DNA from: Bryoerythrophyllum caledonicum
Lineage: Eukaryota > Streptophyta > Bryopsida > Pottiales > Pottiaceae
Direction: 5' to 3'
Length of the DNA stretch: 64,000 bases
NCBI GenBank assembly: GCA_963971425.1
Contig: OZ020518.1
Coordinates: 31,812,770 to 31,876,769, forward strand
A program made the translations under genes and the position numbers. Under the pieces are notes generated by a model. It saw nothing but the letters and a program-made list of their open reading frames with translations, made no database searches and was not told where the DNA came from. How positions within the stretch are numbered: the first letter of the stretch is position 1; each line of letters starts with the position of its first letter. Of the stretch, positions 1 to 64,000 are shown in pieces.

Positions 1-2
1 TT

Positions 3-2453
3 AACATCTTTACAACTGAATGCAACCCAGAAACGGACATCCGAGCACAAACAAATAAAATCAAAATACAACAAGACAATGCCCACATATACGAAGGGAA
101 TGGTAGACATCTAATAACCATACCACTCGCTAGACTACAATGGTTGTGGAATCAATATCACAACGCACTACAAACCCCCATTAACATTGAACCAATACCC
201 CAAACATTCGAAACCGAAATTGTTTGGCTATACCAAAGATATAACTACCGAATACCCAAAAATGACCCCCTTAAAAATGCTCACTACACATTACCAGATC
301 CTATCTTAGACTACCTCATTACATCAATGAATATCACACATTCATACTTCTCATCCCCCGTTACATGTTCCACAAAAATCTCAAAATTCTACTCTCCATT
401 GGAACGAGATATGATTTTTGGTTCTCTTGGAAAAGCTTTTAATTATAAGTGGAGTGGAATAGGCCTTGCACACCCTCACAACGAAGAAGAAACACAACAA
501 GCAATACATTGGGTATGCCTAGTGGCAAATAATGACCCCAACAACAACATCACCATTATTATCACTCCCGACACTCATTGGTATCATAACCCTAACCCAC
601 ACTTAGGCCCATTCCCGGACTCCCACATCATAGCACTATTTGAAGCGGACTCTATGACATACAAAGAACCCACTATACCACCGCAAATACAAGCACCTCG
701 CCTTGAACCGGCAACCCTACGTATCCTATGCATACACCAACAAACTCGTGAAATAGGTACTCTAGACAACCTCACTCATCTCACTTTGCTAGCAAATAAT
801 CTAAACATCAACAATGTATACACCGCAATTGCTTCTCCCACACCCATTTCAACCCATGTAAATCGCAACAAAAAATGGTCTAAAACCCCCCACACAAACA
901 TCTCCACATCACAAATTACCGAATTGAGCCTCCCCCTCTCCTACTACCAAACTAATACAGACCTTAGATTTGACCCCAACTTCAGCTACTACACTGACGG
1001 CTCTTTCAAAGAACCAACCGAAGTAAGCCCGGGACACTGGCACCGAGAGAAAGCCGGTTATGGGATATACAATTCCACCAAACAAATTAAACTAGGTAAA
1101 AGACTACATGGACTCCAAAATATTTTTAGAGCCGAAATGATGGCTATACACAAAACCCTTAAAATAATCACCACTCAATACCCAAACAAACCGGCTCACA
1201 TTTTTACAGATTATATAAATGTATTATATCTCCTTAATACACATATTAAACACCCCACTTTACACAATAGTCACCCGGATAAAACTATCCTTACATCTAT
1301 GGTTGAAATGCTCCAAAACCGTACACAGATTACTACACTCCATAAAGTCCGTGCCCATGCTAATATCGACGGTAATGAACAAGCCGACAAACTAGCAAAG
1401 GAAGGAAGAGAAAAAACCCACAAGAATGCCGAACACCCATACGAACACGCCCATGCCACCCCATACTACTTCCATAGATATGAATGGCCCTCTATGGGTG
1501 AAACTCCCGATAAAGGCCCCATACGATTCTTGGACAAATACCTCAAAAAACATGATCTTGTAAATAACCTAGAAAAACTTACAGAAAACTTCCCCAATAT
1601 TAATAAATGGACTGGCAACCCAAACATTCATAACGTATTATCTAATAATTTCTGGAAAAACCCCATTATAACGGATCCACAAATCACATGCCTAATCAAA
1701 TTCCGCACCGGACAATACATGGGTAATGCCCGCAAACAACTCTTCTTTGGAATAGAAAGATTCCCTACAATTACATGTCCAATTTGCAACACCACGGATC
1801 CAGACACATGGCTACATGTCTTACTCAAGTGCCAAAACCCACATATACACTCACTAATTGTCAAAAGACATAACAAAGCCGTATGGGCTATTCGTAAACT
1901 ACTCATATCATCAACCAAATCCCGGTGCTTCATTCTCATGAATGCCGGAACCTTTAATGACAATCCACAAGAAAATACGGTCCCTCCGTGGCTATTACCA
2001 TGCATATGTCAAACTCAAAGATGCCACTGTAATGCAAAATTCAAACCGGACCTACTATGTGTTAGAGGACTTTCATACAAAGACCCCCCACCAAACCACA
2101 TAGACCCTAGTCTCACCATCCAGTTTATCGAATTCACATATTGCAATGATAGATTCTCTCCGGACACTATTGCAAACAAAACAACTAAATACCAACCACT
2201 ACTTGACGATATTCAAGCACTAGGATGGAAAGTAGACCCCCTCATTGTCATCACCGCGGGTGCTAGAGCCACCACCTTCATCCCCTCAATGACAACCCTC
2301 GAAGAAACATTTAAAATCCCCATTACTTCAATCAAATCCACCTTTTCTAACATTAACATTATTGCAATTCAACATGCTATGTCAATACTCCTACATAAAC
2401 GTAAACTTGAAAACAACCAACCCTTACCCGACGCTTCGAACCCCCCTTTATAG
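3..2453 (+). CDS. Retroelement polyprotein C-terminus: PCIF1-like domain, RNase H, CCHC finger, RLE
   Basis: The frame has no stop from base 3 to the TAG at 2451-2453 and continues leftward off the window, so its N-terminus and reverse transcriptase are missing. Bases about 360-730 encode a region matching the pattern of PCIF1-type N6-adenine methyltransferases (SPLERD, FGSLG, WSGIG, then HPHN at 471-482 where the NPPF catalytic motif would be), so catalysis there is probably lost. An RNase H domain follows, with Asp in YYTDGSF (996-998), Glu in RAEMMAI, a second Asp in IFTDY, and His plus Asp in VRAHANIDGNEQAD. A C-x2-C-x9-H-x4-C finger lies at 1776-1832. A PD-(D/E)xK-like endonuclease follows: KPD at 2043-2051, Glu in FIEFTY at 2130, and a KY motif near 2187. 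RNase H and endonuclease calls are firm by motif; the PCIF1 relation is inferred from pattern. Confidence 0.75.
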   Translation, partial: NIFTTECNPETDIRAQTNKIKIQQDNAHIYEGNGRHLITIPLARLQWLWNQYHNALQTPINIEPIPQTFETEIVWLYQRYNYRIPKNDPLKNAHYTLPDPILDYLITSMNITHSYFSSPVTCSTKISKFYSPLERDMIFGSLGKAFNYKWSGIGLAHPHNEEETQQAIHWVCLVANNDPNNNITIIITPDTHWYHNPNPHLGPFPDSHIIALFEADSMTYKEPTIPPQIQAPRLEPATLRILCIHQQTREIGTLDNLTHLTLLANNLNINNVYTAIASPTPISTHVNRNKKWSKTPHTNISTSQITELSLPLSYYQTNTDLRFDPNFSYYTDGSFKEPTEVSPGHWHREKAGYGIYNSTKQIKLGKRLHGLQNIFRAEMMAIHKTLKIITTQYPNKPAHIFTDYINVLYLLNTHIKHPTLHNSHPDKTILTSMVEMLQNRTQITTLHKVRAHANIDGNEQADKLAKEGREKTHKNAEHPYEHAHATPYYFHRYEWPSMGETPDKGPIRFLDKYLKKHDLVNNLEKLTENFPNINKWTGNPNIHNVLSNNFWKNPIITDPQITCLIKFRTGQYMGNARKQLFFGIERFPTITCPICNTTDPDTWLHVLLKCQNPHIHSLIVKRHNKAVWAIRKLLISSTKSRCFILMNAGTFNDNPQENTVPPWLLPCICQTQRCHCNAKFKPDLLCVRGLSYKDPPPNHIDPSLTIQFIEFTYCNDRFSPDTIANKTTKYQPLLDDIQALGWKVDPLIVITAGARATTFIPSMTTLEETFKIPITSIKSTFSNINIIAIQHAMSILLHKRKLENNQPLPDASNPPL

Positions 2454-2590
2454 ATCTATACCTGCATTTGCATTTTCACCGCACTCGCCCTCCCTCTTCT
2501 TGGGACTTCATGGGACCTATGGTCCTTCTTATATTGGTTACTTGTTACTGGGTACAAAGTGTCCACCCTCGAAAGGGGGAAGTAGTTTCA

Positions 2591-2630
2591 CACTACTAAA
2601 CCATGCCCAGTGGGCATGGACTTAGTGGTG
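2591..2630 (+). other. Long hairpin in the retroelement 3' UTR
   Basis: A near-perfect stem pairs 2601-2609 with 2611-2619 around a tight loop. After a small internal loop (2600 against 2620-2621) it extends through 2591-2599 paired with 2622-2630 with one G-T pair. Elements of the R2 group are known to be recognised by their reverse transcriptase through folded 3' UTRs, so this is a candidate for the RNA structure that primes integration. Confidence 0.7.
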
Positions 2631-2651
2631 GAATGAACGGACACTTCACTC

Positions 2652-2691
2652 ACGCCGGCCCCCTCCGGGGACTGGCGTTCTTCTTCTTCTT
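2652..2691 (+). other. Terminal GC-rich hairpin followed by TTC repeat (retroelement 3' end)
   Basis: Bases 2652-2663 pair with 2667-2678 with a single C-A mismatch and one G-T pair. Four TTC units follow directly (2678-2690). A hairpin plus a short simple repeat is a usual way for poly(A)-less LINEs to end, so the element boundary is placed near 2691. No second copy in the window confirms the exact end. Confidence 0.6.
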
Positions 2692-2987
2692 GTTTGTGTT
2701 GATTTTGTGTGTGTTTATTTTCATATTATATTGTTTGTCTTCATGATCGATTAGTTGACTAAGTTTGTGATATGGTTTATGAGTAGGTTCTGTTGCTAAT
2801 AGTTTGGAATGTTATTCTTGTTGCAGGACGTCAAGTTCCAGCTGAATATAACTGTGGTTGAAGTTCGTTAGAAATGGGTGAAAGGTAAACTCAATTCTCT
2901 TGTCACAGAGCCCTAAATCCTATGCCATGAACAATATACAAAGGAAAAGAATCTGCACAAAAATTAACGAAATTAGAATTTCTGTCA

Positions 2988-3267
2988 CCACACTTTAGCT
3001 CGAACCGAGCTATAGTGTGGCCAATAGCGCACATTGTTGGCTCCACTTTAGCTCGAGCCGAGCTAAAGTGCGGCCAGAGACGCACTAGGCCAGTACGTTT
3101 TAGTTCAACTCGAGCTAAAATGTATCGGCTTAGTGCGTCTTTGTTCGCACTTTAGCTCGGCTCGTGCTAAAGTGACGTTATTATCTACTCTCAAATCCCA
3201 ACTCTGGAAGGAAATATTCTGAAATTCTTCTAAGCCAATACACTTTAGCTTGAGTCGAGCTAAAGTG
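2988..3267. repeat. Cluster of five imperfect palindromes with an ACTTTAGCTCGAG core
   Basis: Palindromes lie at 2988-3020 (15-bp stem, one mismatch, 3-nt loop), 3044-3070 (perfect 12-bp stem, 3-nt loop), 3095-3123, 3148-3174 and 3241-3267. Each reads as an arm close to CACTTTAGCTCG, a 2-3 nt spacer, and the complementary arm. Arms vary between copies but partly in step. They are spaced irregularly at 30-70 bp, so this is neither a simple satellite nor a CRISPR. Confidence 0.85.
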
Positions 3268-3656
3268 TGAAACAAATCTCGAAAACCAGAATCCAAACAC
3301 CACAACATACAAAGCTTTAAACAGTTCAAAAGCTAAATTTGCCAATGGCTGCTCATAAAGTTCTTCGAGACTTACCGATGACACAAAGATTTCTGCTCGT
3401 GTCTACTTCTCGTGCAATTTCAAAAATTGTATAACAACTTGTTTACGGATCCAACCACTTGAGAACCATACTAGTAAATAATCGTGAGTGCTTGGATCGG
3501 GTAATAAGTTGCTGCTCCGTTTATAAGATTGCATGGGAATAGGTGCAAGTATAAGCATTGTGTTTATCGATGCTCGTCTCGGTCATAGAACCAATGTATG
3601 CTTTTTGGATGACTATATATCGTAGCAAAATTGTACTACCATACTATGTATTTGGT

Positions 3657-4009
3657 CACACTTTAGCTCGAGTTGAGCTACAGATGAAGCATCAGCTAAA
3701 ATACAGCCATGTTTACCGTCGTGTAATCACAGTCAGGTATCTCAACTCATGTCTACTTCTCGTGTAACTTCTTGAATCGTGCATGAGCTGCACTCTTGTT
3801 CCAATCACTTGAGAACCTTGAAGCGTGAGGTTCGTGAGCGATTGGATGGGTTTGTAAGATTTTCCACGGTTTGGGGAGTTGGGCGAGAAGTAGACGCAGG
3901 ATGATTCATAGGGTCTACTGATGTTCTTCGAATGACTATAAAAACATAGCTAATTTGAACTAACAAACTTTGTATCAGGGCACACTTTAGCTTGAGTGGA
4001 GCTAAAGGG
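3657..4009. repeat. Two further, more degenerate palindromes of the same family
   Basis: Copies at 3657-3686 and 3983-4009 keep the left arm CACTTTAGCTYGAG, while the right arm has drifted. Flanking sequence is also partly shared: both are followed within 100-250 bp by related words such as CTTGAGAACC, which suggests that a larger unit containing the palindrome was duplicated. Confidence 0.65.
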
Positions 4010-4396
4010 TATCCTCTCCAACTTATTTGGATGATCAATACAGAGATCTAATGTTTGTGCTCGGTTTCGTATACGTGCAGAAATGAGAGGGACATGATGG
4101 TGACTCAACTCTAACACTTCTTCCAGTAAAAGCCCGTCGACCTAGATGATGACGATGGAGACAACAACAACAACCTGGATTGCTATGAGCTCAAGGACCC
4201 AACCAAGACAATGAAGTGGACGCTTCTGTGGGCCCGCTGGACGGATAATCTGGTAGTTGGTTAGATCTTCGCTGGGGATGTCTTAGAACCACAACACATA
4301 GACTACAATACCAAAATTACAGATGTAGTCCACGAAGATAACGAGCACGTTAAGTTGTCATACATGTTTGACAACAACATATATGACAACTAAGAT

Positions 4397-4452
4397 GTGT
4401 GACAACCACTGAGTGACAACCACTGTGTGACAACCACTTTGTCACAACCACT
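4397..4452. repeat. 14-bp minisatellite, four copies
   Basis: Four consecutive units of the form GTGTGACAACCACT at 4397-4410, 4411-4424, 4425-4438 and 4439-4452 differ by one to three bases. Related but broken GACAAC words precede them from 4370. Confidence 0.85.
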
Positions 4453-4489
4453 GAGTCTGTAGAGCCATATATGTTTACTATTGTGGTGA

Positions 4490-7125
4490 ACAATGTTGTA
4501 TCTCCTTTCTCTATCCAGGATTGTGTCAAGACACTTAGGGCGTCTAAATTCGATGAAGTAGTCGCTTAGATTGACAACAAAATCTCAGTAAAGAAATGGG
4601 AGAGTATTAGTGGTCAGCCGCTTAAAGCAAAGGCTGTAGCCAATAAACTCCGCGTAATTCTATCCAGGATGAATACCTTTGCCGCTCTAGAGAAGGCAAA
4701 GACAATCGCGGATAGGCGCCCTACATCAATTTCAATTGTTTCAGGGGCCAAGATCGATAGCCAGAAGTTGAGCCAAGCTTTGGTATTGTTTACAATTCGA
4801 GGCGCAAGAACAAGCAGAAGCACCTTGCGCAACACATTGTCCGCTTCCCCCTTCAAGAAGCGTTCTTCTGCCAAGAAGCCGGAGAGCTCTTCCAGGAAGA
4901 AGACAATGCTCGTCTCAGAGGAGGAGTTGGCCAATTCGATGGCCTCTGCACTCTAGGAGCTCCCTCATGCGCTCAGGAATGGAGAGACAGTCGACTACAC
5001 CAACGTCCAAGAAATTTCCCAAAATTTCTGGATGGAGTGTTAGGGCTGCTTCTTCCTTGGAGATAGAGAGAAGAAGGTTGAGCTCGACGTCATGAGGCTT
5101 TTTAATGCACCCCCGGAGTGGACAATCCGTGCATTTGAACCTCGGGTCATGGAGGAGTTGATGCATTATTACATCGAAATGCCCGACAAGTCGCAGGAGC
5201 AGACTCTTTGCGTCATGCCCAAGCTTGATGTTATGCCAACAAAGGTTGAGGACATCAGTGACTATGACTTCTATATCATCAACAGCGAGCATAGCGTTGC
5301 AACATCAAAGGCAATGATAAACGGCAACGTCCCGGAGCAAATAAGGAAGCACTTCCAAACCTAACTGTGTTGCATTGTCTGGATGCAATATCTAGAGAAG
5401 CTGAGGAAGATTTCCGCATATTATAATCGCGTAAATCACTTGGTCCAGTTCAAGTCGACGTGGGCAACTAATATCCTCGGCTCTCGGGCTTTGTGGATCC
5501 ACAATGGGAGACCGATGCCAAAGCACTCCGCCGCGGGCATTCGCGGGTCTCACAGGTCAGGCCGAAGAACAACAGTGGAGTCTGCAAATGACAAGAAATA
5601 CGAGGTAAGATTTTCTAATCAAGCTAAGGCACATTAGCTTGACTCGAACTAACGTGCAAGTATGCGCCGTATCTGTATAGTATTGTATTCTCATTCGAAT
5701 TGATTACATTGTATATTCTCTAGTTGCACGTTAGCTCGACTCGAGCTAACATGCAATTATCAGGTTTTGCTTGACTTGATACTCATTATACTCTTATGAT
5801 AAACTTATTCAATCATGTTTCTATTATGCGCAGCTATTTCTTAACGCGGTTCGTGAGCGCTTCGCAATGATCGACGTTGCGAAGAGCCAAGTAGAGCTCA
5901 AGAAAGCCGGAAAGGCGAAGGGGCTCGCGCTTACGGAGGAGGTGAAGATCATCACCGCGTCGGAAGATACCTTCAAGCTCTGGTCGGAGGTCATCACTTC
6001 GGTGGCGCACGGCGACCTCATCAACGTCGATTCAAAACCATTGTCTCGGAGCCACCTCTTGTCCCGGAGCCAAGCCCCCAAATGGTTGGGGGACACTTGG
6101 AACCCCTTGGCAACATGTAGGGTTCGTTGGGATCAATGGGGGTCCGAGACGAATTCCTGCAAGACGATGAAGTTCTTGAGGTATTCTTCTAGCACTTCTC
6201 ACACTCCACTCTCCCCATGACGCCTCCATGTTTGCCTCTTTCGTTCTACGTTGTGTTGACCCGTCGTTGTTAATGAATCTATAGTAATATTGTTCGTTCT
6301 CCTGGCATTTTCGAACCAGGTCTGTGAGGCATCAATAAGTGGTGCCAATAATCTAGAAGAAATACCTAGAGTCCTTTCAGATTACCAGGGTAGGTGGTTG
6401 AATGTTGTGCTGGACCTCAATGAAATTCTATGCACCTATGAGCATGCGTGGCAGGCTAGGGGATTCAGGAACTCTGACGTGTCTATACACTCGGCTTTGC
6501 TGCTGATCAAAGTAGGCCCTAAACTAGTCCGAGTGCGCCTAAGTTGTGCTAAATTCCTCACCAAGTTGTCTAAGTTTGCCATCATCACGATCTCGAGTTC
6601 GATGATGACATCTTCAACCTCGCAGATATGTAAATATCTTTTTTAGCATTGTCCTTCGTGTCCTTTGAGGATCTTTGGTCAGGAGAATTGTGATAGGGTT
6701 CCCGAGCGTAGAGTCGGTACGAGAACAATCTACATGAAGGAATTTGGTACTTAGAAGGACATCTTCTTGAAGATGTTATCGAACCATCTCTTCAATAGGT
6801 TAAGTCGTGAGTATACCCCGACAAATACGCTTGTCTTTGACGATAGCTTGATTAAGCACATGCTCAATTTGCCGGAGAACGTCCTTTTACTTCCATCATG
6901 GTCGTACAATCATGATGGCGCAAGAGAGGATTCTGTACTGCAGGAGGAATTGTTGCCATATCTCTCTGACCTTCATATGTTTCCGGGTGGTCTAGTGCAG
7001 TATAGGGCCGAACATCCCTCGGGTCGGGAGACAATGATCAGAAGACGTATAGTCACTTTGCGATTATCTGGAACGCAATCCAAGCGTCTCAGAATCTCCG
7101 CTCTTAATGCCGTAACCCATTGAAT
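4490..7125 (+). pseudogene. Decayed multi-exon gene with ParB-like region and FCP1-like HAD phosphatase region
   Basis: Plus-strand pieces appear in order. Bases 4600-4950 encode a basic region. Bases 5092-5604 encode a segment with FYIINSEHSVATSKAM, resembling the GQHR-type motif of ParB/sulfiredoxin-fold proteins, ending at a good donor (GAG|GTAAGA at 5604). An exon starts at 5834 after GCGCAG. A further exon after 6320 holds WLNVVLDLNEILC, where FCP1/NIF-type phosphatases have DLDET; the second Asp is Asn here. Bases 6767-7000 continue with TLVFDDSLIKHMLN, like the distal HAD Asp motif. In-frame stops at several points and frame changes show it is not functional as written. Two palindromes of the TTAGCTCGA family sit inside the 5605-5833 intron. 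Linking all pieces into one gene is inference; the family is not one I can name. Confidence 0.5.
5629..5756. repeat. Two palindromes of a co-varied subfamily, inside an intron
   Basis: Copies at 5629-5657 and 5724-5756 share GCACRTTAGCT on the left arm and AGCTAACRTGC on the right. Compared with the 3-kb cluster (ACTTTAG/CTAAAGT), both arms have changed together to ACGTTAG/CTAACGT, so pairing is kept. The 5724-5756 copy has a stem of about 15 bp with one imperfect pair. Confidence 0.8.
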
Positions 7126-7900
7126 ACACTTAGATCTCTATTACACTTTAGGTCAAATAAAGCTAAACTGTATCGATTGACTGCAGCTCTATTTGTAATA
7201 TTTGTTGGATCATTTTTTGTGTATATATATTTTTTGATAATACAAATCGAGATGTTTCACCACTTTGTTTTTTGTGCGGATTGGATATCTAGTGCTGATG
7301 GAATGTCATCCTGTTTTGAATTATTGGAATTTTCATCTATTGTTCTGAGGTATGTGAGCGTCACTTTGGTTGAAAATTCTACAAGATTGTGATTGTCGGG
7401 CGTCCGTGGATTCCTTGTTGGGCCCACAGTAGTTCGCTCTTTCCCTTCGGAGTAAAGGGCTTTTGTTTCACTCTGTAGCAACTGCAGAGTCAACCATGGA
7501 TTATTTGACCATGGCAGTGGGTGACGGAGTTGTTGAAAGCCCTGTTTCTTAGGAGCCAATTCATGATAAGATCAACTCCCCTTTGCCACAGTGGCCTCGT
7601 TCAGTTCCAGGGTCTCCGCATCTGAATCCGGATAATTGTACTCCTGCAGAGCGTATTCTTTATGATGGTTTAAAGGATGCTCTTTATCCACGATGTCATG
7701 GATATCTTTAGGTTAGTTTTAGATTAAACTTTGGTTAGGTTTAAGAATAGGCTTAGGTTTTGAATTAGTTTTGGAAGTTACAAACAATCAATCTTGTGAA
7801 AGGTTAAATGCCAAAAATGTTGACAAGACAATTAGTCTTGTCGACTCCTTCTATGCATACCATGTTGGAATCTTGTATTTAATTCCTTAATAACATTAAT
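7126..7900. other. Non-coding stretch, degenerate palindrome and leader before gag
   Basis: A worn copy of the palindrome family lies at 7144-7172. A perfect 8-bp inverted repeat (GACAAGAC/GTCTTGTC, 5-nt loop) is at 7822-7842 in what may be the retrotransposon leader. I could not find a 5' LTR or primer-binding site here: the sequence starting at 27,051 does not recur upstream of gag. Confidence 0.4.
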
Positions 7901-7961
7901 TGAATTAATGATATGTTGTCCTTGATAGTTTGACAAGACTAACACCTTGTTTGTAGTGAAG

Positions 7962-8960
7962 ATGGTAAATGAAGACAATCAAATTTCAACTAACAAGGCA
8001 TATGTAGAAGATTTAAAATTTAAAATTGAACAACTTCGTGAAGCTATGAAGAAATTACAAGAATCTCAAGCAATTCCAATGTCTTACGGGGTTGGTGGAT
8101 CTCAAGAACAAATTGATCCTACAACATCTCAAAGAAAAAACTACAAAGAACCTAAATTAAGCGTTCCAGAGAAATTTAATGGAGATCGTACTAAATTTTG
8201 AGGTTTTGCAAATCAAGTTTGATTATTTATGTTTATGCAACCACTTCATTATCCAACCCCAGCCTCACAAGTTGGATTAATTGGAAGATTACTCACTGGC
8301 ACCGTTTTGGATTGGTTTTCTCCTATTTTAGAAAAAAGAATTTCCATTATTATATGATTTTGAAGGATTTATGAAGGAATTTGCCGCTTGCTTTGGAGAA
8401 GTAGATAAGAAAAAGTTGCAGATCAAATAATTAGAAGTTTGGGTCAAGGTGGACAATCAGCCACAATTTATGCCTCTGAATTTAGACAATTATCATGTGA
8501 TGTTGATTGGGGATCGAAAATGGCTCTTATTCGTCAATTTCAGAGGGGAGTACGTGAAGATGTAAAAGATTTGTTACTTACCTTAAATGATGCTACCTCT
8601 TTATCTGAGGCCATCACACAAGCTGTAAAATGTGATAATAGGCTATTTTTAAGAAGACAAGAAAAAAAAAGTAGTTTATTTAACCACCCATCGGTGATAT
8701 CATCATCAACGTTATCTTCAAATAATGAATTTAATGATATTAAAATAGGTGATCCTATGCAAATTGATATGACTCAAATTAAGGGTCCGTTATCTTATGA
8801 GGAAAGAGAGCGTCGAAAGAAAGAAGGGTTGTGTTTTTATTGTAGAAGTAAAAATCACAAGCTCCAAAATTTCCCTAAAAAACCAACTCAATTTCATATT
8901 AGAGAAACCAAGCTCAATACACAAGTTGACCAAAAAAACACAAATGTTCAGTCTCAATAG
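7962..8960 (+). pseudogene. Ty3/gypsy gag, interrupted
   Basis: The frame opens at the ATG at 7962 (an upstream TTG is an artefact) with a coiled-coil-like N-terminus (KFKIEQLREAMKKLQ) and the capsid lead-in PEKFNGDRTKF. TGA codons at 8199-8201 and 8220-8222 interrupt it. The capsid region continues at 8439-8700 with a frame change near 8330-8430. A zinc knuckle reads CFYCRSKNHKLQNF, in which the last Cys of CCHC is Phe. Gag forms the retrotransposon particle; this copy cannot make an intact one. Confidence 0.8.
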
Positions 8961-9059
8961 GGACCTTAGGACTGAACTACAAAGAAAAATCATAAGGTTC
9001 TCTGGTAACTTCAGATCCCGTTCAATGTTTTTTAATTCCTATTAAAATCTTTAAAAATG

Positions 9060-9478
9060 GTACGGAAATTGAGGCTAATGCTCATATAGACTTTGGAGCT
9101 ATGGCTTCTTTTATGGATGTTGATTTTGTTAAAAAATATAAATTACCAATGACACATAGAAACAAACCAACACAAGTAGTTGATGGTAGGACGATTGAAT
9201 CTGGAATAGTAACCCACGAATCTACGCCGTTAGATATTAGTTTGAATATTTTTTTAAGTAAATTTTCTTTCAGTATCATTAAATTTCCCAGTAATCCTAT
9301 GATTTTAGGACAAAATTGGTTAGAAGTTTATAACCCCAAAATAGATTGGCAGAAAAGAGAACTGAAATTTTCAGAAAACTGCAAAATGTTAGAAAAGACT
9401 GTTAAAAATGCAGAGGGTTTTTTTAAAAAGAATCAATGGCAATATAAAATAGAAGATGTTCAAGGGAGATTAATTTAA
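9060..9478 (+). pseudogene. Ty3/gypsy aspartic protease region
   Basis: The segment reads EANAHIDFGAMASFMDVDFV, matching the retropepsin position where D-S/T-G-A normally lies; here it is D-F-G-A, so the active-site hydroxyl residue is lost. The distal motif MILGQNWLEVYNPKIDW is the usual gypsy protease end. It sits in order between gag and reverse transcriptase. Confidence 0.75.
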
Positions 9479-9512
9479 AAAATTTCATAATCGGAATAAT
9501 TGCAAAAACCCT

Positions 9513-10966
9513 TTGATGGTTGGAGCTTTTATGCATGCAGCTAAAGGTGGGACATCTTTTGCAGTTTATGCTTTACCAATAAACAAAAATTGTAAATCAT
9601 ACAATCATATTCCTATTCAATATCAAGATTTTATAGATGTAATTGAAAAGAAAAATGCGGACGTACTTCCAGAACATCGGCCATATGATTGTGCTATTGA
9701 TCTTCAACAAGGTGCTCAACCTCCATTTGGACCAATTTACAGCTTATCAGAAAATGAGCTTGTAGAATTACGGGAGTACATTAATGATAATCTTGGTAAA
9801 AATTTCATATGACATTCAAAGTCACCAGCTAGAGCACCTATATTATTTGTAAAAAAAAAAGATGGTTTGCTTCGTATGTACGTGGATTATAGAGGCCTCA
9901 ATAAATTGACAATTAAAAACCGGTACTCCTTACCATTAATTTCAAATCTTTTGGATCGTGTTGGAGGTGCTAAAATTTATAAAAAAATTGATTTGAGGGG
10001 AGCTTACAATTTAATACGCATTAGAGAAGGTGACGAATGGAAAACAACCTTTCGAACAAGGTATGGTCTTTTTGAGTATCTTGTCATCCCATTTGGATTA
10101 ACTAGTGCCCCCGCCGTGTTTCAACATATGATGAATGACATTTTTTGGGAATATCTTGATAACTTTGTGGTAATTTACCTTGATGACACTTTGATTTTTT
10201 CAAACAATGAAGAAGACCATGAAAAACATGTCTGTTTGGTTTTACAAAAACTTCGAGAAATGGGCCTTTATGCAAAATTAGAAAAATGTGAATTTTACCA
10301 ATATCAAGTAGAGTGGGTGGGATATATACTCTCCCCATATGGTGTATCAATGTATCCTAAAAAAGTACAAACTATTGTTGAATGGGCAATACCTTCTACT
10401 CTTTGTGATGTTTCCTTGGCTTTGCCATCTTTTATAGAATTTTTATTAATGACTACTCTAAAATTGCAGCACCATTGACACGACTCACTGGCAAAGAAAA
10501 TTTTACTTGGAATGATCAAACACAAGAAGCTTTTGATAAGCTTAAAATAGCTTTTTCTATTGCACCTATTTTGATGCATGTTGATTTTACCAAACCTTTC
10601 TTTTAAGAAACTGATGCCTCATATTATGCATTTGGAGCTATCCTATCTCAATATGGTGATGACAATTATCTTCATCTAATTGCATTCTATTCTAGAAAGT
10701 TTACAGCACCAGAAATTAATTATGAAATTCATGATAAAGAATTATTAGCAATTGTGGCTTCTTTTGAAGTTTGACGTCTTATTTTGGAAGGTGCTCAACA
10801 TCAAATCATTGTCTATACAAACCACAAAAATTTGGAATATTTTTTGACTGCCAAGGTTTTAAATCGACGTCAGGCTCGTTGGAGTATGTCTTTATCAAGA
10901 TTTGACTTTGTTATTACTTATCAACCTGGTAGTCAACAAGGAGAATCTGATGCTTTATCACATCGT
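9513..10966 (+). pseudogene. Ty3/gypsy reverse transcriptase and RNase H, cut by an insertion
   Basis: The protease-RT linker (IDLQQGAQPPFGPIYSL), RT palm motifs ([43 protein letters not shown]) and RNase H ([25 protein letters not shown]) all appear in order. Breaks: TGA at 9810-9812, a frame change near 10,410, TAA at 10,604-10,606 and TGA at 10,772-10,774. The frame runs through GESDALSHR and stops at 10,966, where the large inverted-repeat element begins. The same frame resumes at 25,711. Confidence 0.9.
10957..10966. repeat. Left target-site duplication of the 14.7-kb element
   Basis: ATCACATCGT here matches ATCACGTCGT at 25,701-25,710 in nine of ten bases. It lies in the host retrotransposon coding sequence exactly where homology stops. 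A 9-10 bp duplication is the hallmark of Mutator-like elements. Confidence 0.85.
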
Positions 10967-11270
10967 GGACGGGGCTATTTTGCGAGCGTAGAGTCGCGAG
11001 CGTAGAGCGGTGAGCCTTGGTTTGCGAGCGTAGAGTGCAAAAAAGATAAGATTATGTAGAAAAAGTAAAAGTTTGTGATTTTTGTAACAAGAATAAAGTA
11101 CTAAATGTAGTACGTCTAAGGCCCTATTACCGTGGACTAGGTGGCTTAAACATTGGGTAGGTCATAATATTCTTAAATAATAGATGGACTTCATGTAAAA
11201 AAAAAGAGCTAGTCAACAGGAGGAAGGCCTATGACGGTGGTGATAAGGTTGTCCAATAATGAGAAGATAT
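10967..11270 (+). repeat. Left terminal inverted repeat
   Basis: From GGACGGGGCTATTTTGCGAG onward, about 110 bp match the reverse complement of 25,590-25,700 at high identity. Weaker matches (for example GGCCCTATTACCGTGG and CCTATGACGGTGG) extend to about 11,260. The first 75 bp contain three copies of GCGAGCGTAGAG, a subterminal repeat of the kind transposases bind. Confidence 0.85.
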
Positions 11271-12020
11271 GATTTCTATGGCTAAGAAGATAAGGGAGAA
11301 ATATAGTTGAATGTGTGGACATAGATGCCGGACAGAAAATTGGTTGCGGGCACAGAATTGAGGTGGATAAAGGGAAATGACCGTGAGAAGGACTCTTTTA
11401 GAGGGACAATGTCAAGTATGGATAAGGGCTCCGTATGGGGAAATGGTAAGGGGCACGGCGAGGTACAGGGTGATGGTGTAGGAGTCTGAAAGAGTGAGTT
11501 TACGATAGAACTACGGTTTAGGAAGAGTATGAAGGAGATCGACTTAGGGCATTTGAGTGTTAGAGGGTGTGACAGTGATGGTTGACAGGTGCAGAGAGCC
11601 TAACACCGAAACCCAAAACAACTCTATAAGTGTAGAACCTATGTGCACTAAACAACCATCCTCCCGTCATTTCCATGTGAAATTGAAGAAACTGCGCATA
11701 AATAAAATATTCAGGTGGCCCTTTTAGTCTCACCACAATTTTCATATTAATAAAATAAAATAGACAAACAGCTCAAAAGCATATTTAAGCACCGTAGTGT
11801 TTTAGAAGCAGAATCTAAAGGACTTATTTTATCTCAATCCAAGTGAAACTAGGAGCGTGCATGAAAACATCTAGGTCCTGGTCGAATCCACAAACTATGG
11901 TAAAGATGTAGTAGAGGTGCTTGCAGTAGGTCCAAACACCACGCTTACCTAGAGACTTCTTCGACATCTCCGTGAAGGATGGACAATCACATGATGGGAA
12001 CTGACCAATCGTCAACATAT
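11271..12020. other. Element interior without recognisable gene
   Basis: No frame here has family features. The sequence lies between the left inverted repeat and the 3' end of the minus-strand transposase, and may hold its 3' UTR. Confidence 0.4.
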
Positions 12021-12029
12021 ACCGTGAAA

Positions 12030-15000
12030 CCTTGGAAATGCTACTAGACTATAAAGTAATTATGCAGCCAAGAGCAAGAGGCGGTATCATAAGGATATCA
12101 CAGATCTTCGCAGCTATCGATAGTGCAGAGGCACAACTGTTGTGGTATTCAGTAGTAGGAGCTTTAAGATTCCTGCGGATGGACTTTCCGAATCTCGTAG
12201 TTGGGTGGTCCGAAGGATTGGGAGGTGGAGGGTAGTCCGCAAGGTCCACAGAATCGCCTTCGCCAAACAATTTTTGAGGAGACATCTGAACACGCTCTGT
12301 AAGTCTGAAGCCGCCGCACTCGAGAGCAAATATCTTTGATTGCTAAAATTAGTGCCCATCTTCACCGGCCACTCGTCTGGAACAGGGAGTTTAGAAACAA
12401 TCCGCGGTCGTCGAGGGCTGTGGACACAACGATAGATATCGTCTTTGCAAAAGAAGAACTGCATCTTCTCCATTCTGGTCTTCTTAGAATTGTCCATGAG
12501 GCCACTATAAGTTGGAGCAGCCGTAGGTCGCCTGCTCTGCACAATCCTTGTAACACATCTCTTTCTGCCATGCATGGCAAAGCAAGCTTTTCCTGAGGTC
12601 TTCGGAAGCCGAGCGATGTGCCAGTGCCTCTCGTTGCAAATAGTCTCTAAAACCGATTTAACATGCTACTCAGGAGGCAAAGTAGCCGGAGTCTTAGACG
12701 AATAAACCTCAGCTGGAGCACGCCTCATTTCAGACGGCAAATCATAATCGTTTGTTGTGAGATCAACAATCTTTGGATCGTTCCTTCGTCTCCTAAGTCG
12801 TGGACGGGAGACACTAATCTTGTCAGGGCGATGGGAATCAAATTCAATGCATGGAGGAAGCTACGCTTTCCGTTTCAACGAAACGAATTCTTCTTCACCT
12901 TCTAGGTGAGGATCTTGTGTGCAAAATTATGTTGCACCCAACATTGTGGCGAAAGCTGCTTAAAGAACTGTAGTATTCCCTGTGCGTTGAGCGGTTCGAT
13001 GGGTGGTACGGAGTCGGAGTTCCTCCTTGTCAGGACCAGTTCCGGGATTTTCACCCTTAAAAAACTGATAGTAGGCAACAACCTGCATGAATGCGCGGAC
13101 CATGTCATCAACAGCGGCAACATAAAGATCGTTCCCTCTTTTGCCGGACTGTTGCAGCCATTTGTTGTGGACTATCTCGGCCAAGTTACACAAGGGCATT
13201 TCTGCTAGCTCAACGTCAGACAAATCATGCAATGAGAAAGATTCAGTAGGCATGATTTGGCAACTGGAGTTCAAAGTGCACTCAAAGACTCAAAGTGATA
13301 ACAACACTACAAGGGAAGACGTGGTTCAGCATAGGGCAGTGGCGACAACGCCTTGAGACTGGTCAAGAATAGACACCTTCGTCGTCGAAACGAATGAATG
13401 ATAAGCACTTCGTTGCTCATGTGAGGAGGCGATATCGGCTATGTTTAGTTCCGAGAACAAGCGACTCCAATTGTACTACTATGGGAGGGCAGCCGATAGC
13501 GGCCGCCCTATAATAAGGATAGAGGAAAACTTGGGGGAAAAGGAAGTGCCGAAAAGAAAAGAAAGAAAAAAAAATGAAAGGGAAAAAAACCAAAAGAAAT
13601 GGAAAGAAGATGGAAAAAACCGGGAAATACAAAAGACAATCAATAAAAAGTAATGAATTGTGAATGTAAACATATCGGCAACGAAGAATGAAAAGATTTA
13701 ATTTTGTAAAGAATAGATTGTAAGATTGACGTTGTCAGGCACACTACTAGAATTTGGTGAAAGGAATTAACAACGCAGGTTTTGGTACTGTAGAATGTAA
13801 AATGAACCAACCGAGTACAAAGCAACGTACACTGCTAAAGCCCATCAACACTTTTTAGAATAAAGATATATAAAGAAACATGATTCTAAAGGAACTTACT
13901 AGCTGCATGAATCCGCCCCATTGTCGGTATCTGAAATGCCAGAATGCAAGCCACAAGTCAAGTCTTGGAAGTGCTTCCTCTATTGCGACACTAGAAGACA
14001 ACCACCATGCTCGGATTGCCAAATATCGACTTTGGGCATCTTCCAAAGAGATGGAGTCCTTGTATTGTTTGCAGAGACGGCGGTGTTGGTCCTGAAGGTC
14101 GGCCCTAATGTCTGCCTTAGTGTGCTTGTCGAGTGATTGCATCCAATGAAATAGGCAAGTCCTCTCGCAGTTGTCCATTGGCACTGCGGGGTCGCCCGAA
14201 CCGTACAAAATACGCACCGCATTATAGTTCGCATGAGCTCTGTCCGCCATGAATCCTTTAAAATTTGGGTAAGAGATACCATGCCTCTTTGCAACATTAT
14301 TGAGACTCTTCCAGAAAAGTTGTTGGGCATCAACGTCCTCTGACTGCATATCGCACACAACAATTGTCATGACACGGCAAAATGTCGAATCGTAAACATG
14401 ACAGGCCATGGTGGTTGACTCCTTAACGCGTTTCACGTGGTCAAACATCATCCACGCCTCTTGCAAATCGCCTCCAGGTTGCATTCGCTTTACTAAATGA
14501 ACCCCGCATCTAGGACCAACCTCGGACATCTTGAAAATAAAAACTTTCTTCGTCTCTGTTCCTTGTCCAGGAAAGCGGTTCTCCTGGATGAATGCCCAGC
14601 TACTAGAGCCCCTCAACTTTATTATACTATCCATAACTCCAAATCGTCGCAAGTATCGAAAAGTGGTCACTTCATTCCAAATATTTGGGGAGGTCACCTG
14701 CTTGAACTTGTCCAGAATTGGAATGAGTTCATAAAATGGAAGAACCTTCTGAGGAACACCTTTTGGGCATAATAGTAATTCTCCTAGGTACTCCTTGCTG
14801 GCTTCAAAGACAATGGCTGATCTAGTAGCAGACGGAGTCCACTCAACCTGTTCGCCTATTAAGGTTTGAAGTTTGGCAGATGAGTCTCTATAATTCCCCT
14901 TTTTCACTACATGGCAATGCACACCAAGATGAACGCAAGCTCGTGTCATATGGTTGTTCCCATGGACGTAATAAATCTTTGCAGGGCAGCAGGTAATACA

Positions 15001-16195
15001 AGTGGGAGGGACTTGGCAGATAGCGCATACAACAGTGGAATGTGACGGGGGATCACAACCTGGAAAGAATGGGGACGTGGCACTTCCATCCCACTCAGTT
15101 TCATTCTGCTCTGAGGTTCGATGGACTTGTTTGATATAGTCACAAGCAGGATTACTACATCTTAAGTGGCCAAGACAGACCGACGTTCTAAAAATAAGGT
15201 TGAACTCAGATTTGATATGCGTTGTTGCTATTCGAGTCCATGCGTGGCCATCATCCTTCTTATCCATTCAATAAAGCTGACGAGCCTTGGATGACTGTGG
15301 ATACTTCCCCATCGAAGGAAGTTCGAATATGACATCGCCATCAAATTCAGGAGGTAGGTAGTCAACTTGCTGAATGGAAATTGTACTACAATCTAACTTG
15401 CTTAGAGCTGACTTTGCACCCTTACGAGTGCTAAGAACTTGTAAGCAATGGAGTATACTTGGAATAGATGAGAGAGGAGGTTTAGAAGAGGGAGGCCCAG
15501 TTCCCAGAGACGGGACAGCATGGCAGGGTCTCGAGCTGTTGGGGTTGGTTCGGAATCCAAAGCAGAACTGGGCAGCGTAGGATGGATACACTCATTAACA
15601 GTCGAAGGGGCCGATTGAAGAATCATTGCCGCAAGTTCTAAAGGTGGCTTGGAAGTCAAAAGAGTTGGGTCTGGATAATCGTTTCGAGTAGATATAGTAA
15701 ACTGAAGTCCATCAACGGACCCTATAGATTCCATTGCAATCTTAGATGGGACAGGATTTGTGCACTCACTATCGGAATCGTCACTGAGGAGAATAACCGG
15801 TAGATCGGGAGAATCAGGTTTCACCTTCTGAAGCCAAGGAGTCACATCTGCAGCGGATGTGGAACGTCTAGGGGTTAATGTGTAAGTCACAGTATCAACC
15901 GAAGTAACTATAGATCCATAAACTCGATACCTCCTAGGCTCCAACAACCAAACATCACCCCCTTCACGTTGACAAGATACCTGAGCTACTATATGAGAAA
16001 GCTCGTTTGAGACCGAGATAAGAACTTCCTTCTCCAAGTGCAAAGAGTGCTCTAAAAAATGAAACCGCGAAGCAAGACGACTTCCTGGAACAGTGGAGAA
16101 GCCAGAAGCACCTAGTGGAAATGAAATGGAACTGCTTGACCATCTGAGCTGATTAGAACACAACAAGAAATTATGTCAAAAGGGTCGGAAGCCAT
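12030..16195 (-). pseudogene. Mutator-like transposase with WRKY-GCM1-type zinc finger, broken
   Basis: A likely start ATG is at 16,195 (MASDPFD). The 13,855-15,267 block carries an N-terminal Cys/His cluster (CLGHLRCSNPAC), a second cluster (CAICQVPPTCITCCPAKIYY, then TRACVHLGVHCH), and a DDE-like core with HVYDSTFCRVMTIVVCDMQS, FKGFMADRAHAN and CLFHW, ending at a donor after GGFMQL (GTAAGTTCC on the minus strand). Downstream minus-strand pieces at 12,960-13,274 (EMPLCNLAEIVHNKWLQQSG) and 12,049-12,575 are its C-terminal part. A TGA lies in frame just before the 15,267 Met, and the N-terminal region changes frame between 15,402 and 15,600. It would have mobilised the surrounding element. Family known from WRKY-GCM1/MULE studies; exact exon joints are uncertain. 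Confidence 0.7.
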
Positions 16196-16650
16196 TGCCT
16201 ACAAATGAAAATGAGATGTCTTGAAATTAGAGTAGAGTGAAGGTTGCACTGAATAATAAAAGGAACTTTGACTGAGAACTGTATGTTCATTAAGCCGGTT
16301 AATGTGGTTGTTGAACAACTAATTTGAATAAATGAAGTCACTGATAAATAGGCATTTGGAGGATGGATTTGAAATGGCCTGCAAACAATAAATATGCCGC
16401 CATGTCAATTTCCATATCAACATTTTGAATGCAGATATATACTGAGCAATACATGGCTGGAACACTTTCTACAGCATTAAGCAAAAGAGTTAGTTGTTGA
16501 TAAAATTGGGTGGTGCTTGATGGTTGTTAATACAAAGTGGCGGCTCATAATTATTAGATTGAGATCCAATTATAATCAAATCGTCAGTCCGGAAGGGCCC
16601 AAAAATGTGCAATTAATATTGTCAGCCCCACTTCCTTGTAGACATGCTCA

Positions 16651-16678
16651 CGTACTTGCATGTAGACATGCAAGTACG
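16651..16678. other. Perfect 12-bp hairpin with 4-nt loop
   Basis: CGTACTTGCATG pairs fully with CATGCAAGTACG around TAGA. It lies in non-coding DNA just left of the region of captured gene fragments. A terminal hairpin is a Helitron feature, but the expected CTRR end about 10 bp downstream is not clear. Confidence 0.75.
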
Positions 16679-16816
16679 AAAAATCAATATCTTTAGTTGC
16701 GTCGATTTTAAGCACCTTCTAGAAATGATGCAAATGATATAGATGGATCATATGAGGCTTCAACTTTTAGAGGGTTGCATTGTAGACATTGTCCAGGGTC
16801 AGCTTGATTTGATAGT

Positions 16817-17173
16817 ATGCTAAGGAGGCGTAAGAGAAAGGCTTTGTATTTCACCAACCCGAAACAGTTGAAGAGGTCGAGGCAAATGAGGGAGTTTAAA
16901 TCAAATTTTAGGTTAGAAGACGTTGGAGATACTATTAGAGCACTAGACTTTGAGGCAACAAATTATACTTGTCCAGTAGTGCAGGAAGATCGACAAAGAG
17001 AGCTGCAGAGTTTGAGATTGATTGAAATGGTTTTAGGTCAGCCGGGAAAGCTGACTCCCGAAACGAGCGCAAGTGGAAGCAGTGATGTTGAAGCCGATCG
17101 GGATGCAAATCGAGCTCAATCACAACAGTCTACTCAGGAATCAGGTAACATGACGGGTAACGACGACCAGTAA
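16817..17173 (+). CDS. Unidentified 118-residue frame
   Basis: The frame from ATG 16,817 to TAA 17,171-17,173 starts very basic (MLRRRKRKALYF, KRSRQMREFKS) and ends Ser/Gln/Asp rich with no recognised domain. It lies upstream of the captured gene fragments, on the same strand. It could be an exon of a larger element gene or chance; no family is recognised. Confidence 0.25.
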   Translation: MLRRRKRKALYFTNPKQLKRSRQMREFKSNFRLEDVGDTIRALDFEATNYTCPVVQEDRQRELQSLRLIEMVLGQPGKLTPETSASGSSDVEADRDANRAQSQQSTQESGNMTGNDDQ

Positions 17174-17765
17174 TCAACATGACCTTAGATATGTATATGG
17201 TAACAAAGATGTTGTTTTTAGATGTTACATCTTAATGCCGCACGTTTCGACGTTGTGAAGATCACATATCCGACAACTCATATTGGGTCCCGAAATTTGA
17301 TATTGAAAATTCATGAGAGCTTCTTGTATCAAACACATTTTGAGAGAAGTGACCAGCCAGCGTTCAATTCATCTTGGAAGTGCAAAATATTTTCCGTGAA
17401 ATATCACCGCAAAAGACAATTTTGTAGATGAAGTATTTGACTAAGTCGTTGGACGTGATTGCCGACGCTGTCTGGATGAAGATGACCATCAACAAGTATT
17501 ACTGCCCATTTGCTTCACCCCAGTGAATGAGTTCTTTATCTTATTGCAAAGGATTAGGGTTTGCATAAAGAGAGGTTGCCGCGCATGAGCGACCCTCTTT
17601 TATTGCTCAGTTGTTGTTGTGGCGTTGTGCAGCTATGGAGATGGAGGAAGAAGGAAGAGTGGAGAGGTTAGAGGCCGACATTGAGATGGAGAGCGCCGCA
17701 GTCGCCGTCGCAGGTGCAATCCCGAACCCTGATTTGGTCTTACCTCTAATTTGCAGCCGCCGCCC

Positions 17766-17811
17766 TCCTCGCCATGGCCGTCGTCTTGGCCGACGACGGC
17801 CATGGTGAGGA
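17766..17811. repeat. Hairpin within selenium-binding-protein fragment, copy 1
   Basis: CCATGGCCGTCGTC and GACGACGGCCATGG form a perfect 14-bp inverted repeat around TTGGCC, and pairing extends outward through CTCCTC/GAGGAG. A nearly identical hairpin lies at 20,416-20,465. In the parent family this position corresponds to the conserved Cys-His-Gly (SSCHG) segment, so the left arm can be read as a copy of that codon stretch and the right arm as its inverted duplicate. Confidence 0.75.
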
Positions 17812-18917
17812 GAGTTCGGCCCCCTCCTCGCCATAGTGGATCTACATTGTGGACATTGTGAAGGACCTGCAAGCTCCTGAGGAGTACAAGACTGTGGAGC
17901 CGGACGAGATCTCGTCGAGAACACACTTGGCGTGCAACAAGAATTGCTGAGAGGTTGGATACAACTTTTCTGTCCATATCTCTAACCTCTGCTCTCGGCT
18001 CCGATTCTAATTCGAATCTGAAGTCTTGAAAGATTGAAACCATGGCTTGAATACGAAAGCTAAGTATACTTTCAGAGAATAAATCAGAGTTGATGACTGA
18101 TATTGCAGAGAATTCTTTGTTTGACTTGAATCTCACATTGGTATATTTGTGTTCAATTCGTTCCAGGTGGGAGAAACCGGGTCAGAGCCCGAGGTTCGGT
18201 TACGATTTCTGGTACCAGCCACGGTATAAGACGATGATTAGCTCCTCGTGGAACGCTCCCTCGGCGTTCACGAAGGTTTCAATCCAAGTCATGTTGCTAA
18301 TGGATTATATGGCCAACATCTATTTGTCTACGACTGGCTAGAGGGCACTCTAAAGCAAACCCTTGACCTTGGAAATACAGGTCTTATTCCTCTTGAGATA
18401 TGTCGAGAAGTGAATTATCCGCAGTGGTGGCAGTTTCCGCCTAGTTGCACATGCTCTTCTTTTTTCCGCATACATACATATGATGCCAATTCCAGAGTTA
18501 GTGTGAAAATTAACGTGCAATTGGTCTAGTAGAATTCTTGGGGCAGATTCGTTTTTGGCATGATCCAAGCAAGGCATACGTTGGCGCTGCCTTGAGCAGC
18601 ACTACGGTCCATTTTTTAAGATTGACAATGATACCTGGGATACCGAAGTACTGTACCTGCACAGTTTTACTTTGATTTTCATGATTATGTTGATTGTGTA
18701 GCTTAATATCCAATTTGAGCTTGTTTTTTGAGTCAAAGTGACCATTACTAAACAATGACTATGCACACATATGGATCGTTCAATGGCATGTTTCCATCAC
18801 AATGCCTGCATTGAAGGTGCAGAACTGGATACTGCCGCAAATGCCAGGACTCATCACCGATTTCCTCATTTCACTTGATGACCGATTATAGTACTTCTCC
18901 AATTGGTTGCATGGTGA
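17770..18917 (+). pseudogene. Captured selenium-binding protein (SBP1/methanethiol oxidase) fragment
   Basis: Four colinear plus-strand pieces match plant SBP1 in order: WIYIVDIVKDLQAPEEYKTV at about 17,840-17,900; a block beginning WEKPGQSPRFGYDFWYQPR at about 18,170 and, after a +1 shift near 18,275, LKQTLDLGNTGLIPLE to about 18,400; DPSKAYVGAALSS near 18,560; and [20 protein letters not shown] near 18,825-18,880. Intron-like gaps separate them, so the copy was taken at DNA level. Stops and frame changes prevent function. The normal protein is a soluble enzyme of about 480 residues that oxidises methanethiol. Confidence 0.75.
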
Positions 18918-18987
18918 ACAATTCTTGTACAGTTTACATATGGACAATTTATTTCTATCGTACGCTTTAATTCTAAGTTGTGAATTG

Positions 18988-19396
18988 GATGGCGCTCGAC
19001 AAAGCTCTAATTGGCCAGGGCTATGGGTTGACGGAAACTTGTATTGGTGGAACGTTTAGTGAATGGGATGATATATCCGTTGGCCGTGTTGGGCCTCCGG
19101 CGCCTCACTGCTTCATCAAGGTAGACTTTCAGTCATGTATTTTTGGTTGCATATATCTTTTATATGTTTTATAAAATATATGGTATTCTTATGCATATTG
19201 AGTGCACAAGGTATTCCTCGTCCTTGATGGTTGTGTTTGAGATTGACTAGCATCTCTGGATTTGCAGCTGGTTAATTGGGAAGAGGGCAACTACAAGATA
19301 ATTGGCGATCCACCAAGAGGAGAGATAGTTGTCGGTGGACCTACTGTGACGTTAGGTTACTTTAAAAATCAAGAGAAGACAAACGAAGTTTTCAAG
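18988..19396 (+). pseudogene. Captured long-chain acyl-CoA synthetase fragment, two exons
   Basis: Exon one runs to 19,120 ([20 protein letters not shown], then [14 protein letters not shown]) and ends in AAG|GTAGAC. Exon two is 19,268-19,396 after TTTGCAG ([20 protein letters not shown], then [15 protein letters not shown]) and ends in AAG|GTATGA. GYGLTET is the conserved AMP-binding motif, and the spacing matches plant LACS8/9-type enzymes, which activate fatty acids with ATP and CoA. Only about 90 of about 700 residues are present, with splice sites intact and no adjacent LACS exons. Confidence 0.8.
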
Positions 19397-19558
19397 GTAT
19401 GATCCGTATCCTGAAATTTTCCTCTAAAATGGTGTCTGCTTCATTAATATGCATTCTGTGATGCATAACCCCCCCATACAACATTGAGGCAATATTTCCT
19501 CATTTTGCTTGAGAGTCCATTCCTTTAAATCCGATCATCGTTTTCTTATGGCAGGTAC

Positions 19559-19712
19559 ATGAAGAGGTTAATCAATGACCTCTCAAGGCCCAGTGTGCGT
19601 GTTAACTGCGGAGAGCGCTCTCAAGCGACCGCCGTTGTCAAGTTGTTGAAGGAGGGAGGCACATTGTTGACATACGGCAAGAGCTTGCCACAGGAAGTGT
19701 ATTTACTAGGTA
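19559..19712 (+). pseudogene. Captured fragment resembling mitochondrial trans-2-enoyl-CoA reductase
   Basis: After an acceptor-like TATGGCAG the frame reads RVNCGERSQATAVVKLLKEG, then GTLLTYG, ending at a donor-like CTAG|GTATTT. This pattern (Asn-Cys, then an ATAVVKLL helix, GGTLxTYG) matches the cofactor-binding half of MECR/ETR1-type NADPH enoyl reductases. It directly follows the acyl-CoA synthetase exons, so two unrelated genes have been joined. Assignment is by pattern from one exon. Confidence 0.5.
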
Positions 19713-19839
19713 TTTACATTTGTACTACGTTCTGTCATTGTCGTGGATGCATGAAAAGGCCGTCTAATTAAATCTTTGGTGCTATGTATGTGGTGCCATG
19801 TGTAGTTTATCCTCTTCACGCAATGGGGGGCTGGAGCCG

Positions 19840-19935
19840 GCATTCAGTGTACCGACCATCCTAAAAGTAGTCAAGGTTGTTCTTGCAAACGGCTTCGTTG
19901 GAAGCGTTCTTTCTGATTATTTTTGGTACTAATCT
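19840..19935 (+). pseudogene. Possible captured membrane-transporter exon
   Basis: One frame reads [20 protein letters not shown], then [11 protein letters not shown]. It resembles a transmembrane helix of SLC35F5-like (EamA-type) solute carriers. It is too short to be sure and is listed because it lies in the same series of host-gene scraps. Confidence 0.25.
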
Positions 19936-20379
19936 AAGTCCAATTCTACACCTCCACTGTTGATTTCGTGATATGTTTGCTTCATGTGAGTATTCCTATT
20001 TCATACCTAGATTGTACCAATACCAGCACATGTGACTGTTGAAGATTTATTTGGTTGATGCTTTAGATTGTTCTGACAATATTCATGCTCAGATAATGGT
20101 CATGTAAAAAGTTGAGAGAATTCTCTTCTTGTTCCTTCAGCTCCAAGACAAAAATTTAAGACTCTCACTGCAGTTCTCAGTGGTATTGGCCCATCAACAA
20201 GGTGCCCATTGCTATATTTCTAATTATCGAGGTTTGAAACCCCATTTTCATTTTTCGCTTGGATACGTAGGGATTAAGTTTACTATGAATGTATGATGCG
20301 TTTGAAATCCTTTATTTAAACTTGTACCTTATGAATGTTGAAGCGTTCACACTTTTTGCTACTCTCTTGAACAGGAAAT

Positions 20380-20500
20380 GGAAAGCCCAAACACACCCGT
20401 GGAGATGTCGGGTGCCCTCCTTGCCATGGCCGTCGTCTTGGCCGACGACGGCCATGGCGGGGAGGATTTATGTCTATGTTGGCCGCCTCATTGTTTTCTG
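20380..20500 (+). pseudogene. Second selenium-binding-protein scrap with the same hairpin
   Basis: HTRGDVGCPPCHG followed, after the hairpin, by GRIYVYVG corresponds to the conserved SSCHG...GRIYVVDV region of SBP1. The 14-bp arm hairpin at 20,416-20,465 is nearly identical to that at 17,766-17,811, so the SBP piece was duplicated within the element or taken up twice. Confidence 0.5.
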
Positions 20501-20607
20501 ATGATTTCTAGTCCTTGTATTACAAGTCTTTGCAGCAGTTTTGTTGCGCCCTTCTCACACTCCTCTAACAATTTTCCTCTTCAAGCAACGAGAATTCACT
20601 CGCGCCA

Positions 20608-23600
20608 ATGAGTGGCACGCAATCAAGGGGTCGTCCAGACTCATCGCAGCCCGACATACTTGAATCAGGTACGTCAATGTCGTGCCTGTTTCAAACAATT
20701 TTGCTCATGTTTTTATACCTAAGGCGATCCTTGCTAACTTATTTTGTGATATGTGACTTGATCCTATGGCAGCTGATGAGGATGATGCAACTCAAGACGA
20801 AGCAGATTCTGAGGAGCACGGAGAGATGTCTGCAGAGGACCTTCGAAAGGTGATGCAACTCAAGACGAAGCAGATTCTGAGGAGCACGGAGAGATGTCTG
20901 CAGAGGACCTTCGAAAGGAGATGGACAAAATGGTGGTTAAGGAGTCTGTCAATATAAATGTTGTACTTGACAGGCTCCGATTTAAACCAAGGAGCAAGTC
21001 TTAACTAAATATTCCTTTATGCAGGATGAAGGCACTTGCAGTTATGAGGCCATACCTCAAGAACGACGTCATTGCTTTGAGCACCCATTTTGATGCCACT
21101 GGCTACATGGATGGACATGAGGTGTTTTATGTTGCCCTTCAAGACAATGAAGGAAAGACTATGGACGTCACTCCGAGTGACATTGAGAAGTGGAGTCAAG
21201 CTTGGAAAAACGCCAATGATGCCTTTGAGCTGGAGCTGCAGAGAGATAGCGCATGGAAGCATTTTTTGGGGAAGATGTTTTTTGTGTGGGATGGCAACCA
21301 TCGACTTCCAGCATGGCTGCCAATTATTAATCAAGATCATGGTGATGATCTAGCGTGGCACTACTCCGTGGAGTCTATCGTGTTGGAAGTGGAAGGTCAA
21401 GTTGGACCTCTCCAAATGGCACTTCACCAAGTCAACTGGTAAATATTGTTCACAGTCTGCCTTTCATTATTCTTGGATAACATTTTCCTCATAACTTGGT
21501 GTTGAGTGTGCAGGAGATATCAGACCGGTCACGTCAAAACCAATCTCGTGCACAAACTCTATCGCCTTCACGGAATTGCTGGTCTGCCTCTCAAGTACTT
21601 CGAGAAACTTGTCTCGTCTCAAGAGATTGCTGATGCAGAGAAGAAGTACAAGTTGAATCCAAATACGTGGTACACACTTACTATTGATTCACTCATTGGG
21701 ATTCTATACCAGGTCAGTAATACTTTTCTCTACCCCTCAGAATTTGTTCATTTCAATTGTTTTTGCATCAACATACATCCGATTTATACAATTTGATGTC
21801 CACTCGGCACTCCCCTGGGGCAGCCGTTGTCAGCTGCCTCAACTAGGTACTTGTTGGTTGACCAGTGGGATTCCTTAGGAGAGTCTACAAGCCTCCTTGC
21901 CTGCGCATCTCGACTTCCCTTCCTCAATTTTCTACCCTTTCACTGTCTATGTATTGATTTATTTGTTGTCTTATTATTACAGCAACAACTTGGTGATGCC
22001 GTGGCGCTTGCTACTCGAATGTTTGAAGAGAAGTATCCAGAAAAGTCATCGGAGTGGACAACCGTTAAGTTGCACAAGTCAATAGGTAAGGCGGTGAAGC
22101 AAGTGACGAAGGAGATGCATAACGAACTGAAGAAGCAGCTACCGATTGCAGATTCCAAGCATACACCTCAGTTCCTTGAACAAGTGCGAGTTCATTATGA
22201 GAGTCATGAGGATGACCGAGAGATGTCCCAAGAAAATCTTTGGTACCTATCAACCTCAGCAATGAACGCCGCCTCGAAGGTGAAGTGGCTGGAGGGTTGG
22301 AACAAGCCGGCTTCCTTGCGTGCTGCTGTTAAATTTCCTAAGGGAATATTTACAGACCATAGCTTTCCTGAGTGGCTCACAAAGGCGACTTGGTGGGCAC
22401 AGGTTTGTTTCAAATCCCTATGCCATCACATTCTTCAGCCATCAAACTCTTAATTTCTAAACAAATCCTCTGTGTCATGTTAATATAGCTGTGGTCCGAG
22501 GTGAAGATCTTATTTGACTCTACGTTATCTGAGCTCGGCAAATTGATTGACTATCACCCAGCCGGCGAGAGTTCCATTCCAACAACTGAAGATTGGGTGG
22601 AAAGGATGCGAATTCAGCTATGGGACTTGGCGTTTCATAATGAGTTGGGTTCAAAAGGAGTGCACAAGAACCGTGTAGTGGAGTTGCAAGAAGGACTTTC
22701 AGAGGCCGTCACTCGGGTGTTGTACCGATACTTCTTCTACATCTTTTACCCGAGGAATGCATTATCGAAGACGCTTGCATTCTTCGAGAGCTATTTGGAT
22801 CGAGATTCTGACAATTGCATGATCACAGATGTTATCGCCAAGAAGTGGGCCCATCAACACTGGCAGAACTATGGGTGGTACCTGGATTGCCCATTGACAA
22901 AGCCGCCGTTGTTCGACATTCCGCTCATGAACCACATCCAACCCAAGTTAGTTGGTAACAAAGTTTTGGTTTTGCCTTCAAAGGCAGCAGCGGTAGTGAA
23001 GGAGCCTCGAGGATCGAAGAGGAAGGCGGCAGCTGAAGAGAAGGCTAGGATGGAGAAAACTGCTGCGGAGGCCAAAGCCGCATCGGAGGCTGAAGCTGCT
23101 GCCACATTGAAGGCTCTGGCAGTTGAGGCGGAAGCAAGTATGAAGCGTCGTGCTGAAGCTACTATTGCGGAGATCATGGCGAAGCAGGAAGCCCTTTATT
23201 CAGCCTCTAAGGCAGCGGATGTGGATGCGGATATGGAGATCATGGACAGAGCCCACGACACCGTTATGGCATCTGTTGCTACTCGGACCCTTCATTCTTC
23301 AACGTCACTGTCGCAAGCTCTCTCCAGTCCCTTGTCTCTTGTCACGACTACATTGAAGAGAAAGGTGGCCATCAATAAATCAGCTGATCTCTCTGCTTCA
23401 TCATATCCCGCTTCGGTCTTAGTGGTACGGACGAGCATCCGGCAAATGATGGAGAAACTACCAGAAGTTCACGAGTGCCTCACGAAGCTTAACAACTTTG
23501 GACTCTAGGTACGGTCCTTCTCATGAAACTAAAATCTTGATATTTACACCTTTCTTTCTCATTTGATGTTGTTTTACCTCCTCTGCAGGTGAAGAAAGAG

Positions 23601-24698
23601 ATTGGGAGCGCCACACTCTCGCTTCACTGCAAACACTTTGGATTTGCATTGATTATGGCAGATGTGAAGAATGGCCTCTCCGTTCCAGGAATCTTCGTGA
23701 ATGCAACTCAAATTCCACCCTGGAATGAGTACTCAGTTCAAGATGTGGATTACTTGTTTGAATTTGCGGAGAATTTTCTCCACAAAGAAGGTGCGATTCT
23801 GGTGTTTGCCCTTCACGTTCCTAATATCCGAACAGACGTCTTCTCATACGCTGCGGCCTATAATTTGAAATTGCACCGAGAGTAGTGGGGAATCAACGAC
23901 CTTCCGCTTTCCTCTTATACAAAACCAGGAGTTAAGGTTAGGTTTACTATCCAATTCACGGTGTCTTCCCTCTTTTTCACAATTCATTACTAAAGAGCTC
24001 TATTTCTAATTTTATTTGTTGTTCATTCTCTAACTCCCTTTCTAAACTATTTCAGTGTCGTCGATTTCGTATTCTTTTCTTCATCCACAATGCGATGGAA
24101 GGTAATCGCTTCTTGATTGCTATGGATGAAGATCTCGTGGAGTTTGACATAGGGGTCTCAGAAACGGACGTCCTCTTCAACTTTACCTCTTCTGAGTCTC
24201 AATCCATGAATGGTTCCGTTCCTTGGAGAGGCGCCCGTGAGAAAAACTCGGTCTTCCTCCAGATGCTCATCGCTGCACTGACGAAGAGTGGAGATGTGGT
24301 CCTTGACACCACGGCGACAGTTGGTAAATTGTGTTGCACCGTGTTCGTATTCTCTATTTCTAATTCTAGTTTGATTGCCCTTAACAATTGTTTTCTGTCA
24401 CTAGGAAACTCCATTCGGGCTTGCACAACCATTGGTCGTCACATTGCAGCCCTTGAGGATGACTCCCTTGTCTTTGAAGCAATGCTCTCTCAATTCAAGA
24501 CTTCTGAGCAAGCCGTTCACGTCCAAGCTTCTACTTTAGCGGCTCGGGCTGCACCTGATATTGACGTGCCCATCCGTCAAGTCACTCGAAGAAACCGATT
24601 GAGTACGTACGTTCTCATTTTATTTTCTTTTCATTTCGTTGAGCTGTTTTTATTTTTCTTCATATCCACTGATCTATGTTATGCTACTCCAGACTGAT
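20608..24698 (+). pseudogene. Multi-exon ParB-like / N4-N6 DNA methyltransferase gene of the element
   Basis: Exons with good splice sites: 20,608-20,668; from 20,773; about 21,025-21,441; 21,514-21,712; 21,983-22,401; 22,490-23,510; 23,589 to about 23,935; about 24,056-24,322; from 24,405. The 21-kb exon has the ParB/Srx-like motif FFVWDGNHRLPAW. Middle exons are unfamiliar, then an Ala/Glu/Lys coiled coil (22,990-23,230). The end is methyltransferase-like: TQIPPWNEY (motif IV, DPPY/W position with Ile for Asp), REKNSVFLQMLI, GDVVLDTTATVG (motif I position), then RACTTIGRHIAALEDD. This motif IV-before-I order is that of beta-class enzymes. A TAG at the 23,506 exon end, another TAG after LHRE at about 23,883 and a 68-bp duplication near the start show that it is damaged. 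Confidence 0.55.
20783..20918. repeat. Perfect 68-bp tandem duplication
   Basis: Unit 20,783-20,850 is repeated without change at 20,851-20,918. Because 68 is not a multiple of three, the acidic N-terminal reading (EEHGEMSAEDLRK) is thrown out of frame after the first copy. Perfect identity suggests a recent event, younger than the point mutations elsewhere in the element. Confidence 0.9.
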
Positions 24699-24876
24699 GG
24701 CTGCTGCCGTGTCACCGGTGAGAGACTTTGTCATTTTTCCATGGGATGCAGAAGTCACAAATTTACAAGCAACCGTATCATCACCAAGTGATTCTTTACC
24801 AATTCTGCGTTTTGACAGATGTGTTCGTAGATTTATTGATGATGAGGCAGAATTAGACTTCGACATTCTATCATGA

Positions 24877-25380
24877 ACCTCCATTAATTCTAATTTCTTG
24901 CACATTTGAAGCCTCACTTCTCCTACTTTTGACTTACATTTTCTCTTCACTCCATGGTCTTAAACATTGAATACATTGCATTTTTTCTATGTTGTCAATA
25001 CTGTCTTTACATGGTAAAGTCCTTCATTCTAAACCGTCTTTGTCCCTTCTTTATATCATTTTAATACCATTTTGTAAATTCAAAAGAGGTGTTGAATAAC
25101 TCTTCTTGTGCACTCTACTTATAACAGTCCACTTTGTCCTCTCTTTGGTTATATCCATTGAAAAAATGTTGGTTTCTAATGTAATATTTGCAAAATTGAA
25201 TTCCTACTTTGATATTGTTTATATCTAATGATACCCTTTGGTCACCTTAAGTTCACGAATGTAATTTTACTTACTTTAAATTTGCAGTATCCTAAACCTA
25301 AATCCATTATCTCCTTTTTATAAATAGCAAATTCAGATTTAATTTCAAATCCAACTTTGATCCCTTACTTTCATGTAAGG
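24877..25380. other. Element interior, AT-rich, no gene seen
   Basis: Between the last methyltransferase exon and the right inverted repeat I find no recognisable frame. It is pyrimidine-rich on the plus strand and may hold a 3' UTR. Confidence 0.4.
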
Positions 25381-25700
25381 AATTGATTTTTTCTATTCAA
25401 AATTCGGCCACGGTCATAGGGTAATGTAACCCATGTCAGTCCTAAGCCCTACTCTAATTTCATTTGAAGTGGCAAACTAGTATATCATGACAACATTTGA
25501 ATCTCCAAATGTGGTCCACTTCCCACGGCTATAGGACCCTATCTTAAACATTGACTTCCAATTTTCCTTTCACTTTTACTTACAAGTTCCCTAAACTTTT
25601 ACTTTTTCTACAAAATCTCATCTTTTTTGCGCTCTACGCTCGCAAACCAAGGCTCGCCGCTCTCTGCTCGCGGCTCTAGGCTCGCAAAATAGCTTTCCCC
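25380..25700 (-). repeat. Right terminal inverted repeat
   Basis: The reverse complement starts GGGGAAAGCTATTTTGCGAG and follows the left end through the GCGAGCGTAGAG repeats and the run GTAGAAAAAGTAAAAGTTT, then more weakly to about 25,400. Confidence 0.85.
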
Positions 25701-25710
25701 ATCACGTCGT
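25701..25710. repeat. Right target-site duplication
   Basis: ATCACGTCGT, one base different from the left copy; the gypsy frame resumes at once with RSYLASKEGDE. Confidence 0.85.
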
Positions 25711-26993
25711 TCTTACCTTGCCTCTAAAGAAGGAGATGAAATATACCATCAACAAAAAACCATCATTCTACGACCTGAACATTTGAGCCTCCATTTGTTA
25801 GTCACCTCTATTCCCAAAATTGTCCACTTATTAAAGAAATTAAAAAAGTCCTTAAACAAGATCCCTTGTAAAAAATGTAAAGACACAATTGGAATTAGAA
25901 GGGAGCAAAGATTTTGAATTTAAAGATGAATTATTATTTTATAAAGGCTTGTTATATGTTCCTCCCAGAACTTCATGACTACAAATTCTTTAGGCACGTC
26001 ACAATTTTCCAAGTGTTGGACATTTTGGGTACAACAAAAAACTTGAATTAATATCAAGAGACTATTGGTGGCCACAAATGTGGAAATTTATAAAAGATTA
26101 TATCAAATCATGTAATATTTGTTCCCGTGCTAAATGTACACGCCATTGTCCATATGGACTTTTGCAGCCACTACCTATTCCAGAAAAACCTTGGACATCA
26201 TTATCAATGGATTTCATTACTGATCTCCCAAATTCATATAATTTCGATTCTATTCTTGTAATAGTTGACCGTTTTACCAAAATGTTACATTTTATACCTT
26301 GTAAAAAATCAATTACTGGTGAAGAAACGGCAAAATTGTTTGTAGACAATATTTATCGTATCCACGGTCTTCCTAACGATATTGTCTCTGATTGAGGCCC
26401 ACAATTTATTTCAAAGTTTTGGAAAACATTCTTTGAACTTTTAAGAGTAAAAATTAATCTTTCTTGAAGACCTTGTAGGGCACATGGCTGCCATTCATAA
26501 TGAACTTAGATTCCAACTTCAAGAAGCTCAAGATCATTATAAAGAATATGCAGATGTTCGTCGCAAAGTTCAACCTTCATTTAAAGTTGGGGATCAAGTT
26601 TGGCTTCTTCGACGTAATATTCAAACTACAAGGCCATCTAAAAAACTTGACTACCAAAGACTAGGACCATTTCCAATTATTAAACAAATCAATCATGTTT
26701 CTTTCCGCTTAAAACTTCCAAGTGCTATGAAAATTCACCATGTTTTTCACGTCTCTCTACTGGAGCCACATTGTAATAATACAATTCAAGGGGGGGGTTT
26801 AACACCCCTGCCACCAATTGAAGTTAACAACAACTGGGAATATGAAGTAGAAGAGGTATTAGACTTTCGAATAAAAGGAAACCATTTGAAATATCTTGTT
26901 CATTGGAAGGATTATGATATAAGTGAACATACATGGGAGCCTGCATCAAATCTTCAAAATGCTCCTAAAATTAAGCTTACTAGTTTCCATTAA
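25711..26993 (+). pseudogene. Ty3/gypsy integrase and chromodomain (continuation of 7,962-10,966)
   Basis: The zinc-binding part is worn; the core reads DYWWPQMWKFIKDYIKSC, then NICSRAKC, LSMDFITDLP and VDRFTKMLHFIP, with a TGA at 26,393-26,395 just before GPQF. A deletion after KINLS (about 26,460) removes the catalytic Glu region. The 26,484-26,993 frame then gives the GPY/F-like segment (KLDYQRLGPFPIIKQI) and a C-terminal chromodomain (EYEVEEVLDFRIKGNHLKYL, then VHWKDYDISEHTWEPASNL). The chromodomain marks it as a chromovirus; in that group it directs integration to modified histones. Confidence 0.9.
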
Positions 26994-27040
26994 AAAAAAT
27001 CCTGAAAAGCCAAAATTCGCTCCTCCTGGAACTCGTCGCT

Positions 27041-27060
27041 AGAGGGGAGGTGATACAACA
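27041..27060 (+). other. Polypurine tract and probable 3' LTR start
   Basis: AGAGGGGAGG followed by TGATACAACA has the form of a polypurine tract abutting an LTR that begins with TG. No matching 5' LTR is found upstream of gag, so the LTR length cannot be set. Confidence 0.5.
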
Positions 27061-30000
27061 AACCAAGATTGCCTAGGCAAAAAACGATTCAATAGTGCAA
27101 TAACTAGGAGGTGAGCATAAAACGCACCGTGAGCAAGCTTAGTGATACACTTTTCATGTGTGCCGTGTAGGAGTATTTGACCTAAAGTGTATTTGTTTGG
27201 ATTGTATGTGGCACATATTGTGCAGGAACCATTTGGGAAACGTCTCCCCCCTTGCATTCTTTCAAAAAATACTACTGGAAACAAATGGTCTCCTTTAGAT
27301 CCCACCCGCCGCCACTCGCTGCCCAAATCAAACATTGACAAGGTGCGTAGGCGGGGTTTGCAGCGTCTTCCAGACAGTCCAGTATTGCAAGAGAATGGCG
27401 CAACATGGACTCGGCAACGTCAATGGGTTTTTTGAAGACCTGTATAGAGGCTTATGGAGGAACTCCCTAGACAATTTAATTAGTGATAGGACGATTGTGT
27501 TTTGCCTTGGGGTAAATGAGTGTTGTGTGTGACTTTCTTTTATGAAGTTTTAAATAAAGCTTGGATTAATGGTACATGCTTCTTTTACCGTTACCAATTT
27601 TTTGGACATTCGGCTAATTTGGTCCCTCCATGGAATGAAATATAGTATTTAACGGTACATTGTCTTTTTGCACCTACAAATGTCTATATATATTGATATT
27701 TCAAAGATCATATATCTTCAAAGTCATGGAAATCTCCCAATATAACGAATATGGTGTTAGAGTTGTTAAGGACTTATGGATATTGAGTAAATATATATGC
27801 ATTCATATAATCCATAAACAATAGATTGGTAGGACAATGTATGGTTGAAAATCCTATCATCTAAGTTGAATTTGTGAAATCAATCAAAGTTTAAGTTGTT
27901 TAATTACAGAAAATCTAAGTAACACATTTATAATGTGTAAATCAGAGAGATTGTAAAATTACAAGTAATTGAATTTTGGGATTATAGCATTAGAATTACT
28001 CTGTCGTTATAAGGTTAGGCTTGGAGGATTGAATTGAAATTAGATAATCTCTCATTATTGAAAGACTTAAAGACAGTGCAAAGTCTAAGAGTTGGACAAC
28101 ATTATTAGGAGTGGAATTTAAAGATTAAAGAGGTGCGAGTGCAACTGATAAATATTCTCTCCACTTCAGGAGGTAGTGTCAGGTCTTACGAATTATTAGG
28201 TGTAGAATTTATTGTTAGTATGATACCTTAAATAGATGAAATAGTCATACTTTATAATCCAAATCCAGGATAATCTGAATAAACCCTTACAATAATCAGA
28301 GAACTTTTTTTTACTATCTAATCTTAGTCATAGATGTTGGACAAACGGCTCTATCTAAAAGAACCCTCATATTATGAATTCATGGATTTGTTTTGCTCTA
28401 CAAATTTTTACGATTTCAAAATACGATATTGCATCTGGATCCCAAGATCAAGACTTGGAAGAGAAACATGGAACTGGTAACGCGTGGGGAAGCTGGATCA
28501 GACAAAGTTAGGCTGAACATGAGCAGAAGCAAATGGGATATGGCTATGGCTTGTGCACAACACAAGCAAGCACTTGTGAACTTCTTGTTTGAAATAATCT
28601 CTAACTACACGCATGATCCAACAGTAGAAAATGATGCACGGAGAGAAGAAGCGATGACGAGATTAATTACTACGTATAAGCTTATGTTTGGTCGTAATCG
28701 TGATGGGGTGGTCGAGGTGGCTGACCTGATCCAACATCACCTCTATGTAACGGAGGGCCGTCTGCTCTTGAGGAGATCAACAACAAGGCAGTCTTATCGA
28801 TCTCAAGGTTCTCTTTCTCTACAAGCGCCTATAGCCGCTTACAATCCCTGATTCTTTCAGCTTTCCAAAGTAGAAAATCTCGCACCGGCAAACAACAATG
28901 TTATAACCATGATGTGTGTAGTGCGAGTGCCGGATTCAAAGACATAAATGCACTTCATACTTCAATGTGGCGGCCATGAGAAGGCGCTAGAGGCCATCGG
29001 TAGTGATGAGAATGAACACAACTTTGCACAGCGGGTCATCGAGGAACTTGAAGAAGGGAACTCCAAAACTTCTTTGTTTACTTCCTCACCGCAATCAACA
29101 CTATATGTGATTGAATTTGTCTTAAACCCTACGCTTTCAACAAAGTGTAAACACATCGAGTTGTATTGACGGAAATAACTATTCAAACCTCCCAAACCTT
29201 GTCGACTTCCAGGAAAGAAGACCATTACTAAAAGCACATCATAGTCAATATCATAGTGATAAAAAACATGCTTGCATCTATAGGGAACTCGGATGACTTT
29301 TGTTAGTCAGATTGCCGTTTTTTTCTTGTCTCTCCAGCACTACCTTCTTCATATCAATTTAAAAATGGCCATATACAGACTGTAATTTGTGGCCACAAAG
29401 CCTACTAATTCTTTCGTGGCGCTCGCCATTTTTTATTTCCAGCATTCACAAATAGATCAACTAGTTCTAAACCTCATACTTCACATTCCACTTTGTCACG
29501 AATTTTGAGTTGCTGCCATATTCTACCTAAAGCGTCCAATATTGGGCTTCTTGGGCGGTAAAGGGTTAAGGATGGATCAAACATATATATATTTTTTTAA
29601 TGTTAGCCTCTTTCGGGACCAAAATTCTTCTCCTTCTTCCTATTCATTTAAAAAATTACTTCCTTCAATACCGAGCATGACCGGTGAGACCTAGGAGATT
29701 CTATGAGCGTGTGATAGATTATGCAAAACATCATGTACACATTGGATACATATCACCGCAACACTAATTCACAAAAATCATTGTAGTTTGTTGAAGCTGC
29801 ATCAATCCTTGCAACATTGGTCTTATTAGAATCATCGTAACCCGAGCTACGTCCACTGTGAAGAATGTTTTGGTGCTAGTTTCCTCTATCGACTGCAACA
29901 ACGCAATTTCACCCCAAGAGACCACTTTTGGGCCTCTCAAGCACTAAAGGCTTAACGATGGATCAATCAAACACTTTATTTATGTCAGCCTCTTTTAAGA

Positions 30001-30200
30001 CTAGAATAATTATTTTCCTTCTTCTTCTTCCTATTTATCTAAAAATTAAAGTTATGAATTACAAATATAACAATTTTCAGAGGGTGAAGGAAGTTGTCTG
30101 ATGTATTTTCAAATTCTAGCTCTTTTATTTATACTATATGTTCATCTCCAAAATCAAAAGAAACTTAAATTTGTGCTCTCAACTGGCAACAAATAACAAA
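27061..30200. other. Repeat-derived intergenic DNA
   Basis: The probable 3' LTR start is followed by AT-rich DNA. Frames at 28,393-28,851 (152 residues, basic, no domain) and 28,948-29,169 are unrecognised and may be remnants. A direct repeat of about 110 bp is found at about 29,545-29,655 and 29,925-30,045 (shared words GGATCAA, TCAGCCTCTTT/TTAGCCTCTTT, CTTCTTCCTATT). Confidence 0.4.
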
Positions 30201-30212
30201 ATCATCCACATT

Positions 30213-30570
30213 AAGATAACCCCCTTAGTCACCAACCAACACCTATAAAATTGGAGAATATTCAATCTGTTTCCATCCCATTACCACCAATTTAACTCCA
30301 AATGGAGGTTTGCTATTACTTGGGATCCCTTACACTACTTTTAGTCAAATGCTTAAGGCATCCACTGGCCAAAAATGACAACACAAAGTTGTAAAAATGG
30401 CAACACACAACTGCCATTTTCACAATCAATTCACATTTCATCACAAAAATATGAAATCACTGAGGTTAAAATTGGCTATCACTGAAGAATAATAATGTAT
30501 AATTCACTCCTCTCTCCAAATATGCACATTGCTTAACTTGTCGGTTACTACGGGAAGGGGGATTTACCTT
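30213..30570 (-). mobile_element. MITE family copy 1
   Basis: Begins AAGATAACCCCC, ends GGGGGATTTACCTT, and carries the family's inner words (CCAAATGGAGGTTTGCTATTA, AAAATATGAAATCACT, CTCTCCAAATATGCACATT). Length is about 358 bp with no coding capacity. The target duplication is not clear. Confidence 0.75.
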
Positions 30571-30667
30571 ACATCAAAATACAATCATCCCTTCCATAAG
30601 TTGTACCTCCAATAAGTCATAATGCCGTTAACTTATAACCTCAAATCACTCAAACTTTAACTAACAT

Positions 30668-30712
30668 AATAACCTCTGCTAAGTTATAACCTCCGCTAAG
30701 TTATACCGCTTC
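30668..30712. repeat. Short tandem repeat upstream of the riboflavin synthase gene
   Basis: ATAACCTCYGCTAAGTT occurs twice in a row, with partial copies on both sides. It lies 150-190 bp upstream of the ATG at 30,860, so it may be in the promoter or 5' UTR; no function can be claimed. Confidence 0.5.
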
Positions 30713-30859
30713 ATTCATACCGGCGCTAGATTTGGCTATTACTTTAGTGGCGCGATGACTGCACAGATTGTTCAGCGGGCATTTCAGTTGTGCAGTTGAT
30801 CTTGAGCACTTGCTGTGCTGCTTGTGTTTCGGCGAGCTTCGGCAATCCCCTGAGCAGCC

Positions 30860-32163
30860 ATGGCTGCGCTTGCGCGCTCGTTCTCTGCTGCTGCACTCCG
30901 GAGCTCGAGCTCTGTCTCCTCGGGTTCCCGCAATTCCACGTCTCTTGTGGTTTCACTCTCGCCATCTCCTTCTTCGTGCAGTTTGAGAGGGGCTTTCTCG
31001 CGGGGTTCGTTCGGCAGCCGCTTCAATGGCCATCCTCGCAGCTTATTCGCCCTGCGCTCCGGAGTTGCGTTGCGACAGACGAGGTGCGTTACGGTTCAAT
31101 TGGTATCTGAAACCTAGCTGGTGTCGGGATGGAGTCCTGGTTTTTGGTCTTGGATTTTGTGGCTGGATGCGAGCTACCGGGTTCTCATTCTCTGGTGTTC
31201 AATTGGAGACTGGAGGTTCTCTTGGCGTTGGGATTTTGCATTGGTCTGAATTTTTCCATGATGGAGTCATGGTTTAGGGTTTTGAGTTCATTTTGGGTTT
31301 TGTGGCCTGATGGACCGAGGTATATGTGAGTTTTCATGCTCTGGTATTCAATTCTGTGCGGAGCTATCATCATCTAGCGTCTGTTGTTGAGCCGCATTGG
31401 ACTGATATGCATTGGTGGTCTGGGTCACAGATTGGCAGGAGAGCGAGGGGCGCGGGCTATGTTCACGGGCCTTGTTGAAGAAATGGGCCACGTGAAAGAT
31501 GTGCGCGTGTTGGAGGATGGAGGATTCGAAATGACGATCGGAGCGAGCGTTGTTTTGGAGAATGTTAGTCTCGGTGATAGCATTGCAGTGAACGGAACGT
31601 GCTTAACAGTCACTCGGTTTGATTCCTCCTCTTTTACTGTAGGATTGGCTCCGGAAACGCTGCGGAAGACATCGCTCGGGGAATGCTCCTCTGGATCGCC
31701 TGTGAACCTGGAGAGGTCTCTCCTCCCGACCACACGTCTGGGTGGTCACTTCGTGCAGGGCCATGTGGATGGAACTGGCACCATAGCTGCATTCAACCCT
31801 GAGAATGACTCCCTGTGGGTGACCATCAAAACTAGCCCGGAGATTCTCAAGTACATCGTTCCCAAAGGGTACATTGCTGTCGATGGAACCAGCCTGACGG
31901 TGGTGGAGGTGCTGGATAGTGAATCATCGTTCACTTTCATGCTTGTGGCTTACACGCAGCAGAAAGTTATCCTCTCTGGGAAACAGGTGAGTCTTTTTCT
32001 CAGGGTTTTTGTTTCGAGTCGTTTCCAGCTTCTAAGGTGTAACGTGATCTCATGGTTTTGTCTCATGCAGGTGGGAGCCAAGGTGAATCTAGAAGTGGAC
32101 ATCTTGGGAAAATATGTAGAACGGATGTTGCAAGGTTATAAGACCCCGGTTGGAGCTCGTTAG
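30860..32163 (+). CDS. RIBC: Riboflavin synthase, plastid-targeted
   Basis: Catalyses the last step of vitamin B2 synthesis, dismutation of two 6,7-dimethyl-8-ribityllumazine molecules to riboflavin. Exons 30,860-31,083, 31,431-31,986 and 32,071-32,163 join in frame (AG/GTGCGT, CACAG/, CAG/GTGAGT, TGCAG/) to give 290 residues. Residues 1 to about 75 are Ser/Arg/Ala rich with few acids, a chloroplast-transit-like leader. The mature part begins at MFTGLVEEMG and has the two tandem barrels of the family: VNGTCLTV and GHFVQGHVDG in the first, then VDGTSLTVVE in the second, ending with the trimer helix DILGKYVERMLQGY. The ATG at 30,860 is preferred because it supplies the leader and the phase-2 splice. 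All conserved parts are intact. Confidence 0.93.
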
Positions 32164-33332
32164 AATGTTGAAGCTTGAAGGACAATGAGAAGGGAAACAA
32201 GTGAGTTGTTCGGATACATTTTACATAGCATAGTTGCAGTGTTGCTTTTGCAGATTTTAGACCACTTATGAGTGGCTTTTCTGCAGGTATTGTTTTGATC
32301 TCAGACTTTTCTATGTCCTGAACAACCAGCTCCGGCTTGTGCAGATGGTGGTATGCTACTTTCTTAAGGTTAATGGAGCAGTAGCTGTATTACAAGTTCT
32401 TTTATACATATTGTGCTAGCAAGGATTATGTGAGATTGTTCACTATTAAATATTAGAAACAAACCAAGTGATATGACTCATGTGAATGGGGCAGGTGCAC
32501 AGTAGATTCGATTAGTCTTTGCATTTAGTGTAATTGGTGCATGCGGTTTCGACAGTGAAGTTGTCCGAGTAATGTGCCGTATAGTTTCGTGAGGACGTTA
32601 CCGGTACTGTATAGATTGTAATGTCGAGCTGCACAAGCGAAATTACGTCGGTTCCCATCTGCAGCTTCCATGTTACTAAACTTGGCATTAAATATGAAAA
32701 AATCGACTCTGAATGGACTGTAGGATGTGTCGGATCTTGACCAGTATAGTATTCTTTAGGCAACATTCTCATTTTTGCGAACAATTTATTTTTTCCTTGT
32801 AGTGAAATTTATTTTAATATTTAGATATTATCCAAATTATTGAAATGAATCTGCTAACAAATTGAACATGAGAAGTTTTTCGAAAGTTCTATCACGATTC
32901 GTTGTGCAGAAGTTCAACGGTGTCAGGCACAGTTTAACCAACCATGGTTAATTAAATAATGTGCAACAACAAAATTGAACTCAAGAATTCAATACAAGAC
33001 GGCTCATTAAAAACGGAGGCTGATATCAGAGCAGAAAACGTTGAACAGAAGGTGGTTCTACAACTGCCGTACCCACAGCACAATTCGACATTTTCATGCA
33101 TATGCTCTCGCATGAAAAGTGAGCAGAAGCAATTCAGACTTCTCTCATTTCCAGAAGGAAGTACTCATCACTCAAATCCAGATGAGCGAGATAGAATTCT
33201 GCACATTAATATGAACAATCTTTACTGAAAAACCTGGCACAACTCAGTAAGTGCTCCAAATGTTTACAAACGTATAGAAGCATTCCGAGACAAAACGCTT
33301 CACGGTCCGAAAATGACGTATGCTAAATTCCC
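32164..33332. other. Convergent 3' flanks of RIBC and the peroxiredoxin gene
   Basis: No gene is seen. The two genes converge here, so their 3' UTRs must end within this 1.2 kb. Confidence 0.5.
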
Positions 33333-34008
33333 TTACAGGGACTTCAAGATGGTATCTCCTCCACTGACTTCGAATGAGCCACCCTCCTCAATGTTGGCAA
33401 CCTTCACAACCAAGTCATCGACCAGGAGAGAGAATCGGCGAGACCGGACGCCCAAACCCTTCTCGCTCAGGTCAAGCTCCAAGTCCAACGCCTTGGTCAA
33501 TTCGGCTGATCCATCAGCCAAAAACTTGAGGTGCTCGGCACCGTCGTAGGATCGCTCCCACGCCTTCATCACGAACTGGTCGTTCACTGGCAGAGCAGAA
33601 ACTCACATCAATCAACTAACCTCCCAAACAACCCAACTCATCTCCTTCACACAACTAGAAAAAAAACGAACCTGAAACGACGATGATCTCCGACACGCCC
33701 TTCCTCTTGATTTCCTCGCCATTCTCGATGAAGCTGGGAATGTGCTTCTGGCTGCACACAGTCAAAAAATCAGTACTAGCTAAAAGAAACATCACCCATT
33801 CCCCTAGCTCTACACCATACCCTACCAAACCCCAAAAAGCACATCGCACACACCTGCAAGTGGGGGTGAATGCCCCGGGAACGGCGATAAGAATAGCCTT
33901 CTTCCCCTTCAGCTCCTGATGCAAGCTGAATTTCTGCGCCTGATTCTCGTCGTCGAGGTAGCTCAAGGTGACGTTGGGGATGGTGTCGCCAACAGCGATG
34001 GGAGCCAT
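33333..34008 (-). CDS. Type II peroxiredoxin, cytosolic form
   Basis: Thiol peroxidase that reduces H2O2 and alkyl hydroperoxides using glutaredoxin or thioredoxin. Exons 33,854-34,008, 33,672-33,751 and 33,333-33,586 (minus) join in frame to exactly 162 residues, the usual length of plant cytosolic PrxII, with no transit peptide. The peroxidatic Cys is Cys51 in PGAFTPTCS, split by intron 1. The position of the usual second Cys (residue 76, EIICFS in most plants) is Val: EIIVVSVND. The rest (VMKAWERSYD, FLADGSAELTKALDLELDLS, C-terminal FEVSGGDTILKSL) is well kept. It converges with riboflavin synthase. Confidence 0.93.
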
Positions 34009-34232
34009 AGCTGGAAAAAGCAAGCTGTGGGGAGGTGGCGAAAAGGGTGAAGGAGAGGGTGGATGCTTGGTTGGGAGAATGGTGGCGGCTCTCTGCTTAT
34101 AAAGTCATGGCCTGGGCTCGGACTAGTGCAGATCTTTCCCGTTGGTAGATTCCTCTCATGTTATGTTAGAGCATCACTCCAGAACAGCGATCTCTGAAAA
34201 TTGGCAGAAATGCTACAGAAGGAGTTTGCTAC

Positions 34233-34590
34233 AAGGTAAGCCCCCCTAAGACCGACATGTTTAGGAATGTGCATATTTGGAGAGAGGATATAATTATACT
34301 AATATTTTTCAGTGATATCCAATAGAATTACAATTCCAACCCAAGTGATTTCATATTTTTTCAATGAAAACTGAATTAGTTATGAATTTTCAAACTGTGC
34401 AGCCATGTTTAGTGGGTGGCCAGCAATATGTACCCCCCATAACCAACAACCAAAAGTAAGGGTCTTGTCTAATAGCAAATCTCCATTTGGAGCTCAGGAA
34501 GTGGTAATGGGATGGAAGAGGGTTGGATATACCCCAATTTTGTAGGCGTTGGCTGTGGGGTTTTGTTGGTTATGGGGGGGGCTTACCTTA
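34233..34590 (+). mobile_element. MITE family copy 2
   Basis: About 357 bp from AAGGTAAGCCCCCC to GGGGGGGGCTTACCTT, giving a terminal inverted repeat of about 14 bp. It shares AAATATTTTTCAGTGATA, GTGATTTCATATTTTT and GGTTGGATATACCCCAATTTT with the other copies. Confidence 0.85.
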
Positions 34591-36484
34591 ATATGTGGAG
34601 ATCAACCTAGATGATACCCTGTGATATCCTTGATAAAACTATGTGGATATCATCTTAGAATATGGTTAAATACTTTATAATGTTGTTCAGCATTGGAGTT
34701 TTCCTAAAAGTGCTTTCCGAAGGGGAAAGCGAGTTAGAAATATGGTGTCAGACAAGACGATTTTTTTGTGCACGTGAATAGACTTCCAAAAATTCCATAC
34801 TTTTTTTTTCTTCACCAATGAGAAGCATGGCAATCAATGCTCTTGGGCCCTGTTCCATGGAAGCTAGAGCTCCCCCGTAGTACCCCAAGTCCCTTAAAAG
34901 TTGACCGATGGTTCCCCCACACCTTTCCCAAGCCAAGTCACCATGTGCATGTGGTTCGAGTTACTAACGTAAGACCCTAAGATTCGGGGTGAAATATTGT
35001 TTATTTTCAAAAAAACTGTATTGTGGCTAAATTTTATTACTTCTCTCAAGTTTTCATAGTACAGTAAGGTAGAGGCATCCAATTCCAATCACTTAAGCCA
35101 TGTGGGGACTCAAATGACATTGTATGCCAAAAACATTTGTGTAGAAAGATGCAGAATTAGGAATGAAACTCAACCAAAAAAAAATTCAAATTTAATCTCA
35201 AAGATTTGCAATTGATATAGGATTTAGAAGCCAAAAAACCACCGGAGCTCATAATCAAACTCCAGAGCAGGTGAGATTTGGTGCCCTCATTGGCCCAATG
35301 TCAATAAGTGAGAGTGAGTAAAAAGAAAGAAGACATGCCACGAATAACCAACTCATGGAGGTACCCAATGCCGAAACCTTGTTCGACTTTCGAGGCAATG
35401 CCACCAATGAGAGCTCAATTGAGGTGGAGCAACCCAAAATTGCACATTTCATGACCCAATGCCAATAATGACTAGAGTTTTTAGATTTTGGAGTTTTCTT
35501 GAAAGTACTCAGGGTTTAACCCTGAGTGTCACCCCAAAACGCTGATTTTGGTTGTACACCTGAAAGTCCACTTGTTTTTTAGAAACATGGTGGTTTGGTT
35601 AACTCTGGGGTTTATTCCATAAATTATGGTCCTTTTGTTAGCCAACCAACATGCTACACGGTTAATCATCTAGGCACAGTCACCGTCCAAACAAAGATGC
35701 AAGGTGGCATTGGTGACTCTAAATTACTAATTTGGTTATATTAGCTTGTTCCATGCACGTGGCCCATAAAATATGGAGGGTGAGAACTTTCACCCTGCAA
35801 ATATTGCAATTTTAAATCTCACCTTGCTTTGATGAATAGAGAAAGACACAAGGTCCTTTAAGGATGTTACACCGGGTCTTTTTGGGTGACACAAGGTAGC
35901 CACCCTTTAAAACTCACACTTTCAGGAAAACTCTTTTGAGTTGTCAGTTTCGGGTGGCTTCATGCACCATTTCATGCATCTACCATTTCCATGCATACTT
36001 TATTGATCGGAATCGGGTGGCAGATCGGAATTGGGTGCCTCTACCTCAGTAGCAGCCTGGTTTTTCTTGTAGCGTTTCAAGTACAAAAATTAGCCAGAGG
36101 ACTAGGACTTATTCTATGGGCGGGCATGCGGGATCCGTCACAGCGCGGCCACGGAACAAGTGATCTTCCTGCTAGAATTGGCAAAACCAGATTCAAGCTC
36201 GGATGTGAAGCGCACAACGGATTGATTGGGAAGCGATTCAGCAGGTGACCGAAGTGACTGCACTCCATGCGCAGCAATCACCTACAATCATGCGACAATC
36301 CCTCTCAAGAGCCCAACAGAATTCTTCACGTCACGACCTTCCGTGGCTCATGTTCCTTCGGGAGAAGTTTCTTTTGCTGCCATAGCCAAGGATAAGTGTG
36401 AACGCAATATACTTTTGCAGGATTCCAGGAAGCCCGGGACGTATCCTCTAACGTAAACCTCCAATGTGCATAGATGGAATGAAC

Positions 36485-36765
36485 AAATAATGACAAGCTT
36501 TTATTTTTGGGTCAACTCTAGTGGCTTTATATTTTTCTGGTGAAATGAGAATTAGTTGTGAATTTTCAAAGTGTGCTGCCATGTTTAGCAGGTGGCCGTC
36601 AGTGGGTACCTTGAGAAGTGCCGACTGAGAGTGAGGGGTTGTGACTAGTCACAAAATTTTATTTGGAGTTGAATGGGTGGTACTGTGATGGAAGTGGGTT
36701 GGATATATCCCAATTTTATAGTTGTTGGTTATGGATTTTGGTTGGTTATCAAAGGGGGTTACAGT
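36485..36765 (+). mobile_element. MITE family copy 3, degenerate
   Basis: Keeps GAATTTTCAAAGTGTGCTGCC, GGTTGGATATATCCCAATTTT and the GTTGGTTAT...GGGGGTTAC end; the left terminus is lost. Confidence 0.65.
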
Positions 36766-38149
36766 GTGTCCTCCGACATATCATCTTGACTTGTCGATTG
36801 GGTTTTCTTGGGACTTAAACAATTCTCTGACGTTTTACCATTGGCACCATTCTGAGATTTCAAGCGAGTACTGGCACAAGAATAATTTTGTAGCTCATTG
36901 CTGTTAGATCCAACACCATAATCTTAATGCAACCGAGAATGGGCATTGTGGCATGTTCTGTTTTGGCCACTTAGAGGCACATCAGAACAATCTCAGAGTG
37001 TTCAAAATCAACCTTCTTTTTGGGAATTGTTTGAGCATCCCCGTTGCAATGTTGGAGACCAAGAATATCTTTGGCGTGGCGTGCAATGGGGTTAGTGGAG
37101 GCCCACTCATGAGCCAGGCTCACGCCTTGACTGGAGTTAGGCTTAGGAGATGTTATTCTTTCTGGTTTTGCAGGGGCAATTGAACATTATTGTGGCCCGC
37201 CACCCCCACTAGGTGGTGGACACGTGGTGTTGGTTCGTCGCGTTTACTTGAGTGAGCATCCCTACATGGAGGCGTCCATAAAGCATGTTCACTTCCGGCT
37301 TCTACAAGGAGAGTCTCGACCTTTTCTTGGGTATGCATGTCGTTTACTAGAGGTGTTTATTCGGCCCACAAGACTTCTTACTTCCGGCGTTGGAGTTCAT
37401 CCGGCAGCCATGCCGAGGGCCCGGCATCCTCCCACGATCGCTCCAAAGCGTGGTTGGGCTACTGAAGGGAGTAAAGATGCTCTTAGGAAGTTGGAAGTGA
37501 TGTGGTGTTATGTTGGCCTAGCCTAATTAAATTGTTACGATGTGTTAACTTTGTTTTATCCCCTTCACCCTTTAAGGACGATGAGCTTTTTTTGGCGTGC
37601 GAGGATCTACGAGTGTTCTAGATCATGCAAAATGGCATATGCGCAATAATTACATCTCAGAACAAAAATCTATGAACTTGTTTCACGGAAATCAGTGTAG
37701 CTTGTCGATGCTTACACCGATTGCGGTGGCGATGGTCTCAAAAGATGCCCATCTTCCTCCACCTTTAAGTCATGGTCAATTTTATACTTTGAGTTGGCCT
37801 ATAGCACTTTCTATAAAGGTTTTTGTCCAATATCGATCCATATATGGTCGATCGGCCTTACAGAGTTAAAGCCTACAAGGCCCTAGGAGGGTCAATTTTG
37901 GTGCTCTAGGTGTTGTAACTTTGTCCATGATTGGCAATTGTTACTATTGTCTTTTGAATTCATGTCGGCCTCCGTGACAACTTTCCAACGCATCTCTCTT
38001 ATCTCCAACCGATGATGTAGGCATTGAAGAACTACAATGATTTTTGTGAAGTGGAATCCCTTCACAGTTGTAGTACAAATTTCTTTACTGACACTTTATC
38101 TCTGTTTGATTCAAAACTGTTGATTCTAGTGCAATGATTAAGAAAGGAA

Positions 38150-39050
38150 AACAAAAATTGTATTTCTAGTTTGACTGTAGGATCTCATTTCACTCTTCAT
38201 AAATGACATGCCTACAAATTTTCATCAACATTGATCACACATTGAAAGATTATAGTGTTTGAAGTAGAAAATATGGTTCATTTTCATCCCTGCGTCGAGT
38301 GGATCAACAAACTTGGTGTCAAAGTTTTGCACTAGACAAGGTCTAAATTTTCTCTCATCATGTTGATCATGATATTAAGTCCTTGTATACCAATTTTCAG
38401 ATGTAGAAAAGGGGTGTAGCAAATTCCAAAAAAGTGCTAATTCACGTTTTAAATGTTTGGGAACAAAATATGTTAAAAAATGATAATTGGAACGGTAAAA
38501 TAAATAAATTTACAACACTTCTTGTAATAGAAAAAATAAAAAGTGAAAAATATGAAGATCTCAAAGTTTTATGTGGAAAAGAAGGAATTTTTGGTTCCTT
38601 GCTTGACAATGTGTGGCGATGTGTGAAAATCTTTGACCTGGAATAAAATTCAATTTTTCACTAAAGACAAGAAATGTTTTTGTGACAGTATGAAAGGAAA
38701 TAATATTACTTGCTAGGTTTGAGAATCTCAAATTTATTAGAGTGCCCTAGCAAAAGTTTTTTGGAGTTACCTGACATGCCCGCACTCAACAATTTTTTTC
38801 TTTAAGATGGTATAACATTTTTTCTACAAGTCTGATGAGAATAAAGATCATACTCCCACATACCTCTTGTCTTCCTGCATCTTTGTACAAAATTTCAAGA
38901 ATTACAAATAAAAATTGCAACCATGGAACGTGTCCAAGATATGCAAAAGCCCACCTTGAAACTTTTTTTCATGTAAGGGTTAAAGCGTTGCTCCATGATT
39001 TCAAAGATTGTACTCTTAAGTTCAGTTTGTTACTTTGAACATACTAAAAA
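38150..39050. repeat. Unclassified interspersed repeat, copy A
   Basis: Matches the reverse complement of about 45,430-46,250 over roughly 700 bp, with a shared coding-like word (EKIKSEKYEDL at about 38,530). This is a sequence-visible repeat without recognised domains; it could be a remnant of an old transposon gene. Confidence 0.65.
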
Positions 39051-40283
39051 AAATGTTTCTGTTTGTTTAGAGAGCTTTTGAAAAGAGAAGGCGGTGGAAA
39101 GGGTGAGGCATGAAGTCAGGCTTCTGCAGAATGTTGTGCGCACATGACCTTTGGGTGTACACGCCTGGTTGGTGGTTTGATACATTCTTCAAAGAACGCA
39201 ATCACTTTTTAGTCTTTAGATGTTAGGAACTAGATTGTTAACTCCAAAGATTTGGATTTGCATATACATTTCACATTATGATTTGGAGCTACGAAATTCT
39301 TAGAATGCCATAGAATACATTGCCAAATACATCAAATATTCTTGAATACAATGAATACTTACATACATGGAATAAGATTTTGGTCTACATCTTAAGATGT
39401 TTTGTGTATGTTGATTTCTCTCATCATATATGAAAGTTTTGTTTTGATTTGTATGAATTTTGGAACATCTTCATATACAATCTTTTACCTTAGATGAGTA
39501 TTCATCAAAATTACGCATACATGTATACTTCACATGTTGTATGTCAATGCAAAGCTATCAACAAAGTGCAGGTCCAAACCTCTTCCAATCAAAGCATGAA
39601 TTTTCTTGTACCTTGTACCGACTAGTAAAATTGCACACCCTCCAAAATTTACAACTTTCATTACCTATATACATTGACTTCAAACACTAGAATCCATTCC
39701 ATCAAACATGGCATGTTGTGCAAATTTCTCCCAAAACCTAGGTCACCAACAACCCTTTTTTTCCCACTAGAGTGGCTGCACAGGCTAGGGAGCTGTAGCA
39801 CTTCTCGCTTTCTCCTCAATCCAAACGAAACTAAATTTTCTCCATAAATTTTCATTTCGAAGATTTCATCTCTATAAACATAGATTTGTACATCCTTTTT
39901 GGCGACAAGATGGAGTCCCCCGTTGTTCATTAGTGGCAATATGACGACATAGCAACAACCATCGATGGAATTTTGGCGATGTGAAATCACAAATTTCCCA
40001 GTTTTTCCGGCAATATTCTATTTTTATATATATTTTTTCGCCATTTGGCTGTTTTTCGCCTAAAAAAAAAGGGCTGGTCACCTGTAAAGATAATATACAA
40101 AGAAAAGCTACGCCACTTGAATCCATAACTGTACCACATAACGCCAGGAGAAAGGAAATACAAATCCGACCTCCTAATAATTCCGAATTCAAGTGAAGAA
40201 ACAAATTGGAAACGCATGATTTGCAGAATGATTTTTCAATGAAAAAGAGTGTCTTCCAGGTACAAGATGGTAAGGAGTGCGCT

Positions 40284-41627
40284 CTAGGTCATTTGGCGGA
40301 GGAGGTTATTCAACATGTCTTCTCTGTTTCCTGCGTCGCCATGTTCAACATAATGATTCCTCTTCTTCGTGAGGCCACCAACAGGGCAACTGAGCTTGAA
40401 GGGCCACAAAAAGTTGTTAGCCTCCTTGAAGTGTGGGCCGACGCTGTAGATCTCGTGGACCAGATCCTCAATGCAGATGATGCCAAACTTGCCGAGTGCC
40501 TGCTCAATCACGGTGTTGTCAGTCAAGGGAGTCCGGGACTTGTCGACTCTGCCGTGACCACGCTTGTAGATCAACTCCCTCACACTCTTCAAGTTGGGAT
40601 ACCTGCGGAAAAAAAAAGGTTCCAGGGTTTAAACAATAATCATAATCCAGATGAGTAAGAACACACTTGTAAGTTTAACCCTCGAAGGTGCCACAGTTTT
40701 CTCCATGTACGGTGTCATATTTGGACATGATAAGGTTCAGATAGTGAAATAACCTCCAAATGGAAGATGTTAGTTGAAGAATCTTCAATCCAAAGGTGTA
40801 AGTCTTGCTAAACTTCAATACAATCCTTGTATTTTACAGAGCAAATTACGTGCCTGTATATAGGATTCCCGACTGACGTTGAAGGTTGAAGCCCAATACT
40901 TACGAGAATAAAAGCAGTAACTTACCCGTATGTGACATAAGGTTCAACCCTGCGCAACATGTTCATGGTAGCCTTGTTCGCCTTCATGAACACACCGTTA
41001 AAGATTTGCTTCAGTCTCAAAAGCTGCATGATCTTCCTCGTCTTTGGGTGCATGTCATTAACACTGAGGCAACAACAAGAACACATGTGAGGAGGACCCT
41101 AAACAAACCAGAATTTTCATTCACCACAACTAGCAAAAGAAAATCCTACAATAAACCGAAGAAAACAGACACATAGGACAAAAGAAGACACGTTGTCTTC
41201 CCCTAAAAAACCCGATGAATTCAACTTACCCACGAATACGAATGATGAACATGAGCTTCGCCTCAGGCTCGACATAGAAACCACCCTTGAGCTTGGCCTC
41301 TCTCTTCAACCTGACCAAATCAGCCTCCTGCTCACAACAAAGCAAACCCCGTCAGCCTTGAACCCTAAACCCCAAAACCCTAAACCCCTTCCAAATCCAC
41401 CCAAACCGCACCTGACCGCGGTACTCCCGGATGTACTGCTCCGCGCGCTTGAAGATGAGCGTGCGATTCTTGGAGGAGCTTTTCTTGGAGGTCTCCAGCT
41501 GCTCCTTGCGATTGATCGCCCACTGCTCGTCGCGCTTGCGCTTCTTCAGAAGAGTCTCGGGCACCGTCTTGACGGGCGCCGCCTCCACAACAGGAGCCGC
41601 TGCGGTCTCGACCTCCATGTCGGCCAT
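40284..41627 (-). CDS. RPL7: 60S ribosomal protein L7 (uL30)
   Basis: Structural protein of the large cytosolic ribosomal subunit. Exons 41,412-41,627, 41,230-41,327, 40,926-41,063 and 40,284-40,602 (minus) join in frame to 256 residues, close to the eukaryotic length of about 245. The N-terminal extension is basic ([20 protein letters not shown]); the uL30 core runs from [20 protein letters not shown] through [20 protein letters not shown], followed by KRGHGRVD and the C-terminal [13 protein letters not shown]. Start ATG 41,627 gives MADMEVE. Intron 3 (40,603-40,925) contains a repeat also found at 53.3 kb. The gene is divergent from the ALMT gene, with 961 bp between starts. Confidence 0.95.
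40688..40862. repeat. Dispersed repeat inside RPL7 intron 3
   Basis: About 170 bp align with 53,299-53,465 (shared words GGTGTCATATTTG, TTGAAGAATCTTCAA, CCAAAGGTGTA, CTTGCTAAACTT). Neither copy codes. Confidence 0.8.
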
Positions 41628-42588
41628 AGCGAGAGTAGAATTGCGTGACGAGAGCTGCTGCTTCGCTGCCTGCGCCTGGGCAGCTTCAAAGCAGGAAAAG
41701 AGCCTCTCCCTCGCCGAGGTCGGTGCTTGGGTCGTGCTCCAAACCCTAAGAGCGTCCTCCGAAAACCGCCACTGCATCCAAAACCGCTGTTTACTATAAT
41801 TTAGCCTCGAAAGTAAAAGTAAATGAAGTGGCAAATCACGCTTGAACGTACATGGTGTCGAATGACTTTTACTTTCAAGGTCCATCCACTTTGCTGAAGT
41901 TCCTCCAGCGGATGTGCACCTTTCTCGCCATCAAATGTGTGCATTTTGCTTGCCCCTGTTCAGTCATTCGTTTTCACCAATGATTTGTGGTCGCGCATGT
42001 TGCCGACACATGTTGAAAAAAAGGAAAACAGTCGAACAGAGTAGGTTCCAATTCCCGAGTGAAGAAGCATGGAGTTGGTGAAGTGCACAAGTCCCAGGAT
42101 TTGAAGCGAGAGCCCGGAACCCCAGATTACTCAACAAGTGGCACGAAGCGCGCGAGGCAAGGTGCAAAACGGACACTCACCAGCTCCCCTTTGCACATCG
42201 CCAGGGCAGGCAACTTCCTATTATTTAAAGCAGGAAGTGAGGAGGAGCCATAATGCAAATTCAACCAATGAAAGCCAACTCTGTCACGTTGTAGTAGGTG
42301 GTACGACCCAATTCTAAACTCCCGTCTTTCCTCTTCTCCTCGTATGTATGTTGCAGACGTGAAGGTTTGAAGTCACGGACAGCCATGTGGTGGAGTCTGT
42401 GCGGCGTTGGAATCAGGGGAAGCAGATAAGCACACACAGAGTTCGAAGTTGCAGACTTTGTCAAAGTGGGGGTGGGAAGAATGTAAGGATGATGATGCTT
42501 TTCGTTTTGCTGGGGTGCATTTTGGACGGGTTTTTTCTGAGATTAGGGTTTTTCCTGTTGTGGGTCAGTTGATGCAGGGCAATTGAGG

Positions 42589-44986
42589 ATGGTGGGGGAC
42601 AGCAATGGGACCTCGGCGCTGCACGCGCCGTTGCTGGGAAACGGCGAGGTGGCGGTGTCGATTGAGGACGGGCATGACGTGAACTACGACACGCCGGAGC
42701 TTGCGAGGCAGAGCAGTAGTGCGTTCGAGCAGATTCATGATCTCAGCCGGCAGCGGTCGTCCGTGGGGGGTGAGAGGACCAGGCTGAATTCGGAGTTGTC
42801 GATGAGTCGGTCGCGCCACCGACGCCACGCCGTGCGCAACCCCATCAGCAGTAAGTCGTTCGTCGCGCGCGCGGCCTACAGCTTCAAGACCGACACGCTC
42901 AACTTCCTCTACAATGTGCTCATCGGGCTCTACATGTGGCCCAAGTGGAGCTGGGACTCCATGAAAGTGAACAAAAGCCTCACGGTCCTTTCCATCAAAC
43001 AAGGTGCGAATTGCTTGTCCTTGTCACTTCTGAATTCCTTGTGAAAAGCTTTTCGCAAGCCCTAAATCGCGTCGGTCTTTTTGCAGGATTTTGTGCTGGT
43101 TTGGCTTCTATACTCTGTGTCGTTCATTTTCCAGCGCCTTACACGCAGCTGTCGTCCATTGCCCTGTGGGCGGTGATCACCACCGACCTGTTGTACGAAG
43201 CGAACATCGGACTCTCGATCAGCAAGGGATTCAATCGTGTGCTGGGAACTTTGGCGGCTGGTCTATTAGGTTTCAGTCTGAACCAAGTTGGGCCTGAATT
43301 CGGAGCAGGGTATCCTTACTTTGTGGTAAGTTGATTGCATCGCGGCGTATACCTTGAGAGTGCATTTGTAAAGAGTGCATCAATGTGCATTTGTGGCTTG
43401 TGTGCAGGTTTTATGCGTGACGGTGGGAGGCATCGTGTTTAGGTACTTGAAGGGGATACCGCCCTTGAAAGATCAGTGGGGATATGCCTTCACTGTCGCA
43501 ACGATGGCATTCCATATCTTCGTTATCAGTGCATACTTGGACCCAGAAAGATGGACGTTACCGATGCTTAGATTCTCCATGATCTTGTTGGGGTTTGCTG
43601 TTGCGTCGCTTGTCAACATCGCAGTGCAGCCTATCTACGCTGGAGACGCGCTGCACAAGCTTGTGGCTAAAAACTTCGAAACGGCTGCCACTGTCTTCGA
43701 GAGGTAATGACTTGGCTCTTTTTAGTTGATTTCCATTTCTACAAATCCCATGTCAGTCACTGCGTGTTACGAGTCGGTCAGAATAATTCTTCCATGTGCT
43801 GGTTTCTTTTTCTCAGATGTGTTGAGGAGTATAATAAAGACACGAAGCTCGACCATGTCCCAGACATCCTGAGCGGGCGATCCGTAGATGACAGAATTCA
43901 TCAAAGTTACCACGAAATAGTGATGTCAGATTCAGATATCGACAAGCTGGTGAGACTACTTCACACACTGAAACTCGCTAGTTTTTGTTCTTGTCATTGT
44001 CAAGGTCAATGGTAATACTCTTCTCCAAAACACTGATCCTCCCTGTAAAATGCCCGCCCCAGCTAAGTGCAGTGCATTGGGAGCCTTCGCATGGGAAGTT
44101 TACCAAGAACTATCCTTGGGAGATGTACGACGACATCACAGACTACCTTCGTTACACTCTGTACGACGTGATAGCTCTTGACTTGTGTCTTCGGGCAAAC
44201 ATCCAAGCACCCAAGAGCCTCCGAGATCTTTTCGCTGCGGTCAGTACGTTTTTGCCATTCCGTTTCCTGTCTTTCCTCCTGATCTCCTCGTCGTAACATC
44301 TCTTTCCTGTTCTACAGGAGATGGCCACGATCGCATCGGAGTGTGCAACTGTGCTCCGCACTCTAGGGAAAAGCATCAAAGACATGAAGAGATTTCCGTC
44401 CGAGAACATCATGAAACGAGCGGAGGAAGCCGCGGTGGCGCTCCAGTACAAGATATACCAGCACACAAACGTACTCCTGGGCAACTCAAGTGCCGAGGGC
44501 TTCAGTCCGTTCTCAAACAAAGACTGGGCAGAATCACCTTACATCCCTGACGACTACTTCCAAAACCGAAACATAGAACCAGAAGACTCGCAGGAAGAGG
44601 CCGCTTCCGAACAGAAAGAGCTATCGTCATCACCTCAAGCAGGGATCCTCCGGGGAAGGTCTGGGCAAGTGAAGAAACTGGAGACGCTGACCGAGGGAGT
44701 GCCGTCAGTGCCGTCCCTGAACGTCACCATTCCCAAGGCGAGCGTGGAGCAACAAACGAGTGAGAAGAACACGCCCCGGAAGCGGCTTGGGTGGCAACAG
44801 ACGTTTCTGCACCGGAAGTCCAGCTTGGGACCGCACTGGGACGGCACGCTGGAGAGAATCTCGGCGCTGTCCTTGGTCAAGTTCGCGTCGTTACTGATCG
44901 AGGTCGTGACGAAGATGAGGTATGTCGTGGATTGTGTCGATGAACTCGGCGAACAGGCCAAGTTTGCCGAGTGTGAGCAGAGCTGA
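42589..44986 (+). CDS. Aluminium-activated malate transporter family channel
   Basis: Anion channel of the plant ALMT family (plasma membrane or tonoplast). Exons 42,589-43,003, 43,087-43,325, 43,408-43,703, 43,817-43,949, 44,063-44,239 and 44,318-44,986 join in frame to 642 residues. A cytosolic Ser/Arg-rich N-terminus of about 115 residues is followed by paired hydrophobic segments (GFCAGLASILCVVHF, LSSIALWAVITTDLLYEANI, FVVLCVTVGGIVFRYL, YAFTVATMAFHIFVISAYLD, MILLGFAVASLVNIAVQPIY) with the family motif GFNRVLGTLAAGLLG, and a long cytosolic C-terminus containing WEPSHGKF and IYQHTNVLLGNSS. ATG 42,589 is chosen over the upstream TTG. The N-terminal tail is longer than in many flowering-plant ALMTs. 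Confidence 0.9.
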
Positions 44987-45024
44987 GAGTTGTCATTCTC
45001 GACCCACTCTGTTGTCATTTTTCT

Positions 45025-45087
45025 CTCTTTCCTTCCGATTCTAGTCTCTTTCCTTCGGATTCTAGTCTCTTTCCTTTGGATTCTAGT
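45025..45087. repeat. 21-bp tandem repeat, three copies, in the ALMT 3' flank
   Basis: CTCTTTCCTTCSGATTCTAGT recurs at 45,025, 45,046 and 45,067, differing by one base each time. It lies about 40 bp after the ALMT stop, probably in the 3' UTR. Confidence 0.9.
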
Positions 45088-45429
45088 TCCTTGTAGGCAT
45101 GGAGAGGCAGGCAGTTCTCGTTCCGAGGTGAGCGATGGCCAGCGTCACACAGATGAAAAGTTGTTTAGTGTGAGTTTTCAGGGAGAGAGTGTACATACTT
45201 GCATGAATCAAGCAGTGGCGACAGAGCAGCTAGCGTATGCCACCCTTAATTCCTCCTTTGGAAGATGAACCTTATACCTGCCTAGCCTACTTCTAATTTT
45301 TAGGGATTATATATTGCTTCTTGAGCTTTGAGCTGATCCCATGTTCATAGGCTGTTGTTTCAAATAAAGAAAGGATTTTTAGCAACAATCTTGTTGTCTT
45401 TTATCTTTTTACATCATGGGGCTGTGTTT

Positions 45430-46250
45430 TTTACCCCTAAGTGATAAAAGTCTTGGTTGTAAGTTATATTTCCAATTCTTGAAAATTTGTGGAGCGATGC
45501 AAGAAGACAAGAGGTACATGGAAATATACATTTTATTCAAATCGGACCTCTTGCTAAAAAGTAGGCACATCGGGCAACTTAAAAACTTTTGCAGGGACAA
45601 TTTTGTGAATGTGAGATTTTCAATACTAGCAAGTTATATTGTTTCCTTTCATGTTGTCAAGAAAACATTTCTTGTCTTTAGTGGAAAATAGCATTGTAAC
45701 CCATGTCACATTGTCACATATTGTCGGGCAAGGTACCAAGAAAAAGTCTTCTTTTCCACGTGATACACATAGATCTTCATATTTCTCACTTTTTATTTTT
45801 TCTACTACAAGATGAGTTGAAAAAAGAAGGTGTAGCATTTTCAGAAAAATATGACGTGAATTGGCAATTTTCAACTTCCACTCTTTGCACAATTGTTTTG
45901 AATATGCTACACCGCTTTTCTACCTCTCAGAATTGGTGTATAAGGAACTAATATCATGCTTGTTACAATGGTAATGAATTTAGGCCTTGTGTATTGCAAA
46001 AACTTGATGCCAAGTGATGTCAAAGTGTGCTAATCTAGGCAAGTCAGGAAAAAAAATGAAATGTTTTCTCTCCTTCAAACACTATGATCTTTCAATCCAT
46101 TTGGTCAAAGTTTATGAAATTTTGTGAATTTGTTAATTAGTAAGTCTGAATCAAGATCTCAAGGTTGAAACTGGAAATAATTTTTTTTGTTTCCTTCCTT
46201 ACTTATTGCACTAGAATCAACAATTTTGAAGTGTTTTTGCTGTTGAAGAA
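45430..46250. repeat. Unclassified interspersed repeat, copy B (inverted relative to 38-39 kb)
   Basis: Shares ATGCARGAAGACAAGAGG, CAAACACTATRATCTTTCAAT and a minus-strand frame VVEKIKSEKYEDL with copy A. Orientation is opposite, so the RPL7-ALMT block lies between inverted copies. Confidence 0.65.
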
Positions 46251-49200
46251 ATTAAGGGGTTCATGACGACAATGTATTGGTCTACGATCTGTGGTGCATA
46301 TACAACTTTTGTTGATTGTCCAACGCGGGTTCCTTCTCAGGGGTCGCAAAAACTCATCCATACATACCGCATGCGGATGGCCCACCTTAAAAGTCAACAA
46401 CTACAAATTGAGAGAGCACTTTCTAAGTGTAAATATTGCACTTCTCACAGTGAATCTCTTGTCATGTGAATTCATCTTATTGTAGCTTGATGTCTCATTG
46501 CATTCATTGGAAGGGCGCAAATCTATGCAAGATTCCGCAGTTCACGGATTATGAAGTGTTAAACTATTAGTAAAGCTATTCCTAAATTACTGCAAAAGTG
46601 ACCATCTATAGGCAAGTCGTCATTAAATGGTTAACCCGTAAGTGCCTAGGTCATGTTTCTCCAAATCCAAGATATGTGCTGATTATTTTCTTTGGACTAG
46701 CTTTGATAGAAACTTAATGCCTAATTTTAGTATCCAACCTTACAAAATTGAACTCAAACCATGACCTCAACTTTGGGAAAAGTTGCACAACATCCAAAAT
46801 TATAGTCTTTAAAGATATCGTATATTGATAATGAAAATTGTGGACTTTGGATGGTATACTACTTTATCTATCAAAAGATTTGTGCAAGAATTTTTGTACT
46901 TTGAATGAAAGAGGTTCATAAGTGCACTTGGTTGGTAGCTTCACATCGACATATCATGTGTGAAGAAATATTTATATTTATAATTGTGTGAACAATTATT
47001 GATGATTTTTTTTCTTTTTCCTAATTGATCGTGTATAAAAATGTTTCAAACTTATACAAATTAAAATGGAAATTTTGTGTGCAATGTGAAAGATCAACAA
47101 TCAAGTAACAATGAATAATCTCTTAAAGACAAATTTCAAACAAAAATTTAAGTCCAAAATCATTTTGCATGTGTATAAAGTACAACATAGTATTCGGCAT
47201 GGTATTTATGATATTTTAATGTATCCGATGTATTTTGTTTTGTATTCATAACTTTTCCATGAGTTCTATAACTCCACATCATAATCTGATTTTTGCAAAG
47301 TGTTCATGTAATTTGTTTCAAGTGCAAAACTCAATTTGTTAAAACTAGATTTGTTTTGTTCCAAGTGCATATTGAAAATACAACCAATACACAACCAACT
47401 ATGTGGTGCATTATGTAGGATCTAATTGCATTAAAAATTTATCATTTTCTACATTATTTTGAGAATGTTCCAAACTTAGGAGCGGGAGTAGTAAATTGTT
47501 TGTCTAGCACAATAGAACATAAGGTATGGGCTTTTCTAAAGATTAAAAGTGCTTCTTTATAAGACAAGTATATCCCCATTTGTATAGTAGACTAGTTTTA
47601 ACCCCTGCCATTCACTACAATTGTGGTGGTGTTGAAGCTTTGTATTGACACAGAACACGTGAATTAAACATTTGTGCATGATTTTTACTGATTTTTCATC
47701 GCTTTGTCTGCTTGATTGTGTATGAAGGTGTTTCAAAATTTATAGGAATTTGAACACAAGTTGTACACGTGATGAGAGACATAAGCCATTGCAAAATATT
47801 AGAGAGTTTCTTAGTGACAAACTTGAATCAAATTTTATACCAAAATCATATTCCATGTGAATGATGCATTGTAATTGTAGGTATTCATTGTGTGTGGCGA
47901 CGTACTTCAAGTTTTCCAAGAACACTATAACTCCAAATCATGCCCTAATCTTTGCAAATTATAGATGTAATGTATGTGAAAATCTTTATGGATATCATGC
48001 AAATTCAAGATATAGCACAGCTAGACAAAAAAAAGTACTCATGTAGACACCTAAGGACTAGATAAATCTACATCATATGATCCAAGTGCACTAATCTACT
48101 TCCAATTATTATTTTAAGGTATGAAGAAATAAATGAAACCCAAAGAGGGAGTGGGAGTTTGCAAGATAGTAGAAAGTTCTCTATTCCACATGGCATATTA
48201 CGGTGCAAAAGCATATGAGACCTATAGAGTCTTCATTAATAGAATATACTACCTTTTACCAAGACAATTCAATACATTTTTTTATGGCAGCCATCATGCA
48301 ACAAATTCCACAAGATCCAAGAATACTAAAAACCCTCTTTACAATATATGTTGTCATCTTCAAACATGATATATGATATTGCTAAAATATATTTTTGAGT
48401 AAATGTTCTAAGGGGGTTTCACATTTGGACCAAGGATCAAACTCCATTGAGGACCAAACTATGCCAAGATGCCAAGTTTTGGAGTTGGAAAAAATATGCA
48501 ATTTGTGGAGTTTTGGTTTTCTTTGTATGAAAGCCCAAGGGACCAAGTTGAGAGGCTGTGACCCAAACTATTTGGCAAATCTCAAGTCGATTATTACTTT
48601 TGAAAGGCCATTATTTTTTCAAACGTTCCTCTCTAACTTTCATTACTACACCAAACACTGAATATAGTGTGGATTCATAATTGATGTGGATCACCCACAC
48701 TAATTTGAATCAAACACATGCATGTCAAAATTTGATTGGCTACTTGTTTTCAAGCAAGTGTGTCCGAGTCACCGATTGGATGTAAATTTCCAATCAATGT
48801 AGACACTCGAACTACTTTGGTCTACACTATATGCAGTGTTTGGTGTAGTCATGGAGCCAAAAGAGAAAACATTCATGGTTTTAAAAATCAAGAAAATGGT
48901 CAAAATGCTCAAAATTCTAGCACAAGCACCCATCACAAGAAAAATTCAGTCCAAAACTTCACGTGAAGATTTGAGTTGTTTCTAGGTTAAAACTCTAAGT
49001 AAAAAATTCAGGTAAGAATTTTGGGAAAAAACTTGAGATAATTTTTTTTAGAGTAATAGGAGTTCATGTTTTAATCTAGTGGAAGAGGTTTTTGTCAAAC
49101 TTTGAATATTTTACTGAAAGTTACTTTTGGCACCTCAACAATAATTTGGGTTCTAGTTTCTTAAGTAATATATTCTCGTTTGGACCAAACTTCCCTGAAC

Positions 49201-49677
49201 AGATCAAATTTTGGCACCAAAGTCTTCAAAAAGTGATGGCATGTAGGCATTTTAGACGCCGTGGACATCTCAACCCTCAGTCCAAGTGTGAAAGTCCAAA
49301 GGTCTACCAAGGCCGAGTTTGAGGCTCTTGACCAATCAAATTACTAATAGCACTCGGCATCTTGACGCTTCGTCGAGTGTGAAACCCCCCACTTTTGTGT
49401 GGAATCATGGGCATCTAATGTTATACATTCATTGAATGCTGTCTTCTTTGAAAGTTGCCATCTGTGACATTTTGTTAGGTTGATCAAAGGATTGCCTTCA
49501 TTAGATTATAAAATTGTTTCATAAAGGTCCTTTCGGAACAACTCCAAGAGCTGGCCCCAAAGTCATCTCAGCTTTGGGATTCTGGAGGTAAACAGAAAGC
49601 TCCCAGCAAGTCTCCAAAACTTCCTTCCAGCAACTGAGAGCGTAGCACTCAATCAAAATCCATTGATCACAATACAT
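46251..49677. other. AT-rich intergenic DNA with degenerate tandem blocks
   Basis: No gene is recognised. Two blocks, about 46,980-47,300 and 47,680-47,960, are diverged direct repeats (GATYGTGTATRAA, TGTTTCAAA, CAAAATCATWTT, ATAACTCCA). A related inverted block occurs near 39,200-39,560. Small frames in 48,133-49,322 lack features. Confidence 0.45.
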
Positions 49678-50036
49678 AAGGTATAAGTTAAGCCCCCTAA
49701 AACCGACAAGTTAAGGAATGTGCATATATGGAGAGAGGAGGTAATTATACTATTATTTTTCAGTGATAGCCAATACAATTATAATTCCATCCCAAGTGAT
49801 TTCATATTTTTCCGATGAAAATTGAGTTAGTTATGAATTTTCAAACTGTGCAGCCATATTTAGTGGGTGGCCAGCAGTAGGTACCCCCCATAACCAACGA
49901 CCAAAAGTAAGGGTCTTGACTACTAGCAAACCTCCATTTGGAACTGAGCTGGTGGTCATGGGATGGAAGACGGTTGGATATGCCCCAATTTCACAGGTGT
50001 TGGCTATGGGTTTTTGTTGGTTATGGGGAGGGTTAC
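49678..50036 (+). mobile_element. MITE family copy 4
   Basis: Same orientation as copy 2 with the same inner words; the left end reads AAGGTATAAGTTAAGCCCCC, apparently with a small insertion, and the right end GGGGAGGGTTACCTT. Confidence 0.8.
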
Positions 50037-50039
50037 CTT

Positions 50040-50390
50040 ATCCCATGACCGCCACCTTCCTAACACCGCCACTCTACATTTGGTCTCAATTCCATCCCAC
50101 ATTCACCTTAGTACCACCTAATCACTCCTCGTGAGCTCCAAATCAAGGCTTACTATTGGTCAAGACCCCTGGCTTTTGACCCCTGGCTTTTGGGGGGTAC
50201 CTAGTCGCAGAATTAGGCTAAAGTGGCAGCACACTTTGAAATTTCATAACTAACTCAATTTTTATTGGAAAAATATGAAATCACTTGGGTTGAGATTGTG
50301 ATTCTATTTTCTATCATTAAAAAATTAATATATAATTATTTGAGTTCCCCATACATGCGCAATCAGGCGGTATATCTTAGTATCGATATG
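50040..50390 (-). mobile_element. MITE family copy 5, degenerate
   Basis: Opposite orientation to copy 4 and immediately next to it. Keeps ATTCCATCCCA, GGTCAAGACCC, AAAATATGAAATCACTTGGG and CCCCATACATGCGCA. The termini are worn. Confidence 0.65.
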
Positions 50391-50754
50391 CCTGAGGCGT
50401 ATCCTGCACTTCACACATTTCACGATAATCACGAATAGCATATTAGTAAGTTTCCGGGTCAGATATTCCCTTGGTCCCCAAGTTCTTCACTCTCCACCAC
50501 AAACGTCAAACAGCTTGGTAGGCCCATTTCAGACAAAGATAAAATGTACAACAGCCCTGGATCGCAATTCTCAAATCTACTACTGTTGTAGATATCTCTA
50601 TCGTTAGTCGGCCCTCTTCGGAACGATTCAAAATCTAGACCACAATCGTGATTACAATGAGCTCCCTCTACAACAACCCCATTTGTCTTACCAAAATTTA
50701 CCATCATCTATCTAGTCCATCCCTCATATCTATCACAAGAACAGATAAGGTAAC

Positions 50755-51085
50755 CCTCCCCATAACCAACAAAAACCCATAGTCAATGCCTACAAAATTG
50801 GGGTATATCCAACCCTCTTCCATCCCATTACCACCAACTCACCTCCAAATGGAGGTTTGCTATTAGTCAAGACCCTTACTTTTGGTCGTTGGTTGTGGGG
50901 CAACCCACTAAACATGGCTGCACAGTTTGAAAACTCATAACTAATTCAGTTTTCATCGGAAAAATATGAAATCACTTGGGTTGGAATTGGAATTCTATTG
51001 GCTATCACTGTAAAACAATAGTATAATTATCTCCTCTCTCCATACATGCACATTCCTCAACTTGTCGGTTTTAGGGGGGGCTTCC
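50755..51085 (-). mobile_element. MITE family copy 6
   Basis: From AAGGTAACCCTCCCCATAAC to TTTTAGGGGGGGCTTCC, opposite to copies 2 and 4 and close to them in sequence. It ends about 415 bp upstream of the MATE start, so it may sit in that promoter. Confidence 0.8.
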
Positions 51086-51498
51086 ATTAGATCTGGGCTG
51101 TTGTAAGGGGATCTGACTGCACAGTTGGCCTTCATCTGAAGCAGGCCTTCAACTGCACTGGCACTTCCCGACGCTTGGTATGTTTGTTGACAGCGCTTCC
51201 GGGAGCTGAGTATCGCTACTCAGCTTCCAACCATCGCTCGTGATTCTTCTGTGAGCTCAGTTTCTGGTTCAGAAGCCAAGGTGGAAGCTAGTGAGGAGGA
51301 ATTCCTGCAGGGAGGCAACTTTTGAAGTCAGTGGTGCTATTTTATTTCATTCTCTCATGTTTGTTGTTTGTTTGAGCTAGAGATGAAGGAGGAAGATGCT
51401 TATCCAGACTTCACGGTTTGGTATTCTAGACGGATGATGTTGGTGTTGACATTCGCTAGGGTTTGTGTGGAGTTCATGTAGGAGTGGAGCGTGGAGGG

Positions 51499-53085
51499 AT
51501 GGGAGGAGCCATGGAGGACGGGAACGATAACTCGTTGCCGCTGCTAGATTCGCAAGTGGTGACGAAGCCCACGTTCACGTTTGCGAATGGGTTGTCGAGA
51601 TCTTTGAGCAGAGGCGACGCGACGATTTTGTGCACGCCGGAGTGGATATGGGGGGAGATTCAGATGCAGATGTACATCGCGGGGCCCATGGTGTGCGTCG
51701 CGCTGCTGCAGTACCTGCTGATTGTGGTGTCCGTCATGTTCGTGGGGCACTTGGGGGAGTTGGAGCTCGCGAGCGCGTCCATCGCGAGCTCGTTCGCGGG
51801 CGTGACTGGCAACAGCGCCATCATTGGCCTGGCTGCCGCATTGGACACGCTCTGCAGCCAAGCGTACGGCGCGAAGCAGTACCACATGCTCGGGATCTAC
51901 ATGCAGCGCGCGATGTTCGTCCTCAACCTGGTAGCCATCCCCATTTCGCTGGTGTGGTGGAACATGGGCGCGCTGCTCCTGGCGCTGGGGCAGAACCCGG
52001 AGATTGCCGCGCACGCGGAGCTGTACGCGCGCTTCCTCGTCCCGACGCTCTTCGCGGTGGCCACCGTGCAGCCGCTCCTGAAGTTTCTGCAAGCGCAGAG
52101 CATCGTTCTCCCAATGGCGCTCTTCTCGGCCATCACGCTCGCGCTCCACGTCCCGCTGTGCTACCTGCTCGTCTACAAGCTGGGCGTGGGCTATCGCGGC
52201 GCGGCGATCGCCAGCAGCACGTCTTCGTGGCTCAACGTCGTCTTCCTCGCGCTGTACGTGAAATTCTCCGCGAAGTGCAAGCGATCGTGGACGGGCTTCT
52301 CGCGGGAGACGTTCAACGACCTCGGCGCGTTTTTAAAGCTCGCCATCCCGTCCACGGTGATGATCTGCCTGGAATACTGGTCCTTCGAGGGTCTGGTTCT
52401 GCTCTCCGGGCTGCTCCCGAACCCGCAGCTCGAGACCTCCACGCTCTCCATTTGCCTCACCACGCTGGCGCTCCTGTACATGATCCCGTACGGCGTGGGC
52501 GCCGCCGTCAGCACGCGCGTGGGCAACGAGCTGGGCGCGGGCCGCCCGCAGGCGGCCAAGGGCGCCGTCATGCTGGCCGTGAGCGTGGGCGTTCTCGAGG
52601 GTGCGCTCATGGGGACGCTCCTGTTCTGCGGGCGCAGCTTCTGGGGCCGCGCGTTCTCGAACGAGCGCGAGGTCATCGACTACGTCGCGCGCTGCGTCCC
52701 CCTACTCACCGTCGTGCACTGCATGGACTCCGTACAGGGCGTACTGTCGGGCGTGGCGCGCGGATGCGGATGGCAGCTGCTGGGCGCGGGCGTGAATCTG
52801 GGCGCGTACTACATCTTTGGGCTGCCCGCCGCGATCGTCCTGGCTTTCAAGTACAACTTCCGCGGCCCAGGGCTGTGGGCGGGCATAATCCTGGGCATCG
52901 TCATCCAGACCAGCGCGCTCCTGGTGATCACCGCCACCACGAACTGGCATCGGCAGGCTGAAAACGCGTTGCTGCGTGTGTACTCGTCGGCGACCGCGAC
53001 CCTGCCCGTGGACGCCAACCACTTTCAGCAAGACGAAGTCGCTGCGTTGCATCTGCGGAAAGATGACGACGAAAGCATTCACTAG
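51499..53085 (+). CDS. MATE (DTX) family efflux transporter, intronless
   Basis: Multidrug and toxic compound extrusion carrier, exporting organic cations or secondary metabolites in exchange for H+ or Na+. A single exon of 528 residues from ATG 51,499 (upstream TTG excluded; ATG 51,511 possible). About 12 hydrophobic segments form two MatE repeats: QMYIAGPMVCVALLQYLLIV, FVGHLGELELA, NSAIIGLAAALDTLCSQAYG and the second-half equivalent GAAVSTRVGNELGAGRP. MATE N- and C-terminal tails are short and hydrophilic. Third codon positions are strongly G/C from about 51,600 on, unlike surrounding AT-rich repeats; no intron is needed, whereas most plant MATE genes have several. Confidence 0.93.
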   Translation: MGGAMEDGNDNSLPLLDSQVVTKPTFTFANGLSRSLSRGDATILCTPEWIWGEIQMQMYIAGPMVCVALLQYLLIVVSVMFVGHLGELELASASIASSFAGVTGNSAIIGLAAALDTLCSQAYGAKQYHMLGIYMQRAMFVLNLVAIPISLVWWNMGALLLALGQNPEIAAHAELYARFLVPTLFAVATVQPLLKFLQAQSIVLPMALFSAITLALHVPLCYLLVYKLGVGYRGAAIASSTSSWLNVVFLALYVKFSAKCKRSWTGFSRETFNDLGAFLKLAIPSTVMICLEYWSFEGLVLLSGLLPNPQLETSTLSICLTTLALLYMIPYGVGAAVSTRVGNELGAGRPQAAKGAVMLAVSVGVLEGALMGTLLFCGRSFWGRAFSNEREVIDYVARCVPLLTVVHCMDSVQGVLSGVARGCGWQLLGAGVNLGAYYIFGLPAAIVLAFKYNFRGPGLWAGIILGIVIQTSALLVITATTNWHRQAENALLRVYSSATATLPVDANHFQQDEVAALHLRKDDDESIH

Positions 53086-53298
53086 TCGACATTTTTGGCC
53101 GAATGGCAAAGCTCCTTCTCCGGCACTAGACGGTAGTTGTTATTCCTTTCACCACATGGGTGGGATTTTTGTGTAGAGGCGAAATTTGAGACTGATGCCA
53201 GCCATGAAGAATGGAGAACTGTCTATTCCTGCCCATTCTCACTCTTCATGTAACCTTTCTCTTGACACTCCTATTGGATTAATCCTTAAAACGTCACA

Positions 53299-53465
53299 AG
53301 GTGCCACTGGTGGCCACATGTATGGTGTCATATTTGAACATGATCAAGTTTAGATATTGAAATGACCTCCAAATGATAGATGTCGGTTGAAGAATCTTCA
53401 AACCAAAGGTGTATGTCTTGCTAAACTTTGATACAATTTTTGTATGCTACAGAGCGAAATACGTG
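53299..53465. repeat. Dispersed repeat, second copy
   Basis: Matches the repeat in RPL7 intron 3 (40,688-40,862) over about 165 bp in the same plus-strand orientation. It lies in the MATE 3' flank. Confidence 0.8.
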
Positions 53466-54240
53466 TTCACACGTATTGTAAGATCACAGAGACCCTTAAG
53501 ATCTGTTCACACGTGATGTAAGGGTGATGTTAGCAAGGTGCAGCTTCAATCTAGATTCACTTGCTAACACTGCTCCTAACATCATGTGCGAAGACCTTTA
53601 GCGTAGCATGTCTTAGGGAAATGGTAAGAGAAAAGAAACAGTCTGCAACTGTACCGTATCATCATTGCCAAAAAGTCGCACCCTGTGAAGATCATCATTG
53701 TCCTCTGCAACTGTACCGTATCAGAAAACTGCTCCGTGCATCTTCCATCTGCACCACCTTTACAATTTACTGTCCATCCACTATTAATCGGTATCAGTGG
53801 TCCCAGGACTGTTTTCCCATTTGAGCGCAGTTGGCCACCTGTGAAAATTCGGGCAGCAGTATTTGCGATAAGTAGGGCAGGTGGTCATTTTTTAAAAAAA
53901 TATATAGATTTTAAAATGTAGTAATTCCGCTAATTTATTTTTTTAAAGTATATCAGAGTTTGCTACTGAAGGCTGGAGCAAATTAATTCAAAATACTACT
54001 TGTCAGATTTTTTTGTATTGTAGGATGCAACATAAAGGATGGAATGATTAAAAATTGCGAATTCACTTAACTTTCTAGTAGTTTTTTTCTTTTTGCTTAA
54101 GTTCAGGAAAGGAAAGTGAATGAACAGTGATATATTGTCTTTGCAAGTTTGCACAAAATCATTAATCACGATTATAATTTTAGATCGGAGTTGTAATATA
54201 ATTCTGAAACTAATGTTCAAAACCATTTGAAAAAAAGCTT
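53466..54240. other. Intergenic DNA without recognised gene
   Basis: Contains a direct duplicate of GCAACTGTACCGTATCA (near 53,645 and 53,706) but no coding family. Confidence 0.4.
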
Positions 54241-54241
54241 G

Positions 54242-54290
54242 TCATTGATGCGGGAATTGAACCCGTAAACTGCCCACTCCAGCATCAATG
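54242..54290 (-). other. Truncated tRNA-like fold
   Basis: The minus strand carries GGGTTCAATTCCC, a good T-arm/B-box, closed by an 8-bp stem ATTGATGC/GCATCAAT. D-arm and anticodon arm are absent, so it is not a functional tRNA; it may be a tRNA-derived scrap or chance. Confidence 0.35.
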
Positions 54291-54479
54291 TTCTGCACAA
54301 CACAGCACAAACAAGCCACATTAGATGCAGGGTTAGAAATCGATGCCAAGGCAGCTCGGTGAAGCTCCTCGTATCCAGCAAGCTCAAGCCTCAGACAGAA
54401 GCTTGCAAAATCGCCAGCTCTCCAACGCTTCATGTTAAGTCCTCCAACCTCCGGTTGTGTTGACAAATGAGCTAGAAAA

Positions 54480-55151
54480 TCAGCCTAACTTCATGGAAAC
54501 TAAGGAATATAAATCACAACACGTCAAGGGAGGATACTGATTATAAAATTCTAGCATCTCCTTGCTGGCCACCTTCAAGTCGGGGAGAGGATGACCATCG
54601 GCGGTGCAAGTTCTCTTGCCTTGGTGTTTCGCAAGGTTGTCATTCTTCGGGACGATGCTCTTTCTTCGCCCATTCACACGAGTGCAGATTGTGCACACAA
54701 CAGCCACAAGAACCCGGCCGACGAACTCACCCTCGCCCCAAGTGTACTTCGCCGACCACGACTCCTGCCACATCCGAGTGACATCTAACGTCTTCCTCTT
54801 CTTCGTGGCGCCTTCGATCTTCCCCGATCCGCCAGGCTTCCTCTTCTTCCCCACCTCCTCCACTTCGTGTTCACCGCCACCGCTGACTTCTTCAGCACCA
54901 GCGCTCACCCTCTCGCTGCTGCCGACAGAGAGCTCGGACCGGGAGCAACCCTCTGGCCGACGTGCAGGGGTGACCGAGTCCTCATTTCTCGTCTCGGAGA
55001 TATGCGTCTCGCCACCAGGGACACCAACCGCTGCCGATGGAGAGCCGAAAATCGGGGAAGGAGGCAGATATTTCCCAATGCCATTGGCAATGCGAGTGCA
55101 GCCGAAATACCGCACCCGAAAATTCTCAGGCAATTGAAGCCGCGGTGCCAT
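54480..55151 (-). CDS. BED-like zinc-finger protein, probably transposon-derived
   Basis: The minus-strand frame from ATG 55,151 gives 223 residues: a low-complexity acidic and Gly/Ser-rich middle with a basic KKRKPGGSGKIEGATKKRK stretch, then WQESWSAKYTWGEGEFVG and a C-x2-C finger (CTICTRVNGRR) followed by DNLAKHQGKRTC, a BED/hAT-style DNA-binding layout. The frame stays open upstream to 55,385 but that part looks non-coding. No transposase core follows, so it may be an exon of a longer gene, a domesticated domain or a fragment. Confidence 0.4.
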   Translation of the reverse strand: MAPRLQLPENFRVRYFGCTRIANGIGKYLPPSPIFGSPSAAVGVPGGETHISETRNEDSVTPARRPEGCSRSELSVGSSERVSAGAEEVSGGGEHEVEEVGKKRKPGGSGKIEGATKKRKTLDVTRMWQESWSAKYTWGEGEFVGRVLVAVVCTICTRVNGRRKSIVPKNDNLAKHQGKRTCTADGHPLPDLKVASKEMLEFYNQYPPLTCCDLYSLVSMKLG

Positions 55152-55385
55152 CTTCTTAAACCCTGCGCCAGTGCGCCCCTCGGAAAAACCAAACCCAACA
55201 GAACCGCCAAGAACACAACCAGAGCCCCCACCGAATCCAACAACAATAACACTATGGCAACAACAATAACAGATCGGAATGGATCGCAAACCCAACAGAA
55301 CCGCCCCAAACACAATTAGATCGCGCCAAAAAAATCCAACGACAAGAACTCGATACTTCTCGCAGAACAGGTTATAGCAGATCAC

Positions 55386-56922
55386 AATGGATCGATAAAG
55401 AGCAGATCAGAAAGAAAACAGAATAGCAAGTGTGAGCCAAGCGCACTGCAATGAAACAAACCAGGAACAGATTTATACAACTTGAGTCCAGCCAGGAGGA
55501 AATGAGAGGAGGCAACGACCTGCATTGGAGGTTTTCAAAAATCCGGCGAATTCAATGAGAGCCTCCACCTCGCCATCGCAGTGAATGCAGGAGAACGCCA
55601 ATTCTCTTGTAATTCACGGCAAAAAAGAGGTGCAAATCTACAGATTAGCGAGCCCACTCCACCGCAATTACAAAGCCTCACAAATGCAAAGCCAGAGGAG
55701 CTGCAATCTCGAGGGAGCAGACAAGTTGTGAGCCAAGGATCACGACACGAAGACAAAGGTTGGTGAACGACAAAAACCCCCGAAGCTAAATAACCCAGGC
55801 TGGGGGAGACGAAGAAGGAGGAGAGGAGATTAGGGTCCGCTAATCATCTACGGCTAGGATGTAGCCGCCTAGCTAGAGATCAACGGCTGGGGGAGCTCCT
55901 AGGCTAATGATCATTTTTCGGATGTGGTCGGAGATGCTCATCACCATGCTGCCAAGTCGCGATAATCACATCCACATTTCTCATGAGTAGTTTATTTGCG
56001 AAATGTCACAATTCCATGACCCCTTTTCACACTGTACTAGTAGCATCCCTGTTCACACGGTAGCTTTCGAGCTAATTTTAGCCACTTATAATTTCACTGA
56101 TCGGTATGATTTCACGGTGGTGAGAAATTGTCTGCTTGGAAGTTGGACCTGCCCACTTGCCACTCGTTTTTGAAGTCATCTCGTCGGACGGCTGAGGCAG
56201 ATGAACAACCCAGATGAATCCTCTCGATTGAAGGAGCCAGTTCATCCTTCATCACTGTCCGAGTCGCTCTTTTGTCGCCGAGCCAGATCCCAGCTCCAAA
56301 GTCCGAGTTTTGGATGACTTTCCCAGTCTCCGGCATGTTCCTGGCGTTGCGAGCAGGAGCGGCAGGCTGCTCCAGGATGCACCGTATGGTAGAGGTTCAG
56401 CTCTGATCGATGAGTTGTAGGTAATGGGGATTGGTTCATGGAGGGTAGTGGTTTGGATCTCCGTCTGTAGAGATGGGTATGAGTGAGTGTTTTGGTGCAA
56501 GCGGTTGGTGTCGGTAATCGCTGCGGTCGGTGCTTTTAGGGGTCGGCTCTCTTTGGGACCGCGTAATTTCGCATTTAGTTTCGTGGTGTAGGAGAATTTG
56601 TGTTGTCGGTGGTTTTAGGGCAGAACTGGGACTGCGACAAACGAATTGGTTTGATGAATTGAAGGTTCTAGGTTTGGTTCTAGACGTGTTGGTTGTTTTG
56701 TGATGGTTGAGTTGGCTGAAAGCTGACGATAGTTCAGTCCTCTTGATGCAGATGCCAGCGTTGGAGGGATGTGGATGTGCAAGGAGGGTGAAGGAGCGTG
56801 TACACCGCTTGGTTTTCATTCTACATTGATGAAAACTATGTCAAGGTGGAGTTCGAGGGGGAGGGCTGGCCGGCTGAGAAGCAGGTGTATCCGGAGGCTG
56901 ACCTGACCTAACCTGGAGGAGT
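55386..56922. other. Upstream region of the CNGC gene
   Basis: No recognised coding sequence. Minus-strand frames (56,112-56,819) lack family features. It probably contains the CNGC promoter and 5' UTR. Confidence 0.4.
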
Positions 56923-59900
56923 ATGCTTGGCAGGACGAAGGTGCACACAATGGACGGCGAAACCAAGAAGTTTGTGAGGTACAGTGCTGCTGGAGAACCT
57001 TGGTTGATTGCTAAGGTGTATATGCCGTGAGTCTCATGTTGTGTCTCCAGGTTTCGGCCTACGTTGGACAGCCAAATGTCCATGGGCTCAGAGAGCGACG
57101 TGAATGTTCCACTGCGGTCAGACTTTTCCATTGACAGCGCCAACGGCTCAGTGGTGCGGCGAGGGTGGCAGAGAAGCTCCAGGGGCTTCTTCAAGCTGGG
57201 CCAAACGTTTGGGCTGAAGAGCTCATCCCAGGTGTACGCTGATGACGACATGCCCAAGGACACCAGGTTCTACTACTTGGACCCTGCAAGCCCGTCGCTC
57301 TACAAATGGAACACCTTCTTCTTGGCGTCCTGCCTCGTGGCCGTCTTCATCGACCCCCTCTTCTTCTACCTCCCCAAGGTGGACTTCGACCACAGCTGCA
57401 TCGTCATATCCAGGGACCTCAAGGTGGCAGTGACCGTCTTCCGCACCATCACCGACTTCTTCTACGTGGTGCACATGGTGCTTCGGTTTCGCACGGCGTA
57501 CGTTCGCCCTTCCACGCGCGTGTTTGGACGTGGGGAGCTCGTCACCAATCCCAGGGACATCGCCAAAAGATATTTCCAGTATGATTTCTGGATTGACTTC
57601 GCAGCTGTTCTCCCGATCCCTCAGGTGGGCACCGATTCACTCTACATCGCTGTCTGTCTGTCTTCTCTGGTCTAACATCGGTGTGCAGGTTGTGATCTGG
57701 ATCGTGGTGCCGCATGTAAGTGATGTGGTATCAGTCAACATCAACACGAAAAACGCGCTGCGGTACATCGTGGTGTTTCAGTACATCCCTCGCATGCTGC
57801 GGATCTTCCCCTTGTTGTCCAAGATCATCAACTCCACCGGCGTGCTCTTGGAGACTGCATGGGCCGGGGCGGCCTTCAACCTGCTGTTGTACATGCTCGC
57901 CAGCCATGTCAGTACTCTCTGCACTCTACCTTGTTTGTTGATCTCATCTTCGGCGGTCAAGACTGATTTAGAAGTAGGTGATTGTGATTGTAGGTGCTGG
58001 GTGCTGCTTGGTACCTGTTATCTGTGGAGCGGCAAGACACCTGCTGGATCAAGCAGTGCAGCCTTGCCGCCAACGACTCGTGTGTCAAGGAGTTTTTTGA
58101 CTGTACATGGAGCCAGGCATCGATTCCACCTCCTCAGTGGTATCGTGTCTTCCAGAACAGTTCCAACGTGTATTGTAACGGCGGTGGACCTCCAGATTCC
58201 GACGTTGCTCGCTTCAACTACGGGATTTACCAAAACGCGATCGACCAAACCATCTCGTCAATGTCGATGGTCTTCTCTCAAACCTACTTCTACTGCTTGT
58301 GGGTTGGCTTACTTGCTCTGAGGTACATTAATCTTTCCCTCTATCACCTTCGTCTTGTATGGCTCTTTATCTTGATCCTTTTGAGCCTGACATATGGCTC
58401 TTCTGATTTCTAGTTCCTTGACCCAAACTTTCGAAGTGAGTACCTTCGTCGGAGAGATCATCTTCACCATATTTATCATCCTCCTGGGCTTGCTTCTGTT
58501 CGCCTTCCTGATCGGCAACATGCAGGTATGTTCAGGCTCTGAATCTCTGGTTTCACATCAGCACACATGACTAGTGAGCTAGCCATTGGATGTGTCTTTT
58601 TCTACCAGCCATGTCTTCGTGTGGACAATCATTTGCAATTTGCAGTTTATCCTTCGAGTCAACAAATAGCGTGCGTTCGCATTGGTTGAAACACTGTAGT
58701 AATGGTAAAAGCACTTGTTTAGTGAAAGGATTTTGGGCTGCGCACATTGTTTAAACCAAGACGTGTATCACTTCTTATGGTAGAAAATTTATGAGTATGT
58801 TGTTTATGTCTTTCTTTACGTTTGCTGTGAGGTGGTTTCTGATACCGTGGAGCCCTGGTCATTAGACATACCTGCAATCGATGACGGTGAGGCTGGAGGA
58901 GATGCGAGTGAAGCGGCGGGACACCGAGCGATGGATGCGGCACCGAAACCTGCCTCACGACATAGTGCAGAGGGTGCGCCGCTACGATCAGTACAAGTGG
59001 GTGGCCACTCGCGGCGTGGACGAGGAGTCAGTGGTGCAGAGCCTGCCCTCCGACCTGCGTAGAGACATCAAGCGCCATCTCTGTCTCAGACTCCTCCGCA
59101 ACGTAAGCCTTCTTCTCGCACCTTTGGTTGCTTGGAAAAAGTTTCAACATCATCATCCTTTTCTCTGTCTTTCCAGGTGCCCTTCTGCGACCAGATGGAC
59201 GACAGTTTGCTGGACGCGATGTGCGAGCGGCTGAGACCCGCGCTTTGCACGGAGGGCACCCACATTCTCCGCGAAGGGGACCCCGTGAACGAGATGTTTT
59301 TCGTCATCCGCGGCGAACTCGAGAGCGTGACGACCAACGGAGGCCGGACGGGGTTCTTCAACAAGGCCGCCATCCTGAGCGGAGGCTTCTGCGGGGAGGA
59401 GCTCCTCACGTGGGCCCTGGACCCCAAGCCCCAGAGCCACCTCCCCATCTCCACCCACAGCGTCAAGGCCGTCAAGGAGGTCGAGGCCTTCACCTTGTCC
59501 TCGGACGACCTCAAGTTCGTCGCCAGCCAGTTTCGTCGCCTCCACAGCAAACAGCTGCAACACACGTTCAGGTGAGTCAACCACCATCCTTCTCTTGTCA
59601 AACCTCCCAAGTGCCCAAGCAAAATTATACCTCTAGAAACCTCATATGTGCACGTAAACTACAAACGTGTTCTAGGAAAGATTTTCTTCTTTTCATCGAT
59701 AAAACAAGTTGGAGTCTTCTTCATAATTCATCTGAGGTTCAATGATCTATGGTAAAGGACAATCCTTTTCCTACTGGGAACTTCGAGGTGAAGAATTATC
59801 AAGCCTTGTGTGGTGGGATTCCATATAATACATTGTGCGTCTGAGTTTAGTGTGTTGCATTTGTGATCTTGAGTTTATACCATAGCCGGTTGCTTACTCT

Positions 59901-60215
59901 GAGGCGGCATATCGCAGGTACTACTCCAACCACTGGCGGACGTGGGGAGCCTGCTTCATTCAGTCGGCGTGGCGGAAGTACCAGCGGCGTCGTCTGGCGG
60001 AGCTGCGTCGCAAAGAGGAGGACCAGTACTTGGCCCTGCAAGATGAGCTCACGGACAACAGGGCGCCCAGTCTGGGGGCCACCCTCCTCGCCGGCAAGTT
60101 TGCCAAGAACGCCATGCGCGGCGTGCAACGCCTCCGAAGCATGCACGCTGCCGAGCTCACGAGAATCTCCAACATCCCTAAACCCTCAGAGCCTGACTTC
60201 TCTCAAGAGCATTGA
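56923..60215 (+). CDS. Cyclic nucleotide-gated ion channel (plant CNGC)
   Basis: Plasma-membrane cation channel gated by cyclic nucleotides and calmodulin. Exons 56,923-56,978, 57,051-57,624, 57,689-57,907, 57,994-58,322, 58,414-58,525, 58,866-59,102, 59,177-59,571 and 59,918-60,215 join in frame to 739 residues. N-terminus MLGRTKVHTMDGETKKFVRF; six transmembrane segments in about residues 95-425; C-linker VRLEEMRVKRRDTERWMRHR, LPSDLRRDIKRHLCL; cyclic-nucleotide-binding domain with EGDPVNEMFFVIRGELE and the hinge GFCGEELLTWAL; calmodulin/IQ site ACFIQSAWRKYQRRRL. The pore reads LALRSSLTQTFEVSTFVGEI, lacking the usual G-Q-N-L-type filter of most plant CNGCs. The first-exon start could also be the Met at 56,950. 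Confidence 0.92.
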
Positions 60216-60845
60216 AGTCTAACTCCACTCGAACACTATCGGAGCGTTATCAGGGCTCTTCCCAGACGGCATCAGAAGTCCTTGGTGTAGTGTTAACAAG
60301 GTCAGAGTTCGGGGTAGCAACTGTGTTCCGAAGGAACTTCAGAAAGATCAGATTTTTTGGCATTTGATTGTAGGCATAACAAAAGGCAATACGTAAATAT
60401 GAGTACCTTTTAATACCCCACTGCACGTGCAGCTTGTTAGTATCTTATGAAACAATCGGAAGTTGATTTCATGGTTTGAAGCATACACAAATCCATCCAT
60501 ATAGTTTCATAGTTGTATTGTCATAATATCCTATCTACACGGTAGATTTTCATGAAGATTAAACCTCGTGTGGGATTTTGATGAAAATTACAGAATAATA
60601 GAACATCGCCGAAAATACGACATGAGATACTATATGTGAAAGTAACGCCTAAAGCACGTATATCTTTAATTGCATGTCCTGGTTAGGATTGGCAGAGCAG
60701 CACATCACCTCCAATACAATAAAACTTTCCTTAAAAAATTCCAACAATAGCCTCAGTGGAAGTTAATTCCTGAAAAAGCAAAGAGAACTCAAACATAGGA
60801 TCACTAGGGAGTAAGTTAAAATCTCTGTGGTGTCAAAAATGAGTT
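60216..60845. other. Convergent 3' flanks of CNGC and helicase genes
   Basis: No gene is seen; the two genes converge here and 630 bp must hold both 3' UTRs. Confidence 0.5.
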
Positions 60846-63800
60846 TCATCGCCTGCGGCGCTTGGACTTGGGAGCGCCAGAACCTTTTTGGGGCTTCGGA
60901 ACCGACGCAGGAATTGGTTTTGAAGACGTATTCAAAAGTGTAGATCTACGAAGGGCATCCAAAGGTTCCACTGCCTCTTGCCCAATCACAAGAAGCATAC
61001 CTTTCGTAGATACATTGTTTACTGGGCTGACAGGCGCCTTCCCACCCTTCTTGTTTGTCGATCTTGGAGTCGTATATTCCTTCAGCTGTCTCGCAAGCAC
61101 GGGAGTGATTCCTGACTGCACAACCAGTAAAATGAACCATGTCAAAACAGCTGGGGTACATATCCTCAAGGGGTGGAAGTTAGGCGGCGGGAACCGGGAG
61201 TTTGGCCTTGAGTTGCAAATACACGGCCAAGTTAGCTCCTCAAGAACCATCACAGCTACTAAGATGTTGATGATGCTTTTAGTATTGTGTAATCTTGCCA
61301 TATGGAGACCAACAAACACCTAATCAAACTCACAGGTAACCTACTTTGCGGATATCTCTAATGGATGAATAATCAAACTGATTGACAAGGGATAGGGTGA
61401 ACACATACGCCTGTAACGTATCGCCGAGAAAATGCCTTGGGTTCCAGTGGCTGCTTCAAAAGCTCCTGCAGCTCCTGTAAAATCAACCCGAACAAGTCAA
61501 TTTTGGGTTCCCTTCACATGATTATCGGAGCTAGAATCCAAGAAGCGAGTTTACCTGTTGCAAAGACTGAACTTGCATTAGTTCTCTCTTCTCCCTGGGC
61601 CTCTTAATGGATGTCTCTTCATCATCGTCACTCTCTTCAAGCTCAAGTTCGAGAGCATCTGCATTGCGTTTCGTCCAGGACTGCTTTACTTTGTTCTGCC
61701 ATGTTAACCACCACACGTCTCAGCTTTCAAGGAATGTAATCATAGCAAGAGAAAGGATTTCATTCTGCACCTTCACTGTCAAGTCCCGCAACTGGATTAA
61801 AAACGTGATGATTGTACTCGTTACTCATAATTCTGCAACTAATTACCTGCTGATGCTTCCGCAACACTTTGTCGACTTGAAATGCTAAACTAATACGCTT
61901 CAAAATTGCTGGTACGTAGGTTACGTCGATCGGAAAGGACGGTAATCCATTTGCCTGCACTCGAGTTCCGCGTTATTAGCAGTCAACCAATGACGAATCT
62001 CTACAATGTAAAGTTTATGCCTGAGGTAACCGAACATCCATTCTGAACCTACCATGTCTGAAAGAAGACAGCGGATTCAGTCAATTGCACTGCAAATACT
62101 TACCTTATCGAGGGCGCGGCACAGAGTAGTATACTTTGCGCGATCGGATGGAGAAATAATGGCAATACTAATACCATCAGTGTCTGCGCGTGCAGTTCTC
62201 CCACTTCTGTGAACATACATCTGCACCGTCGAACAAGAACAAAACGATTAGCAAATAGAATTGCATTCACTTCGAGACGACAAACAGAAGCGATCAGGGG
62301 GTAACGAATTCTACAGTGCGGCACAAGGCACTTTTCTGTGATTCAACAGCCTCAATACAAGAAAGTTAATGAAAAGGAAACAAGAAAATGCATAGAAGAA
62401 TAAAAGTGCAACCATGTAAGTAATCATGATTGAATACTAAAAGCGGTTGAAGTTTTCTTTTGCGATCGGAAGTGTAAGACTAGTTTAATCACCAAATTAC
62501 CTCAGCGGAGTGGGGCAATTGATAATGAATCACAGTTCGAATACCAGTTACGTCTAAACCACGAGCTGCCACATCTGTTGCCACCATCACGCAATCTTCA
62601 GCGGCTTTAAATCGATCCATTGCCTGATTGGGTGCACCAAACATCTCATTAGCAATGGTCTTAAATGAATGATATCTACAATAAAGGAACTTGAGCGGAG
62701 CCGCTTGGATAAGACATGAATCATGAATTACTTAAAGTGGTAGTACTGTTCTTGACAGCATTCCAAAGAAAAACTGAAAATCGAGGGATAAGATGGCACC
62801 TTTAGTCGCTGTTTCTGTTGCATTTGGGCGTGCAGCGGCCATACAGAAACTTGCAAAAGCCGAAGAATCGCTGTCACCCTCCGAAGAGCCGCAATAGATG
62901 TGCAGAACACTAATGTTCGCCCACAACCATGCACCTTCAATATGTAATACAAATATGCATCCTTTTCCTCGTCGCGACACCTGCAGAGAAAAAAAGTCAT
63001 CAGTGACAAAGAGCGGTAGGAGAGACTGTCAATGAAAGCAAGCTTCGGTATCTGCTCATTATACAAGTATCGCGTGGTTTAAAAAAGGTCTTACTCTATC
63101 ACGGATTCTTCGAGCTTCTTAGCGAGAATGTCTTTGGTGGTGAGGTCAACTATCGCTGCATTGCTTCTCATGGCAGCCTTTTGAATAAGAGAAGCCACTG
63201 AATACTCGTTCTTCTTTGACACGCTCTTATCATCGAAGAAACCCCTCTTCAGCTTCTTCTTGAAACCCGGAGGCAGCGCTAATGTAGCTGAAAACACTAG
63301 AGTTTGCCGCTTCTTCACTGGTTCATTAATGATAGAACCTGGAAAGTCTTCATCCATAGATACGTCTTCTGCAACTATTTGCTGTTCTTCATCTTCTTCT
63401 TCTTGCTCCTCCTCTTGCTCACCCTCTTGATCATCATCCTGCTCTTCATCAGCTGCCTGGTCTTCATCTTCACCTTCTTCACCTTCTTCAGCTTCATCAG
63501 CATCATCATCATCATCGGAATCAGGATAGACCTCAACATTTTCATCTTCTTCTTGCTCTTCATCTGCATCCTCTTTCGGGATTTCCCTTCTCCGTTTACG
63601 TCTTCGGGGTGCCTTTTCATCTTCTGCAGCCTGTTCGCGTTCCGTCTTTGGAAGCATATCCATGATCGTCTGTAGTTCCTTGAAGTGACCTCTTTCCACC
63701 ATGCGATCAGCCTCATCCAGAACAAAGAATGAGAGCTGCGATAGCTGAATTTCATACAGAATCAAAAGTCGTCAGTAATGCGTACGCTACGGAGAACAGA

Positions 63801-64000
63801 ATGACACTATACACTCACTCAAGCGCTTGTCTCACTAAGGACTACAGGTGGGAGAAAGGCTTACGTCAAGGAGATGCGACTCCCCAGCACTCATAAGCTC
63901 CCATAAGCGTCCAGGCGTCCCAACCACAATCTGTGGGTGGTACCCAAGTAGTCGCTGTTGCTTTTGAAGGGCCATCCCCCCAACAATGGGCACCACAGTA
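60846..64000 (-). CDS. DEAD-box RNA helicase, DDX24/Mak5/RH13 type (5' part off window)
   Basis: ATP-dependent RNA helicase; this type acts in 60S ribosome assembly in the nucleolus. In-window exons (minus): 63,865-64,000, 63,095-63,744, 62,800-62,980, 62,501-62,623, 62,104-62,220, 61,847-61,954, 61,555-61,695, 61,409-61,474 and 60,846-61,115; every junction keeps frame. Motifs in order: TPGR (Ib), VLDEADRM (II), FSATLAL (III), [13 protein letters not shown] (IV), [11 protein letters not shown] (V), HRSGRTARA (VI). Motifs Q, I and Ia are beyond the right edge. A highly acidic insertion of about 75 residues between II and III (63,370-63,590) is the mark of the DDX24/Mak5 group. The C-terminus is basic ([10 protein letters not shown]). 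Confidence 0.93.

Follow-up and report, generated by a model that had tools for sequence, protein, structure and literature searches.

Several described systems resemble parts of the gene examined here. Retrotransposons are known that encode DNA methyltransferases, namely DIRS elements with Dam-like enzymes and LINE, DIRS and Gypsy elements with DNMTs (PMC5890265). In bdelloid rotifers the host gene N4CMT, a chromodomain fusion, silences transposons (PMC8885841). The MULE accessory genes mudrB, vanB and vanC are each kept as a second gene beside the transposase of the same element, and in the available portions of the two papers they are not described as methyltransferases or ParB relatives (PMC6446971, PMC13317346). 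Bacteria and phages contain ParB-methylase fusions, and for one of these, Bce_0392 of Bacillus cereus, DNA nicking has been reported (PMC5512222). Among the top-ranked open-licence literature, we found no title or abstract on a ParB-methyltransferase carried by a transposon of a eukaryote.

The window, a stretch of 64,000 nucleotides from Bryoerythrophyllum caledonicum, contains a copy, now dead, of a MULE-like DNA transposon with two divergent genes, the second of which we call the accessory gene. As in the methyltransferase retrotransposons, the mobile element encodes a DNA methyltransferase domain of its own, but theirs are Dam-like or C5 enzymes, whereas here an element with terminal inverted repeats (TIRs) carries a beta-class amino-methyltransferase fold. 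N4CMT is likewise a bacterial-type amino-methyltransferase taken up by a eukaryote; unlike it, the accessory gene is transposon-borne. With the bacterial and phage fusions the predicted protein shares an N-terminal ParB-like motif and a C-terminal adenine-type methyltransferase, but it has about 500 residues between these parts, gives no match to the ParB profile and belongs to a eukaryotic transposon. From the beta-class enzymes (PF01555; DpnA, CcrM, phage enzymes) it keeps the permuted order, IV before X and I, and in the subfamily that we call C nearly the whole profile is matched. The window's subfamilies differ in having D[VL]K[DN] for DPPY and ATVG for xGSG, and the gene differs in being spliced, with some 680 residues ahead of the methyltransferase part. 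Transposon-borne DNA methyltransferases and MULE accessory genes are thus known kinds; what is probably new is a TIR element, probably of the cut-and-paste type, with a bacterial amino-methyltransferase fold, which is present in three diverged subfamilies (A, B and C).

Ends, copies and transposase of the element

The element and its first gene were delimited as follows.

10967..25700: whole transposon, 14,734 bp, from the TIRs and the target duplication
10967..11087, + strand: left TIR, 93 of 101 bases matching the right end
25580..25700, − strand: right TIR, an inverted match to the left end
13858..16175, − strand: transposase gene, main exon ORF 13858-15267 plus upstream ORFs, identified by its relatives

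The TIR arms are 114 nt long and 88% identical, and a 10-bp target duplication, ATCACATCGT / ATCACGTCGT, immediately flanks the element. MULEs are defined by target duplications of 8-11 bp and long TIRs (PMC6446971), and the element has both, in keeping with the preliminary description of the carrier as MULE-like. Ten-base-pair target duplications were found at four sites, perfect at three besides the window and with one mismatch at one site. The TIR extends over about 100 bp in the window, and the matches are shorter in the copies L028, L036 and L038. The right end is supported by 20 further copies together with the window: their outer flanks have no common sequence, the 21 right flanks being mutually unrelated while all 210 of 210 internal pairs are related. 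The window's copy lies in a Ty3/gypsy-like pol reading frame, with a match to RVT_1 (2.1e-35) to its left.

The window's transposase has one stop in its matched stretches and 248 relatives at E ≤ 0.001, the best being 69% identical over 97%; in L028, L036 and L038 the matched stretches are free of stops. The gene is a candidate for a MULE DDE transposase: its ORF and ten relatives gave no match above a cut-off in Pfam. C-x2-H is a trait of MULE transposases, and of the relatives listed, 86 of 120 contain a C..HW stretch.

In the source assembly, 40 scored places, from 141 candidate places, match the accessory gene. Thirty-one copies were fetched; 26 of them extend to the right end, and three are open across the seven exons of the accessory gene described below. 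Transposase and accessory gene occur together in all five copies examined (window, L028, L036, L038 and L052). The one subfamily C copy checked for this has the gene beside a related transposase, a 781-aa ORF with 38% identity to a relative from metagenomes. Homologues of the accessory gene are thus found inside transposons, and not always outside them as ordinary genes. Of the 40 transposase matches that were scored, nine, counting the window's own, have one of the 40 scored gene matches no more than 20 kb away, where 0.15 would be expected; all nine pairs are divergent and on the same side, and they are nine of the 14 matches whose coverage starts at the first bases of the query. No scored gene match lies near the other 31, so the accessory gene may be dispensable.

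An accessory gene with a seven-exon frame and a ParB-like motif

As the preliminary description had proposed, a multi-exon gene lies inside the element. Seven exons with GT-AG borders join into a single frame of 955 codons (21026-24602), both other phases being full of stops, and the gene itself begins further upstream, in a 5' exon that precedes the ParB-like one. All of the following are on the + strand.

20608..21025: 5' region of the accessory gene, disrupted by a duplication and a stop, from comparison with seven copies
21026..21438: exon with the ParB-like stretch FFVWDGNHRLPAW, its motif kept between A/B and C
21514..21712: exon continuing the N-terminal region, from GT-AG borders and frame
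21983..22402: exon of the middle region, from GT-AG borders and frame
22489..23508: long exon with a conserved middle domain, a charged coil-like stretch and a terminal stop, with metagenome relatives
23589..23936: exon with the methyltransferase motif IV position (FALIMADVKNG), IPPW and one in-frame stop, from frame and alignments
24056..24323: exon with the motif X region and the start of motif I (VVLDTTATV), from frame and profile matches
24405..24602: exon with the remaining motif I/II region and the C-terminal tail, from frame and a profile match

The joined frame contains every motif listed in the preliminary description: FFVWDGNHRLPAW, the coil (a charged, coil-like stretch), PPW, GDVVLDTTATVG and RHIAALEDD. 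The reading of PPW as motif IV did not survive (see below). Two stops interrupt the frame, at 23506-23508 and 23883-23885. Since these stops are joined by damage in the 5' part, namely a further in-frame stop at 21002-21004 and a 68-bp tandem duplication at 20783-20918, the window's copy of the gene is dead. Among metagenome proteins the long exon has 26 relatives, with E values from 4.3e-57 to 4.6e-24. The complete 955-aa translation matched nothing in a protein search whose candidates were proteins of similar length only, and scans of viral and genome contigs confirmed no stretch. An AlphaFold model of the middle exon had a mean pLDDT of 57.

GxHR in a strand-helix setting is the ParB/Srx active-site motif. 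VWDGNHRLxAW is the same in all four sequences aligned from A, B and C; some broken copies vary at single residues. The ParB profile (PF02195) matched neither this region nor any of the six frames of the whole genome. Searches of phages with the region gave no match and searches of plasmids gave two, at E 7 and 10. One PDB search found nothing, and another gave two entries (E 0.07 and 0.16) whose names suggest no relation. The AlphaFold model of the exon had a mean pLDDT of 38, and in three neighbourhoods of phage methyltransferases no feature was named as a ParB partner. The ParB label is accordingly putative, its basis being the conserved motif.

Comparison of the open copies L028 and L036 gave a dN/dS of 0.143 over 954 codons, which argues that the accessory gene is a maintained gene of the element. 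By part, the ratio was 0.039 for the ParB-like exon and 0.20 for the methyltransferase part. Constraint on the methyltransferase part is weaker, because its dN/dS was 0.44 between L028 and L021 (both of subfamily A; L021 has two stops).

Methyltransferase relationship and active-site changes

The C-terminal part is related to beta-class N6-adenine/N4-cytosine DNA methyltransferases, as had been suggested at the outset, and the C-terminal exons do not lack such a relationship by profile. A profile built from seven phage-collection enzymes gave the window's copy 39.4 bits, compared with 6.5 for the best of 2000 residue shuffles; the seven were picked from matches to the same query, a selection that favours this score. 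Single-sequence matches of the window copy to Pfam and PDB were weak (13.8 bits in Pfam, under the cut-off of 26.7), queries from subfamilies A and B matched nothing in Pfam, and PHROG matches for A/B reached 2.8e-4 at best. Subfamily C matches Pfam N6_N4_Mtase (PF01555) at 2.7e-8, with 34.5 bits against the cut-off of 26.7, and with exons joined by eye the match spans profile positions 2-219 of 221. It also matches phrog_67 (3.7e-9), and its best match among solved structures is to the N6-adenine methyltransferase DpnA (5.8e-4 over 63 residues). Eight places in the genome match PF01555 above the cut-off, all as open 153-aa frames.

The alignments and the profile span in subfamily C give the motif order IV, X, I of beta-class enzymes. 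In a profile-profile comparison (Neff 1.2), the motif X/I region was matched with 94% probability and the N-terminal part of the domain with 0.1%. The motif IV region of A/B had no significant match of its own there. Its placement in A/B comes from the multiple alignment, and statistical support is confined to the motif X and I region. The preliminary description had taken PPW as the motif IV position, with Ile for the catalytic Asp. Alignment with the phage-collection enzymes and subfamily C instead identifies IMADVKNG, some 17 residues before PPW, as motif IV; therefore the Asp is retained, and PP[YF] is what the window's subfamilies have lost. This position reads AD[VL]K[DN]G in the window, L028, L036 and L038, in place of the catalytic [DNS]PP[YFW]. 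Motif I reads ATVGN in A/B and ASTGA in C, without GxG, the first Gly being missing in both. In subfamily C, NASTGAS stands against GSGST, with Ser for the first Gly, and motif IV is a near-canonical DQPF (L051, L052), with Gln for the first Pro.

Catalytic and SAM-binding residues are thus lost in open A and B copies. The window's copy had been called probably inactive; its stops and duplication bear this out, but the active-site loss is not decay of one copy, as the same changes occur in three open copies from two subfamilies. Because open copies share these changes, self-methylation is unlikely for A/B, and the earlier suggestion that the element marks or protects its own DNA finds little favour for the window's family. 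The methyltransferase part of A/B is probably incapable of methyl transfer. Subfamily C keeps DQPF, so we do not extend the catalytic loss to the gene family as a whole, and C might still methylate.

A proposed role for the accessory protein

We propose, with moderate confidence, that in the window's family the accessory protein is a non-methylating DNA-binding helper of the element. Gene one supplies the transposase. Gene two is transcribed divergently, and its predicted product, roughly 1,000 residues long, starts with a ParB/Srx-like region, continues through a conserved middle domain and a charged coil, and ends in a fold derived from a bacterial-type methyltransferase. This protein may work in trans on the DNA of its own element: the methyltransferase fold, probably without methyl transfer in A/B, would grip DNA and perhaps oligomerise, while the ParB-like region would perform a conserved biochemistry such as nucleotide-dependent DNA binding or nicking. 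The outcome could be an aid to transposition or an escape from silencing, like other MULE accessory genes.

An active self-marking enzyme, by which C (and ancestrally all subfamilies) would write 6mA or 4mC for protection or anti-silencing while A/B decayed with other functions kept, is a less probable reading of the sequences. It draws on the near-canonical DQPF of L051 and L052, the Pfam match above cut-off, the DpnA match and the eight open frames, whereas the replaced first Gly of motif I and first Pro of motif IV in C speak against it. A divided version, in which the C enzyme would still write 6mA or 4mC on element DNA as a private epigenetic mark and the A/B protein would be its non-methylating reader or binder, seems to us similarly unlikely. 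By analogy with VANC, the sequence-specific anti-silencing factor of Arabidopsis VANDAL elements, the protein might instead bind short motifs of its own family and remove or block host methylation; MULE accessory genes do act so (PMC13317346, PMC6446971). The selection on the accessory protein would also suit this role, which we nonetheless regard as doubtful.

It is very improbable that the gene is a Pack-MULE passenger captured from the host. Pieces at 18000-20200 of the window copy, which we take to resemble fatty-acid CoA synthetase, would fit such capture, and capture is frequent in MULEs (PMC6446971). However, the gene is common to A, B and C, with the ParB-like parts of C and B 35-39% identical, it stands beside the transposase in five of five copies and is under selection, and no host copy was seen among the 40 scored of 141 candidates. 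A reading of the motifs as chance or misread features of non-coding sequence, to which the weak single-sequence matches of the window copy might have pointed, was rejected on the spliced 955-codon frame, the open copies, the shuffle test, the dN/dS and the Pfam match of subfamily C.

Returning to the helper that we favour for the window's family, the contrast between near-canonical motifs in C and lost catalysis with kept selection in A/B makes a mark-first, binder-later reuse testable. The accessory gene may also bear on the origin of reported plant 6mA and 4mC; 4mC has been reported from Marchantia sperm.

The accessory gene and its element

The accessory gene of the element is a selected element gene with a methyltransferase (MTase)-derived end, whose catalytic and SAM motifs have been lost in subfamilies A (window-like) and B. 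In the window copy it lies at 20608-24698 on the + strand, where seven exons with GT-AG borders join into a single frame of 955 codons with two in-frame stops; both alternative phases of the joined exons are closed by dozens of stops. The exons, placed by borders and frame, are:

21026-21438, + strand, exon 1
21514-21712, + strand, exon 2
21983-22402, + strand, exon 3
22489-23508, + strand, exon 4
23589-23936, + strand, exon 5
24056-24323, + strand, exon 6
24405-24602, + strand, exon 7

The multi-exon gene of the preliminary description, the motifs quoted from it and its stops are all present. Because a 68-bp tandem duplication (20783-20918) and an additional stop (21002-21004) damage the 5' part, this copy could not yield a complete protein. 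In metagenomes the long exon has 26 relatives (E 4.3e-57 to 4.6e-24), and related genes therefore exist in other sequence sources.

The ends of the element form a terminal inverted repeat (93 of 101 bases identical; outermost matched bases 10974 and 25693), ATCACATCGT and ATCACGTCGT adjoin it on its two outer sides, and its flanks are parts of one gypsy-like pol frame (left, RVT_1 at 2.1e-35; right part read by eye); we therefore place the element at 10967-25700, inserted in a retrotransposon. A search of 5.8 billion proteins with its transposase ORF (13858-15267, - strand) found 248 relatives at E <= 0.001, the best matching at 69% identity over 97%. Neither this ORF nor ten of its relatives matched a Pfam family over the cut-off, and the element is accordingly called MULE-like by inference, from its long inverted ends, its 10-bp duplications and the C..HW stretch found in 86 of the 120 relatives listed. 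The ends and duplications agree with the MULE-like element first described, and the transposase adds no Pfam family to that assignment. A passage of PMC6446971 gives the MULE target-duplication range as 8-11 bp.

Copies, pairing and selection

Using 712 bases of the long exon as query, we searched the assembly (894 contigs, 437,360,962 bases in total) and scored 40 of 141 candidates; all 40 matched, some partially, and two on C12 may be fragments of a single copy. We fetched 6.5 kb at each of 31 of the 39 places outside the window, and similarity extended as far as the element's right end in 26 of the 31. Among 21 sequences with a locatable end motif (20 copies and the window), no pair matched at E 1e-5 in 400 bases of outer flank, and 210 of 210 pairs matched just inside the right end. 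Each of L028, L036 and L038, copies whose far side was also fetched, carries the transposase along with the gene between two element ends, bordered by a perfect 10-bp duplication; the duplicated target differs in each, and these homologues lie inside transposons.

With 40 of 1213 transposase candidates scored alongside the 40 gene matches, 9 of 40 transposase matches (the window included) lay within 20 kb of a scored gene match, where 0.15 would be expected; all nine were divergent and on the same side. The nine belong to the 14 matches whose alignments begin with the first bases of the query. The remaining 26 start at query position 98-106, are 91-94% identical and have no scored accessory-gene copy within 20 kb; they seem to be a separate, uniform element family sharing only part of this transposase exon. 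In the third subfamily, C, an open 781-aa ORF for a transposase, with 38% identity to a metagenome relative, lies within the 6.9 kb upstream of one copy, a stretch that stops short of the element ends; it is divergent from the accessory gene, as in the window element. Between the two lies a 154-aa frame (5044-5505, + strand, of the upstream stretch L055), possibly an exon of host origin or a third gene.

L028, L036 and L038 are also the three of the 31 fetched copies that are open over the seven exons; of the rest, two copies carry a single stop and three carry two, with a maximum of 69 in the most damaged. Where their DNA matches, subfamilies A and B share about 74-80% identity. Between L028 (A) and L036 (B), both open, approximate Nei-Gojobori counting gave dN 0.109, dS 0.763 and a ratio of 0.143 over 954 codons: 0.039 in the ParB-like exon (dS 1.43, near saturation), 0.085 and 0.099 in the middle parts, 0.344 in the coil and 0.198 in the MTase-like part. 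Further pairs gave 0.149 (L028-L038), 0.150 (L021-L036), 0.265 (L036-L038) and 0.215 (L028-L021; 0.44 in the MTase part, L021 having two stops).

The MTase-like and ParB-like parts

The METHYLTRANSFERASE (MTase) part of the window copy matched PHROG DNA methyltransferases at 3e-4 to 5e-4, Pfam N6_N4_Mtase at 0.056 (below cut-off) and, in the PDB, CcrM at 0.49. Against a profile of seven phage-collection enzymes, chosen among matches to the window query in a way that favours a match, it scored 39.4 bits (maximum of 2000 shuffles, 6.5); the open copies L028 and L036 scored 38.6 and 31.0 bits (shuffle maxima 7.7 and 4.2). In further searches, queries from subfamilies A and B had no Pfam match and PHROG matches of 2.8e-4 and 0.0087 at best. 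The stretch matched comprises motifs X and I, which alone were supported in a profile-profile comparison (probability 94%, E 9.6e-8).

Eight genome matches to N6_N4_Mtase exceeded the cut-off, and the four fetched (L051-L054) all belong to subfamily C, which is defined from them. Identity of this subfamily to L036 is 35-39% across the ParB-like region and 37-39% across the region of motifs X and I. Its MTase query, two reading frames joined by eye, matched almost the full length of the N6_N4_Mtase profile (2.7e-8), as well as phrog_67 (3.7e-9) and, over 63 residues, the N6-adenine enzyme DpnA (5.8e-4), which together with the window's profile score upholds the N4/N6-type likeness noticed at the outset. 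Since the four copies are 97.5-98.8% identical across several kilobases, subfamily C has probably moved recently.

In subfamily C (L051 and L052 inspected), motif IV is DLVIIDQPF and RIPLWN or RIPPWN comes some ten residues after it, so the window's IPPW is this second conserved spot, and PPW, formerly read as motif IV, is ruled out as such. The window's motif IV is FALIMADVKNG (FALIMADVKDG in open A copies, FDLIMADLKDG in open B copies); PP[YF] is absent and the Asp, first read as Ile, is retained. Motif I reads ATVGNS in A and B and ASTGAS in C, where phage enzymes have GSGST or something similar; the first Gly is gone. Because open copies under selection carry the same changes, the motif loss belongs to the family, and decay of the window copy is ruled out as its cause.

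VWDGNHRL, with an Ala-Trp two positions on, is identical in the four aligned sequences from A, B and C, in a layout that we take to resemble ParB/Srx domains. The region was not recognised by Pfam, PHROGs or NCBIfam, in the PDB, in phages and plasmids, or by a ParB_N profile over the whole genome, and a one-sequence AlphaFold model was unusable. Of the ParB-like region first described, the shared motif stands and a library or PDB match does not; we treat the label as a lead.

Possible role and precedents

The accessory protein would act in trans on the element's DNA. Its ParB-like part may be the working part, since that exon is under the strictest constraint, and the MTase fold, probably dead in A and B yet under selection, would most simply be a DNA-binding or assembly module. 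For subfamily C, with its DQPF and its ASTGAS, a real and testable rival is that the protein is still a methylation writer. By analogy with MULE accessory genes, the protein could serve integration or escape from silencing: passages of PMC6446971 and PMC13317346 describe mudrB as needed for integration and vanC for escape from silencing. An excerpt of PMC5512222 describes Bce_0392, whose ParB domain is joined to an adenine methylase, as able to nick DNA.

Transposon-borne DNA methyltransferases (Dam-like in DIRS; DNMTs in LINE, DIRS and Gypsy) appear in an extract of PMC5890265, and part of PMC8885841 describes a bacterial amino-MTase taken up by a eukaryote, rotifer N4CMT. Among the papers listed in our literature searches we found no report of a ParB-like plus methyltransferase gene in a eukaryotic transposon, in keeping with the novelty proposed for the plant version. 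As these themes are known and their combination is unreported as far as we found, we regard the window gene as a new combination on known themes.

Inside the element, at 18000-20200 on the + strand, are pieces that we take to resemble the exons of a spliced gene for a long-chain acyl-CoA synthetase. This stretch has no match longer than 60 bases in L036 or L038 and just 162 bases in L028; it may have been captured by, or inserted into, only the window copy or its close kin. Two GC-rich 51-bp hairpins, 94% alike, lie on either side of it (17762-17812 and 20414-20464), and L028 and L036 also have hairpins like these. At 3-2450, + strand, an open 816-aa retroelement-like frame matches RNase H (7.6e-12) and, over the cut-off, PCIF1_WW (2.1e-8), a cap-methyltransferase-associated family.
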